Assembly: GCA_001695595.3 (NCBI GenBank)
Contig: MBPM02000087.1
Span: forward strand, 186,001-250,000
DNA: 64,000 nucleotides
Direction: 5' to 3'
Source of the DNA: Plasmopara viticola
Lineage: Eukaryota > Oomycota > Peronosporomycetes > Peronosporales > Peronosporaceae
Shown: positions 1 through 64,000 of the stretch, piece after piece
Numbering within the stretch: the first letter of the stretch is position 1
Layout of the letters: each line of letters opens with the position of its first letter
Notes under the pieces: model-generated
What the model saw: the letters and a program-made list of their open reading frames with translations, nothing else
What the model was told of the DNA's origin: nothing
The model's database searches: none
Translations under genes and position numbers: made by a program

Positions 1-820
1 CAATGCTTTCATGATTCCATCCGCGTCGTTGGCAAGAATGAGGGCGGTATACCGCTCCGTCTCGGCTTGGAATTTCGCTTCGGCAATGAATTTCCCAAAG
101 TGAATGCGCTTGCTCAGTGCCTGCAAGACGGCAATGTCCGCCGTGGCCGTCGATCCAAACTACATTGTCAAGAGAGCCAATAGTATTGTGGCCATGATTG
201 CCAATGATAAGAAGTTGGAAGTATTCGTTACCGCAGTATCGTCGGTAGCGAGAAGTGTCAATCCCGGGAGGATCTTTTCTTGGTACACGCTCATGATGTG
301 GTGGTTGATGTTGATGCGGTTTGGATGGAGGACGCGCGGGTAGTCGAGAAGCGGTAGAATGGGCTCTGGCAACAGGTGTGGAAAGAAGGCGTTTTCATCC
401 GGTGACGTGTACCGACGCGTCAACGCGTGTAGCTTTTCAGTCTCGAGCAGCATAAAGTCCAAGAGACTGCCACTGAACGTCGTGTACTTGCCTTTCAAGC
501 CTCCAAACGCCGCACTTTGACTGCATCATCCCTTGGTTTAATTGCCACTCTCTTGAATAATGTCACATTGGATAAAGTGTACCTACCTGTCTTTCATGCT
601 CACGTAGACCTCCACGTTGCGTGGGAATTGAGCGCGCTCAATCAATGCAAAGATAATCGTCTCTTCTTGACTGCAATTGAATGTCCACCATATCAAAGTT
701 TTGGCTTAAGAGAGAGAGAGAGAGAGTGAAAGGTTTGTACCGAATGAGGACATTGCGAAAATCGTCAAGCTTCACGGGCTTGCGGGGGTCTCCGAACACA
801 ACGTTATGGGAGCTCTGCAT
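1..820 (-). CDS. Chorismate mutase, eukaryotic AroQ type (5' part, 4 exons visible)
   Basis: The enzyme converts chorismate to prephenate, the first step towards phenylalanine and tyrosine. Exons join in phase: 741-820, 587-670, 232-520 and 1-159, all with GT-AG introns; the gene runs off the left edge. The pieces read in order as the family does: ETIIFALIERAQF near the start (compare the yeast ARO7 segment with the same IIF-x-IERSxF pattern), then FSGSLLDFML, SPDENAFFP, NYP-like LDYPRVL, and after the last intron STATADIAVLQALSKRIHFGKFIAEAKF, the most conserved block of the family. The ATG at 818-820 begins a short N-terminus with no obvious organelle leader. The C-terminal active-site and allosteric part is missing only because the window ends. 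Intron 1 contains a (GA)n run at about 713-727. Similarity over all four exons makes the call secure. Confidence 0.93.
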
Positions 821-1075
821 TTTGAAATTTACGAGTGGTGCCCATTGAACTACTGGTAATCGTACCGGTAGTGCAAGCTTCGTTCGTAAATTACATGACC
901 ATCTAGGTTTTTTTTATAATGCGGGCTAGACAAAATTTCAGAGGAAAACTTATCAATGTACGAAGGTTTTGACGCGTCGAGCGCGCTCTTCCAGTGATCT
1001 AATAGCGGCGTTGCTTCATCCTATCGCAGCGACTTGTTAGTGCAGACGACAATAATATTGCCCGAGGATGGCTGC

Positions 1076-2032
1076 CTACCTGAACTTCTTGGCGGGAAAC
1101 CCCGTGGGGTCCTGCCGCACCATCTCCGTGGTCTCATCCAACGTCTCTGGGATGGCAAGCCCACGTTCGACGCGCTTCTGTAACCAAATGTGAAGGGCAG
1201 AAAGCTGCTCGTAGTTCCGTAGCATGTTGTTAATTTCCTCTGGCGACTGCAAGCAAAATCCGAAAAACAACAGACTTAGATTTGCATCTTTACCCATGCA
1301 AAGTAAGCAACGCCTACATGGCCAGCCTTTTCAGAGATTTTCCGTTTAACTTTGCCATTGACTAGCCGAGGATTCTTTAGATACTCGGGCTGCACAAAAG
1401 CGTTCCATCTCGTCAGCATTAAAGCATCAAGCCATTTGAAATGATGTACCTCCATTGCCTCGAGGATCGTCATAAAGGTCTTCATTTGCTGCACAGCAGT
1501 CTAGAACAGCAACAGACCTCAGCACTGCATCTAGTTGGAGCTAATCAGGGTCAAGTTGCAGTACCATGGACGAGACGCCGGGAATCATGGATCGCCAACC
1601 GCTTGCACCACTTGCCTCGGCATTTTTCTACAACCCCACAAAGATGGACGATCAGAAGGAGCTGGTGTCACGAGTCATGAAAGGTATCTGACCTTTAAAT
1701 GGTCGTAGAAATCGTTGAGGTCGAACTTGGTCTGTTGCGAGAGATCAATCATCTGCTGCTTGTATGCCTCTCCTGCGGTAGTATCGTCAGTCTCCAGGCT
1801 ACCGCGTATACATTGCTATCTTAATGAAAAGAGTACCCTGTTTGTGCTGATTGCGCTCCTCGAGCTTGCCCGACACTGTGTTTTTGATATTGGACAACAC
1901 GCCCATAGAGCGCAATTGCATCGACAAGTGTGGATAAGCGACTGCATGCTGCGCGGCAGTGGATTGCACATTTGCGCGGCGGAGCTGTTGCAGCGCTAAG
2001 CGCATCACATTCGCTCGCAGTGCTTTCGCCAT
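1076..2032 (-). CDS. SRP54/Ffh M-domain-only protein with mitochondrial-like leader
   Basis: Six exons join in phase: 1837-2032, 1693-1772, 1565-1627, 1450-1500, 1318-1389 and 1076-1246, giving about 210 aa. Translation starts at the ATG at 2030-2032; the codon at 2074 is TTG. The first 45 residues are rich in R, A, L and Q and lack acidic residues, as in a mitochondrial presequence. The rest follows the M domain of bacterial Ffh: FDLNDFYDHL, then WRSMIPG (Ffh has a LL-x-MIPG block), QMKTFMTILEAM, NPRLVNGKVKRKI, EKAGHSPEEINNML and RNYEQL. This covers the helix-turn-helix that binds SRP RNA. There is no GTPase (NG) domain. The stop at 1076-1078 overlaps a possible donor (TTCAG/GTAGGC); if spliced, only about 8-10 basic residues would be added. 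Mitochondrial location and RNA binding are inferred. Confidence 0.8.
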
Positions 2033-3150
2033 CGGCGTCAGTGGTATTGCTACTTCAGGACTAATTTGACGCAATACCAGCCATTGCGGTACCTTTCATT
2101 TAGAAAATGTACTTCTTATAGAAAAAAATAGGCGCGCTTATAGTGATGTCGCAACTTGGAATATATCTGCTTTTGAAGGATACGTGTATTTACAGAATCT
2201 AGATGAGCTCAATGTCTTGATAGAGTCAATACTTATTGGCTAGAAACCCAAGATAACTATCCCGACAAGTTACGGTGTGAAAAATATTGATATCGTTGCC
2301 TATACCTCACTTTTCGACACGCTGGAGCGATGACCCGAAAGACCATTAAGGACGTCATAATGCATCGTGCTTTTTGTCCATTTGTGATCATATGTAAGAT
2401 ATGGCGTTAACTTGGTAGACGTGATAGGAAAAGGAGACACGGCTGAAGAAATGCCTGTGCTAATCACAATTTTATTTATACTATGGGTCGTCCGAAAGGA
2501 GCAATAGTGACAATGTTGTCAAATCGAACTGTGTTTGGCATCATTTCGGATGATGACGACCTGGAGCTGCTCTTTAGCAGGCTCGGATGATCGGCCTCTT
2601 CTCAATTGTCTTTGATATCCATTTAAGTTTCTATGCTGTGAGCGCGTGCATATTTGATATAGTGGCAGGAAGTGTGGACTAAGTTTCCAGTTCGTACTAC
2701 CGATACTTCCGGTTTATATGTCCGATATGGGTGGCTTTTAAAAAAATGATAACAGTGTTCATCCGCTTGCATTTATATGGTAGGCACTTTGCTGACAGGA
2801 ATAAGATGTGGGATACATATTATTGCCTTCTGCGTCATCGTTGAGCGGTACGAAGTGCTCAGGCTATAAAGTAATCCTATGATCGGAGCAAGCGCCGTTG
2901 GTTTAGTGGTAAAATATCTCGTTGCCAACGAGATGCCCCGAGTTCGATTAGTTCTACACACGAAAGGTCTGATGTGCTGGAACTTACGGATGCTTTCTCA
3001 TGGAGTCCAAAATCAATTCATGCTTACCGCGCCTACTGCTTAGTGAGCTATGCGAAAAGAGAACCTACAGGCAAGAATTTTTAAAAGGCAATTTGCAATA
3101 TAAGTGCATGAGGCCTTTTTTTAAGCGTCCGCTTTTATAACGATATACAT
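2033..3150. other. Intergenic, no gene recognised
   Basis: AT-rich sequence between the M-domain gene and the first GC-rich repeat. Apart from the truncated tRNA-Gly at 2892, I see no open frame that looks coding on either strand. Confidence 0.6.
2892..2962 (+). pseudogene. Truncated tRNA-Gly(GCC)-like sequence
   Basis: The D arm (GTTTAGTGGTAA), the anticodon stem-loop TCGTT-GCC-AACGA and the T-loop entry CCGAGTTCGATT are those of a eukaryotic tRNA-Gly with anticodon GCC. After the T loop the sequence continues AGTTCTACAC instead of closing the T stem and pairing with the 5' GCGCCGT of the acceptor stem. The A and B boxes of the internal Pol III promoter are largely present. It is a 3'-broken gene or a tRNA-derived retroposon head, not a functional tRNA. 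Confidence 0.7.
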
Positions 3151-3482
3151 TTTTCGGAAAAGGTTGGGGTGACGCCCTCCTTCCAAGCGCGGGGGCTAAA
3201 TGCTCGCGCGCTTCGGGCAGGTGCTCTCGGGCATCTGCAGGTCTCTAACGAGTCTCACCCTCGACGCGACGGTCTCCAGCACCAAGGCGGCACCTGGGCT
3301 CTTACCAAGTCAGAAGTACACAAAATAATGGAAGACCCTCACGGCCTCGGTGCTGGCTGCACTGCCCGCCGAACGAGACTCGACGTATGCGGACACCACT
3401 CTATGCCGTGGACTAGCCATAGAGCCTAGCACGTGCATAACTTGGCAACGCGATAACGTAATACAATACAATACAATACATA
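3151..3482 (+). repeat. GC-rich interspersed repeat, copy 1 (SINE-like)
   Basis: A 330-bp block that begins TTTTCGGAAAAGG and ends in a pentamer tail (AATAC)n. It is nearly identical to the block at 8338-8667 in the same orientation. The body is far richer in G and C than the flanks. Open frames inside it are not maintained between the two copies, so it is non-coding. Size, defined start and simple-sequence tail suggest a short non-autonomous retroelement; no clear tRNA-type A and B boxes were found. Confidence 0.75.
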
Positions 3483-6400
3483 AAAAAAATTGTTGCTGAA
3501 AAATGCGGCGATCCTAAGCTGATAAATACGGCGATCTTAGAATGCTCATGTATAAAGGGCACACGAATAAATAATGATCGATCACGGGACCATGGTCTGG
3601 TTGAAAATAACGATCATCGCACAAATCGTACACTGCAGATGCTTTTGTTTTGAACAAGCTAGGGCACATGATCTTTGCCTGTCTTGAAGAGGCCACCAAA
3701 ATAAACCTTCGACTCGTCCACAGGCTCTTAAATGGTTGCTGGAAGAAGCCGCACACAAGGGTAACGTCAATCACCACTAGGGATTAAAGGAACAATAAGT
3801 GTCTGCGATGATTACGAATTGATGCACATTTTAGAGCTTAGATTCTAAGGCCTTGACTGCTTTCAATAGCATTTCAGCAGCAAAAGTGTTGATTGTATGC
3901 ACAGGCGTACGGAGGTTTAGGCTTGCTGAGAAGCTTTGCTTGTCAGCAAACAGGTGGGATTGAATAGAACAAGTTGTTTGGTGAAGATTTCATTTTGCCA
4001 CGAATTGCAAAAACTATGCGACCTATCGAGCTCATTGCTATCTTGTCAGCCTGTCATCGCTTTCTGCAGCTGCAAATTTAGCTTTACGCTTGTCAGCTGT
4101 GTTTCGTTAGTGGCAGAAACGTGGACAAAACTTTGTGCACATTCGTCGAAGCCTTACCTCTGCACTTGTTGGTATCGAAGCAATGCCAGTAAGTGCGATG
4201 AACCAAACAGAGAACGGGTGCATCTGATTAGGTATGAAGACCTAAGCACTGGCAAATTTTTCAGTTTGCAAGAATTAAAAGCATCTTCGCTGGGCGTCAC
4301 GAAATTATGGGTTTTTCTGCAAGATTTTAAATGACTTATTTTTTACCCCATCCTGTTCCACCTTTTTATCGGTCAGAAAAGTTGTGATCCGAAAAAATAA
4401 CATCACTGCTGATCGCACGACGAAAGAGATAAAGAGGTGGTCCCGCGCATCGATCGCATCATTCCATTTCTAGGACTTCATCTGTCTGAAACGGTCAAGT
4501 ACCTGTAGGTAATCCCTCCGTTTTTCATTTGCTGCATCTATGATTGAAGCCTAAGCGTCCGCAATAAAGTGGAACACATGCCTACGCTCTTTTGTCGAGA
4601 CTTAAGATTTTAGTAGCAGAGCACTTAAATATAACAACTTATGCAATCTGTGACATTGATTTCAGGAAGCTTTTGCTGCAAAATCATACCTTTCCAGCGG
4701 TATCATTGTAAGTACAAGGTTTACACGAGGAACTTGAATTTTTTTAATCCGTGAGATCGACGAAAGATTTAAGAAAATGCTTTATCCTTGCGGTCGACGC
4801 AGCCAATGATGCGGAGTACGAAAACCCGTCCACTTCGCTGCCTGCAAAGCTTTCTGTAATATTGCGCCTACTATATGATCACTCATTTTTAGTGTTGTCA
4901 TTGTTGAAAGCCCTTAAACTTATGCTAGTCATTGAGTCAAATATTATCATCACTGAAGGAAGTCGATCGCACATTAGCTTGTGTGGCTAATATTTTGAGC
5001 AACAGGAGCTTTTAATTCTATGTAAAGGAAAAATTTATCTCTAATTCTATATACGCCTCCATGTCGTATAGCAACTTGCGTCCTATGTGCCGAATTTGTT
5101 GAATCAGATGTTGATTACGCTCCAAGAAGTAGCGCAAGAACTCACTGTCACTATCAAGTCTTTATCAAACCGTGCATGCACCGAAATTGGACACTACATA
5201 ATGCACACAATAAGAGTTTTCGTATCCTGGTAGCTTATTTTCATGAACTACAGCACTCGGTAATACATACGCTGAAAATAATAAAAAAAATATGTTAATC
5301 GAGGTTCGGAAGTGCCACATGCAAATGTAGCTGACTGCTTGTTGTACAGCAAAACTTGTTGGGGGCGCGTCTTTTATCGCTTATCGCTTTATAGATACGT
5401 GCTAGTTTGTGAAATTTATGCGCGAAGTCAATTGAATGACAATAGATTTCTACAGCCGCAAAAATCATGCTTACTTGTGTATACTAGCAAAGACCTTTTT
5501 GGATTTAAAAGTGCGTACCCGAGTTATAAAGCAAATTATAATTAATAAGACTATAAAATCTTAGGACCGTACAACACAGCTAAGCATTTTATCCGGAGGG
5601 CTATCTTGAAGTAGAAATGAGAGCTGAGCTGCTATTCAAATGTATTAAAGGTCGTCAATCTAGTCGTGGGGCTTAAGATGGCTTAATGCCTCAAAAGACA
5701 GTCTTGCATATTCACAACTTTTGCTGTGTTTCCGCTGCAGGCGCGTCAAGCGCAACTGCAAGTGCTTGAAATCTGAGCTCAATTAGGGGTGGGCCAAACA
5801 AAACTGGCATAGTATAGCAAGCTATTCCTAATAAATTTTGATTATTATGATCGATTGAGGATTATTGCAGATTAAGCATAAGTGCATGCTTGTGTCGTAC
5901 CTATTTTCATCCAAAAATTCGTTAAGGCTAAATTGAGTGGGGCAAAGAAAATTGGCATAGTATAGTGAGCTTTTTCCATTATATTATACCCATTTCCAAT
6001 AAACGAACAATTTTTTTGATAGCTATAATCAAGTAAGGACTATTGCCGGTTAAGGGCTTCGATTATACGTGTCATACCAAGTACCTAATCCAGAGAATCG
6101 CATGATCTACTATTGTACGACCCGTAGTGCACCATAATAGTTCTTAACAAAATTTCTGACCAAAATAACTAAGCCTTTTATTTTGTTCCCTCTATTGCAC
6201 GCATGATTTGATCTCAAATAATTTAGATACATGTCTTTAACGTATATAACCGCCATATGGTACAAGACTTTTGTCATATCATCTAGTATACGGCTTTGTT
6301 TGCTTGCTGATCGCCTGGTATATAGAGAGTGTTGATCTGTTGCTCTCATTATTTTTGGCGTACTTCTTACTGTACGAAAGCGGCGATAGAGAGCTCCAAT

Positions 6401-8337
6401 CATAAGCGCTGTATGACATAAATAATCGACTTATTACTGCGAAATGACTGTATAAACATCAACAACTTTTTCGCTTACAAGCACTATGTTCAATCGACTG
6501 CTCATCTGGCCCAACACTTTGTCGTTAAAATGCTTCGATAAACATCTCCTAAGCCACTTGGCCAACCAGTAGTAGACCTCCCGCGTGTTTACTTGCTAGG
6601 CTGCTATCTTAAACCTCTTGTTGGACTGCTTGCCGGACGCTTACCTATTTTCTTGTTACAAGGACTTAGCCACTTGCTTGCTCTGTACTTGACTGCTCAC
6701 TTGCCACTTGATTTGATCGACAAGTCATTACAAACCGGAGAGACTCAAACTGTGTGTACAGCAAGAAGGACTGATCACATCGAGCTATTGGGCGGTGAAG
6801 TCTTGCTTGCGGCTCATACATGTGCTATGATTGATGGTTTTGTGGCTTAGACCTCTAAAATCTTTTGAGCCCCTACTTCACCTGAAAAGGTACGAAAACT
6901 TAGAGGCAACAAATACTCTTTCCAGCTTGTGACACGCAAAAGGCAATGCGTGATGCAGTACATCGGTATACGCTCTAGTATAATGTACTAAATAGTAACT
7001 GAGTGACATTTTTGCATCGCGCACCGACTTTCGGTACGTTAATTGCTACCGTGTGAATGCAGATGCAGCTAAGCAAATTTGTGGCCACCTATAAGCCGGT
7101 GTCAGGGAGAAAAGCATGGCTCTTCTTAGATGCTTTGGGTGCATGCATACGGTAGCGATAGTCAGTCGCGGGTATTAGTATATGAACGGAAGGTATTTCA
7201 AAGGACGTCAAGCAAAGGTTTTGTTCATAAAATATTAGAAAGATCTTTTAGCTGCCAAATTTACTGTATATAACAAATAAAGAAAGCCTAGCTGATGCAG
7301 GTAGTCCTTTAACAAATTGAGTGAAAGGGTTAATTTGCAAGTATTTGCAATGCACTTAAAATTGTGCAAGAGTGCTTGACAAATCGATATCTGAATAAGT
7401 GGAAGTAGATATTCAGCCTTAAGATGCCAAAATAGGTGTATCTGCGCTAGAAGACGCAGTTTCTTGTATAAGTTTAACACCAAACCAGAATTTGATAAGT
7501 CCCACGCGTAATCATCATGACAATACTTTTTGTTACGAGCGCTTGCCATTGGTTTTGCTCTAGAGTCATACAAGCGATCATTAAGAGTGCCCCCTGGTAT
7601 GAAGGGTATTGACGTAGAGCTCAATGTGATGGTACGCGATAGATAACATACCGGAAGGAAGATCACAATAGCCTTCCGTGAACAAGTCTGTGGTCTAATA
7701 CATAGAATAGAATCTGCGGTTTTTATTACAATGAAAATTATATCGCACATGTGCTCTCCGTGCTTGTTTATGGAAGTAAGCGACGCCGAGGTTGCTATTG
7801 TCGGGATTCATATCATGTTGAATTTGATATCCATGATAGTGCAAGGATAATGAAGGATATGATGAGCGCTATGAAGACCATACCCAAGACAGATGACCTC
7901 ACCTCTGCCTAAGATTTTAAGCTCAACAGATGGTTTGAGTTATACCGGGCCAAATGCGGAAAGATTACCGGGTGGTTAATATATAAAAGGGTGTCGGAAG
8001 TCATTACGACTTCTATTGCAAGGTAGTAGCAGAAGCTAAACTCGACATATTCGGTCCTTGCCTTGGCAACGAAGAAGGTTTCAAAAAGACAGATAGGCCT
8101 TCTGCGCTCTGTTTTTTTTATTTGACTTCTCGCGCTAATATTTATTTGCCATTACGTCAATAATTAGATCACATCGGTAGACGTGTTTGTTTGGCATTTG
8201 ATAAGCTATAGATTCATGGTTAGGTTACCACAAGAAAGGACCAACCACCTTAGCTGCTTATATCAATGTACAATACGGAGCCGAGTTACGAGAAAAATGA
8301 TTACCACAGAATTTTTTTTCCGACGCACGATAAAACC
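3483..8337. other. Gene-poor AT-rich stretch
   Basis: Nearly 5 kb with no recognisable gene, tRNA or terminal repeat. Open frames of up to 171 codons occur (minus, 7235-7750) but show no family signature. At about 6540-6720 there are loose, imperfect repeats of ACTTGCT/GACTGCT motifs. Probably decayed repeat DNA. Confidence 0.55.
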
Positions 8338-8667
8338 TTTTCGGAAAAGGTTGGGGTGACGCCCTCCTTCCAAGCGCGGGGGCTAAATGCTCGCGCGCTT
8401 CGGGCAGGTGCTCTCGGGCATCTGCAGGTCTCTAACGAGTCTCACCCTCGACGCGACGGTCTCCAGCACCAGGGCGCCACCTGGGCTCTTACCAAGTCAG
8501 AAGTACACAAAATAATGGAAGACCCTCACGGCCTCGGTGCTGGCTGCACTGCCCGTCGAACGAGACCCGACGTATGCGGACACCACTCTATGCCGTGGAC
8601 TAGCCAGACTGAGCCTAGCACGTGCATAACTTGGCAACGCGATAACATAATACATTACATTACATAA
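8338..8667 (+). repeat. GC-rich interspersed repeat, copy 2 (SINE-like)
   Basis: Second copy of the block at 3151-3482, same orientation, about 5.2 kb away, with only scattered substitutions and one small indel (near 8607). The tail differs in detail: ATTAC pentamers here, AATAC in copy 1. A short ATAAAA occurs just before the element and just after the tail and may be a target-site duplication. Confidence 0.75.
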
Positions 8668-9640
8668 AATGGGATTAAATGCCACATTTAAGCACTCTAA
8701 AATTCCCCGTCAAATTTAGAGCACACGCAGCAATTATTGCGGCCAATGAATGATCTTCCAAAATTGTACGCAATAGCCAAGCGTGAAAGATTTTTTGCGC
8801 ACCAGCGTACAAAATGTACTTCCTAGATGATTAAAGGGGTCCACAACACTTTACTAAAGTATCCATTATCCTATCGTGTCTGGCAAACATAATCTGTAGT
8901 TCCACAAAGGAAGAGGGCAACTTGCTGAGTTTATATGTTGAGGTCCACAAGAAATAAGGGCTGTCGATGATCGTTTAATGGGTTTGAAGATGCTTTCCGC
9001 GTTCCCACTATTGTGCCAGATACATTTAGCGATAATAAAATAGTTTTTGTGGTCTAAATAGAGGCTAAAGAATGTGGTGTGAGGAAAACACACAATATTG
9101 CTGCTTAAACGTGAGGAATGTGGTGTTAGTTACTATTTCCAGACAATATTGCTGCTTAAAGGTTGACACACGTGAATACTTAATGCAAGACGAAAAACCC
9201 TTAGTGGCACGAGCGTCGGAAGGGATGGAGCTTTGAAAAAGCAATAATTGCACACTAAACCTATCTATGCCTTCGCAATAATAAAAAAAAATGTCTGTAG
9301 GCGCAAGAGGCAACGCAAGGCACAGAGTGTCGGGCCAAACAGCCGCCACTCTTTCGGCCGAGGGGGTAGAGGCGTAGTGCTCATCTCTTCTCATGTTTTC
9401 GTTAAGCTACGACCCCCACCATCTGTGTCCTTTTCGTCACCTCGAACCATTTTGTTGTGTACTCCCTTCCGACCAAGCATCACCCGCGACGACTCACGTC
9501 GTACAACATCACCGACACAAATAGTAGGAGCCGCAGCTCACCCGAACTCCTTCTCTACTTCCCTGCATGAGCCAAGGAAGCCCACCGAATCGTGCATGGC
9601 CAAACCCACGACTCGGCCCGACGCCAGACAGCCACCCATT
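8668..9640. other. Intergenic and probable PABP 3' flank
   Basis: No gene recognised. Two copies of an ACAATATTGCTGCTTAAA motif lie at about 9092 and 9143. The part nearest 9640 is GC-richer and probably holds the 3' UTR of the poly(A)-binding protein gene. Confidence 0.5.
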
Positions 9641-11557
9641 CTAGCCCTGGTGGGCTTCCAGAACGGACATGGCTTCTTGAATCTTGGCTTCCAGCGCCTC
9701 TGGACTCTCCAGCAGGTGCAGGAGCTCTCCATTGTCCATTTCCAGCAGCATCCCCGTGATTTTACCCGCCAACTCAGGCTGCTGGCGGTGAATTAAGGGG
9801 TACAGACGCTCGCCAATCATATTCTTTTGAATCTCGGGCGAAGCAGCAGCTAGCGCCGCCGAGGTTAGTGGCTCCGGGCCCGCGTTTTGGACAGGAGCAG
9901 CAGGGGGCATCACACCCTGCGGCGGGACATCACGCGTCTGGTGATTGCGGGCATTCGCCGTGTACTTGAAGTTGCGGCGATTGGGCGGAGCTCCTTGCGG
10001 TCCTTGTGGGCCGGGCCCCTGGCGGCCACGACGTGGCTGACCACGCTGCTGTTGCATTGGCATACCATAGCCAGGCATGGGGTAGCCACCCGGCGCGGGC
10101 GCACCCGGCACACGAGCGCCGTACGGGATGGGACCGCGCTGGACGCCACGAGGCATCATTTGTTGTGGGTACATAAAGCCTTGGCGGGCTTGAGGTGGCA
10201 GCTGACCAGGTTGACCGTAAAACATTGGGGCAGCTCCGTACATGGGCGGCTGGCCCATGGGCATGCCACGACCAACCACCATGCCCGCGCGCTGCTGGGC
10301 ATGCTGCGCCTCTAGCTGGGCGCGCCGCACTTCTTTCCGCTGCGCAAGCGCGACGTACACGGGCTTGCCCGAGACCAGTTTGCCATTCATCTCGGCCACC
10401 GCCTTGTTGGCCTCGTCAGGGGTTGAAAAACAGACAAACCCAAATCCCCGCGAGTTGCCATTCGGGTCCCGCATGACACGGGACGACGTGATCGTGCCAC
10501 ATTCTGCAAACGCCTCTCGCAGCTCGTCGTCCGTTAATTGATCGTCTAGATTCTTGACGTACAGGTTCACACCTTGGTATTTGTTAATGCGCTCCATCTT
10601 GAGCTGTTCAAACTTGTTGCGAAGCTCTCGTTCTCGCTCCGAGCGCTTTTGCGCCTTCCCCACGTACAGCTCGGTCTCGACTCCCTCTCCGGCAGGATAC
10701 GCCTTGCCGTTCAGCGCTTCGACTGACCGGTGGGCCGAGTCCGAGTCTTCATAATTCACAAACCCAAAGCCACGATTGTGGTCCGGGTTCGTATTGTCCT
10801 TCATCACCACCGCACTCAGCACTTTGCCAAATGGCTCAAACTCCTTCATCAAGTCCGCATCCGTCCAATGCGTAGGCAGATTCTTTACGTAGCAGTTGGT
10901 CCAATCGTCGGCATCGGGACGGTCCTGGCGCTTTTGAAAGTGGCCCACAAACACCTCGGTGCCAGCAATGAGCATGCCATTAATCTTCGTAATGGCTTCC
11001 GTCGCGGCCTCTGCAGTCTCGTAATGCACATACCCGTACCCCTTGCTATTGCCCGTCGTGTGATCAATCGCGACCTTGCAACTGAGAATGTTGCCGAAAA
11101 GCGAAAACGTATCGTACAGGGCCTTGTTATCAATCGACGTGTCCAGGTTCTTGACAAAGATGTTCCCGACGCCCGACTTGCGCAGCGATGGATCACGCTG
11201 CGACCACATGATACGACACGGGACGCCCTTGATGCTCGTAAAGTTCATCGTGTCGAGCGCACGTTCGGCATCGGCCACGTTGTGAAAGTTCACGTACGCG
11301 TAGCCCAGCGAGCGACGGGTGACGGCGTCGCGGCACACGCGGATACTGGCCACTGGACCCACGGCATTAAAGATCTCAAAGAGCAGCGCTTCCGTCACAT
11401 CGGGGTGGATGTCGCCGACGTACAGCGACGCCGTGTGGAACGGCTGCGCCGCGCCCGTGGCCGACGAGGTCGAAGCTGAGGTCGCGGTCGCGGCCGGTGT
11501 GGCGCTGACGGAAGCAGGAGCGGGGCTGTTGGTCGGGGACGATGCGGAGTTGGCCAT
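9641..11557 (-). CDS. Cytoplasmic poly(A)-binding protein, 4 RRMs plus MLLE
   Basis: Binds the mRNA poly(A) tail and links it to eIF4G and to turnover factors. The single-exon frame encodes 638 aa from the ATG at 11555-11557; an upstream in-frame extension begins at TTG, so it is not used. RRM1 lies at about residues 43-121 (LYVGDI, YAYVNF), RRM2 at 131-208 (IFVKNL, KGYGYVHY), RRM3 at 221-304 (CYVKNL, RGFGFVNY) and RRM4 at 330-405 (LYVKNL, RGFGFVCF). A Pro/Gly/Gln/Met/Arg linker with RRGRQG motifs follows, then the C-terminal MLLE domain at about 560-636 (IGERLYPLI, KITGMLLEMDN). Length and domain order match PABPC proteins. It is divergently transcribed from the RCC1-repeat gene. An A-rich tract in its leader (separate entry) suggests self-regulation. 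Confidence 0.97.
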   Translation of the reverse strand: MANSASSPTNSPAPASVSATPAATATSASTSSATGAAQPFHTASLYVGDIHPDVTEALLFEIFNAVGPVASIRVCRDAVTRRSLGYAYVNFHNVADAERALDTMNFTSIKGVPCRIMWSQRDPSLRKSGVGNIFVKNLDTSIDNKALYDTFSLFGNILSCKVAIDHTTGNSKGYGYVHYETAEAATEAITKINGMLIAGTEVFVGHFQKRQDRPDADDWTNCYVKNLPTHWTDADLMKEFEPFGKVLSAVVMKDNTNPDHNRGFGFVNYEDSDSAHRSVEALNGKAYPAGEGVETELYVGKAQKRSERERELRNKFEQLKMERINKYQGVNLYVKNLDDQLTDDELREAFAECGTITSSRVMRDPNGNSRGFGFVCFSTPDEANKAVAEMNGKLVSGKPVYVALAQRKEVRRAQLEAQHAQQRAGMVVGRGMPMGQPPMYGAAPMFYGQPGQLPPQARQGFMYPQQMMPRGVQRGPIPYGARVPGAPAPGGYPMPGYGMPMQQQRGQPRRGRQGPGPQGPQGAPPNRRNFKYTANARNHQTRDVPPQGVMPPAAPVQNAGPEPLTSAALAAASPEIQKNMIGERLYPLIHRQQPELAGKITGMLLEMDNGELLHLLESPEALEAKIQEAMSVLEAHQG

Positions 11558-11653
11558 GGCTGCAGCGAAAAAGCGAAACAAGAGGCAGAGTCAGCGAAAG
11601 TGCGCCACCTCGAGCAGAATCGAGTCGACAGACCTGATGGTAGAAGCAGAAAA

Positions 11654-11673
11654 CCTTTTTTTTCTTTTTTATT
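11654..11673 (-). promoter_or_regulatory. A-rich tract in PABP leader
   Basis: Read in the PABP mRNA sense, this is a 20-nt A-rich run (AATAAAAAAGAAAAAAAAGG) about 100 nt before the start codon, preceded by a TCTC pyrimidine tract. PABPC mRNAs in animals carry an A-rich leader that PABP binds to limit its own translation. Whether this tract lies within the transcript is inferred. Confidence 0.4.
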
Positions 11674-12393
11674 GAAAGAGAGAGAAAGAGACTGGCATCA
11701 TTGGTGGAGCACGATGCGAAATTCTCGACACGGAGACGGCCAACGTTGTGAAAAAGTAATTTTACCAAAGCGCAATTTGGCCCAATATGATTGGGGTGTA
11801 CACAAGAATATTCGAGTACCTCTCAATTCGGGTGGGCCACACTAATCGCCCCCACCAGTCATCTGTGCTAACGACGGATCGGCTGGTGCGTTGTAAACAC
11901 CTGTGGCTTGGGCCACAAACCATGTAGCCATTCAGAGGTGGTCAAAGTCTCATGAGAGCTTTCTGCACGTTAAGCAAGTGCTTGGCGGGATCAATAAGTA
12001 GGAGAAAGAAGTACATGTATGCGATGGCGGAATGGGGTAAATGCCAAAAATATTATTAAATACGGTCTTCTCGTATCTTCGGAGCCGAAGACTAGCTCAT
12101 GATAGATACGAGAAGGTTTGTAAGCGAAGTAAGAAAGAGTGATCTGTTGAAAGGGTCACCACGATCATCTCCTCTAATGCTCTTATAAGCCATAATCTAT
12201 GAACCATGTCGGGATCGAAAAATCCTATTGAAGAGCAGTGTGTGGCACTGATTAAAGTGCACAGCTACGCCTGAGTTTTAGACTGCAATCACGTAAATGG
12301 TCTCTGCAAGTGAGACGGGTACATGTCATTGGGGAAAAATACAACATTTAAGTGTTTCCAATTGGTCATAAGTCGAAAATCTGCGCTTACTCG

Positions 12394-13855
12394 ATGAAGT
12401 ACTTGTATGTATGGGGATCAGGTACGACTTCGACCGAGCAAAAGCTGCCACTGTAACGCAAGCTGACATGTATACACCCAGGAGGCAGTGGGCAGCTTGG
12501 ACTCGAAATCGAAGACGATTACGCTCTACCACAACGTTGGGAAAATGATCAAGTAGATCGCACTCAATGAATGTGTAATAATTACCTCTATAAACGAATT
12601 ACTTGCAGATCCAATTTGACTCTGTCACATCGGGTGGATGCCACAGTGCAGGTAGGTACGTTAAGCGAACGTATCAACACAACTTACTCCAGCTTGATAC
12701 TCTTAGGAATTGATTGCAAGGATCGGCTCTTTATTTGGGGCTTAGACGATCGCGGTCAGCTTGGACGAGCGACGTCTAATCAACAACAAAAGCTCGTCAA
12801 CTCTCCTCAAGAGTCGGTCGTATGGATTCCACGTGAAGTTGTACGAAATGTGTGACGATGTGCTCAAGTGATATATATGTAAACACTTTTGTGTCAGGAC
12901 AGACGACAAAGCTCGTTGCTTGTGGGTGGTCGAGTACGATAGCAGTCGCTTCGTCAAAAGACAAAAGCGATCGGGTCTTTTCATGGGGATCCAATGAATA
13001 TTGTCAGTTGGGCCGAAGCCAAAACGCTGTCGACACAGCAACAGAGATTGTTCACTTGCCTTTACGCTTACACGTTGCAAGCATTGCTTGTGGCTGGAAA
13101 CATTCGCTACTTGCCACAATTGACGGAGACGTCTTTGCTTGGGGAACCGGACGACACGGCCAATTGGGGTTTGGAGACGCCACGTTAAAAAGTGAAGTCC
13201 CCAAGCGCATTGAGGCATTGAACGGCACAGCTATCACTCACGTCTTGTGTGGCTTGGAACATTCCGTGTTTCGCTCTTGCAACAGTGAAATATTCACCTG
13301 TGGTAACAATCGGCATGGGCAATTGGGGAGCTCAATAGCGTCAGAAAACCTTGAAAGGCAGGGTTATAATCTACCTGTGCGGGTGACAGACCCACGAGAC
13401 AGCAGCCAAAGTCTACGTGCTGTCCACGTTGATTGCGGTTGGCATTTTGTAATGTGCCTTTTAAAGACTGGAGAGCTCGTGACTTGGGGCAAAGGTAGCC
13501 ACGGACAATTGGGATTGGGAGGGGTGGAAAACGCGAGAGAGCCCAAAATCGTGCCGTTCTCTCATCCGATTCGCCAAATCACATGCGGAAGTGAACATAC
13601 AATGGTCTTGACAACTTGTGGGGATCTATACACGTGTGGTTGGGGAGAACATGGCAACTTGGGTGAGTCTGAGCTGGTATAACATCCACGTAACATCCTA
13701 ACACCATCTTTGCAGGACATGGAGATAAGGCGAACCAACTTTTGTTGAAAAGGGTCGTATATTTCTCAAACCTTCGCCAAGATGTCATCAGTATCGCAGC
13801 CGGTGGAGCTGTTTCCATTGCTGTCACGAGCTCTATACGAACTTGTTTGAATTAA
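12394..13855 (+). CDS. RCC1-repeat (beta-propeller) protein, 6 exons
   Basis: Exons join as 12394-12421, 12482-12552, 12609-12651, 12707-12840, about 12903-13662 and 13716-13855. The phases agree; the acceptor of exon 5 is the least certain, with a second AG six bases upstream. The protein is about 390 aa and consists almost wholly of RCC1 repeats: YVWGSGGSGQLG, FIWGLDDRGQLG, FSWGSNEYCQLG, FAWGTGRHGQLG, FTCGNNRHGQLG, VTWGKGSHGQLG and YTCGWGEHGNLG, with CGW or CGSEH blocks between them. This gives a seven-bladed propeller. RCC1-type proteins include the Ran exchange factor, but many others are scaffolds. There is no signal peptide, nuclear-localisation tail or extra domain to choose between them, so I call the fold only. 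Confidence 0.88.
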
Positions 13856-13934
13856 GAAACTGCGGATTCTATTGCTTTGATCTAGACCTATGTCATTGAC
13901 TATAAAGGTAGCAAGCAGTCTTTATAGTTCCACC

Positions 13935-14675
13935 TTATAAAAGTTTGATCTTGCGTTTCACCTGTTTTTTCTGAATGTCGATCATGCGCAGTTGCAGTTC
14001 CAGCTCCTCCTTCGCTTCTGCCTCGCCGCTTTGAACTTGTTGGTTAAAATGTTGTTCTTGTTTACGTAACTGCGCCAGTTGTTGCTCCAGCTCTTTTTTC
14101 GACTCGGCATGACGTGCATTCGACGGCTTTAGCACACCCGGTGCAAGGAACGGCATCCCCGAAGTTGCATAATTTGACACGGACGTCGAATGTGTAGTCG
14201 CCGTCGTCACGAGCTGATGCTCCACTTGAGATGCATGAGCACATTCCTCCGCCATTGCTTGAAACTCAGTCTTCTCCACTTGCACGCCCAACTTTTCATC
14301 GGCCTTCTTCTTGAGCTTTTCTACCAGAAACGACTCGTCTTTCCCGGCAAAGTACGTGTACAAGCCATTCCCTAGCACCAGAGCAAAGACGACCCAATAG
14401 ATACGCATGGGCAGCGATACTGGCTGGTGCGAGCGATCGCCCCAGTCCGAGCCGATGATGCGCGCGAGCGACGAATCGAGCTCGGCCTCGTGCGTGTTGG
14501 CGCCATAACGTTTGGCCACACGCACGGTGCCAGGCGTCACAGAGCGAGTTGATGCACTCGGCAACGTAGTCGCGTGTTCCTTGCTGTTGCAAGATGCGGG
14601 CTTAGCGCTGCCAGTGGTGCTCCATCGGCGTCCACCCACACGACGTCGAAAACACTTTAGTGGGTGGTGATACAT
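13935..14675 (-). CDS. Single-span membrane protein with C-terminal coiled coil, unknown function
   Basis: A 246-aa frame starting at an ATG (14673-14675). The N-terminus is basic and Ser/Thr-rich (residues 1-65), consistent with a mitochondrial leader. One hydrophobic segment lies at about 90-111 (RIYWVVFALVLGNGLYTYF). The C-terminal third is a Lys/Glu/Gln-rich coiled coil of about 70 residues (KKELEQQLAQLRKQEQ and EELELQLRMIDIQKKQ). The layout resembles small inner-membrane assembly or tethering proteins, but I recognise no family. It converges on the RCC1 gene, with 79 bp between stop codons. Codon use and frame length support a real gene. Confidence 0.7.
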   Translation of the reverse strand: MYHHPLKCFRRRVGGRRWSTTGSAKPASCNSKEHATTLPSASTRSVTPGTVRVAKRYGANTHEAELDSSLARIIGSDWGDRSHQPVSLPMRIYWVVFALVLGNGLYTYFAGKDESFLVEKLKKKADEKLGVQVEKTEFQAMAEECAHASQVEHQLVTTATTHSTSVSNYATSGMPFLAPGVLKPSNARHAESKKELEQQLAQLRKQEQHFNQQVQSGEAEAKEELELQLRMIDIQKKQVKRKIKLL

Positions 14676-17600
14676 GCAATATTTTTTTCATTCAAGCCGC
14701 GAAAATGCGTATATGATAGTATTATTTGGTATTACTACATCAATCTAATAAAATTGTAGGGGAACATTTCTTGTAATGCAGTGAACCAATGTGAGGTAAA
14801 ACGCGACGTTGTACGTGATGGATGCGGTGTAGAAATGTAAGAATTGGTTATACGAATGGAAATTGAAGGACCTGAATTTCTAAGAGATCTTCTTTGAGCA
14901 TTACCAAGCAATTTATGGCTCGGACAACAAGCGCACGACACAATCAGAGAACGTGGTTCCCTTTTTTTAACTTCTAAGCTAATCGAGGCAAGCTTTGTTC
15001 TTGTGATGTACGTGTTAGGAAGGGTAGCACATTTTGTGAAGTATTTAAGCGCAACGTTTCAGGGACCAAAGACCTTTTCAATGTTCACGCATGAGTTACC
15101 ACGGGCCGTATTCCTTTAATGTTCATTGTACGAAAAGCACCAATTTAAGGTCCACCAGGTAATAATGCGCAGGCTTCTCGATATCGTAGCTGTGACAAAG
15201 TCACACAACATTTTGCACAGGGGAGAATATCAGAAAAATATGAGATCTCCCATTGAACTATCGCTCTCCATTCTTGTTCTGAGGATATCGTCATGTCCAA
15301 ATTGAAGACTGACTTATTTGTTGCAATCTTTATCCTCAAATTCTGCTAGCAGGAATCATATCCATTCCAGTATTCTTTCAGGCACCTCAGTGTGCAAATT
15401 TGTGTTCTTTAAGAGCTTTATCTGGCTTCGTCACAAAAGCTTGGCTTTACCTCAAGCTCCGTTATATTTTTCTTAGTAAGACATGGAGTATGTCTAATAA
15501 GAGAAGGATGAGTGCTGCTCTTAACTCTTGCCTTACATACGTGTCATATCGCGCATTCGCGCCATGGAGTAGATCCAATACAGACAGATCGCGGCTGTGA
15601 CGTGACTTTATTTATAATCATGGCGACGCGGAAACGCATCAGCCAAAGTATTTGCCTTCTTTGCAAATCGAGGAGCCATCAGGCCATTTTCCGAAAAGTG
15701 TGGGGCGTCTGCGTTGTAGGGTGCCATCTGTGACGCGTACGATGTTACCGTTGGTAGGGCTTTGCTTCCACTAGACACCGAGAAGCGTGGTTAAGTGATC
15801 ACATTTTGATTTGTGCAGCTTTGATATAGTGAGAAGTGATATTGGATCCATGACATGGAACCATATAGGCACTAGACAATTACAGAACTCACCTGTTAGG
15901 CTCTATTTGCGTCACTACTGAACGATCGTTTAAGATTCGGTACGGCTAGAATCAGCTTTCATAGCTGGGATTTATCATCTTTGTCAAACATCCCTTGAGG
16001 TTGGGCTTCCCTCACCATTGTTGTGTAAGGCTTGATCTCAACAAATGTGGTAGCGCGAGACCCACCTCCGGTGTAGCCACATGATTGAAATGGACAAAAT
16101 GAAATTGATATCGTGATGCAAGGATGATCTAGAAAAAATGCTTCCTATCATACACCGACATTTTGGGTCGGAAAGCCAGATGGCAAGTGACGCATCGCCC
16201 CCCCTTAATAAGCTAAATCAAGGAAGCCATCTTGGACCAGACGTCGGTTTCCGAAGAGGGTGTGCTGCATAACATCGTGGTATACGGTTAGTTGTAGAGT
16301 GTGGATGACGGTTGATACTATATTCCATGCAAGAAACTGACAAATTTTGTAGTGGATGCCACCAAGAAAATTTCGTCGTTGGCGGTGATGGCGCACGTCA
16401 TGGACAATGAACGACTCAAGCACCCAAAAACGTTGAGTGCATGAACGGCTTGCCGGAGCGGTACCAGAAAATTTCGTAAGAAGTTACATTCACTAAGCTT
16501 GCAATAATGATACGTGCTAACACTTTTTTATTCACGTCAAGAAGAAAAAGTGATTGTGGACTGAAGCGCGCGAAGCCTCGCATAGCTGGTGTTTTACTGG
16601 AAAATAGTTGCGATTAGCACATGTGCTGTAGAGGAGCTTACGCTATGATAGCTCGAGCTTTTTTTCGAGGGAAATGGAATTGAAAGAGATGACAATTTGC
16701 CGGCCGAAGTCTGTTTGCCATTTGCGGCATGGAAAGCGCTTTGTAAATGTCGTTAAGCCAACTCCCGTGATTGCTATGAGTACAATTTTTTTCTAGCACG
16801 TCCACCTGTTTTCCGTTCCCGAAAACAGAGGGAAGTGCTAGCACTTGACCGACATTCACGCATCGACCACACCTTTGTGACAATCGAAAGTCGAGATAAA
16901 AGAAAGAACGACTGTTGACATCTAATGACCCGTACAAAGTGGTGATCACATGAGAAAATTGTGAGCAAAATGACGTAGGACGACTAGTGCTGATAAAGGA
17001 CCCGGAAGTGTTTAAACAGCCTGTCTCATTTGCAAGCGTTGCGACAAATACAATCTTATCTTGGTCTCCCGAAGTAAAATATTCGATATTATAGGATCTA
17101 CGTAATTTTCATGTCAAATTATTGATAAACCACGCGATGGGAGGCTTTAAAAGATGCTTGGGTAGAAGGTTGTATCTCAGATCAGGCTAAGGCAGGTACA
17201 CTGAACGAGAAAGGCAAGTAAGTCTATGCTCACGTTTATTTAGTATGCACAAGAACAAGTCGCGACCGCTCCGGTGTTATGGCTTTTTGATCTTAATGGA
17301 CTACATGTCGTCGTAGTCTGCGCAAGCAAGTCAGTACACCAGTTGATTATGAAGGTTTAAGTAGATCAACCTCTAAAAAAAAACTGCGATAAACGGTCGC
17401 CCTCGGCATCTTAGTCATTTCCAGATGAAGATACCGAGGGTGAACGAGTCTACATGTACTAAGAGGAGAAGGTTTTTTCTGACGAACGTAAAGACTAAAT
17501 AGCGGCTTTTACTTTTAGTGATTGGAGAGGTAAAAAAGAAGAAATTCGAATAGTGGCTAGGAATTTCGAAATACTCGAGATATCAGTACCATTTACTTCC

Positions 17601-18723
17601 GAAGAAATGCAAAGCCATGCTATCGGCTGCGCGATAAAGCGGTTGTGAGATTAATATAAGCGATGCCAGACCAGTGGCACAACGTGTAGGTAACACAACC
17701 ATTTCGCGAAGGGCATTCAGCCTTGTTCGGAAGCCATTTGTGAAAAAAATCCATTCAAGTGTGTTGGCTTTATCGTCGGCGTCACCTATTGTTGTGACCA
17801 GCAAAAAAAGTGGAATCTAGGTCCGCTAATGTATGTTACCACCGGGTGAGCGACAAAACCCGTCGGATGGTCTTTATAATGCCTAAATTCGTTTTCTTTT
17901 GGGAAGCCGCAACAGAGTGCTGTTGTATCACTTATTCTATAGGCTAATCGAAATGCGAAGCAGTCGGAAGACAGAGCAAATTTAACTGATCATTGCGCTC
18001 ATCACATCATTTGGTCCCCTCACATGCCTCTTGGGCTAGAAATTTATAACCGTCTCACTACTAGTAAAAGGATGATTTGTCTCGATATAAATGGCTTTAC
18101 GATGGACATTGAGAGTCTGATGTCATCCATCACCTATGTGATCGTATCAGCCCAAATGTGTAGATCGTTCTATTGCTTTATCGTACTTTGTAAGAAGTAT
18201 ACTAAGGGTGATCGATCAATTTCTGTTCAGCTCATTTATAGGATTGTCCACCTCATCGGCGGCTTGAAAGACTAGATTTGCCTTTTTTTCCTTGATCTCA
18301 TAGTGCTAAAACCTTGCTGCCTTGGTATTGCTAAACCTCCCTATTTTAAGGTGAGGATAAGTCGATAAACACACTGTACAATTACTAACGAGGGAAGTGT
18401 TCGTTGTGTGTACTAATTGATTAATCTTTCTTGTGCCTGGATCACCGCTATCCAAGAGTAAGCCAAAGTGTTTTCGGTTTTCTCGCACGCAGCAATTAGA
18501 TCAAGCAAAAGTTAATTTCCAAGAAAAGGAATAAAAGTCACTGATAGATATGTGATTACATTACCGGAAGATCGCAATGATTCAGTATATATAACGATTC
18601 ATATAAGAAAATTAACGAGAAATTAAAATCGAAAGAAATTTTGACTATTGGCAAATTATGAGAATAGATGGGAAAATTATCGGCTTGAAAATGGTATAAA
18701 GTACCATCTTTTATGGACATATC
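14676..18723. other. Gene-poor AT-rich stretch before the Copia insertion
   Basis: About 4 kb with only short open frames and no recognised domain, tRNA or LTR. An imperfect inverted repeat (CCCTCGGCATCTT against AAGATACCGAGGG) lies at about 17400-17443. Confidence 0.5.
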
Positions 18724-18869
18724 TGTTAACATTACACCGCTGAACGCATGTTGAACAGGTGGATGGCTTTACAGTAATTACAAGTACGTCACAATTAGTA
18801 ATTACATATGGTAGCCGTTCATTGGTCAGGATAAATATATTCACTTCGGTTTTTACTTTCTTCTTAACA
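18724..18869 (+). repeat. 5' LTR of the Copia element
   Basis: 146 bp, TG...CA ends with TGTTAA/TTAACA inverted termini. It matches the 3' LTR base for base except at two sites (C/T in CTGAAYGCATG and A/C in CTTAMCA). It should carry the element's promoter. Confidence 0.95.
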
Positions 18870-18917
18870 GATTAACAGCCGCAAACAACAGCCTCGCATC
18901 ACCACACCGTCACCGCC

Positions 18918-21900
18918 ATGACTACCAAGCGCACCGAAGTCCTCCTAGGAGATGGTAACTGCTACCATTGGGAGTTCAACATGAGAATGGCCCTCGCAAG
19001 AAAAGGGCTGCTAGGACACATTATGGGCGCGAAGGGCGAGAGCGAAATAACGGAGACGTGGCTCGTGAATGACGCCAAGGCATTGGGTATAATTGCCCAG
19101 GGCGTCGAGATACAACACCAGACCAAGGTACGGTCTGCTACTCGTGCCTTGGAGGCATGGGGAATGCTTCGCGATTTCTACCATCGTTCCACTTTACACA
19201 ACCGTGTCACGATGACACGGCGCCTTCATGAGTTTAAGATGGAGAGTGGCACTCGCATGGTGGAACAACTGGACGCGTTCGATGAGCTGGCCGTGGGACT
19301 CCAGATGACGGGAGAGCCGGTGGATGAATCAAGACAGCTAGTGGTGCTTCTGAGCAGCTTGCCGGTGGAATATGAAATAATATCTTCTATCGTGGAGAAC
19401 GCCAAGGACATCACTTCGATCGAAGTCAAGGAGAAGCTGTTGAAGGAGTCAGACAGACTACAGAAGAAGGAAGCAAGTGATAAACCGTTTCGAGCCACAG
19501 ACAATGATGGACGGATCAAGGGCAGACGAGGAAGTGGCCGCAAGATTTACGCGCCACGCAAGGGTGGCGATTTTCGGGGAAAATGCTTCAATTGTGACCA
19601 GACTGGTCATATGAAGCGGGACTGCCCAGCTGCTGAGAACCGTTCCAGAAACCGTTATAGCGGTAATGATGCAGTGTTTGCTGTGGAGGATGAGCAATCA
19701 GTAAGCTGGCTGATCGACAGTGGTGCGACGTCACACATGACCCCTCACCGAAGTGACTTGATCGACTTCAAGCAACTTAAAGACGACATCAAGGTAACAA
19801 TTGCAGATGGCAGAAAGTTACGCGTCGAAGGAGCTGGAACAGTGAAGCTTATCGGCTTAGATGGAAGACGCATATCGATGATGGAAGTGCTGCTTATCCC
19901 TGGACTTGACAGACGTCTACTGTCGGTGGGAAAGCTTGCCGGACGTGGACTAAGTGTGGAATTTCAGCGTGCTTCGTGCATCATTTGGGACAAGAACGAA
20001 GCTTTGGCAACTGGGACAAGAAATGGGAAAGCTTACACACTGGATTGTGAGCAAGAGGAGGCACGATTGGTGCAGTACTCGGGAGTTAATAGTCAGTGGG
20101 AGTTATGGCACGCTCGTATGGGACATCCAAGTGAGGACGTTTTAGTGAAGACTATGCGATCCACAGAAGGTATTCCTGCGCTAAAACAAGGTATTAAGAC
20201 CCTGTGTGGTGGATGCATGAAGGGCAAGCAGACGATCGAAGCCTTTCCAGGACGCTCCATGACAAAGACATCACGTGTATTGGAATTAGTTCACACAGAC
20301 GTGATGGGACAAAAGGAGGTGCTAAATACATTTTGACGTTTGTGGATGATTATTCACGATATGTGGTGGCTTACTTTCTGGCAAAGAAGAGTGAAGTTGC
20401 CGACAAGATCAAGATGTTCAAAGCACTGCATGAAAATCAGTGGGAAACCCGTATCAAGTGCCTGCGTTCGGACAATGGAACGGAGTTTGTCAACAAGACA
20501 GTTACGGATTTATGTCAGCGGAACGGTATCATACATTAGCGTACAGTACCATACAGTCCCCAACAAAATGGAATTGCAGAACGAATGAATCGTACGATAA
20601 TGGAAAAGGCACGGAGCATGCTACACTACAAGTGTGTTCCGACATGTTGGTGGGCAGAGGCAGTAAGCACTGCGGTGTACCTGATCAACCGCTCTCCTAA
20701 TACAATGCACCCAAACAACACCCCATATGAACTGGGATTTAAGATGAAGCCACGGATGGATCATCTTAGGGTGTTTGGGTCTCATGGATATGCTCACGTT
20801 GATCAAGTGAAGAGGACGAAGCTCGAAGCCAAAAGCTTCAAGTGCATGTTCCTTGGTTATGCCGAAGACACCAAGGGTAACCGAGTTTACGATTTGGAGA
20901 AAGACAAGATATCAGTATCACGGTCGGTGAAGCTGGACGAGCGTGAAGTGGGCGGTATTTATGAGACACACCCGCTCAAACAAATAAAAGTGATACACGT
21001 TACCAAAGACAACGATGAAAGTGCTGTGTCCGGGCCGACGGAACACCAACAAGATCAAGATGAACTTATGGAGGGTGAAGGAGAAGATAAAATTCCAGAT
21101 GCTCCAATGAATGAAGAGGAGTCCGACACAAATGAGTCAAGGGTCGAGATGCTTCGATTACCGACCTCAGTACACTCTGAACTGACAGAGTACAGAACTC
21201 CTACACTGGATGCACAGGAAGATCGATTGGTATTTCGACCGCAAGTGGAACGCTCAAGGCGTACAAATGAACCAATGTTGTTGCTGGAAAACGGATCAGA
21301 TGCCGATGAAAGTCTGGGAGGAAGCGAAGGACCACCATCTACAAAGCGTGCAAGGATTGCTGAAGACGGCCTGATAGCTGAAGCTATTCTCGCTTACGCT
21401 GTGATTGTTGGTGAAGGATCAGACTTGCCTACCACGTAAGCGCAGGCAATGTCTAGTGACGAGGCAGAACAGTGGCGACAAGCGATGGACGCCGAATTAC
21501 AATCGTATCACAAAAACAAAACATGGACACTCGTTCCACGAGAATCAATTGGACGTACGATTGGATGCCGCTGGGTTTTTGCTAAGAAGCGTGATCAGAA
21601 TGGATGTGTTGTGCGCTACAAAGCACGATTGGTGGCTAAAGGTTTCAAGCAGAAATACGGCGTGGATTTCTTCGAGACTTACTCTCCAGTGGCCAACATG
21701 AACTCAATTCGAGTTGTACTCGCAGTGTGTGCGGTATTAGGCTACAAAATGGAACAGCTGGACGTCGACACCGCCTTTCTCAACAGTGTACTGTCGGATC
21801 GTGTTCACATGGAAGTTCCAATTGGTGTTAAGGGAGCTCAAGGACTTGCGTGTCAGCTGAACAAAGCTAAATATGGTCTCAAGCAAGCTGCAAGCGCTTG

Positions 21901-23008
21901 GAACAAGACGATCGACCACGTCTTCAAGAAGAACGATTTTAAAAGTTGTGGAGCGGATCAATGCGTCTACGTGAAGAAAGTGGTGGGAGGTTTTGTGTAC
22001 GTATGTCTTTATGTCGATGATATGATCATTGCAGCTAAGACGAGCGACGAGATTCTAGAGGTCAGAAGGATGCTTAAATGTGTTTTCAAGATGAAGGATC
22101 TCGGTATGGCGAAGTTCATCTTGGGCATGGAGATCGACCACGACATGACAGCTTCCACACTAATGATCAAGCAAACACGCTACATTAGCGACGTGGCTGA
22201 GCGATTTGGACAGAAAAACGCCAAGAACGTCGACAATCCGTGTACGTCCGGTCTCAAGCTGTCAACATCACAGTCACCAAGTACAGAAGCTGAGCGTTCG
22301 GAGATGCGGTCAAGACTATACCGCTCACTAATTGGATGTCTGCTATATGTTACAACTTGCACTCGGCCGGACGTCGCATACATCGTGACACAACTGTCTC
22401 GATTTCTCGAAAAACCGGGATTACCACATTGAAACGCCGCAATTCGTGTATTGCGCTACTTAAATTCGACTCGTCATCATGGGATCGTATATCAAAGAGG
22501 GACGGGAAAGGTGATTGTTGAAGCTTTTTCGGATGCTGACTGGGGTAGCAACACCGATGACAAACGGTCTGTCTCAGGTGTGTTGATCAACATTGGTAAA
22601 GCTCCAGTCGTATTCAAGTCCAAGTATCAGAGAACCGTTGCACTGAGTTCCGCAGAAGCAGAGTATATGGCGCTCAGCTTGTGCACACAAGAAGTACTTT
22701 GGGTGCGCGCAATGCTCAAGGACATGGGTCAAGAACAAGTGGGAGGCACGCAAATATGGGAAGACAATCAAGGTGCGATAGCTTTGGCAAACAACGCGGG
22801 CTACCACGCACGTACAAAGCACGTGGACATCAGACATCACTCTATTCGGGAGAACGTTCAGCATGGATTACTCAAGATTGGCTACATTGATACAAGGAGT
22901 CAGCTTGCAGATATGCTAACCAAGGCGCTTGGAACCAAGATGCTGAAGTATCTGCGCGAAGCCTCCGGAATCAAGACCAAGTCAGCAACAAAGGACACAC
23001 AGCATTAG
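18918..23008 (+). pseudogene. Copia gag-pol polyprotein, disrupted
   Basis: Domains read in order: gag; CCHC zinc knuckle CFNCDQTGHMKRDCP (residues 223-236); aspartic protease WLIDSGATSHM (264-274); the GAG-pre-integrase HHCC region (HARMGH, CGGCMKGK); integrase core with its aspartates in HTDVMG and RSDNGTEF and its glutamate region QNGIAERMN; reverse transcriptase with YVDDMI near 22012; RNase H with DADWGS and SSAEAEYMAL. The coding sequence is broken by a frameshift at about 20306-20318, where sequence appears missing just after the first integrase aspartate, and by in-frame stops TAG 20537-20539, TAA 21437-21439 and TGA 22430-22432. This copy cannot make its own full polyprotein. Confidence 0.93.
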
Positions 23009-23021
23009 CGGTGAGTGGGAG

Positions 23022-23167
23022 TGTTAACATTACACCGCTGAATGCATGTTGAACAGGTGGATGGCTTTACAGTAATTACAAGTACGTCACAATTAGTAAT
23101 TACATATGGTAGCCGTTCATTGGTCAGGATAAATATATTCACTTCGGTTTTTACTTTCTTCTTACCA
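23022..23167 (+). repeat. 3' LTR of the Copia element
   Basis: 146 bp, TGTTAACATT to TTACCA, two mismatches to the 5' LTR, followed at once by the duplicated target ATATC. Confidence 0.95.
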
Positions 23168-25130
23168 ATATCCATACTTGCAATATGCTTTTTATCCTTG
23201 AACAATCGTCGGTCGGCACGCGCTTAAGGGTGTGCGTAAAGACATTTTCATTATGCAGCAGTTGTCGTCTGGCGAACTGGATGCAAACTGCTTTGATCAA
23301 ATTCATCGCATCAACAACCATTTACAAACAGATGCTTTGAATTCTTAGCTATGTCTTGCGTCTTGCCCCACTATTTCACCAAAAAAGACATAGAGTATAC
23401 GCAAAGTCAAAGTGATCACTATTATAGTACGTTTGTTCAATACATGTACAATATTTTCGATATATATTTTCAAGTACGCTCTTGTCCATTATCTTTGTCC
23501 ACATAGCACTTTAATCTCGAGCAAAGGCGACAATCAGAAGAACAACACCGATGCTAGAATCCACGGATAAGATTGGGTTTTATTGCTGACTATTACTTAT
23601 GTCTTAACTCGCATAAGCTCCTGCGATCCGTAGATCATGAATCGGATTTTTTGCTGGACGAAATTGCTCCGGCATGTCTCGGTTCTATCCCTCCTTAGCT
23701 CACCTCTTGCAACTGCAGCAGCTTTGATTCTACGCATATTACTTGATCTGCGTAGCAGAGTTGCTTGAGTAGATTGCTGTGACTAAACCATTAATTTTAC
23801 GCTTTGCAAAAGCCCTGACCGTGTTGAGCTCGATAAACTTTTGACAACTATTGAGCGATCCAAAGAGGGCTTTTCCGTGCCGACTCTTTGCGCATTGTGT
23901 TATCCTGATTACCTTATCTAGCGCTTCCACGCTCGAGACAGGATTCACAACTTTTTGATGGGATAATCGGCATTATTCGATATTGATCAAAAGTTGCGGT
24001 CGTTACGCACGTTTAAGCTCTTAATTTGGCGAAGTTGAGGCGGTGCATACATTCTAACAGCAACTTTTTAGACATCTTTCTTGCATGGTAGTGGTACTAA
24101 CAAACAATACGCTTAAGCCAAAAAAATATTCATGTTGCAGCTTTTTCCACACAGTTCATGCAGCACAGTCGAGTTGCAAAAAAAATTCGTGCAGGTTCAA
24201 TTCCATCATCTATTGCTATTTGCCGGTTGGTGCTAAAAGGCGGCTTCATCTTGTTTCCCCACACTCTCACCTAATTTTTTCCGATGGATTCCTTCAACTC
24301 TTGCAAATACGACAGGCGATCACCGGCGTCCGGCCATCGTAATAGTGGTAGCAATTTTGGTTTGGCTCGGGTCCAATCGTTCGATACCCGATATAAAGAT
24401 GACGGACTTCATTTCTGTATTTGATTTCTCATCCACCTTGTTTTATGGTAATTGCACGGTGAGTGGCACGCTATCTACTGCGCAGGATGTGTCTTTATCA
24501 CTTTACACATTGCTTTGTAATTGGACATGTGAGGTTTGCGGTATGATCTTGAGTCTAAAAGAAATCCAGACAAGTGCACCTAAGAGGTTGTGTAGCTTGT
24601 GTGGCTTCAATTATTCGCTGCGCCCCAGTCTATTAACAAAGAAGAAGGTACTTTGATAATCGTGTAGGCTTACTAAGAGTATGACTTTGGGTATTCTGCG
24701 AAGCAGATGGCTTGCTCATATGGCGGTTCGGAAATCGTTGGAGGTGACTAGTTTGGTTGGATCCATCTCGGCAAGTGCTAAAATAGAATGTTTGCATCGA
24801 ATAGGAGCCTTTACGTGACAAATTAGTTCGGCTTTTGTGTGTGCAAATTAAAGCTTTGTTAATGATTAAAGTGGTGAATTTGGTTTGAAAAAAAATCTGA
24901 TTGATTTGATCGTGCTTTATGATACAGAACTTTAATTACAAAAAGAATCGACTTACTGACCAATTTACAAAGCTAATTAATTTACCAGCTCAATATGGAC
25001 AGATCACACTAATTGCTTGATCATGAATAAAAATGACTATACACAAATGATCTAGCCGTTAGGGTTAAATGTCCTACCGTTCTCGCCTCTTCGATGAAAG
25101 CCTGATTACAATTACTGCTCTAAAGCAATT
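23168..25130. other. AT-rich intergenic, no gene recognised
   Basis: Short frames such as 23739-23948 (minus) and 24345-24656 (plus, with two CxxC pairs) are open, but neither shows a known domain or plausible splice partners. Confidence 0.45.
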
Positions 25131-25298
25131 CTTTCAGCCATTTTGGCAACATTGTGGCAGGCCTGTCCGTTGTTGGAGGGTGCAGACGGTAAAATTGTGA
25201 TTCACACGGACAATGCCTGTGTGCACAGTAAATGGGAATATTTGATGCGCGAATCAAATACTCCCATTAACTGTGCACACAGACTTTTTCGCTGACAA
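25131..25298 (+). pseudogene. Possible transposase remnant (DDE-like IHTDNA motif)
   Basis: One forward frame reads GKIVIHTDNACVHSK, resembling the second catalytic aspartate motif of Tc1/mariner-type and related DDE transposases (typically hxDNAxxHxxK). The frame stops about 20 codons later, and no other transposase motif is evident nearby. It overlaps the long hairpin at 25217-25282, so the apparent similarity may be partly fortuitous. Confidence 0.3.
25217..25282. repeat. Long near-perfect hairpin (30-bp arms)
   Basis: Left arm 25217-25246 (starting CTGTGTGCACAGT) and right arm 25253-25282 (ending ACTGTGCACACAG) are reverse complements at 28 of 30 positions, around a 6-nt GCGCGA loop. One mismatch would be a G.U pair in RNA. 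Confidence 0.85.
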
Positions 25299-25736
25299 GA
25301 ATGAAAATTTAAAAGAGCATGAAGCGCTACCTAAAGTCATATACTTTCATGCTAAGGCAAAAAGGCGTCGTATGGAGCAAATTCCAAACAGGAGCTTTTA
25401 GTGCGGAGCAAATTTGACACTTACACAGCTTACCGAACAGCTTTAATGAAGAATGCGGTGAACTCGAAAGAAATTGTCCTCACACGTCGGCTTGCGTGGC
25501 GTCAGGTTCTATCAGATTTGCTTTGAAGTGAGGCAATGACCAGCAAGTAAAAAAGCGTCAGGCAAACATTGAAATTTAGGTAGAAAATATCCCTTCCTAT
25601 CATATTGTAAAGAAAATGGAGCTATTCATGCCGTCTCAAATTAAACAACTTCAACTTTGCACATAAATTACTTAGTAATCTTACCAATCCAATCTTTTTC
25701 CTGCATTTGATTGGTCGAAACCTCCCCAAAACCGTC

Positions 25737-28153
25737 ATGGCGCACGCGAGCGACATTTACCGTCGCTTCATCGAGGCCCCGCTGCGCCTCGCAGCACGCT
25801 CACAATCCTCTCCACGTCCTTTGACGCCTCCTAGCTCTACAACTGACGGTACTGCTCTACCCGCAAATGTTTATGGCACCTCGCTCGCGTACTCTACTCA
25901 CTTTAAAGAGAGAAAAGAGTTACGACGGCACGTAGCGAGAAACCAGCTTTCTGCACTCGATGCAGTGATACCAAAGGACCTTAATGGTGAACGACGGGCT
26001 AGTGCGAGTATGAAGTGGCAGAATGATTGTCAAACGAGCATATTGGACTCAACAATGGGGCTGGAGTCGACGCTCAAAAAGGATGAAGTTGCTCAATCGC
26101 GCACGAAAAAGACAAAACGTGTCACGCGGTCCATGAGCCTGGCGAATGGGGACACAGGAGCAGATGCTATGGATACAGGAACGAGATTGTCAAAGCCGCC
26201 AAAGCGGGTGCGAAAGTACAGTCGAGACTTGTGTAGCACCATTGAAGATGATAAGGCGAAGTGCGGCTCTGCTTTGAAGATTAGCAAGGAAGATGATGTT
26301 ATGGAAGCTGTAGGAGGTCAGGTTGCGTTTAGGCGAAGAATGTCTGCGAAAATTCAATTGCCAGGGCGCCAAAGTCGTCATGTCTTCGTGGTGGCGTCAA
26401 AGCTTACACCCGCGACAAGACCCTCGCAATACGCAAAGGAGGCATCTGAACTTTGTTTGGAAGAGACAGCAAGCGATGAAGAGGATGCGTCTATTGAGAC
26501 GATCAAGGCAATTGCTGGAACACATCAACAGGATAAAATCTCAGCTTATTGCGACGCACTGTTATCAACAAGGACCATTTCTGGTTGTTTCCTTGCATTG
26601 TCATGGAATGCTCTTCGCGACGTCTATGATTCTTGTCTCGCTTGCTCCACGTCTAAGACATCCACGTCGTTTGAGGATATCTTGAGAATTTGCGTCGGTA
26701 TCGCGGAGTGCGAGAAATTAGCTCAGCAATCGTTCTCATCGACGTCACCAAAGTCCAAGTCACCAAAGTTGCAAAAGTCAAGACGGCGGTCGTCTAAAAA
26801 GATAATGCTGAAAGCAAAGCGGGCAAAGAAAAGTGTACAGTTTCGAAGCTTTGACCTTTCCTGTCTCAACTTGGAGTACGTCGAAGACGAGCGAGTTGCC
26901 GTTATGGTCGACAGGATCTTAACTCACTACGGCACAGTCATGGAGCAGCTCGAAGCCATTGTATCGCGATTTGATTTCAAAACAGAGTCACCCGAGCAAT
27001 CTTTCTTACGCGAACTAGCGCGTGTAATGGCAAGTCCGTCACAGATATACAAAAGTACTCTGCAAACAAGTAAAGCATCGAAGGAAATATTTCAACGTGC
27101 CTTTGGAGGGAGAGATTCGTATAGCCAACACGAGATTCGACTTTGTGGCGAGTATTTTGCCCGTCAATTTGCCAAATTGCTGCTTCCGCGGACATCGGTG
27201 CCGTCTCCTCCGCAGTTCTTGCAGCGTGTATTTTCCTCTTTGATTTCTTCATCAATTCGCTCTAAGCTGCGGGTCCTCTTTTCTGAAAGCGAAGATTTTG
27301 GCGAGAACGCTGACGGTAGCTCTGTGTTAAAAAATCGTGTGCTACTGGACGAAAATGGTCAACCTTTCCCAGCCATGGCGCCGTACGAACATCAGGATCT
27401 TGGTGCAGCTATTCATTGGGCCCTGCAAGAGTCGTTTCTGTATTGGTCTCTGGTGCAATCTCTTTTCCAAATGCTAGAGAACACTTCAGCATTATATGAA
27501 GAGAATAAAGAAGTGAAGGCATTTTTGGAGGAAAGTGCCGCTGAAAATCTTCATGACATGGAGAAATATGTGCTCGCACGTCGGTTTTTGCGATTTCATT
27601 TGACAAAATCGTGGCGCTCAAGATTTAACGGTGAGGGTGACATTGTTCAACTCTGGACATCGATTGAGAAAATTTGCACTTTGGCGAAAAGGTATGTGGC
27701 ATCTTGTTTTGATCAATGTTGAAAGTGACAGTAGTGATGATTATGCTGCTGGATTGGGACTAGATTTCACTTTGAAGATGAAGCTCACCTTTTCCCGTTG
27801 GCTTCCATGGATGCTTTCGTGACGATGCTGGCACGTGAAGAGCCCACGCTGCAGCGAATGGAAGAAATGCTGCATTCATTCTATTGTCAGAAATATGGTA
27901 AGCTGATGATGGCATTTTTATCGTCGTGGATTAATGATATAACTTTTCGATAGGGACGAATTATTTGCAGCCAGCACCGTGCATGGAATGTCATCATCCC
28001 ATCACAAGGGAAGGTATTGCGAGCTCGATTCGATGTACTTCTTGTGCACGTCAATTTCACTTGGAATGCTTACATCTTCCGGATTCGTTTGCTCACTTTG
28101 CGGGGCAGTACACGTGTCCCGCTTGCTTTCTCGGAAGAGGAGGCTACGATTGA
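25737..28153 (+). CDS. Large protein with C-terminal PHD-type zinc finger, 3 exons
   Basis: Exons 25737-27691, 27764-27897 and 27954-28153 join in phase to 762 aa. The ATG at 25737 (GTCATGG context) is preferred; the upstream in-frame extension starts at TTG. The N-terminal 250 residues are polar and Lys/Arg-rich, with KKTKRVTR and KPPKRVRK as likely nuclear signals. A further basic patch (KSRRRSSKKIMLKAKRAKK) lies near residue 360. A mainly helical region of about 270 residues follows. The last 50 residues form a C4HC3 finger: CMECHH, CTSCARQFHLEC and CPACF, the PHD pattern usually used for reading histone tails. I do not recognise the family of the helical part. It converges on the MULE-derived gene, with 76 bp between stop codons. 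Nuclear, chromatin-related role inferred. Confidence 0.82.
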
Positions 28154-28229
28154 TTAATCTTCATGGGTGAAAACTAAAATTTCAGGTACAAATGAGAACG
28201 TAAAGTCTTAAAAAACTTATCAATTACAA

Positions 28230-30730
28230 CTAGCTCTTCTGATTCAACGCTTCCACCAATCGTTTTTTCTTTGGTCGCGGACCAGGCTTTCGTCGACCGG
28301 TTCCATCTCCAGAAAAGTAAAAGTCAAGCGGCGTTTTGAGCGATGTATCGAGTTGCAGGGGAGAAGCGTCCACTGGCCATGGCGTGAATGAAGTCGCGTA
28401 GCTTGCGCGATAGTGTTCGATCGAGTTTTGCTTTACATCGTATAAAGAATCGATACGACGCTGCTCTAGCTCGGAAGCGTGAATCGCATGCAAACACGGA
28501 AAGTGTTGATCCTGCCAGTCTTGACACGTACACTCCCACGCCACAAGGTTTACGTGGCGCCAAGTATCAGAGCTTTGCAACCGCGTTGAGCCAAGGTAGC
28601 GCACCATATAGAGTCCATTCGAACACGGAATTGACTACAACACATACAAAGCAGGCGTTAAGACACTCGACATACATCAACAGAGAGAACGAATCGACAT
28701 ACTTCGCAGCGCTGGCTATTCTGTAAAATCTTTTGAAGCTGTGCGTCGCGTCTCGGGACCAGCTCGTGCGCTGGACGCGTCGTTACGGATTGACGACGTT
28801 GGTGGAAAATCTCGGCGAGATTCATAAAGTACTGGTTGAAAACATAGAGGGGATGCGAACTACTGATTGGGTCTTCGCCAAACCAGGCAATGTGGCTTGC
28901 AGTTGCGTGTTGGGACAGCAACTCACCACTTCCTAATGCCATGGAAAGATCCGACGTGAGTTCATTAAAGGTCGGACGTCGAAATTTCTCCAGAAACGCG
29001 TATTTCACCCAATTGGCGCGGTCCAAGGTATTCAAAAACGCCATGGCGGCTTTGTTCGTCGTCACGAGCACTTTGCAAAGCGTCTCGTACTCGGCTTCAC
29101 TGTCACTGCGCGCGAGATCAAAGATCGTTTGCTTCTTTTTAAGAGTCATGGGAATTTTCTTGGTCTTGTCCAATTCATCGTCCACTAAGCGACGCATGCA
29201 AAAGTGGTGACTTGCGAGTGGCCAAACGTTGCGAATCGCTGCGTCCAGCCCGCCCGTGCGGCCCGCAATCACAGTATATTGATTCCAATCCGCCACTTGT
29301 GTACTTTGCAACGCCGTCAAGAACCACTCCCAATTGGCTTGCGTTTCCTCTGTCACAAGCGCCAGTGCAAACGTGACAACGTCATCGTTGAAATCTTTGG
29401 TGGCCGCTTTGAGGTACACGCCGCAGATGGTATCATCGTTGTCGGTTTCTCCAAGAAGTGCGTCGGCGCCCATCTCTTCCCGATGGGTAATGTGATCCAA
29501 CGACAGAATGCGACGACCGTATTTGACAGAAGTTAACATTGCGTTTGGGATAAACAGGGCGCGGGTGAATGCCCCGTCGTCTCGTGTCTCGACTCGAAAC
29601 AAAGAACCCGGGTTTTTTTCCGCGACGAGACCCAAATACCCCCCCAATTTTTGAAACGACGCCCGGACTTTTGTCAAGCGCTCTTCTTGCAGTTGCCTTT
29701 TGATCCGGGAAGCCGTCATGTTATTGATGGTATGGCCTTGCCCAAGCAAGATCCGTCGAATGGCTTTGCCATCTAATTTCGTCATCACGACGTTCGATGC
29801 CGGATGCTTGCGGACTTCGTCCGTCACCATTCGACAGAGCGCTTTCATGGACATGGTTGTATTTCTCTGGGGTTTCACACGTTGCCCTTTTGTGCTCGCG
29901 ACTTGGTCAAGCAAAAGCGTTGAAGCCTCGACGGATGGGCTCATAGGTTCTCCTCCGTCCCGTGGGCCGACACGATTCGTACTGAGGGAAGACGTGGGCG
30001 CATTTTCATCCGTGACTGTGGGCGTCGAAGCCATCGCGACCGGGTCGGTCGTCGGTGGCGGCCCGATTCGCCACCCAATGAACTTGTAGTGGTTATGCAA
30101 GAAACAAGCTCGCGTGATCTTCCACGTCTCGTCCTTGCCATAGCCGTTGATGTAAAAAGGACATTGCAGCTTGCTTGCGGGCGTGTCGGGGTCAAAGAAT
30201 TGCTGCCCGTGGAGCTTTTTGCAGCGATATTTGACGTTGCCACCGCCATTAGGGCGCGTGCTGCTGCCAGAGACGAACAATTGGAAGCCCCGTTGCATGG
30301 CAAATTGTTTGCATCGTTCTTGGAGTGATTTTTGGTTTTGAAAGACGTCCGCGGCACACCCAGCAATCTTGGTGCCTCCTTTCTTCTCGTACGCAATGCC
30401 AAAGTCCGCCGCCGTCGCGTCCAAGCTAATAGGCAGGTTTTCGAGCAATAGTCCCAACTTCTTGGCCTCGACTAAGTCTGTCTCGTCCAAGCGGTTGTAC
30501 TGAGATACGACAGAAGATGGCACTGAAGCAGGCTCTGGTGCAGAATCTGGGGTTGGCTCTGAGGCTGGCAATAACGCACCAAGCACTGAGGCAGGCTCGG
30601 GGTTGGGCACCAAAGCAGGCTCTGATGCAGGTAGAGAGTCAAGCTTAGAAGTCGATTGATGGACAAGCTTAGATGGAGGCAGTGAACCCTGTGGGATTGC
30701 TGTAACAGGAACGCCCTCGTTACTCGCCAT
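28230..30730 (-). CDS. MULE-transposase-derived protein with SWIM zinc finger, 2 exons
   Basis: Exons 28703-30730 and 28230-28634 flank a 68-nt intron and encode about 810 aa. Residues 30-75 are low-complexity Pro/Glu/Ala/Ser repeats. Residues 135-215 look like a FAR1/FLYWCH-type DNA-binding domain (YRCKKLHG, LQCPFY, CFLHNH). Residues 400-520 match the MULE transposase core: RRILSLDHITH with the first Asp (412), NWEWF with Glu 468, and SHHFCMRRL. Where families normally have the second Asp (S/A-D-R-x-x-G-L), this protein reads IAGRTGGLDAA, so the Asp is replaced. A SWIM finger CTCQDW...CLH lies at 710-725, and an AT-hook-like RRKPGPRPKKKR near the end. The frame is intact with no terminal inverted repeats seen, so it may be a domesticated gene. 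Confidence 0.85.
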
Positions 30731-32530
30731 TAGTATCAGTACGTTTAGGCGCGGGAGGCACTGACAAGATTCAGTACTTGATTTGATAACCTTTCTATCG
30801 AAATATACTTTGTCGTATGGTTGATTAAAATTTTAATATTAAAGAAAAATAAGTCTTGCTTTATAGTAACTATTTAAAGGTATTTATAGAGAAAAAGATG
30901 AACAATTAAATGATCGTGACGTTACTCAAATGTTTTACCTATGAGTTGCTCAACTAATTATAACAAATCATCGACGATTTAAGACAGCCACAACGAAGTG
31001 TATAATCATTCTTTTGGAGCGTTATTTCATTTGTAGGTCTTGATTAGTCTATTCCATTGAAGTAAGAAGTTTATGAAGATTGTAAGACTGTTAACGTTGC
31101 CAGAAGAGATAGTCAATAAACCAATTGAAGAGATAATTTTTTCATCGCTGCCTGATGAAGTGGCCATTAAAGACACAACAAAGGCGTACATTGCACGGAT
31201 AGAGCACAATTTTAATTTTAAATCATGAAGGGTCACCGGACCCGCTCCACTCATCGTTAAGGATTACTAGGATCAGGGTGGACACGGCACCTCTTAGTGC
31301 TTCTATCAGACTGAAATGTGTGGTCGTTTTCAGCTTCCAATGTGGGGTCCAAGTCGGGTAAATACTTGACTTGGCTTTGAAAAAGCCAAATCTAGCGCAC
31401 AAAGTTTTAAACCGACGTTCTGTGTCAGCCACCATCGGGGACATACAAAATTTCCTAAAAGAGTGTGTTGGGTATAACGTGCGTACCTAAAGGAGACATG
31501 TAAATATGCAGAAAAGGTCGATCACGTTTTAAGGGCTCGAAATGCGCTTGCAGAGTTTAATTGTCTTGTGGCGTAAATGTTTCGACCCAACAGGATGTGT
31601 GCACAAGCGTACATTCAGGACAAATTTGGCTATGATTGAGCAAAACGCGCGAAAAGGAACGTGGAATTACATTATTCACTAGTGAGCATCGCTCGAGTGG
31701 ATGCAAATCATTGGACTTACAGACACGTGCATAATTAACGCAAAAGAAGTTTTCATTTTTTAGGGTGCTTTGCTGGAAAGCATGGTCTTCAAACAGACCT
31801 CGCCTTGGTCAAAGCCATCGTGTATGCTTGGCTTTGTTAAACATAAACGCTACCCGATCTGAGCAAATTCTTACATAAGTACAGTGCGATTACGCTACAC
31901 GCTCTACCTCCACCACATTCATTGCCTGGCTGTGCTCGAAGGCGGTAATTTCCTGCGCTAATTCATCACATCTTACCACGATGTGTCCTACCTTTTTGCC
32001 AGAGCAGTTCAAAGAGCTGCGGTATTCTTTTTTTGCCATTGTTATGAAATTTCATTAGCTTATCGTACTCGATCGAGTAGTCGTGGACAAAGATATAGCA
32101 TGTTCTCTCTCAAAAGGATGGCTCTTCTTGCTTGGCGCTCGTTGCCACGGAACATAGTCCGCCTATGCTTCTGAGACAATCTAGGCAGTGCTGTCATTTG
32201 AGTATCGTCTCGATTGGCTGCAGCTCCTGTGGCGTGTCCATTCGCAAACCGGGTGTAGTACCTTTAAATAAATTGACGTCTCATTTACTCTTTTTTTAGA
32301 TCGTTAAACGTCTCATTCGCTTATTTTCGAGGTCAGTTAACAAAGTGCGAGAGCTCACGTTACATACAAGTGGTAGCTGGCAGATGAAACGGTTGCGGAG
32401 CCGCCTCAAAGCTGCTTGGTTATTCATGTACCACTGTTCGTGGCCTTTTTTCTCTACAGCAGATGTGGTGAATGCGCTTTTCAACAGAACTATAGTAGGC
32501 AGGGAAACGGCACCGCGTTGAGCCCTCGGT
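30731..32530. other. AT-rich intergenic, no gene recognised
   Basis: Only short open frames without motifs (the longest is 73 codons on the minus strand at 31223-31444). No repeat ends seen. Confidence 0.5.
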
Positions 32531-32579
32531 CCCCTTTCACAATAAGATTACCGTTGACGTCCCGCGAAAACTATTCCTA

Positions 32580-33320
32580 GCCAGCGCGCCGGTTAAAGCC
32601 TTGGCGCTCACCTGATCGCTCTGAACGTCGTCTCAGCAACTTTCTCTGCCACGTATCCTGTCTTTGGCTTGGCTTCGTTGCTCGATCCACGCTCTTTCCA
32701 AGACAATTTAAACACCCTTGCGGCGTCTCTAGCACCGTCTTACGACATCACGACCTTGTCTAACAAAAAGGTCGCATTCTTGGCCATCGTCTTTCACTCC
32801 GCATTCCAAGGCCCATTCTACGTCTTGTCCTGCTGTTTGGTCTATTTTTAAGGTTCCTGTCTTCTCATTACCTCCAGTTGCGCGTTTCTCTCTGGACCAG
32901 AAGGATGCGGAAGATAACTATCATGATTTGAATACAAACACAGAAGAAGTGTAAGAGATGTTGAGAAAATTCTCGTAATTCAGTACCTCTTGCTACTTAA
33001 ATCTCACAAATGAAACGTACGGGAACCTTAAGCCCGCAACATTTGTCATCAAGCCTCCGTTAAGTGTTACTGCCGACGACTTGAAAAAATTATTAGTCGA
33101 AAAAGAGCAAAACAAGAGCTCTACTTTCTTCATAACGATACCCGCAGCAAGTCGGAAAAGGGCTTTTCGACTCATGATCGAAGCCTTCAGTCAATTAGGA
33201 ACCACGCGGGATTTGAACGATTGGATAAATAATGGTCCAATGTTTAGCGAGTGCAAAAGCGGCACTACAACTTCCATAAGAACACTTGAGGAGTTTATTC
33301 TAGCCAGCTACATGTCTTGA
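32580..33320 (+). pseudogene. Decayed coding sequence, family unknown
   Basis: A forward frame from about 32610 to 32851 (contains YPVFGLASLLDPRSFQ) and, after a frame change, another from about 32877 to 33320 read like protein: balanced composition and the helical stretch SRKRAFRLMIEAFSQLG. The second frame is crossed by two stops at about 32950-32980. The LDPR motif recalls hAT-type transposases, but nothing else supports that. I take it as a gene remnant of unknown origin. Confidence 0.35.
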
Positions 33321-33370
33321 GAAACATTGGCCACTGTCTACGGTTCGGATACTCGCGTGCCTTCCAATCT

Positions 33371-33955
33371 CTAAGAGTCCGCCTTCCTCTCCTTTTTCCC
33401 CGTCTCGTCGGTTTTCTTCTTTTTCTTCTTCTTGGCCTTTTTTAATTGGAGCTCGTTGCGTTTAAGCTTGCCTTTGCAGGAGCCGTAAGCTCTACGGCCA
33501 AAGAGCTTCCCACCCGTCGCGGCAAAAAGTTCTTCATCCGTAGGAATTCGGTACTTGATATCATTTTTACCGTTTTCCTCAATCCTCATTCTCTTCTTCT
33601 TCTTCTTCTTCTTCTTCTCGTCTATCTCTTCGTCTGACGACGCGTCAATCATAATCTTGCTCGCCATACGATCGTAAACATTATACCACCACTGGGTTGC
33701 CTGCTCTTTACCCTCCTGTATTTCTGCACCCACGCCCTGCAGCTCCTTGCGCCGTTTTACCTTGATGTGCGACTTCACACCTTGTTCATGCTTGCCCAGA
33801 CCTTTGCCGACCGTCCAGCCCATCTTTTCCATCTGTCGACGCGCAAACGCCGATCCTTCAGCAGCAACGCTTTCATTTGCCATACCACCTAATTGATTCA
33901 TTAGCTTTCTACCGACAAGAGGAAGCGCAGCAGCGCCAAGCGCGTCACCAGCCAT
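33371..33955 (-). CDS. G-patch domain protein, GPATCH4-like
   Basis: A 194-aa, intronless frame starting at the ATG at 33953-33955. The G-patch is at about residues 36-75 (FARRQMEKMGWTVGKGLGKHEQG, then HIKVKRR), with the conserved glycines and the aromatic/Trp position of the motif that activates DEAH-box helicases. The rest is highly charged: an acidic run followed by poly-Lys at about 110-120 and a Lys-rich tail (KKAKKKKKKKTDE), typical of nucleolar proteins such as human GPATCH4 and yeast Tma23. A likely role in ribosome or RNP biogenesis in the nucleolus follows from the family. It lies 61 bp downstream of the P450 gene on the same strand. The poly-Lys tracts are coded by simple AAG/AAA repeats. 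Confidence 0.85.
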   Translation of the reverse strand: MAGDALGAAALPLVGRKLMNQLGGMANESVAAEGSAFARRQMEKMGWTVGKGLGKHEQGVKSHIKVKRRKELQGVGAEIQEGKEQATQWWYNVYDRMASKIMIDASSDEEIDEKKKKKKKKRMRIEENGKNDIKYRIPTDEELFAATGGKLFGRRAYGSCKGKLKRNELQLKKAKKKKKKKTDETGKKERKADS

Positions 33956-34016
33956 GGCCTCGCAGGCAATAGAATATCGAAATTACTTTTCAACAATTTA
34001 AGATTTCTACAACAAC

Positions 34017-35585
34017 TTATTCAACTGACTTAAGATGCATCATGAGAGGATCCATCATGCCTAACGAAATGCCCTGCGTGTATGTGACGTCTTTCTGACC
34101 TGGAATTGGAGTCATTTCAAAGCGTCCAACGATGCTTGCAACGACAATCTTGGCTTCAAGAAGCGCCAGAGACTGACCAACACAAATCCGTGGACCGGCA
34201 CTAAAGGGCGCGAATTTGGTCGAAGTCATGGGGATGATTTCACCCGAGACGGTGTCAAGGAATCGCTCAGGTTTGAATTCCAACGCATCCTTGCCCCAGA
34301 CACTGGTAAGGCGTCCACACGAGAAGAGTGCAATACCAATGTCGGTATTTTTCGGTACAAATGTGCCGTCTGGAAACACCGTGTCTTTAATGCAGTGCGT
34401 GGTGATCAGTGGTCCCGATGGGTACAACCGCAACACCTCGCGGACGCATGCTTCAAGATACGGGACCTTGTTCACCTTTGCAGCCGTCGGAGCATACGCT
34501 TTGTCAGCTGTAAGCTCAGGGATTTCTTTCAAGAGCTCTGCCCGCAGCTTTGCTTCCACTCTGGGATTCTGGCTTAATAAGTGAAAGAGCCATCCAATAC
34601 AGTCGGCAGTCGTGTCGCGACCAGCAATGATTGATGCAATCGCAATGTTCCGCACCTCCACGGGGTTCACAGGCATGCCATTCGCTTCCATGTTGTCGAG
34701 TACAATCGATACAATGTCCTTGTCGGCAAGCGCTACTGGACGCCCGGCCTTTTGCTCTTTCACCCGTTGACGACGACGTTCAATGGCATCGGCAATAATG
34801 CCCATGATATGTTCGTCAATCACACGCACATTGTCCCTCATCTTCTTTTCGTCGCCCACATTGAGCCAGCGCCGTAGCTTCCAGTACCACATGGGCTGTT
34901 TAAAGCGCTTGCCGGCAAGAAATTGCGCCTCGTCCATCGCCTGGGCCAGAGGCTGGCAAGCGCCATTCATGGAATTCATTTGCGCACCAAAACCAATCTC
35001 CCCAAACACATCAAACGTGTAGCGATGCAGGAGCTCAAACACGTCCAACGGAGTGTTGGTCGCTGCCGCCGAGCTCAATAGATTCACGAGCTCGAGTGTA
35101 TACTTTTGCACGATCGGCGTCATGTGCTCGCGCAACGCGCGCGCACTAAAGAGCCCGACCACCACACTGCGCTGGCGCTTCCACACCTCGCCATTGGTCA
35201 AGACGATCCCGTCCCCTAACATATCGCAAAACACGTCGTGGATGTACTGACTTTTGGGGAAGATGTCAAATTGCGTCTTGAGCACGGCCTCGAGGTGGTC
35301 AGGCTTGGCAATAAACATCACATCGTCCTTGCCAGGGAGCCGCACAAGGAAAGCTTCGCCGTCGGTGGCCGCAAACTGGTCGGCGAGCCAGTCGTGCATG
35401 CGCGGCGCATTGGCAGCAAGTTCAAGGGCGTTGCCGAGTATGGGCAACGTACCCGGTAAGACAATTGCGTGTTTGATCTGGCCACTTTTACGCTTTTTCG
35501 AGGCTTGGGACCAATACAGTGTACCAAGCAATGCCGCGGTAAGGAGGCCAGGGACCATTGACGATTTGAGCCAAAACTGGAGCAT
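34017..35585 (-). CDS. Cytochrome P450, CYP86/CYP4-like fatty-acid hydroxylase type
   Basis: Membrane-bound haem monooxygenase. The start chosen is the ATG at 35583-35585 (MLQFWLKSSM), giving 522 aa and placing a hydrophobic anchor at residues 10-27. The 44 residues upstream in frame are Cys/His-rich and unlike a P450 start. Motifs: proline-rich hinge LPGTLPILGNA (43-53), C-helix WKRQR (135-139), I-helix AGRDTT (321-326), K-helix EVLR (383-386), PERF (439-442) and haem loop FSAGPRICVG (461-470) with the ligand Cys at 468. The AGRDTT and FSAGPRICVGQ forms are those of the CYP86 clan, which omega-hydroxylates fatty acids; oomycete CYP5014-5017 proteins are of this type. Substrate not shown by the sequence. 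Single exon. Confidence 0.94.
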   Translation of the reverse strand: MLQFWLKSSMVPGLLTAALLGTLYWSQASKKRKSGQIKHAIVLPGTLPILGNALELAANAPRMHDWLADQFAATDGEAFLVRLPGKDDVMFIAKPDHLEAVLKTQFDIFPKSQYIHDVFCDMLGDGIVLTNGEVWKRQRSVVVGLFSARALREHMTPIVQKYTLELVNLLSSAAATNTPLDVFELLHRYTFDVFGEIGFGAQMNSMNGACQPLAQAMDEAQFLAGKRFKQPMWYWKLRRWLNVGDEKKMRDNVRVIDEHIMGIIADAIERRRQRVKEQKAGRPVALADKDIVSIVLDNMEANGMPVNPVEVRNIAIASIIAGRDTTADCIGWLFHLLSQNPRVEAKLRAELLKEIPELTADKAYAPTAAKVNKVPYLEACVREVLRLYPSGPLITTHCIKDTVFPDGTFVPKNTDIGIALFSCGRLTSVWGKDALEFKPERFLDTVSGEIIPMTSTKFAPFSAGPRICVGQSLALLEAKIVVASIVGRFEMTPIPGQKDVTYTQGISLGMMDPLMMHLKSVE

Positions 35586-36724
35586 GTTGCACACGTGGTG
35601 CGTCTGATAATGACTCCGCGGAGGGCGCTGTGTGTGAGATTCAACTGAACAACGCGACGATTGAGCTATTTCCGGCACAAGCGTGCAGGAATTTTTGCAA
35701 ATACAGTAAGACGCCATAGAGCGATAGACCGCGGCGGAGAAATAGCAACGGGCATTGGTGCCGTTGGGTGCATGCAGCCCAAATAAATTTCACATTAAGT
35801 AGAGACTGGGCTCAATTTAGAAAGCGCTTGGCTAGACATGAATTCCCTCCTTCACTAGTTCACTTGACAGAGGTTACATATATATATATAGAGAGGGTAG
35901 AGCTTTAATTTGAAAGGCGAGACTGTCTGCTTTAGACGATAAATAGGGTAGAGCTTAATTTCTCAGGGGCTAGGCTGTCTGCTCAAGGTCAACGAATAGG
36001 GTAGAGCTGGGCTGGCAAGATAGCGTGACGCTCAAAAATTGTGTTTTGTGACCAATGAAGTGGCCAGAATCAACTTCAACTTGCGCCCAGAAGTCAACCC
36101 TTGCCAAATCGTTTTCTTCAGCTAGAAAACGACAAGGTTCTCTTACGTTTGCACCATTAAAAATGACTGACCAACGTCTAAAAGACTGACTTTATCGACA
36201 AAATTTCATGTTTAAAATAGGAAAGTTAAGGATGCGTGGTATGAGCGTATCTAAGAGACGCATCCCTCGAAGCCGTGCCTTTTTTGGCGTTGGACACATG
36301 GTGTAAAATACTTGGCACGAATGTCGGCGAGGAGTGGCATGTATGCCCCAATCCCTGATCGTGTCGACTAATTAAACGTCTCAGGTTTGCAAAGGGATGT
36401 ACGTTTTGGTGGCCGCATTCATAAAAGCGTACGATCAAAAAGCTGGCGCCCCCTTTTATTTACGTTTAGAATGCGTCACGTCCTCGGTACGTCCTGAGAG
36501 GCCTGTCGAAGAAAGACCTGAATAAGTGTTGTCCGAAGCATAGCCGAGGATTGTAAAGATAGCACGACAAACCGTAGACTACAACAGTCGACGCGCCTAA
36601 CACGTAGCTTGAGAAATCCGTGAATAATTTTACACTTTATAGTCTCGAATTACCACGCTTTCTTCCCGCGTACGTCTGTAGAGTGAACTAATTCCACATA
36701 TCCAAAGCTACTGCCAATTGCACC
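35586..36724. other. Intergenic with short tandem repeat
   Basis: At 35894-36010 a unit beginning AGGGTAGAGCT recurs three times (starts 35894, 35945 and 35998) at 51-53 bp spacing, preceded by a (TA)n run at about 35878-35890. No gene recognised in the rest. Confidence 0.6.
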
Positions 36725-37192
36725 TCAATCGTTCCACTGCTTTTTGCACCGCACACATTTGTAAAACGTGGTGGATGGCTCGTCGGCTGATCGAATCTGA
36801 ATCTGCATGAAGTACGCCTTGGTACATTCACAGTGTGGGCAGCGTGCTGCACACATGCACAGAGACAGAGATCCATACAATTAGCAACGCTGTCACATAC
36901 ACGACGCTCAACAGCAACGTACTCTCCGTCTGATCAACATTCTCCCATGCTTCCTCACCCCCCAGCACGTCATCCACCTGTTTGCGCTGCAGTGGCACTT
37001 TCTTCTCGACTTTTTCATGAATCGGAAACAAATAGGGACACGTCTGGCAAAAGAAGCGCATGCCATCGGACTGTGCAGTTGAATAGCAAGACACATTGCG
37101 GTTAGTCAAAGACATGGGAATTGTAGAGCGGCATCAACACGTACATCGGGCTCGACGAGCAAAATGTTGCCACATGCCGGGCAAAAGTGCAT
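36725..37192 (-). CDS. RNA polymerase III subunit RPC11 (POLR3K / yeast Rpc11), 3 exons
   Basis: Small TFIIS-like subunit needed for transcript cleavage and termination/re-initiation by Pol III. Exons 37145-37192, 36923-37070 and 36725-36846 join in phase to 105 aa, the usual family length. The N-terminal zinc ribbon reads MHFCPACGN and CQTCPYLF. The linker carries the near-invariant VDDVLGGEEAWENVDQTE. The C-terminal ribbon reads CPHCECTKAYFMQIQIRSADEPSTTFYKCVRC, including the catalytic acidic hairpin RSADEP shared with TFIIS (RSADEPMT). Ends KKQWND. Every conserved position I know of is present, so the gene should be functional. It was invisible as one frame because of its introns. Confidence 0.96.
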
Positions 37193-38069
37193 CGGGAAGC
37201 AAGTGAATGGTGGTCACACTGGGCAACGAATTTTGGCCAATCAGGGAACGGAGACAATCGACTGCTTCAATGTCGGAGATGCTCTTTTGTAGTGCCATGA
37301 ACACGAAATACTTTACGTTTGATAGGATCGCAACTTGTCGAGAAGACATGGGTGGTTGCTGGATGCGTAGGCGCCATTGAAGACGAGAAGGGCTTTTTAG
37401 AAAGTGATATATATGGCATGTCCTGTAGAATGAAAGTTGCATTAGCTAGTGTGGTGGGTGCTGCGATACAGCAGCGCAATGCTGTGCAAGAGATGTGGGG
37501 CAACACATGGCAAAAATGACTGAGGCCAGTCCAGCTGACATATCTAACTGGTGCCGGGTAATATCCTGCCATGCTAACTCCGTTTGTGGAGGTTTTGTGT
37601 CGATGGCTGGCGGCTGGGTGGCATGCAGTGCAGTACTAGAAACGACGTTGAGATTTTTGCCTCTTCGTTGACTGTCCATATGGTTGATCATCGGGATACA
37701 CAAGGGACCTATCGTCATCATGCTCTTCCTTTCCAACTTCTGACTTGATTGCACATGACTTTTGTAGGTACTCCATCAGTCAATCAGTCGCTACCTCTGT
37801 CGTGGAAGAAGTCGCTCCTCTATCGTCGAGTGCTCTGTTAGCTTTTCAATATCATTACAACAAAGATGCATGCCAAGCTATTCGCCATCTAAAGTATCAA
37901 ATGACTAGACAGAGTAACGCGAAAAACACGATCAAGGCAAGTTTCATGCGAGTTTTTAGATTGCCATGTGACGTGCACACGGCATGTGCTGTTAATGCCA
38001 GTGATTAAGCATCCTACCCTTACCCCCTCCACATCCTCGATTGCGAATAGTGAACCTTACGTCTCTTGT
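37193..38069. other. Coding-like short frames on both strands, unresolved
   Basis: On the minus strand a frame with an ATG near 37777 reads MEYLQKSCAIKSEVG and ends in TKRQKSQRRF at about 37638. Another minus frame (to 37193) overlaps the RPC11 start. On the plus strand, 37319-37519 and 37745-38008 are open and protein-like. I cannot join any set into a convincing gene, nor see a known domain. Confidence 0.3.
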
Positions 38070-39614
38070 TTACGGCATGGAGTCGTCGGGGCGCTTGATG
38101 ATCACCGTCTTGCTTTCGAGATAATTGCGTAGACCCAACTCGCCTTGTTCCCGTCCAAGGCCCGACTTGTTAAAGCCTCCAAACGGTGTGTTGGCTTCAA
38201 TCACGGCGTAGCAGTTGACGTAAACGGTCCCGGCACGCACGCCATTCGAGATTTTGATGGCATGGTCGAGGTTGGACGTGCAGACACCCGCGCCGAGGCC
38301 ATACTCCGACTTGTTGGCTCGTGCAATGACCTCGTCAATGGTTTTAAACTTGAGAATCGACATGACGGGCCCAAAGATCTCTTCCCGCGCAATCACCATG
38401 TCCTCCGTCACGTCCGCAAACACGGTCGGTTCAATATAAAACCCTTTCGTCCCCCACCGCTTGCCGCCACACACGAGCCGCGCTCCTTCCTTCTTCCCCA
38501 CGTCAATGTAGTGCAAGATTTGCTCAAACTTGGCCTTGTCAATCTGTGGACCGTGTTGGACCGACAAGTCGCGCGGGTCCCCAATCTTGAGCGACGACGC
38601 GGCGTCCCGCGACCGACGCACAAACTCGTCGTAAATGCCCTCTTGCACGTAGACGCGGCTCCCTGAAATGCACAATTGACCGGCGTTTAGAAACAGCCCA
38701 AATTGCGATTGGTGGATGGCCAGGTCCAAGTCTGTGTCATCGAGGATAATGTTGGCCGACTTGCCCCCGAGTTCGAGACTAATCCGCTTGAGGTTCGCCT
38801 CGTGCGCCGTGCGCATGACGGTCAAGCCCGTCGCGGAAGAGCCCGTGAGCGCAATCTTGTCCACGTCCGGGTGCTGCGCCAAGTGCGTCCCGACCGTGCT
38901 CCCGCTCCCCGTGACCATGTTGACCACACCGTTGGGAAAGCCCGCGGCGACAATGAGTTCGGCCACCCGCAAGGCCGTGAGCGACGTTTGCATGGCGGGT
39001 TTGAGCACGACCGTGTTGCCAGTCGTCAGCGCCGGGCCGAGTTTCCACGCCAGCATGATGAGCGGGTAATTCCACGGCGTGATCTGGCCACAGACGCCCA
39101 CGGGTTCTTCCTTCGTGTAGCACAAATACGGGCCCGGGATCGGGATCGTCGTCCCGTGGATCTTGTCGGCAAACCCAGCATAGTACCGAAGCGTGTTGAT
39201 ACAAGCTTGGACGTCGACAATGCGCGTGAGGACGCGCGGCTTTCCAGCATCGAGGGATTCCAGGTCCGCCAACTCGTCGCCATGCTCTTCAATGAGGTCG
39301 GCCAAGCGGTACAAGAGTCGCCCGCGCTCGACGGCATCCATGGTACGCCATGTCCCGTTGAAAGCGGTACGTGCAGCGTGTACCGCTGCATCAACGTCTG
39401 CCGTCGTGGCTTCGGCCACTGCCGCAATCTTCTCTTCGGTGGCGGGATTAACCGTATCAAACGTTGCACCCGTTGACGACGGCACGAATTGATTGTTGAT
39501 GAATAGATTCGTTTGCCGCACAAGTGGTGTCGTGGCAAATGAACGCAGTCGTAGGCAAGACGTGGAGGTGCGGACAAGAGTGGGGACCAAGTGGCGTAGT
39601 ACATGGCGCTGCAT
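38070..39614 (-). CDS. Mitochondrial-type aldehyde dehydrogenase (ALDH2/ALDH1 class)
   Basis: NAD(P)-dependent oxidation of aldehydes to acids. The start chosen is the ATG at 39612-39614 (MQRHVLRHLVPTLVRTSTS), which gives 514 aa and a clear mitochondrial presequence rich in R, L, T and S. The longer in-frame extension to 39848 lacks family similarity and is probably 5' UTR. Signature residues: TPWNYP with the oxyanion Asn 182, VLKPA with Lys 205, LELGGKS with the general base Glu 281, and NAGQLCISGSR with the nucleophile Cys 315 (human ALDH2 has CCC here; the middle Cys is kept). NCYAVIEANTPFGGFNKSGLGRE near the C-terminus is the usual ALDH motif. Single exon, strongly GC-rich in third positions, unlike its AT-rich surroundings, as expected for a highly expressed gene. 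Confidence 0.95.
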   Translation of the reverse strand: MQRHVLRHLVPTLVRTSTSCLRLRSFATTPLVRQTNLFINNQFVPSSTGATFDTVNPATEEKIAAVAEATTADVDAAVHAARTAFNGTWRTMDAVERGRLLYRLADLIEEHGDELADLESLDAGKPRVLTRIVDVQACINTLRYYAGFADKIHGTTIPIPGPYLCYTKEEPVGVCGQITPWNYPLIMLAWKLGPALTTGNTVVLKPAMQTSLTALRVAELIVAAGFPNGVVNMVTGSGSTVGTHLAQHPDVDKIALTGSSATGLTVMRTAHEANLKRISLELGGKSANIILDDTDLDLAIHQSQFGLFLNAGQLCISGSRVYVQEGIYDEFVRRSRDAASSLKIGDPRDLSVQHGPQIDKAKFEQILHYIDVGKKEGARLVCGGKRWGTKGFYIEPTVFADVTEDMVIAREEIFGPVMSILKFKTIDEVIARANKSEYGLGAGVCTSNLDHAIKISNGVRAGTVYVNCYAVIEANTPFGGFNKSGLGREQGELGLRNYLESKTVIIKRPDDSMP

Positions 39615-42561
39615 GGCGGTCGTGGAAAGTTGGCAGGGATTTGCGATGATTTGCGATGGGTAAAATGATATATGGCAGCCCACTTGACGCAGCCACAGTC
39701 GTACAGGGGTGCAAGTCATTGAAAACGTGTTGCGTTGTGGTATATATGGACCGTCAGTGGCGATGTGGACCCCCTCAAGGATAAGCGCTGCAGCTTCTTT
39801 GCGACGAAACAAATCTCTTTTGCGTGGTACTCGGTACATTGACGACAACGCGGGACTGTTCTTTGTACTCTAGCGATAGACCACGGAGCGCGCCGATCGT
39901 CTCCCGTAATTTAAGCTCCACATGTCTTGACCTGATGGCGGTACACTTGTACCGACAATGTTGCACCAGACTTTTCTGCTCTTTGCGGGTACCGCACAAT
40001 TATTGTCGCACTTTTTCAAGTGCATACTTGCAGGTTGCAAAGCCTCGCGTATAAAGCAATGACAAATAGCTGTAACACGCCAAATAAATATTGGTACCAA
40101 TTATTTTGCAAGGGAATCTGACGCCATATCTTTTCAAGGACAAGAGCACTAAAAAGTTATACCGCACCATTGCTTTTTCTTACGTTTACAGAAAGCTAGC
40201 CAAGGAAGGAAAGCAGACCACAACCTCGACGTCTTAGCAAAGGACGAGTCCTCGATTGCACCCATTTTGTACGTGTACTACCAATGTTGCAAGAATAAGT
40301 TGTACGGGTACAAAAACAAATGTACTCGTTTTTGCATCATTGTACACCAACTTCATAGAGGTCATAAGGACAATTCACCCAAACCCGATTCTGACTCATG
40401 GTACGGTTAGGGTATACAGTCGGCTTTTTGAAAGCCCTTAATTATTTAGAAAGTACTTATCCGTAGACTTTATGTTCAAAGCTGATGGGAATACAAAGAG
40501 GCGGCAAGCTTTAAAGAATTTGCTGTCAAGTTCATGTGGGACAAAGATACAGGCAGCAAACTTCCAGCAACGACTCAGCTGAGGCTGCTCGCGCATTTAG
40601 ACGATTATAGTGACACCTGGATGGCTTTCGTGCTCTCTTAGAGTCGACCGCAAATTCTCGACAAGCCAAACTCAACCCAGAGCCAAATTGATTTTCCACA
40701 ACTTTGGTAAAAGCCAATTTCATCGAGAGCTGTTAAGCTCTCACAAACTTAGTACTCTAGTGTATCAAATACATACCCCTTATGAGGACGTGGTTCCTTT
40801 CCAGCCGGGTGCTTCCCTTCTAGCGTCCAAGTTACGTGGCTTGCCAAAGCAGCAAATAGCTGCTTCGTTTGGCATCAGTTAAGCTCTTCAAGAATCGACC
40901 CGAGTCAGAGATCTTACAAATAGCTACGCATCCGCGACATTCCAGCAAAACGAACACGTCTGTGGTCGTTTACCTCTTTAAGAGAAGCTTACACCCTTTG
41001 GTGTTTGCACTTGAAAGGTTTGAGTGCGAGGCAGGCCTAACCGATCTCATGCGTTCATGAACACAGTAACCTTGTGCTGTTCGGTTAGTGGCGCTTAATT
41101 GCCGGAAGAAGAAGAAATATCTCGACTACTCCTTAATGTATCTATTCAACACGAACTACGTTGATGAAGCAATCTTATGGCTAGATGCTGTTTTAGAGGC
41201 CATTGCTACCTTCTCGATCCGGTAAAAATCTCTGGTTTCTTTTCCTCCAACGATGATAATTATAAGCTTGATCAGCGTGGAATCAAAGGTAAGTGCTAAA
41301 CCTGAGCCAAAACGATTTGGGCGTTTGAGCTTAAATTTTGCTTTAAGACCTCGAAAGTTCACGGAGATTGTAACTGCTTGGAAGCAGGCAGGGCCGGAAT
41401 TATAGCCATCTTCTCAGGCACAAAGAAGCCAACGATTTTCTAAGCAGTGTGAGCTGCTTGTTCTACGAATGCGGGAAAATGGATATATTCTTCTGAAGCC
41501 TTCACGAGAGTTCGGATAGACAATCTATTCGTGTGGGCGTTCGATTGACTGCAAAGTGCTATGGGGTCACACAGCACCTTGCACAGAGGAAGTGTACAGT
41601 AAGATATGAGATTTTCTAGTGAGTGGCCACATTTCACTGCTAGGAAGATCGACGTGAGCAAAAGATTGCAGCCTAAAGATTTATTTTTTTAAAAAAATAG
41701 TGTACTTCTGGTCCTGTTTACAACTCTTCATACGCATTGGAATCTAGTTCTTCGATCGTAGCAGGAGCTACATCCAAGTGATATCCTTCGAGATACTTTG
41801 GTACGCTTGGCAGTATAAATGTCAATAAGTGCCTAGGTGCCACCATGCTTAAAGAACTTCTTACCAGCAAGGAGTCAGCTTTTTAATATACTAATTAAAC
41901 TATGTGTACACCCTCCTCTAATAGTTTCGTTCATCACACCTCTGTCCAAATGTGTTTAGTTATAACGATGGTCACACAAGCATAAAGGAATAACCCGGGT
42001 GGTTTGACTATGATCACTCCAGCTATCAAAAGTATCTGCTCTGCATTACCCGCGCCTTCACACTGTAGGTGGCGCTTGCATCTCGGGCGGCAAGACATAA
42101 ATAGCTCGGCTGCCAAAGCTCTGCTCGGGAATAAAATTCGATGAAGTGGCTTACAACTCCATCGTGACGGTAAGCGCGTGCATGCCGTAGGTGGTTTACA
42201 GACAGCAGCAGTTCGGAATAGTGCAAAAGATAAGGTGCACCGCGAGAGCTCCGACATGATCTTGCGCTTACAAAAATTAGATTAATTAACAGTATTGATT
42301 GATCGTCTTTCCCGGGCATCGACTAAGCCTAAATATATGTTTGACTTGTCTATTAGCTCACTAGCCAAGAACTTTCCTCACCCTTCGAGCCAGAAAAGCT
42401 CGAGAAAGTTAGTAAAACAAGAATTGATTTACGATGCTCTCACTGACAATGCCACCACGAAGATAGTGAACCTTGAACCGTTTATCAAAGGTATATTTCT
42501 AAAGTGGTTATTGGGATCATCAGCGCAGCGTGCAATAGCTCTGACCGCCGGGTACTGACGC
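39615..42561. other. Gene-poor stretch
   Basis: Nearly 3 kb beyond the ALDH leader with no recognised gene. Open frames are short (up to about 107 codons) and without motifs. Confidence 0.5.
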
Positions 42562-42744
42562 GTCAACCAATGCCCACCCTGAGGATTGACCTCTTCATCG
42601 TCGGTCGTACAGAGAGTAAATGGAGTGCGTCGTCTCCATTTACATCGTCGGTCGTACAGAGAGTAAATGGAGTGCGTCGTCTCCATTCACTCTCTGTACG
42701 ACCGACGATGAAGAGGTCAATCCTCAGGGTGGGCATTGGTTGAC
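42562..42744. mobile_element. Fold-back element: 64-bp inverted repeats around a 47-bp tandem duplication
   Basis: Left arm 42562-42625 (GTCAACCAATGCC...) and right arm 42681-42744 (...GGCATTGGTTGAC) are reverse complements with a single mismatch. Inside, a 47-bp unit starting CATCGTCGGTCG is present twice in tandem (42596-42642 and 42643-42689). No target-site duplication is evident just outside. It could be a small fold-back/MITE-like element or the product of a template-switch event. Confidence 0.8.
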
Positions 42745-45700
42745 AGATAGATGTAGGCCACGGTGCCGAGCAACATGCTGATCTGCTCCAGACAATGTAA
42801 GGGCCTTGAAAGGAAATAGATCGCGTTGCGGTTACAAAAAAAAATCGGCTTAAAGTGAACTTCTGTTCTTGCGCACAAATATAATGGCTATGCGCGTGGT
42901 ATAAGCATCGCATAATCATCAGCTTCACGGATTTACTCACTTTCTTTAGAAGTTACAAGATAAGAGTGGCTTAAACCCGAAGTGGCGATGCTCCTCAGCA
43001 CCGACATTCCTAGTATGTATTTAAAAATAATTTACTGGGATCGGGTGAATTTTAAAAGCGATTTAGCACAGATATCAAACACTTGATATATTTTTTTACA
43101 GTAAAAGCGATTAGCTCATTTGATTGGTCGGAGAGGACTGACCACCGGCTCTCTAAACAATAACAAGGCAGGGGCTGAGAGGGCAAGTCTTGCGCGCGAG
43201 TATAGAGTTACATCTGTCACATTTCAGCGTGCGGGTAAAACAATTCACGGGGAAAAGTTTTAGGTGTGGTAATGATCCTTCCTGATATTCACTTATAAAA
43301 ACATTGCCGGACTTCATTTTTCACTGACTGACAAGATTTAAGTAAGTGCCCGTCGATTGAGTTCTTGCTTACGAAGCTCTAAATTTTTTATATAAGATTG
43401 CAGCAGCCTTTGGTCTGTCACGGTGGAGACAGTCGAATGGGCCTCATGAGCTATGTGAAACAAGATCACCGGGCCACTTCACGATAGGTCTTGATGCCCG
43501 TTAAAGTACTTTAACTTCATTATGTATGTTGCATCAAGATGCAGCAAGCCTGGGCTGGAACAGAATACAGGTTGAAGCCGCTCCCGCCTTGGCTTTACGC
43601 TTTTTCCGTGACATAAATCAGCCCGGATGCATGTGCTATGAATTGCTCACGAGATCGCCTTGACGGTCAAACAGCAGCTTTCTCGAGCGACTTCCATCTC
43701 TTAGAACTATAGAGTAGCTTAATCTCTTCGTTCGTAGGCCCCCTGACCTTCACGGTCGGACAGACTACCGTGCATTTCAACGTAATGTCTCTTAGCCGAT
43801 CACTTGCCTTGGTAGTAAGCTCTGGACTCGGCCGGCTATTTTGACTGGGTGCGCTGACACCGCCGCTAAAACCTTGCAAGCAATTAATTGCACTGTAGCG
43901 GCACTGACTCCATTGAATATCAAAGCGTGCATAACAAATTAATAAGTGTTGATGAAAAAACGAGACTTTTTCAACGACAATACCCTTCACAAAATTTACA
44001 CTTTTCGCCAGAACTTTCGTAATGTTATAAAACTGGAATGGTCTAGAATATTTAAAGGCATTGAGCAGGTCATTAGACCATGAACAAGCTTCATGTTAAG
44101 CCTTCAGTACATGAATTTGTCTTCCTATTGATGTTCGAAAACTACATGGCTTGTCTTACATAATATGATGACACGAGATATTCCGAAATACACAGTGTTT
44201 GTGTACTCCCGTTGTAACAAGACTTTAACATCTCAAAGCTATACAAGTCGAATATGCATGTGTGTCAGACATCATCGTTGTGACTTGTGTCGCTTCAGAA
44301 AAGCCTTCAAAGCAACCAAATAAGCAAATTGAATTCAGCAACTTTTTACAACAACAAAATGAGCCACATAATTCAGCCGAATTCTGGCACCCAACTGCTT
44401 CATTAATTCTACCGAATGCATTAAGAAGGCTGTTGCAAGAAACATCTTCACAAAAAGAGTCAAACTCACAATGCTTGGGTACCACGCAGTAAGCGCGTTA
44501 TGCTATCAGATCACGACTTGGTTGCTTAAAGAGCACAACTGCTGCTCTTGAAGTAAATTGGTACCTTCGGTACGGATTTACCGGGCTAAGGTCTGCCAGC
44601 GGGCTGTCGTTCTGCAGCGTATAATTCGTAATGTTATGCTCTTGTGAGCACAGATTCCGAAGTGGGCACTAAGGGCCACGAGCTAAGCTTGCTCATGCTG
44701 TCTACGACGTCAGTACAGTCTTGAGGAGATAGAGCCTTCAACTATGAAGCGTTTATGGAGTGGAAATATACTGTCAATATCACAAGCCCTGAAACTTTCT
44801 TTGGCAACGTCGGCTGCAAGAATGCTCTTCACGTAATAATGGCGCTCGGCATTTTACCAAGGAGCGGGAAATAAGCCTTGTCCTGACATCGTGCGGCATC
44901 TGCACGCTGTCTACTCTAACGCACTCACAAATGGCAATTAATGGATGCTACATAAAAGCTAGTGAGCCGTCACGCCGGGATGAGCAACCCGCGCAGAGCA
45001 AGTGTGCTATATCAGCGACTGAGTTGTCATCCGACGGAATATCGTGTGTAGGCTGGTACGCCGCGTGATACTTGGATGTCACGAGCTAAGTTGTGTCGTG
45101 AGGATACTGTTTGAAACAGACTTCGACGATGAATAAGGTCCAGACGACCAGAATAGAGTCTGTTCATCGTGATGAGCTTTGCAACTTATCTTACTGCTGC
45201 ATAAATTTCTGAGAAGTGGCACAATGATGTCTGATGAACAGAAAGCTCAAAAGGTGCCTGACTGGTACGGACTTCAGTATCTAAAGTCTTAAAGGGGAGA
45301 ATAAAACAAGCTTACACAAATACGGTGTGTATAGCACTGATTGGCTGTACTACGATATTATGTGACACAAGTTAAGTGCTGCAAAAAGAAGGCAACGCTC
45401 AGGAGCAGGAAAGCAGTACACCACTGCTCAAGGCTAATAACAAGAAGTGATATGCAAATTAATAACTGTACGACATTCATCGCTCAAGGCTTTTTATCAG
45501 TAAACCTGTATCAAGTTCAGCGTATGCTTCAAAGCGTATAAAACCTTCGGTACTTTACAAACAACAACTCTTAAAGAGCCATCTGAGACTTGCTTTAAGT
45601 CTTAGTGTAGAACAAGGGTCAGGGACCTGAACTCACGCTGTCCTGAAGCAAAGAGCAACTACAGCCCTACTGCGGACAGCATCAACGATGGAGGTCATTA

Positions 45701-48700
45701 TCGCTAGGAAGTGATTAGAAGTTCCCTATCTGACGAATGAGGCCATTTGCACGACTGATGAGTTCGACATCAAGTCAAAGGCCATTTGGGACGTACTCCT
45801 GACCGATGTAGTCGTTTGGACAGTATTGCGAGCTGTCTTCGTCGCCATATTGGAGGCGAATACTTGCCAAAGCGATTGTGGCACTTGAAACATCTTGTTT
45901 GATGTGACTGAGGACTTTCAGGTGAAAGCAGATTGCACGCGTTCCAATTTGGTAAAATGTTTAAGCCCTTTGCAGGCGAGCCAGTTTTAATTCGCTATCC
46001 AAGACAAAAGAAGGAGCAGCATGTTGATACAGCTTATTGCAGCCCATGAGTGTAGAGGCTGTTTTTGATGTGGAAGCATCCTTAAATGCCAAAACGCATT
46101 TCTTTTGGTCATCGATAGATGATCCGACCAGATGGCACTCTCCAACACTGCCTGCATCGACATCTTGATGGAACAGATAATTTTTTCCTATAAAAAAGCT
46201 CATTCTTTCCTGTAGTATGTAATTTAGGACTTTCTTACAGATCGATGAGCTTCTGAGCCATGCAAATCGGTAAGAATATCGATAGCGTATTTAAAAAGCT
46301 TTATTTTTGGATTTCTATTAATTGAAAGACAGCTTACTTTATGTAAAGGCACAATTATTCGTTCAATAGGGCATCATTTCTGACTAATCTTAACATCAAC
46401 GAGCAAGAAAGACTGATAGGGCATCATTTCTGCCTAATACAAACAACAACGAGCAAGGAAGACTGTCCTTTGACCGAGAGAATTCACGATGACCCAACTA
46501 ACTCCCAAAAAGTTTGCTTTGGCTTCTGTAGGTGCAACTGCATGAAAACTATCATCTGCATTTAAAGCCCTTACGCTGCTGGGAATATCTGCAAAGGCTA
46601 CGCCTGTAACTTGTGATGCGTCTGTTATTAAGACCGCACCTCTGCCATGAGTAGCGAGCCTTACCCAGACTAGCTACCCAAGCAATAAAATCACGGAAGA
46701 GTACCGTGGCCGGAAGCGCGCTTACCTTTCTACCCCTTTCTGATAAACAACAGACATTTTGAGCCTTAGTGGTGAACTCTTTCCTGCCTCTTTGCTCTAA
46801 AACCGCAGAAAAGCTTACATTGATGAATACGTCAGTAAGCAACACCATCGCCCCAGGTACTTCCCTAAGGCTTTGGACTTTAAGTCAGACTCATTGGCCA
46901 CACAAAAGGACCCACACAAGCTTTCAAGACATTTTGGAGATGCAGGAGCTAAAGTAGACTTTGGAAGTCGAATTCGGGAATCAGAAAATAATGATTGAGT
47001 CAAAAACAATAATCCTCAGTATATTCTTTGGCCAGTTACTGAGTCGTTTACGCTATGAATGTGACTCGCTCACCGCTAAATACAAACGTAAGTCGCCGTC
47101 CTTACTCACTTTTTGAATAATTATTCCCACGTAAGAGAGGAGAACCATGCGAACGGTATACTCGGTCATGGTACCGAGCAGCACCTTCACTTTCGTTTCG
47201 CAATCAATAGATACGATTGGGATAATTTATTGATTTGTTCGTCTTCAAAGAAATTTCGTCTATGTTGTTTACAATTTATAGGTACGGTTGAGAAAGTTTA
47301 CTGACTTCTCTATTCTTAAAGTAATATTGTCTCTGTTGTTAGAACAACATAGTCAGCCAAGCGCCAGTGGTTGCATGAATGTATTAAAAATAACTAAATC
47401 TTGGTAAGGAATTAGTCTATCCTTTGCTGATAAAACATTGTGTTGATCAAGATTATGCTTGCCAAAGAGTTCACCAACAACATCTGCCTTTACATGAGAT
47501 TTCATGGCTCAAACAACAAAGTTTTGAGTAGAAGAATTTTCAAGTAAAACTATTCGATCGAATGACTCAATAAAAAAGAGATCAAATTTATTCTTAATGC
47601 AATTGATTGATTCAGTCAAAGCAAATGGAGCAGCGAACACAGATTACACTGCTTAGCGTGACAAGACTTACAGGCAAACGGACACTTTCTATACAATGTC
47701 TTTATTTCAATCACATTAATGCAACCACCAGCACTAAGCTAATGATATTTTAATCTAATTCCAGCTTCGGATTTAAGCTTATGATGGCAACCAGAGCATG
47801 AGTAGCAATACGTCGAAAGCCACCCTCAATTTGGAATCAACGACTTGCTGTCAATAAATTTGATGCCGTAGAGCGTCTTCGTTCAAAACTAAAACCTTTC
47901 AAATAGAAGCTGACACAGGCGAAATGACAGTGTGTCACGTCAAAAGAAATAGTGAAGCTACAGAGTAATCTCTTGGCTCGATCAGATACAGCTAAACTTG
48001 GACATTATATAGCCTGTACGGCCTCAGTGATGTCATCGGATTGGCGCCTCAGAGAGAACATTTGAACATGTTCACTTGATCGCACCAAGCGACATTACGA
48101 TGAGAGTGACAGTAATCAATACCAATGTATGTTTTGGCTGGCTCAAGCGACAGGTCTTCACCTTGCTGGATGTCACCGCGATAAAATACACAAATTGAAA
48201 CGATAAGGTAGGTTGAGACAAGGTCTTTAGATGTGAGGACCAGAACGATTTTTTTCCGATTTCACCCAGTCGTATATCTTCATACAACATGAAATTGATC
48301 AAACATCGCTTCATTTGAATTGGGGAATTTGAAATTTCTAATGTCGACAAAAATCTAGGATTTCGAAGAGAAAAGACAAAAAAGTAAAGTGCTGTGTTTG
48401 ATAGGGGTCAAGCTGAATTTTCGTTGGTATTAAGCAAAAGAACGGTGGGCCTTATTAGCAGCACGCTATTGATAGCACAACAAGTTTGACAATGGTAAAT
48501 CTAAACAAATAGAAATTACAAAACCGACATGGAGCTATAATACATGAAAACCGTACATCACCTCTTGGTACTAAAAAATAGTTTTAGTAATATACAGAGC
48601 AGATAGAGAAAGCGTTCTCCTCCCTACACACATGGCTTAAGGCGAGTCCAGCAATTATTGCTGTCTTAGTCAATTCAAAAAGTAGAGTTGGATGAAGAAT

Positions 48701-49097
48701 TAAGGATCGGCTTGTCAAAGAAGGTGTTTCCTTTTGAAGAGCTGATGCTTACTTGCGATAATTTTGATGATTCCAGTGTTATTATATTTTCGAACGTCTA
48801 TACTTTTCCTCCTTTCGCCTGAAAATTTCATCTGATTTCTAAGCTCTTACTGCTTGCGTTGGTCGGTTCGATCTTCAGACAATAGAAAACTCACGATATA
48901 GTCAAGTTTGGCGATGTTGTGCTCCTAAGAGTCCTTTTATGTTTTCATCTTTCGAGACGGTCTGTCATTTTGTGTCCTTATATGACATAATGTGTCATCC
49001 TGATAACACCAGCTTTGGATTATACTCTTATACTCCCATTGCATAGTATTATAATTAATAAACTTTTATGTGTGTAGAAAAAGTAATTTGTCATGAA
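42745..49097. other. AT-rich gene desert
   Basis: Over 6 kb without a recognisable gene. A 107-codon minus frame (43667-43990) and an 80-codon minus frame (45961-46203) are open but carry no known motif. A short tandem duplication lies at 46366-46465. Confidence 0.5.
46366..46465. repeat. Two-copy 50-bp tandem duplication
   Basis: The unit beginning ATAGGGCATCATTTCTG and ending AAGACTG occurs at 46366 and again at 46416 with a few substitutions. Confidence 0.75.
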
Positions 49098-49151
49098 ACG
49101 AAACAAGAGAGCTTCGAGCCTTTCTCTTGGCTTGAAGCTCTCTTGTTTCGT
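49098..49151. repeat. Hairpin with 23-bp arms
   Basis: ACGAAACAAGAGAGCTTCGAG... (49098-49120) and ...GAAGCTCTCTTGTTTCGT (49129-49151) pair at 22 of 23 positions around an 8-nt TTTCTCTT loop. Confidence 0.8.
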
Positions 49152-50230
49152 GCAAGGCTCTTTGAATATCTCAGTGTACACTTAATTGACCGTCAGATAT
49201 ATGATGGTATATCGACCGCTAATGAACAAATAAGTTATTAACTCAAACGTTTGAATTAAAGTCTGCCATACAATTGGATGAGAGATCGATACCCTGTTCC
49301 AGTGTTAGGTTTTTGACATGACGAAATGGTCGGCATCGGCTCTTTCTCAATTGTGCACAGTCTATCATCTTCGCACTTTTGAAAATCGCTTTGAGATTTT
49401 TAATGTTTTGAAGAAGTCTATCGTTCCATGTCTCGAATATGGAATCGGGTAATGCCAGCTTTAGATTTGTCTAACCCTCGGATTTCGTCTCACTCATCAA
49501 TACGCCGACGTAAATGACACTTTCTTCTGGCTCAAAGTACTTTATGCTCACTTACTGCAAAAATGCTACTAAACCAACATGGAAAGTGTTTTCAGAGATA
49601 ACGGCCGAGCCGAAGATCATTAAAAACGAGGAGAAACAGCTTTTATAGCAGACAATTGGCACTATCATCGAAATCAAACTCGAAATTAGAAGATGGAGTA
49701 CTCCGCACTCATCAATTTAAGTGGTGATTGCAGAACTGCTATTATCGAGTCCGAGCTCGCGTTCCAGCCTATCAAAATTATCTATTACAGATTCTAATAG
49801 ATCCTCTACCTGATCATGCAAATTGATCGAAGATGATAATTCGCGAGAGTTTGCTGAAAAAGCTATTTGTCATTAGTTGTAATCTTGTCGAATTCTGCCT
49901 GACCTATACATATATTAATTGTGGGGCCTCTAATCGTACCTGACCCACAATTTTTGTTTTAATGACAATCGAGCTAAACGATTACACAATTTTAGCATCG
50001 AGATCGGGACTACTGATATACATATATTTAGCTTGCTTTCGATGTATGCCGATGAGGTGGCAAATTCTTAATTCTCACTGAGATTGTATATTCGCTCCCG
50101 ACGCACAAATCCACCCACAAAGCTTTGGTAGTAACTTTGAGGCCACGCCCCTTGAGCCTGGCAGAAGATTTATCGAAAATGCAATTTTGATAACTTTGAG
50201 TAATTTCAATGGCAAAACTCAGACATCATT
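49152..50230. other. AT-rich sequence, nothing recognised
   Basis: No open frame above 60 codons, no repeat ends and no RNA gene seen. Confidence 0.5.
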
Positions 50231-52305
50231 TTATTCATGTGAAGCTTGACCATATATATTATACGATAAAAGAGCTGCCACTGTCGCTTTTTTACTAATG
50301 TCACCCATTGCCTTCGACTCTGATCTTGCTAGCTTTGAGTGCGAGCTCTTCACAACTTCATTCGTAGCGCTTTTGAGCCTCACCAAATAGATAAGAATCT
50401 GCTTCGAGTCATAATCCTTTTTTTGCAAACTGTCGTCATAATCATACAGCTCATTGGTTTGCCACTTAAGATCCTGAGATCAACTCAGTATTTTTTACAG
50501 GGTTGGCGTCATGGCTTCTAAGTCGTTGCTAATTTAATTTGACTCTTCAACCACTTCGCGGTTCTTCTCCAGATCACGAATATATATATATATTGAACAC
50601 CTCGAAGTACCGATCTATTCTCAGTTCCTCCAACAAGTGCTGCAAAGGTATTGTATTTCGCCCCTAGAAACTATCGCAAAGTTGCTATATATCTTATTAA
50701 TAGCCTATGTATTCTGAATATATGATCAGTAGGCCTACCAAAGGCTGATATTGAGTGATGTTCAGTCCATGTTTTGTTATAGCAGCATGTACACTTTTGA
50801 TAGAGAATCTATTCCACTTTAGATGGAGCTGTCTGAAGTAGTTGGCAATTATTTGTTTGGCATCGTTATTTGCATCGCGCAGCTTTTAAAATATATCTTT
50901 ATTGATTCTTCTTAACATCCTATGGTGCGCTTTACCTTCTCATGGTGTGAAGTTATTGCGTCGATTCACTCATCATTTTTACTGATTATCGCTTACTTAA
51001 GTCCTATGTCTCTGACCAAATTAATAAATATTTGGAGCGACAGTAGCCAAACACGATCACTGACTCTATACTATTGCTTAAATTGTCGATAACATTTTCA
51101 CCAACTCGTCCTTATCAAGGCTTGAATATCGTTCCTTGTTAATATCACTTTTGGGCGATCCCTTGATAACAAGGATCCGAAAGAGTTTGAGCTTATTATC
51201 TGGTCCATTAAAGCCGAATTCTCGAATAGACTATTAGCACATTCTCGCTTTAACGAGTGATGGGAGCTAAACATCCTTATATACATCTGCTACCATTTGT
51301 CTTCGCAACTCCTTCGGAGTGAAACTCTCCTAGAAGATGTTCGTTAGCTATATACCTGTATAAGTCTACATAATCTGATCAAACATCAACTGCCTCTGCA
51401 CCAGCTTGTTTTGATTTCTTTTGGCCTTTTTTATCGATTTCATCATCAAAGAATTTATATGCTTCAGGAAGCATCTTTTTCAATTAAACTGAATGTAAGA
51501 ATGATATAAAAGCAACATCATTTACTGAAGCATTTGCCGATACACCTTGTCGCCAACTACTGAAGATTCGGTTCGAACGCCAGCAGTTTCCATAGCTGCC
51601 GTTGATAAATCAAGGTTCATTTACCTAATTTTCAAAAGGTTACCGTTTTTAAGAAATTAAGACCGACTTTTTTAGGTTTCCCTTCATCAGGCCCGACGGA
51701 AACATCTGTAACTTTTGATTGGAAGAGTTGAGATAGCCCTTGCTTAATTGCTTGACGCACCGGGTTCATCTACCGCTTGATAGTTGCCCATTTAACCCGA
51801 CGCTGAGCCTTTTCCAGAAGCTTCCGTTGTTTTGTTCTCTAATAGCGATTTTTTTAAGTATCAAGTATTATACCAAGTTTCTGCTGTGCCTTAGCATCCT
51901 GGCACTTGTATCCTTCCAAAGGAAACTGGAATGGATTGTATATGAATTCGTAGATATTTTTAATGAATATGAGAGTACATAAATCCCTTCGAAAGTCCAG
52001 ATATCGACACGTCATTCGCGGACACATCCGTATCGAAGCATTTAGTCTTGATTGCTTTGATGAAGAAAGCTATGTTGACATTGTTGCTGTACCAGAATAG
52101 TTCTTCCTAGATAGATTCGATCTTGTAATCTCCCCACGCGGAATTTACTCAATCGTAGTCACCACGCTGATACTTGATATACGAAGCCTGCTGTCAAAAG
52201 TCGACGGCAGAGATTCCTTCGTCTCTGAAGTGATGTACACGCAAAGATATACAAATTTTATCCAGAGCGCAAGCATATGAAATCCTGCCATCACGCATAT
52301 AAATA
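50231..52305 (-). pseudogene. Decayed protein-coding region(s), origin unknown
   Basis: Minus-strand frames keep protein-like, often helical, charged composition across in-frame stops. They lie at 50231-50560 (contains SKAMGDISKKATVAALLSY), 51078-51330 (contains FTPKELRRQMVADVYKDV and GFNGPDNKLKLFRILV), 51379-51483 (LPEAYKFFDDEIDKKGQ), 51632-51937 (LLEKAQRRVKWATIK) and 51960-52305 (ELFWYSNNVNIAFFIKAI). Frame changes and several stops separate them, and introns do not explain them. I recognise no family. They may be remnants of a mobile element, an old viral insertion or a lost host gene. A similar stop-crossed minus frame occurs at about 52855-53215. Confidence 0.35.
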
Positions 52306-54347
52306 TTTTGCAGAGCTTGTGCAGCAAAGAAATGTACTCGGAGACATTGTATTGCCGACTTTTCGCTACCGAAGCAATGTAGCTATCAAGACAGATACAA
52401 AGACGTGCTCGGTTATAAGGACAGTTCTCTCTCCGCTGCAGGCTAAAGGAAAAAGCGTTTAAAGTGAAAGGATAAATATATGCTCGATATTCTTGATAAA
52501 AAAGTTGCAGGGCAGAGTATGGACAATAGAAAGTCGCACTTGTAAGAACGATTTTTTACTTACGAAGTCACACTGTTTTTGTTCTTTTCCTGCTTTCAAA
52601 GCTTGTCAGAGCTACCAAATTTATCCCACACTAAAAGCATTGACATTGGCACCAAAGCATATCGACTTTTTGCGATGTAAAGAGCGTCTTTTTCGTAAGG
52701 AGAGATTTGAGTAGCATCGTCCTCCTGGTTTGAACGTCGGATGCATCCAAACTTCTTCGTACCTACATCTATGGTAGATACGTCGATGCTTAGCTGATAG
52801 CGGGTGTCAAGTTCATCGGAACGAGAAATCTTGATTATTTACCATGCAAACCCGACTCATAGCATTGCTGATTTCTTGGTACAAGCAGAATTGCTTAAAT
52901 GCTTGCTTTGTCATAAATTATATTCAATAAGGATTTTTCTTGTTGTCTTTCTACTTGTGATACGCGATGCAGTGAAACTCAAACTTCTTGTAAGCCTTAT
53001 GAAAACTGACTCAAATCTTGTTATTGCGAGTAGCCTTTTGAATGCCAGCTTTTCGATCATCCACTGTGTGCTCGCGTTTGTATATAAAAATCTTGAATAA
53101 AGCGGCTGTTCTTATGATAGAATTTTAACATATATCAGTCTCACTTAGCAATCGGGACTTTGGTCACCAAGGTGTAGCTCACAATTCGGCGGAAGCAGCG
53201 GGTCTCGCTGTCATCGCTCTAATTGTTGATATCGTGTCCAATCACGATGCTAGGCTTGAAAGCTTACTTCTTTGTCCAAAATACAATCTCGAGCTTATAA
53301 CCTCTTGAGACTTTTGAGTCCAAATGCAAACATTCAGCGTCGCTGTATGGTCGTATGTAAATATGACTCTATAGAACTTGAATATTGTATCGGGATCGTT
53401 ATTTTTCTATCAACCCCTCTAAAGTTGATTATTCTAGAAATTTCAATTATGCCTTGGTGGAGGCTTTATATAGTCTGCGTTACTCATTGGCTATATTGGG
53501 CATGACATCATATCAGAAACTAAAATAATAGATCAAACCCCACGTTTCTTCCTTTGCTTGCGTTTGCGAGCATGGATCCGCTCCTATTGAATCGAACGTA
53601 GCTCTTTCAACACGACAAGCGAGTATCTGACAGTAGTGTTTCTGGGCTGCTGTGGTGAGCGTCATCTCAGAATATTACTACCTTCCTATTTATCTATATA
53701 AAATTTTAATATTGTCGCTAATGTTCAAATATAAGAAAAAAAAAAACGACTGGCTCGAAAAAGAACGCTTAAGGAAAGGTCTCGGTATAAAATACAGCCT
53801 TGGTCGGTATTTCTATCGGTATGCCAAAAGAGGTCCTGCCTTACCGTCTCACCGGCCTTTCTCGATGCAACAAATCAAAAGCAAGTACTGGAAATACCCG
53901 TGGTTTGACTGGCCAGGTGTTGACGCCTTTTTAATGGCTAATTTCACCCACTCGCGTGCCCTAGCCGTTGGTTTTTCTCGGGAGAGGCGCAGCGTCAGTT
54001 CCCAATCGACACCGTTGGCCCGCAAGCGTCCACCCGCTTCGTTCTCTTCGCCCGTTTTTCCTTGTGCGCCGTCCCACCCGACCGCTTCAAGTCTCTCTAC
54101 CTCTCTCTCTTCCTCGCCCAGCGACCTTTACGACTGCCTACAGTGCATGCGTTTGCAAACTTTGTGCGCCCCCATTGATTCGAGTAGTGCATCCACTTGG
54201 AAACGAAAGCGACAGGAAGCTGTGCGTCATCCTCCGGATCCCCTCTGTCACCATTTTTCTTCCTTTTCTCCACTCGATCACGTGATTTGTGTCACGATAG
54301 ACCCCTCGACGCCCTTTGTGTAGCTCAGTGCAAGTGTTGAAGCCAAG
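52306..54347. other. AT-rich flank and eIF5 5' region
   Basis: Up to about 53600 the sequence is AT-rich like the preceding desert. From about 53800 it turns GC-richer and pyrimidine-rich and is probably promoter and 5' UTR of eIF5. A 223-codon plus frame (53652-54323) is open here but is Ser/Pro low-complexity and stops just before the eIF5 ATG. Confidence 0.5.
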
Positions 54348-55673
54348 ATGTCTATGATGAATATTGCGGGCACACAGGCGGTGGACGACCCCGAGTACCG
54401 CTACAAGATGCCCCGATTGCAAGCCAAGATTGAAGGGCGTGGCAATGGGATCAAGACGTTGGTGGTTAACTGTGCCGACATTGCCACGTCCCTCCATCGG
54501 TCGACGGCCGAAGTGTGCAAGTTCTTTGGCTGTGAATTGGGCGCGCAATCCAAGTATGACGAAAAGACTGACCGTGCGATTGTCAATGGTGCTTTTGAAG
54601 CCGGTTTGATGCAACAGCATTTGTCCAAGTACATTGAAGGCTTTGTATTGTGCCCTGGCTGTCGATTACCAGAGACCAAGTACAAGTTTAAAGGTCAATT
54701 GATCTTTCACAAATGCTACGCTTGTGGGGCCGTAGAGCCAGTGGACATGAATCACAAACTCACGACTTTTATTTTTAAGGAACACACTGCTTTGAAACGG
54801 AGTAGTAAAGACGACAAGAAGAAAAAGGAGAAGAAGAAGGAGAAGAAGAAGGCGTTGCACGATGAGCCCGAGGATGAGTCTGCGACGAAAGAGAAGAAGA
54901 AGGAAAAGAAGGACAAGAAAGATAAGAAGGAGAAGGTACACAAGAAGGACAAGAAGAAGAAACATCACAAGGACAAGAGCTCGGACAAAGACGTGGCGCA
55001 TGCAGAGGATGAAGATGACGTGGTGTGGCACACTGATTTGTCTGCTGAAGCTGTCGCAGCTCGTGCGGCTGAAGCTGAGGCTATTGAAGCGGCTGCTACT
55101 GCTGCTATCGAGACAGCTGCGGCAGAAGAGGTGGTGGCAACGCTTGACAATTTACAGGTCGATGACGAGAACGCGCTGGATTCAGCAATTTTGAACTTGC
55201 AGCGCTTTTTGTCGGAGAGTCACTCGGCGTCTGAAGTCTTTGATGAAGTGTGCCGTCAGCAAACGTTCTCTGCTTTGCCAGTTACCGATCGTCTCGTGAT
55301 TTTTTTTCGCGCTGCCTTTACTGATCAAGTTTTAGTGAACAACCAGGTGGCCAAGTACGCTTCTGTACTTGAGAAGATTATCGACGGGCAGCACTCTCAG
55401 TATCAATTGCTGGCGCTTGCTGAGCATTTTTGTGCGGTGGAACACTCGGAACTCTTGACTTCGTATCCGATTCTGCTGAAATTGTTGTACGATGAGGATT
55501 TACTGGACGAAGAGTGTCTTGTTGCGTGGGCTACGAATGGAGTTCGAAAGGAGTATGCGCACTGGGCGGTTACCGACGACTTTGCTGCAAAGCTGAAGGC
55601 CCTACTGCAGCCGTTTATTGAGTGGCTCGAGAATGCCGAAGAGGAGAGCGAGGCTGAGAGCGATGACGAGTAA
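54348..55673 (+). CDS. Translation initiation factor eIF5
   Basis: GTPase-activating protein for eIF2 and assembly factor in the 43S complex. Single exon, 441 aa. The N-terminal GAP domain begins DPEYRYKMPRLQAKIEGRGNGIKT, with the Arg of YRYKMPR in the position of the catalytic arginine finger, then FFGCELGAQ. The zinc ribbon reads CPGCRLPET and CYACGAVEPV, ending HKLTTFI. A very long Lys/Glu linker (about 150-220, with repeated KKEK, KDKK and HHKDK) follows. The C-terminal HEAT-type W2 domain covers about 285-440 (LLKLLYDEDLLDEECLVAW) and ends in the acidic tail EEESEAESDDE, the eIF2-beta and eIF1 contact region. Length is near the family norm. The charged linker is coded by AAG-rich repeats. 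Confidence 0.96.
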   Translation: MSMMNIAGTQAVDDPEYRYKMPRLQAKIEGRGNGIKTLVVNCADIATSLHRSTAEVCKFFGCELGAQSKYDEKTDRAIVNGAFEAGLMQQHLSKYIEGFVLCPGCRLPETKYKFKGQLIFHKCYACGAVEPVDMNHKLTTFIFKEHTALKRSSKDDKKKKEKKKEKKKALHDEPEDESATKEKKKEKKDKKDKKEKVHKKDKKKKHHKDKSSDKDVAHAEDEDDVVWHTDLSAEAVAARAAEAEAIEAAATAAIETAAAEEVVATLDNLQVDDENALDSAILNLQRFLSESHSASEVFDEVCRQQTFSALPVTDRLVIFFRAAFTDQVLVNNQVAKYASVLEKIIDGQHSQYQLLALAEHFCAVEHSELLTSYPILLKLLYDEDLLDEECLVAWATNGVRKEYAHWAVTDDFAAKLKALLQPFIEWLENAEEESEAESDDE

Positions 55674-55828
55674 ACGGACGATTGCTTATCTTTTTTTCTT
55701 CTAAGTTTTTTTTTCTGCTTTAACATCTTTACATATGCTGCAAGTAGTTTACTAAAGGATTGGATTGATCGGAATAATACATGCAGTTTTTATTGATTTG
55801 TATACTATTGCTATGATTTTACTACTCG

Positions 55829-57022
55829 CTATCCTGTTTGTAGCTTCTGATAAATAGCCGAGGCGATTGTGTCTGCAATTGTAAACATTTCATTCTCTAG
55901 GGCAGTGGACGCACGTGAAGAAACCTCTTGCCCATGACAGCGAAGCGCGATCGCTGCTGCATCAGCCGTCAGCGGTGCAGTGGCTCTAAGCTTGAACAGG
56001 GACTGGTGGAAGCTTGAAAATTTGCCCTATGACAAAATAGTAGTGTGAAATTTAATAGTACAGCGCTATAAGCATTATCATAAATTCCTAACCTTGCACT
56101 TTTCGACCCCAATCGTAAAGACTGGCTTCCCCGTTGCGATGGCCTCCGTGGTCATGGAAATGGAGTCTGGTGTGGTCACAATGCAAGATGCCGTGGCCAG
56201 CAGAGCATTATATGGAATTTGACGTTCCGTGTCTTTAACGACAAGTATTTGTCCAGGCATGGAAAATCGAGCAAATAATCCACAACAAAGAATCTTCTGC
56301 ACATTCAGGGGTGTTCGACGCGAAAAGGTCACGATTATCGCTACTTCATTAGTACGTGGTAACGCACTTGTAACTTCCTTTACCATCTCCTCTGCGTCTC
56401 GCTCAGTGAATGCAAACCCACGACATGGTCCTCCTACCAGCCACAAAACGCGCCTTTGTCGTCCTTGTAGCTTATTATCCAGTTCTTTCTTCCATTCACA
56501 GCCATGTTGTCGTAATGATTCTAGTGTAATGTCATGCACAGTGCCTGACGTAAGCAATAGATTATCTCGATTACCAGCTCCATTAGGAAAGTCGTGTCTG
56601 GGCACCACTACCGTGTCAAACCAATCAAGCGGTACGCACGGATGTTGAATCTGCACATTGAACGTCCTCGTCGGCTCGAGGTGCTTCAGCATCGCGCAAA
56701 GCGCCACTGTACTCCTCCCGCAACCGATCACGACGCTAAGATCCCTCGGTTCCTCTTGTACAAGCGACAAATGCTGCACAGTTTCTTGCGTGTAGCCAAA
56801 GAGCGGGTTGCGCGTGAGTTTAGCGCCAAGAATTTGCAAGTACGGCGGCATCAAGAGTGATGGTCTGAGAGTCACCCGCACGCACATGACCGGCGGACAC
56901 TCCACATTCCAGCGGTTCCGTGCACTTATGTCCCGTAGTTTCTTACGCACTCTCGCACCTAGCGCCAATGCCTGTTTCTCAGCACCTGCCGCGCCATTCC
57001 CGAGCACTAGCAGCCGCAGCAT
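55829..57022 (-). CDS. ELM1-like mitochondrial fission protein (DUF1022), 2 exons
   Basis: Exons 56093-57022 and 55829-56026 join in phase (66-nt intron) to 375 aa. The fold is like a GT-B glycosyltransferase: an N-terminal LRLLVLGNGAAGAEKQAL, VVIGCGRST, QIQHPCVPLDWFD, VVPRHD, VLWLVGGPCRGFAF, then IVTTPDSISMTTEAIATGKPV and, across the intron, KGKFSSFHQSLF. The last two blocks match plant ELM1, a mitochondrial surface protein that recruits dynamin for fission, and the related bacterial family. No membrane segment seen. Whether the protein works in fission here or as an enzyme is inferred from homology. It shares a 97-bp divergent promoter with NUP85 and converges on eIF5. Confidence 0.88.
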
Positions 57023-57119
57023 TCGACTTCCATCTCAATGAACCCAATGTCGGTTTTTTTTCAAAGGGTCCAAAAAAACCCATTGTATTTCACCCATCGC
57101 ATCACGTCCCCGCCAAACA
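57023..57119. promoter_or_regulatory. 97-bp divergent promoter between ELM1-like and NUP85
   Basis: The two start codons lie back to back with only 97 bp between them, including a T-rich run followed by AAAGGGTCCAAAAAAACCC at about 57052-57081. All upstream elements for both genes must overlap here or extend into the coding regions. Confidence 0.7.
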
Positions 57120-59303
57120 ATGGCTTCCAGCGCCTTTGAGATCCTTCGCTCCACGCGGCGGCTGCCAATCGTAGAACAAGAGCTTGTCTTTGGCAAGCGC
57201 TTGACAGAAGTGGCAGCTGCGCGATCAACTGCCGGTGCCGCTTGGGGAAAGAGTGCGCGCAAATGGGTGGCTGCCTCGACTCCTGAATCTCGCGAGTTTG
57301 GCGACGCCATGCCACGTGAATTGCGTACGCTAGTGGCCGCCTCTTTCGACATTTATATCCGCTTGCAGCATAAATCACCACAAGGTCCAGTTGACGTTGT
57401 ATGTGCGAGTCGTGAGTACCGCGAAGCCCTCAAGACGTGTATTTTCGCGCTGGAAGACCGGCTGGAGGCCAAAAAGGACGCTCTTGACGGCCTGATCGAG
57501 GACGAAACCGCATTTCTAGACCTTCTGAAAGTGTCACTTGCCATTTGGCACTTGTGTGAGCTGCTACTGCTTCGTGAAGGAGCAAGAGGAGCCGACAGAA
57601 CGCTCGCGTATGACCTGGCACGGTGGCTACATGAGCACTATTGCAGTGCGTTGTTGGCAAAGACCGAAAGTGAGAGTGAGAAGCTAAAGAAGGCGATGAA
57701 ACCGGAAGAAGACCCAGTCTTTTGGAGCACAATTCAATCGCTCGTGATGGCAGGAGACGGTCAGAGTGCCTGGAACCTTTTAGCTTCACATTCGAGCTAC
57801 AAGTCCCTCTTGGTTCGAGACGCCATGTCACTTACTCAAACATCCATCACAACAGCGTTTCAAGAAGCTCAGAAATTATTGTTGACAATGCCTGGTAGAG
57901 TTGAGAGACGATTTGAAGCCTTGGACCTAGCGGAATGGAAACACTGGCACGATGCGTGTCACTTTTTATTGAACACTGACGGATATATCAAGTCAAACAC
58001 GGGATTCACGACCTTATTGGAGATAATGGTCGCCAAGGAAGACGTGCTACAGCGTCACGCGGATACTTGGTATGAGCTTATGATGGCGAGACTATTTCTT
58101 GACGAACCAAAGACAATTGCCCATCGTTTCGAGTTTCTAATGGCCAAGTGTTTTCAAGCTTACAATAGTGCGGAAACGAAGATGGGCAACTTTGATTGCA
58201 TCATCTTGGCTGTCATGCAGTACGACATGGAAAGTGCTTTGCAAGATCTCTTGACACTTGGCTTTTCATGGATGGCAGCGCATTTGACGGATTTGTTACA
58301 GAGACGAAATGTAATTCGAGCCGACGAAGTGTTGCCGGAAACGAAGTGTACGTTGCGTGAGCGATTTCTTCTTCAATACGCAATGGAGATTGGAGCAAGT
58401 AGTGGGTTGTGGCAATTTGCTGTGCAATATTACGAGTACTGTCCTCAGTTTGGTGTCCTTGCGATAAGATCCGCGTTGGCTCGTGAACCTTTATTATCGG
58501 ATTACAAGACCGAGCGTCTTCTCACTTTTTGTCATGGGAAGAAGTACCTAAATGAAACGCAAAGAAGGATTACTAGAGACAGAGCACACGAATGCAAAGC
58601 AAAGAAGACGTACGCGTCTGCTCTGTACTGGATGCTACGTGGTAACCACTTGGACGACGTCGATACGCTATGTGATGACGTTTTACAAGAGTGCAATGAC
58701 AGTAATACGTTAACTCCTTTACACGAGGCAGTGCAGTTTATGGAAACTTGTTCTGATCTTGTGCGTCCTCAAAAACTGGCGTGGGTGCTGAAATACCGTG
58801 AACTTCAACTGGTACTAGACGATCTCGAGTCCTTACAAGATCAGCTAAAGACAGATGAGGTTGCAAGCAATGAGGAAATGTGCCTAGCTCTTGAAAGCAA
58901 GCTTCGATTCGTGTCTATGGAAGCCGCGAAACGTCTAGGCTGGTTATTTAGCTCGACCGACGCGCCAAAGGCCCTGTGTGCTCAGCTTTTGGAACAAGCT
59001 GAACGTCTGCTCCACGAATCTCCAACTGTATATCACTCGCAACACTTGTACTCCCTTATGGCCTATCTCCAGCAACTGGACCGCTCTTTTGACAGCCAAG
59101 ACTTTTACAAGTCTTGCTCGAACAAGCAACTCAAAAAACGCATTGATAGCTTAATTGCTCGCAATTTGGCCGAGGCAATGCTGCAAGAGGCTACTGCAAG
59201 CAAATGTCGAACGGAATCAATGAATTGTGTAGCACTCGCTGCTCCAAGTGCCCAGCACACGTATTTGATCACAGACGCACCGTGTACGCCAATGGAAGAG
59301 TAA
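57120..59303 (+). CDS. Nucleoporin NUP85 (Nup75/Nup85, Y-complex)
   Basis: Structural ACE1-type alpha-helical component of the Y (Nup107-160/Nup84) complex of the nuclear pore. Single exon, 727 aa from the ATG at 57120, almost entirely helical with no membrane segment. Family landmarks: WHLCELLLLREG (about 141-152), DPVFWSTIQSLVMAGD with the short spacing seen before the ACE1 trunk, FSWMAAHLTDLLQ (about 382-394; human NUP85 has WFVAHLTDLL at the same place), and ERFLLQYAMEIGASSGLWQFAVQYYEYCPQFG (about 410-441), the most conserved block. Length is slightly above the human protein (656 aa). Divergent with ELM1-like; convergent with RABL2. Confidence 0.88.
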   Translation: MASSAFEILRSTRRLPIVEQELVFGKRLTEVAAARSTAGAAWGKSARKWVAASTPESREFGDAMPRELRTLVAASFDIYIRLQHKSPQGPVDVVCASREYREALKTCIFALEDRLEAKKDALDGLIEDETAFLDLLKVSLAIWHLCELLLLREGARGADRTLAYDLARWLHEHYCSALLAKTESESEKLKKAMKPEEDPVFWSTIQSLVMAGDGQSAWNLLASHSSYKSLLVRDAMSLTQTSITTAFQEAQKLLLTMPGRVERRFEALDLAEWKHWHDACHFLLNTDGYIKSNTGFTTLLEIMVAKEDVLQRHADTWYELMMARLFLDEPKTIAHRFEFLMAKCFQAYNSAETKMGNFDCIILAVMQYDMESALQDLLTLGFSWMAAHLTDLLQRRNVIRADEVLPETKCTLRERFLLQYAMEIGASSGLWQFAVQYYEYCPQFGVLAIRSALAREPLLSDYKTERLLTFCHGKKYLNETQRRITRDRAHECKAKKTYASALYWMLRGNHLDDVDTLCDDVLQECNDSNTLTPLHEAVQFMETCSDLVRPQKLAWVLKYRELQLVLDDLESLQDQLKTDEVASNEEMCLALESKLRFVSMEAAKRLGWLFSSTDAPKALCAQLLEQAERLLHESPTVYHSQHLYSLMAYLQQLDRSFDSQDFYKSCSNKQLKKRIDSLIARNLAEAMLQEATASKCRTESMNCVALAAPSAQHTYLITDAPCTPMEE

Positions 59304-59396
59304 AGTGGCTGCTTTAGCGAAAGCAATTATGTCTGGTCAAAGGGTCTATAAGAAGTAAGACAACATAAAGCGCGATTAAAGGGCAATTTATTTGTG

Positions 59397-60297
59397 TTAT
59401 GCTTTCTCTCCAAGAAGGTCAAGAACGTCCGACATAAAATCGCCACTTTCTTGCTTAAACTTCCACGCAGCTTCAATGGCTTCTTTAAATACTTTGACCA
59501 CATTTGTACCGTCCGCGGCGGAGACGAAATTGAATTTAAGGTCATGCGTCTCGGCGAATTTAAACTTTTTGTTAGTCACCTAAAGAATTTACCAGAAGTG
59601 ATTTGAATGTCAGCAGCAAAGCCAAACACGTGCGACCTACTTACGTTCATATCGACGTCAATCTTGTTGGCAACCAGAAAACACGGAATACTTTCGCAAT
59701 ATTCGCGCAGTTCCTTGTACCAGTTTACTAAATTTTGGTACGTTACCTTGCGCGTAACGTCAAATACCTACAATGAAATTCCACTTACTTTTTTGCTCGC
59801 AAAACTTGCTTTTGATCGAATCGACCTACCAAAATGCATGCCGTAGCTCCGTAATAAAAGGACGGGTGCATACTAGAAAATCGCTCTTGTCCAGCAGTAT
59901 CCCAAAAGTCTACAATCAATGATTGTGCATTAATATTGCACGACGACCACAAGTCCTAGCTCCAATCATCGTTAACACACACCAACTTTTACGGTACGCT
60001 TTCCATTTTCACCATCAAGTTCCACGTCTTTTCGGAATAGCGTTAAGGCAAATGTCGAGAGCTGACGCAAAGATACACGTACGTTATCAATTTACTTTTT
60101 GTTCCATCAAAACATGCTTGCTGACCTGACGTGGTTGATACTCATTCATCATAAAGCGCTCGACCAGTTTCGACTTGCCTGCGGCCGAGTCACCGAGTAG
60201 AATGATCTAGAGTGGAAGAGCGCATAAGTGGCAGCTTTTATGGCTTTTCGCCAGTCCAGCCCACCTTTACGTCAGGTTCACCAAGACTGTTTTCCAT
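59397..60297 (-). CDS. RABL2-like small GTPase, 6 exons
   Basis: Atypical Rab that binds the intraflagellar-transport machinery at the base of cilia. Exons 60265-60297, 60126-60206, 59983-60061, 59830-59909, 59645-59767 and 59397-59579 join in phase to 192 aa. G1 is GDSAAGKS (16-23); the next block QLSTFALTLF matches the RABL2-specific switch I. G3 is DFWDTAGQERF (65-75), G4 NKID (125-128), and G5 lies in FVSAADGTNVVKVF (151-164), which is diagnostic of RABL2. The C-terminus DFMSDVLDLLGEKA lacks prenylation cysteines, as usual for RABL2. All five introns are GT-AG and 55-80 nt. Presence of this gene implies that the organism builds flagella. Confidence 0.94.
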
Positions 60298-60709
60298 AAT
60301 AACACCTCCTTTTGTAGCCACTCTCACGCGTGTCTTAGTGATATGCTCTAAAAGATCGCGGTGGATTGAGCAGCCGTTAATTCAACACAAGATACAGATT
60401 CAAGTTGAATGGTGCAAGCCGTTTTCAAGACTATATATGGAAAACTAACGAATCTAATTTAAATACGACTAATCACAAGAAATGTATTGCGAAGATAGCA
60501 TTCATTACAGAAGCCAAACCTTTATAGATGTCTCAATAGTCAAATCTCGAGTATTTGTGTCGGTAGATGAGCGCTACTTTGTCGAATTACAATCACAGGT
60601 TATCCCCGGGTACCCTTGCATTCCATGCAGCAATTGAATATGACCAGGAAAAGAGGCGCTGTATTTAAAAATATTTCTCATGAACATTTAGCGATAGTCT
60701 TTAGCGAGC
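60298..60709. other. Intergenic
   Basis: RABL2 upstream region and 3' flank of the next minus-strand gene. Nothing else recognised. Confidence 0.5.
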
Positions 60710-61578
60710 TCACTTCTCAAGCTGCTTAATTATATCAATGAAGTAATCTAAAATGTTATTCTCCTTATATGCACCATTCCATACATAATTGTGATCTAAT
60801 ATTTTTCTCGAGGTGGAACTATTGCGCATATCTGTAAAAATAACTATATGAGATGGGAGAAATTTAGTATCTCGATCTCCAATAGAATTTGAGATAACAA
60901 GCAGGTATTACCTGTTAGCTTGCTAGTGAAGGAACTTGATATGAGAGCCTGGTTGATAGGATTTTGCTCATTTTTATCAAATAACGACGTTTGCACTATC
61001 TCCTTTTACGAAGGTGAAATGAGACGACATTGGCGTCGGTAACTACACGTCGCGCAACGTTCTCGTTAACTATAACTGTGGTGTTTGATTTATGCCATGA
61101 ATGCTCTTACAGAGATAACAGTTAAGTAGGCAGGCTAAGGAAATGTCGAGCTGTCTGCGTTTAGTCTTCTAAATCATATAAGCAAGTAAAAGCTAGGTCA
61201 CTACTGCTAGCCATTTTAGCTTTGAGGTTCGACAAAAAGGGTGTGAATATTCTGCAAGCTGAGTGTAGGTGAAAACATCGGCTTGATAAACATTGTTCGA
61301 CCCGTTCGCAATCTGTGGTACTTACGTCGTGCGGAAAATATTTGCAAGCATGCAAGTTAATACGTAAAGCGCACTCACTTGATTCAAAAGACAAACTTGT
61401 CTATTGTGTTACCATAAGTTGCTTTTGGCGCAGGGTACAATTACTTTCTATCGTGGGTTGAAAATACTTACGGATGCACACGCTTTGAGAAATTGAAAAT
61501 TTGCTTTGATGTCAAAACGCACATAGCTGTTTTGTCAAGCATGTTGGCCCAAGGGTCCGCCAAAAGAATTCTGCACAT
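60710..61578 (-). CDS. Unrecognised multi-exon gene (structure partly resolved)
   Basis: Four minus-strand segments behave like exons. The first, 61472-61578, starts MCRILLADPWANML and ends at a GTAAGT donor. The second is 61326-61400, again ending at GTAAGT. The third begins at an AG near 61309 and stays open to about 61216 in the phase set by the first two. The last two, 60912-61002 and 60710-60831, are in phase with each other; they carry NEQNPINQALISSSFTSKLT and HNYVWNGAYKENNILDYFID and end at TGA. The join between the third segment and 61002 is not resolved. Composition is protein-like and helical at the end. I recognise no domain. It is divergent from the NUP214-like gene with about 226 bp between starts. 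Confidence 0.5.
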
Positions 61579-61804
61579 GACCTCGAGCTCCTAAACGGTC
61601 TCGTTATTATGTCACCGTTGCCATTTCTGCAATTTCTAAAAGCCACTATATAGTCCAACGCGCTACTAGTGACAGTAGTAGTATACACTTTATTCTTAAC
61701 GTTCGTTACATGAAAGGCTGCTTAGTGCTACCACACCAGACCATTTGTGCCCGATCTTAAACATAACTGAGGTGCTGCACATAATCCGCCCAACACCAGC
61801 CACG

Positions 61805-64000
61805 ATGGCGGAGCTGGACACGGAACATGTGCGCATGTTGAACGCTGGAAGGCAGCGCATCGCGTACACGTCGCCTATAAGCACGAGCTGTTTCTCTAGT
61901 GTAAATTCGAAGAAGACACAGCTACTTCAGCATGGCAACACGTACGGCTTGACCTTCGTAGCTTCCAATAAAGGTAGCGCGGACAATGATCATCACTCTC
62001 AATATCTGCAACCAAGAAAGATTTTCATAATTAAACAATAATGCTGCAGGCTTTGTAATGACTAGAAACGACGAGCTGGAGGCGTCATGCACTGATTACA
62101 TTAAGCGGCGACAGGAGGCAATGGACCACGGACAAAAGCTCACGCTAGAGGAAATTTACGAGCTACCAGTAAATAAAGAAGTTCAGCTTCCATCAATCGC
62201 ATATTGGATCGCTCTCTCCGTGGACGAGTCGACACTTGCAGTAGCTTATGGAGACTCCGTTGCGCTTTATGAAGTCGCGCACGTTGTCGATGCGGTATGA
62301 CGTCATGTTTCTCATTCCTGTACAGCTCTTCACTTCATAACAATATGGTCTTTTTTATTTTACTATCCAGCCGACTCCTACACCATATCGCACGTTGCTT
62401 AAGCTGCAAGTACAGGAAATGGCGTGGTGCAGCGATCCTACTAGTGAGCAGTTGGCTATTTTAACACTTGAGAAGCAAGCGATCATTTGCACGCTAGAAG
62501 GCTTGCGAAAGGCGATTAATACAGAGAGTGATGCGTCGTCCGTTGGATGGTCCCCATCTGGAAAGCAGATTGCCATTGGTTTAGTAGATGGCACCATTGC
62601 CATTTACGATCGAGATTCTCTGAAATTATCTCGATCGATTATGGCACCGAAATGCTGCGCTGACATAAACCTTGAGGTACACCACATTAATTGGGCCGAG
62701 GACGAGTTGTTTTTAGCTGGGTATCACCGGTATGACAGCAATCTCGAGAAGACCACTGCTCTTGCGTGCATTTTCGATCATGATGAGTGCGTCGAGCTGG
62801 ATGAAGTTGTTGGATTTTTCGATGTGCACGGACGACGACACCAGTATTTCACTCTGTTTTTGTCCGAGTGGAGAATGTTTTTTATTGGGTGTTCATTAAG
62901 CGCAGACATTGAGCTGCTTGTATCAGATCCTGAAAGTGGTGAATGGCAATTGTGGAAACCATTGGAAAGGTATCAAGCACGTTTACCGGATAATAGCGTG
63001 GACGAGGAATCGTTTCCGATGGGGTTGGCTATCAATTTGAACTCGACAGTGTCCATCTCTGTAGATGAAGACCTATTCCCTCCCGTGCCCATTATTTCTT
63101 GTACTAATACTGACGGACTATTACTTCACTTTGCCTTTGTGGATACAACAGTACACGAAGTTGACTTTGTTAAGGCTCCGTTGCCTTTTGATAAGAAATC
63201 AATGCGAGCTGTTGCGTCAACCTCAAATGCAATTGTAGAGGCAAAAATAGAAGATTCTGTGTCCCCTTTGAAGTCGATCGCGAACGGATATGGCCAAAAT
63301 GATGAGAACGAGTTCGCAGAGTCTGTTGGGGAGTCAAGTGATGAGGAAGAGGAGCGTAAAGAAGAGGAAGACAACGCTCGATCAGCATTTCGCACGATTG
63401 CAATCAATGGAGTCGATTTTATTGCTTCGGAACAATTTCCAAAGTTGTTTAAAGCATTGGGGTCTACATACGATGAGGAAGAACACGCCAACACTATTAA
63501 AAGTCTGAGTAAAGATGGAAAGATTTACGAAGGTGACTTCGTTTCGTGGTACGTCAACTGGATATTTGGTGATGAAGGTTCGGAGTCGGATAGAGAGGAG
63601 AATTCTTCTTTGATGGCAATCAAAAAAGCTGAGCAAGCGTCGGGGGTGGTGACGCCTGCCAGGACAGCGAATGCGACGTCGATTGGCTCTATCGGCTTAA
63701 GTGGGCTTTCTATTCCGGTTTTTGAAGAGAATAACTCGAAGCCGTCATTCTCTTTTAGCGTTACTCCAGTTGGCAATTGCAATGTATCCGCGAAAGACAC
63801 TTCAAATTTTTTCCTAAAGAAAGCGGTTTCGCATGAGTACGGTCAGAACGACGAAAACGAATTTGCGAAGTCGGATAGTGAATCGAGTGACGAGGAGGAG
63901 GAGCGCAAGGAAGAAGAAGCTACCGCTAGAGTAACGTTTCGGACGCTTGCGTCTGATGGAACTGATTTTATCGCTTCAGAACTATTTCCAAAACTGTTTA
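61805..64000 (+). CDS. NUP214/NUP159-like nucleoporin with tandem EF-hand-like repeats (3' truncated by window)
   Basis: Exons 61805-61973, 62050-62294 and 62371 onward join in phase; the frame is still open at the right edge (more than 680 aa). The N-terminal half is a WD-like propeller of the NUP214 type: YGLTFVASNKGF, PSIAYWIALSVDESTLAVAY, VQEMAWCSD, VGWSPSGKQIAIGLVDGTIAIYD, VHHINWAEDELFLAGYH and, closing it, FPPVPIISCTNTDGLLLHF, the usual end motif. This domain docks the mRNA-export helicase DBP5/DDX19 on the cytoplasmic face. From residue 445 a unit starting YGQNDENEFA, with an acidic run and an EF-hand-like FRTIAINGVDFIASEQF, is repeated 183 codons later (residue 628). The calcium-ligand positions are degenerate. 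No FG repeats appear before the window ends. Confidence 0.8.

What the first reader, a model, noticed from the sequence alone, without database searches (positions are those of the whole stretch)
1076..2032. An SRP54/Ffh M domain without its GTPase, behind a mitochondrial-like leader
Seen: six in-phase exons give a 210-aa protein whose last three quarters follow the Ffh M domain (F-x-L-x-DF, MIPG, NP-x-x-x-NG, K-R-K-I, G-x-S/H, E-x-N-x-x-L), with nothing resembling an NG domain. Known: M domains bind SRP RNA and signal peptides; most mitochondria are thought to lack SRP. Inference: a stand-alone M domain in the mitochondrion could help insert mitochondrially encoded membrane proteins co-translationally, perhaps with the ribosome or Oxa1. 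The finger-loop region is not strikingly Met-rich, so it may have kept RNA or ribosome binding rather than signal binding.
Basis: partly seen in the sequence, partly recalled or inferred. Interest (0 to 1): 0.8.

Follow-up and report, generated by a model that had tools for sequence, protein, structure and literature searches.

The report
Oomycete copy of mitoribosome protein MAP67/mL105
The gene encodes a stand-alone signal-recognition M domain that very probably sits at the exit of the mitochondrial ribosome and helps feed new proteins to the inner membrane; it belongs to a protein family already described in 2020-2021, so it is sound but not new.

Summary
The minus-strand exons, joined across GT-AG introns of 59-71 nt, give a protein with a clear Ffh/SRP54 M domain (PF02978, 58.5 bits against a cut-off of 27) and no NG domain. 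Relatives point to a seventh, 22-nt exon (1020-999), giving 216 aa ending KKFRMKQRRY; 17 of the 26 proteins end in KQRRY.

Likely mechanism: a built-in, GTPase-free, RNA-free nascent-chain receptor at the mitoribosomal tunnel exit, handing substrates to Oxa1.

The parts
1837..2032 (-). exon 1: start codon, acid-free leader, start of the pre-M helix (residues 1-65 and first base of codon 66)
   Evidence: colinear with orthologues
1773..1836 (-). intron 1, 64 nt, GT-AG, phase 1
1693..1772 (-). exon 2: EAYKQQMIDLSQQTKFDLNDFYDHLK, start of the M domain
1628..1692 (-). intron 2, 65 nt, GT-AG, phase 0
   Evidence: the same exon border is implied by database models P0020 and P0024, which skip exon 3
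1565..1627 (-). exon 3: finger-loop region with MIPGV
1501..1564 (-). intron 3, 64 nt, GT-AG, phase 0
   Evidence: border implied by P0020 and P0024
1450..1500 (-). exon 4: TAVQQMKTFMTILEAME
1390..1449 (-). intron 4, 60 nt, GT-AG, phase 0
1318..1389 (-). exon 5: PEYLKNPRLVNGKVKRKISEKAGH
1247..1317 (-). intron 5, 71 nt, GT-AG, phase 0
   Evidence: apparently retained in database models P0024 and P0025 at the same place
1080..1246 (-). exon 6 (corrected end): last M-domain helix and post-M motif WLQKRVERGLAIPETLDE
   Evidence: tail KQRRY in 17 of the 26 proteins (listed)

Best explanation
The gene is the oomycete orthologue of MAP67/mL105, found once in this assembly. Its nuclear-encoded protein is imported into the mitochondrion (inferred). 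There its M-domain bundle docks on the large mitoribosomal subunit at the tunnel exit, as mL105 does in Tetrahymena (shown there, inferred here). Its C-terminal segment and basic tail reach into the tunnel mouth (inferred). It contacts nascent chains and helps tether the ribosome to the Oxa1 insertase, without SRP GTPase cycling and without SRP RNA (inferred). Shown here: gene structure, M-domain homology, colinearity with solved mL105, a predicted fold for a close orthologue, no NG domain in the protein. Membership in MAP67/mL105 alone I put at about 0.97; the figure given as confidence is for the whole mechanism.
Confidence: 0.82

Rival explanations
1. It is a mobile mitochondrial mini-SRP: not a permanent ribosomal protein, but a soluble factor that binds signal anchors of certain nascent chains and cycles on and off.
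For: The oomycete proteins keep an Ffh-like core, including a GWRSMIPGV finger-loop segment that the three mL105-like sequences lack, and 30 of 92 core identities with one Ffh (P0038). Pyrih et al. suggest signal-peptide binding.
Against: There is no GTPase domain and no mitochondrial-type FtsY in the search made, so no known release step. The post-M segment is shared with the ribosome-bound form.
Confidence: 0.15
2. It is a fragment or mis-predicted piece of a full-length mitochondrial or cytosolic SRP54/Ffh gene.
For: The M domain is unmistakable, and NG domains normally precede it (recalled).
Against: No PF00448 match on contig C87; the SRP54 gene is elsewhere (C27, 519-aa frame). Of the 43 proteins, 24 are 199-230 aa long with PF02978 as their only Pfam domain. 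The first in-frame ATG follows an upstream in-frame stop.
Confidence: 0.01
3. It works in the mitochondrion as an RNA-binding SRP with a mitochondrially encoded 4.5S-like RNA.
For: Basic residues remain in KVKRK.
Against: The Ffh stretch A-x-G-[SC]-G reads S-E-K-A-G here. No bacterial small SRP RNA was found in the assembly (52 of 3944 first-look candidates were scored), but the mitochondrial genome seems to be missing from it, so this is weak. Published mtFfh systems also appear to lack the RNA.
Confidence: 0.02

Closest known systems
mL105, mitoribosomal large-subunit protein (Tetrahymena; PDB 6z1p chain AT)
   Same: Stand-alone Ffh-like M domain, no NG domain, shared post-M motif, aligned over residues 15-201
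   Different: Oomycete form keeps an MIPGV finger-loop segment that the three mL105-like rows lack; ribosome binding not shown here
MAP67 family (Pyrih et al. 2021, PMC8321541)
   Same: M-domain-only protein, generally predicted to be mitochondrial, stated to occur in most major eukaryote lineages
   Different: No Pfam match for the SecA-like C-terminal extension that Chloroplastida have; the oomycete protein ends 46 residues after its Pfam M-domain match. Whether oomycetes are in that paper's supplementary table S7 could not be seen
Bacterial Ffh / SRP54
   Same: M-domain sequence and fold, PF02978
   Different: No N or G domain, RNA-contact stretch altered, post-M segment unlike Ffh
Mitochondrial Ffh (mtFfh) of Naegleria, Goniomonas and others
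   Same: Ffh relative placed in mitochondria (abstract)
   Different: mtFfh is a Ffh homologue that occurs together with mtFtsY; no such extra SRP-type GTPase was found in this assembly

Membership tests
MAP67/mL105 | Homology to the Ffh/SRP54 M domain along much of its length | tested here: met
   PF02978 at 58.5 bits, residues 81-170; profile match to Ffh
MAP67/mL105 | No N and G (GTPase) domains | tested here: met
   Only PF02978 in the spliced protein; PF00448 not found on contig C87
MAP67/mL105 | Pre-M and post-M segments shared with mL105 and not with Ffh (my own discriminator, not a published definition) | tested here: met
   Post-M 172-205: 9-11 of 34 identical with three mL105-like rows, 1-3 of 21-22 with three Ffh rows. 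Pre-M 44-79 does not separate well: 6-9 of 31-32 against 3-6 of 28
MAP67/mL105 | Fold of ribosome-bound mL105 | tested here: met
MAP67/mL105 | Predicted or shown mitochondrial targeting | tested here: inconclusive
   Acid-free, Arg-bearing leader, but amphipathic moment not above shuffles; no predictor available
MAP67/mL105 | Presence at the mitoribosomal tunnel exit | not testable with these tools
   Needs proteomics or cryo-EM
Ffh / SRP54 (full SRP protein) | NG GTPase domain | tested here: not met
Ffh / SRP54 (full SRP protein) | Conserved SRP-RNA contact stretch after R-K/R-I-A (its role is recalled) | tested here: not met
   A-x-G-[SC]-G of the Ffh rows reads S-E-K-A-G in the window protein

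The most novel reading that the evidence does not exclude
Oomycete MAP67 has kept a working, Ffh-like signal-binding groove (MIPGV finger loop) that ciliates lost. It would then select particular mitochondrially made proteins as a GTPase-free, RNA-free mini-SRP rather than being a passive ribosomal tether.
Probability: 0.15. Interest if true: 0.5.

Novelty: new member of a known kind. Interest (0 to 1): 0.25.

Why it matters
MAP67/mL105 is thought to be a remnant of the bacterial SRP pathway, present in most major eukaryote lineages but not in animals and fungi; in human mitoribosomes mL45 lies where mL105 would be. The oomycete sequences keep an M core closer to Ffh than the mL105-like sequences compared here do, which may help to trace how a mobile GTPase factor became part of the ribosome. 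Public oomycete records for this gene are mostly unnamed, two are named chorismate mutase, and some look like broken gene models, so the corrected seven-exon structure is of practical use.

Tried and rejected
Considered and dropped: an NG domain upstream (no PF00448 match on the contig); a second MAP67 copy (one search shows five matches, all at the window's own gene; 2 candidates scored; the search is exon by exon, so a divergent split copy could be missed); a bacterial small SRP RNA (none, where 52 of 3944 candidates were scored and the control rang in 11 of 14 genomes). The mitochondrial genome seems absent: COX1 gave five partial matches, two over the cut-off, four with in-frame stops. The window has no tRNA by ARAGORN and no Rfam match at the gathering score. 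An amphipathicity test of the leader gave no support. The PDB sequence profile search listed no algal or Toxoplasma mitoribosome chain; these appeared only by fold. Oxa1-type matches (PF02096) exist at C9 (over the cut-off, three in-frame stops, perhaps introns read through) and C44 (below the cut-off) and were not followed. Paper searches for oomycete plus mitoribosome (listing only) and for SRP54, M domain, mitochondria and Phytophthora (none) showed no report on the oomycete protein; only the open-licence PMC library was searched.

Full report
Observation. The protein matches Pfam SRP_SPB, the Ffh/SRP54 M domain, at E 9e-16 over nearly the whole profile, and no other family at E <= 10. Twenty-six proteins match at E <= 0.001 in a single-sequence search. 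With a profile of the family there are 43, of which 7 are Ffh-type. The named ones are all oomycetes: Phytophthora, Peronospora and other downy mildews 66-80% identical over the aligned part (one broken P. cinnamomi model 62%), Pythium and Globisporangium 58-65%, Saprolegnia, Aphanomyces and Albugo 50-55%. The source organism is therefore most likely a peronosporalean oomycete, not identified to species. Its assembly has 92.9 Mb in 358 contigs.

Correction of the gene model. Of 21 aligned orthologues, 15 end in KQRRY; of all 26 proteins, 17 do, and two more have a similar tail. In the window, TTCAG is followed by a 59-nt GT-AG intron (1079-1021) and a 22-nt exon (1020-999) that completes the split Arg codon and encodes MKQRRY and a stop. 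The gene is thus 2032-999, seven exons, 216 aa. Some intron positions are backed by database models that seem to skip exon 3 (P0020, P0024) or retain intron 5 (P0024, P0025) at the same borders. No transcript was available.

What it is. The family is published. Pyrih et al. 2021 (PMC8321541; abstract, passages and sections 7 and 10 read) describe MAP67, a mitochondrial protein related to the Ffh M domain, present in most major eukaryote lineages but not in Metazoa, Fungi, Discoba or Metamonada. They identify the Tetrahymena mitoribosomal protein mL105 as its orthologue. Tobiasson and Amunts 2020 (PMC7326499, passages) place mL105 at the tunnel exit, with its C-terminal helix in the tunnel touching bL23m. 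In Polytomella, mL105 is associated with a density that likely is the OXA1L insertase (PMC9576764, passages). It is also mentioned in the Toxoplasma mitoribosome (PMC11742926, one passage). On the other side, the Chlamydomonas paper assigns the membrane contact at its tunnel exit to mL119 (PMC8660880, passages).

Genome context. The PF00448 search finds the SRP54 gene (C27) and one further SRP-type GTPase gene in two pieces (C23, presumably the receptor alpha subunit), and no third. At least 26 eukaryotic SRP RNA matches were scored, 24 of them in two tandem arrays, and no bacterial small SRP RNA. The searches are exon by exon, so divergent split genes could be missed; the PF02978 search did not find the window gene itself. 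The mitochondrial genome appears to be missing.

Mechanism. Most likely the protein is imported, docks at the tunnel exit, and acts as a GTPase-free and RNA-free nascent-chain receptor that couples mitoribosome and Oxa1. Docking and hand-over rest on the published relatives. Loss of the RNA-contact stretch (SEKAG in place of A-x-G-[SC]-G) argues against an SRP RNA partner. Methionine content does not separate it from Ffh: 13 in the 216-aa window protein, leader included, against 10-12 in the aligned Ffh pieces.

Verdict. A correct and careful observation, with a largely correct inference, but of a known protein family; the gene model needed one more exon.

Noticed in passing
window 1-525 tested, probably from an ATG near 820, minus strand: The next gene downstream on the same strand looks like a chorismate mutase: two pieces match solved chorismate mutases at E 9.7e-22 and 1.1e-15, although in Pfam only one piece matches, below the cut-off. 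Its closeness may explain why two MAP67 orthologues (P0003 Phytophthora cinnamomi, P0019 Globisporangium splendens) are named chorismate mutase in public records, although they match only PF02978.
   Followed up: partly
G000:C84:301909-316132 (19 matches; L012-L017 are six of them) and G000:C88:1764-4718 (5 matches): Tandem arrays of equal-scoring eukaryotic SRP RNA matches, mostly about 663 bp apart; 26 of 855 first-look candidates were scored in the genome. The copies were not compared with each other.
   Followed up: no
proteins P0020, P0024, P0025, P0026 (seen) and P0032 (376 aa, sequence not viewed): Public gene models of oomycete MAP67 that seem to skip exons, retain introns or have odd extensions.
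   Followed up: partly
G000:C71, C19, C262, C80: Five partial COX1 matches, four with in-frame stops (standard code), possibly nuclear copies of mitochondrial DNA.
   Followed up: no
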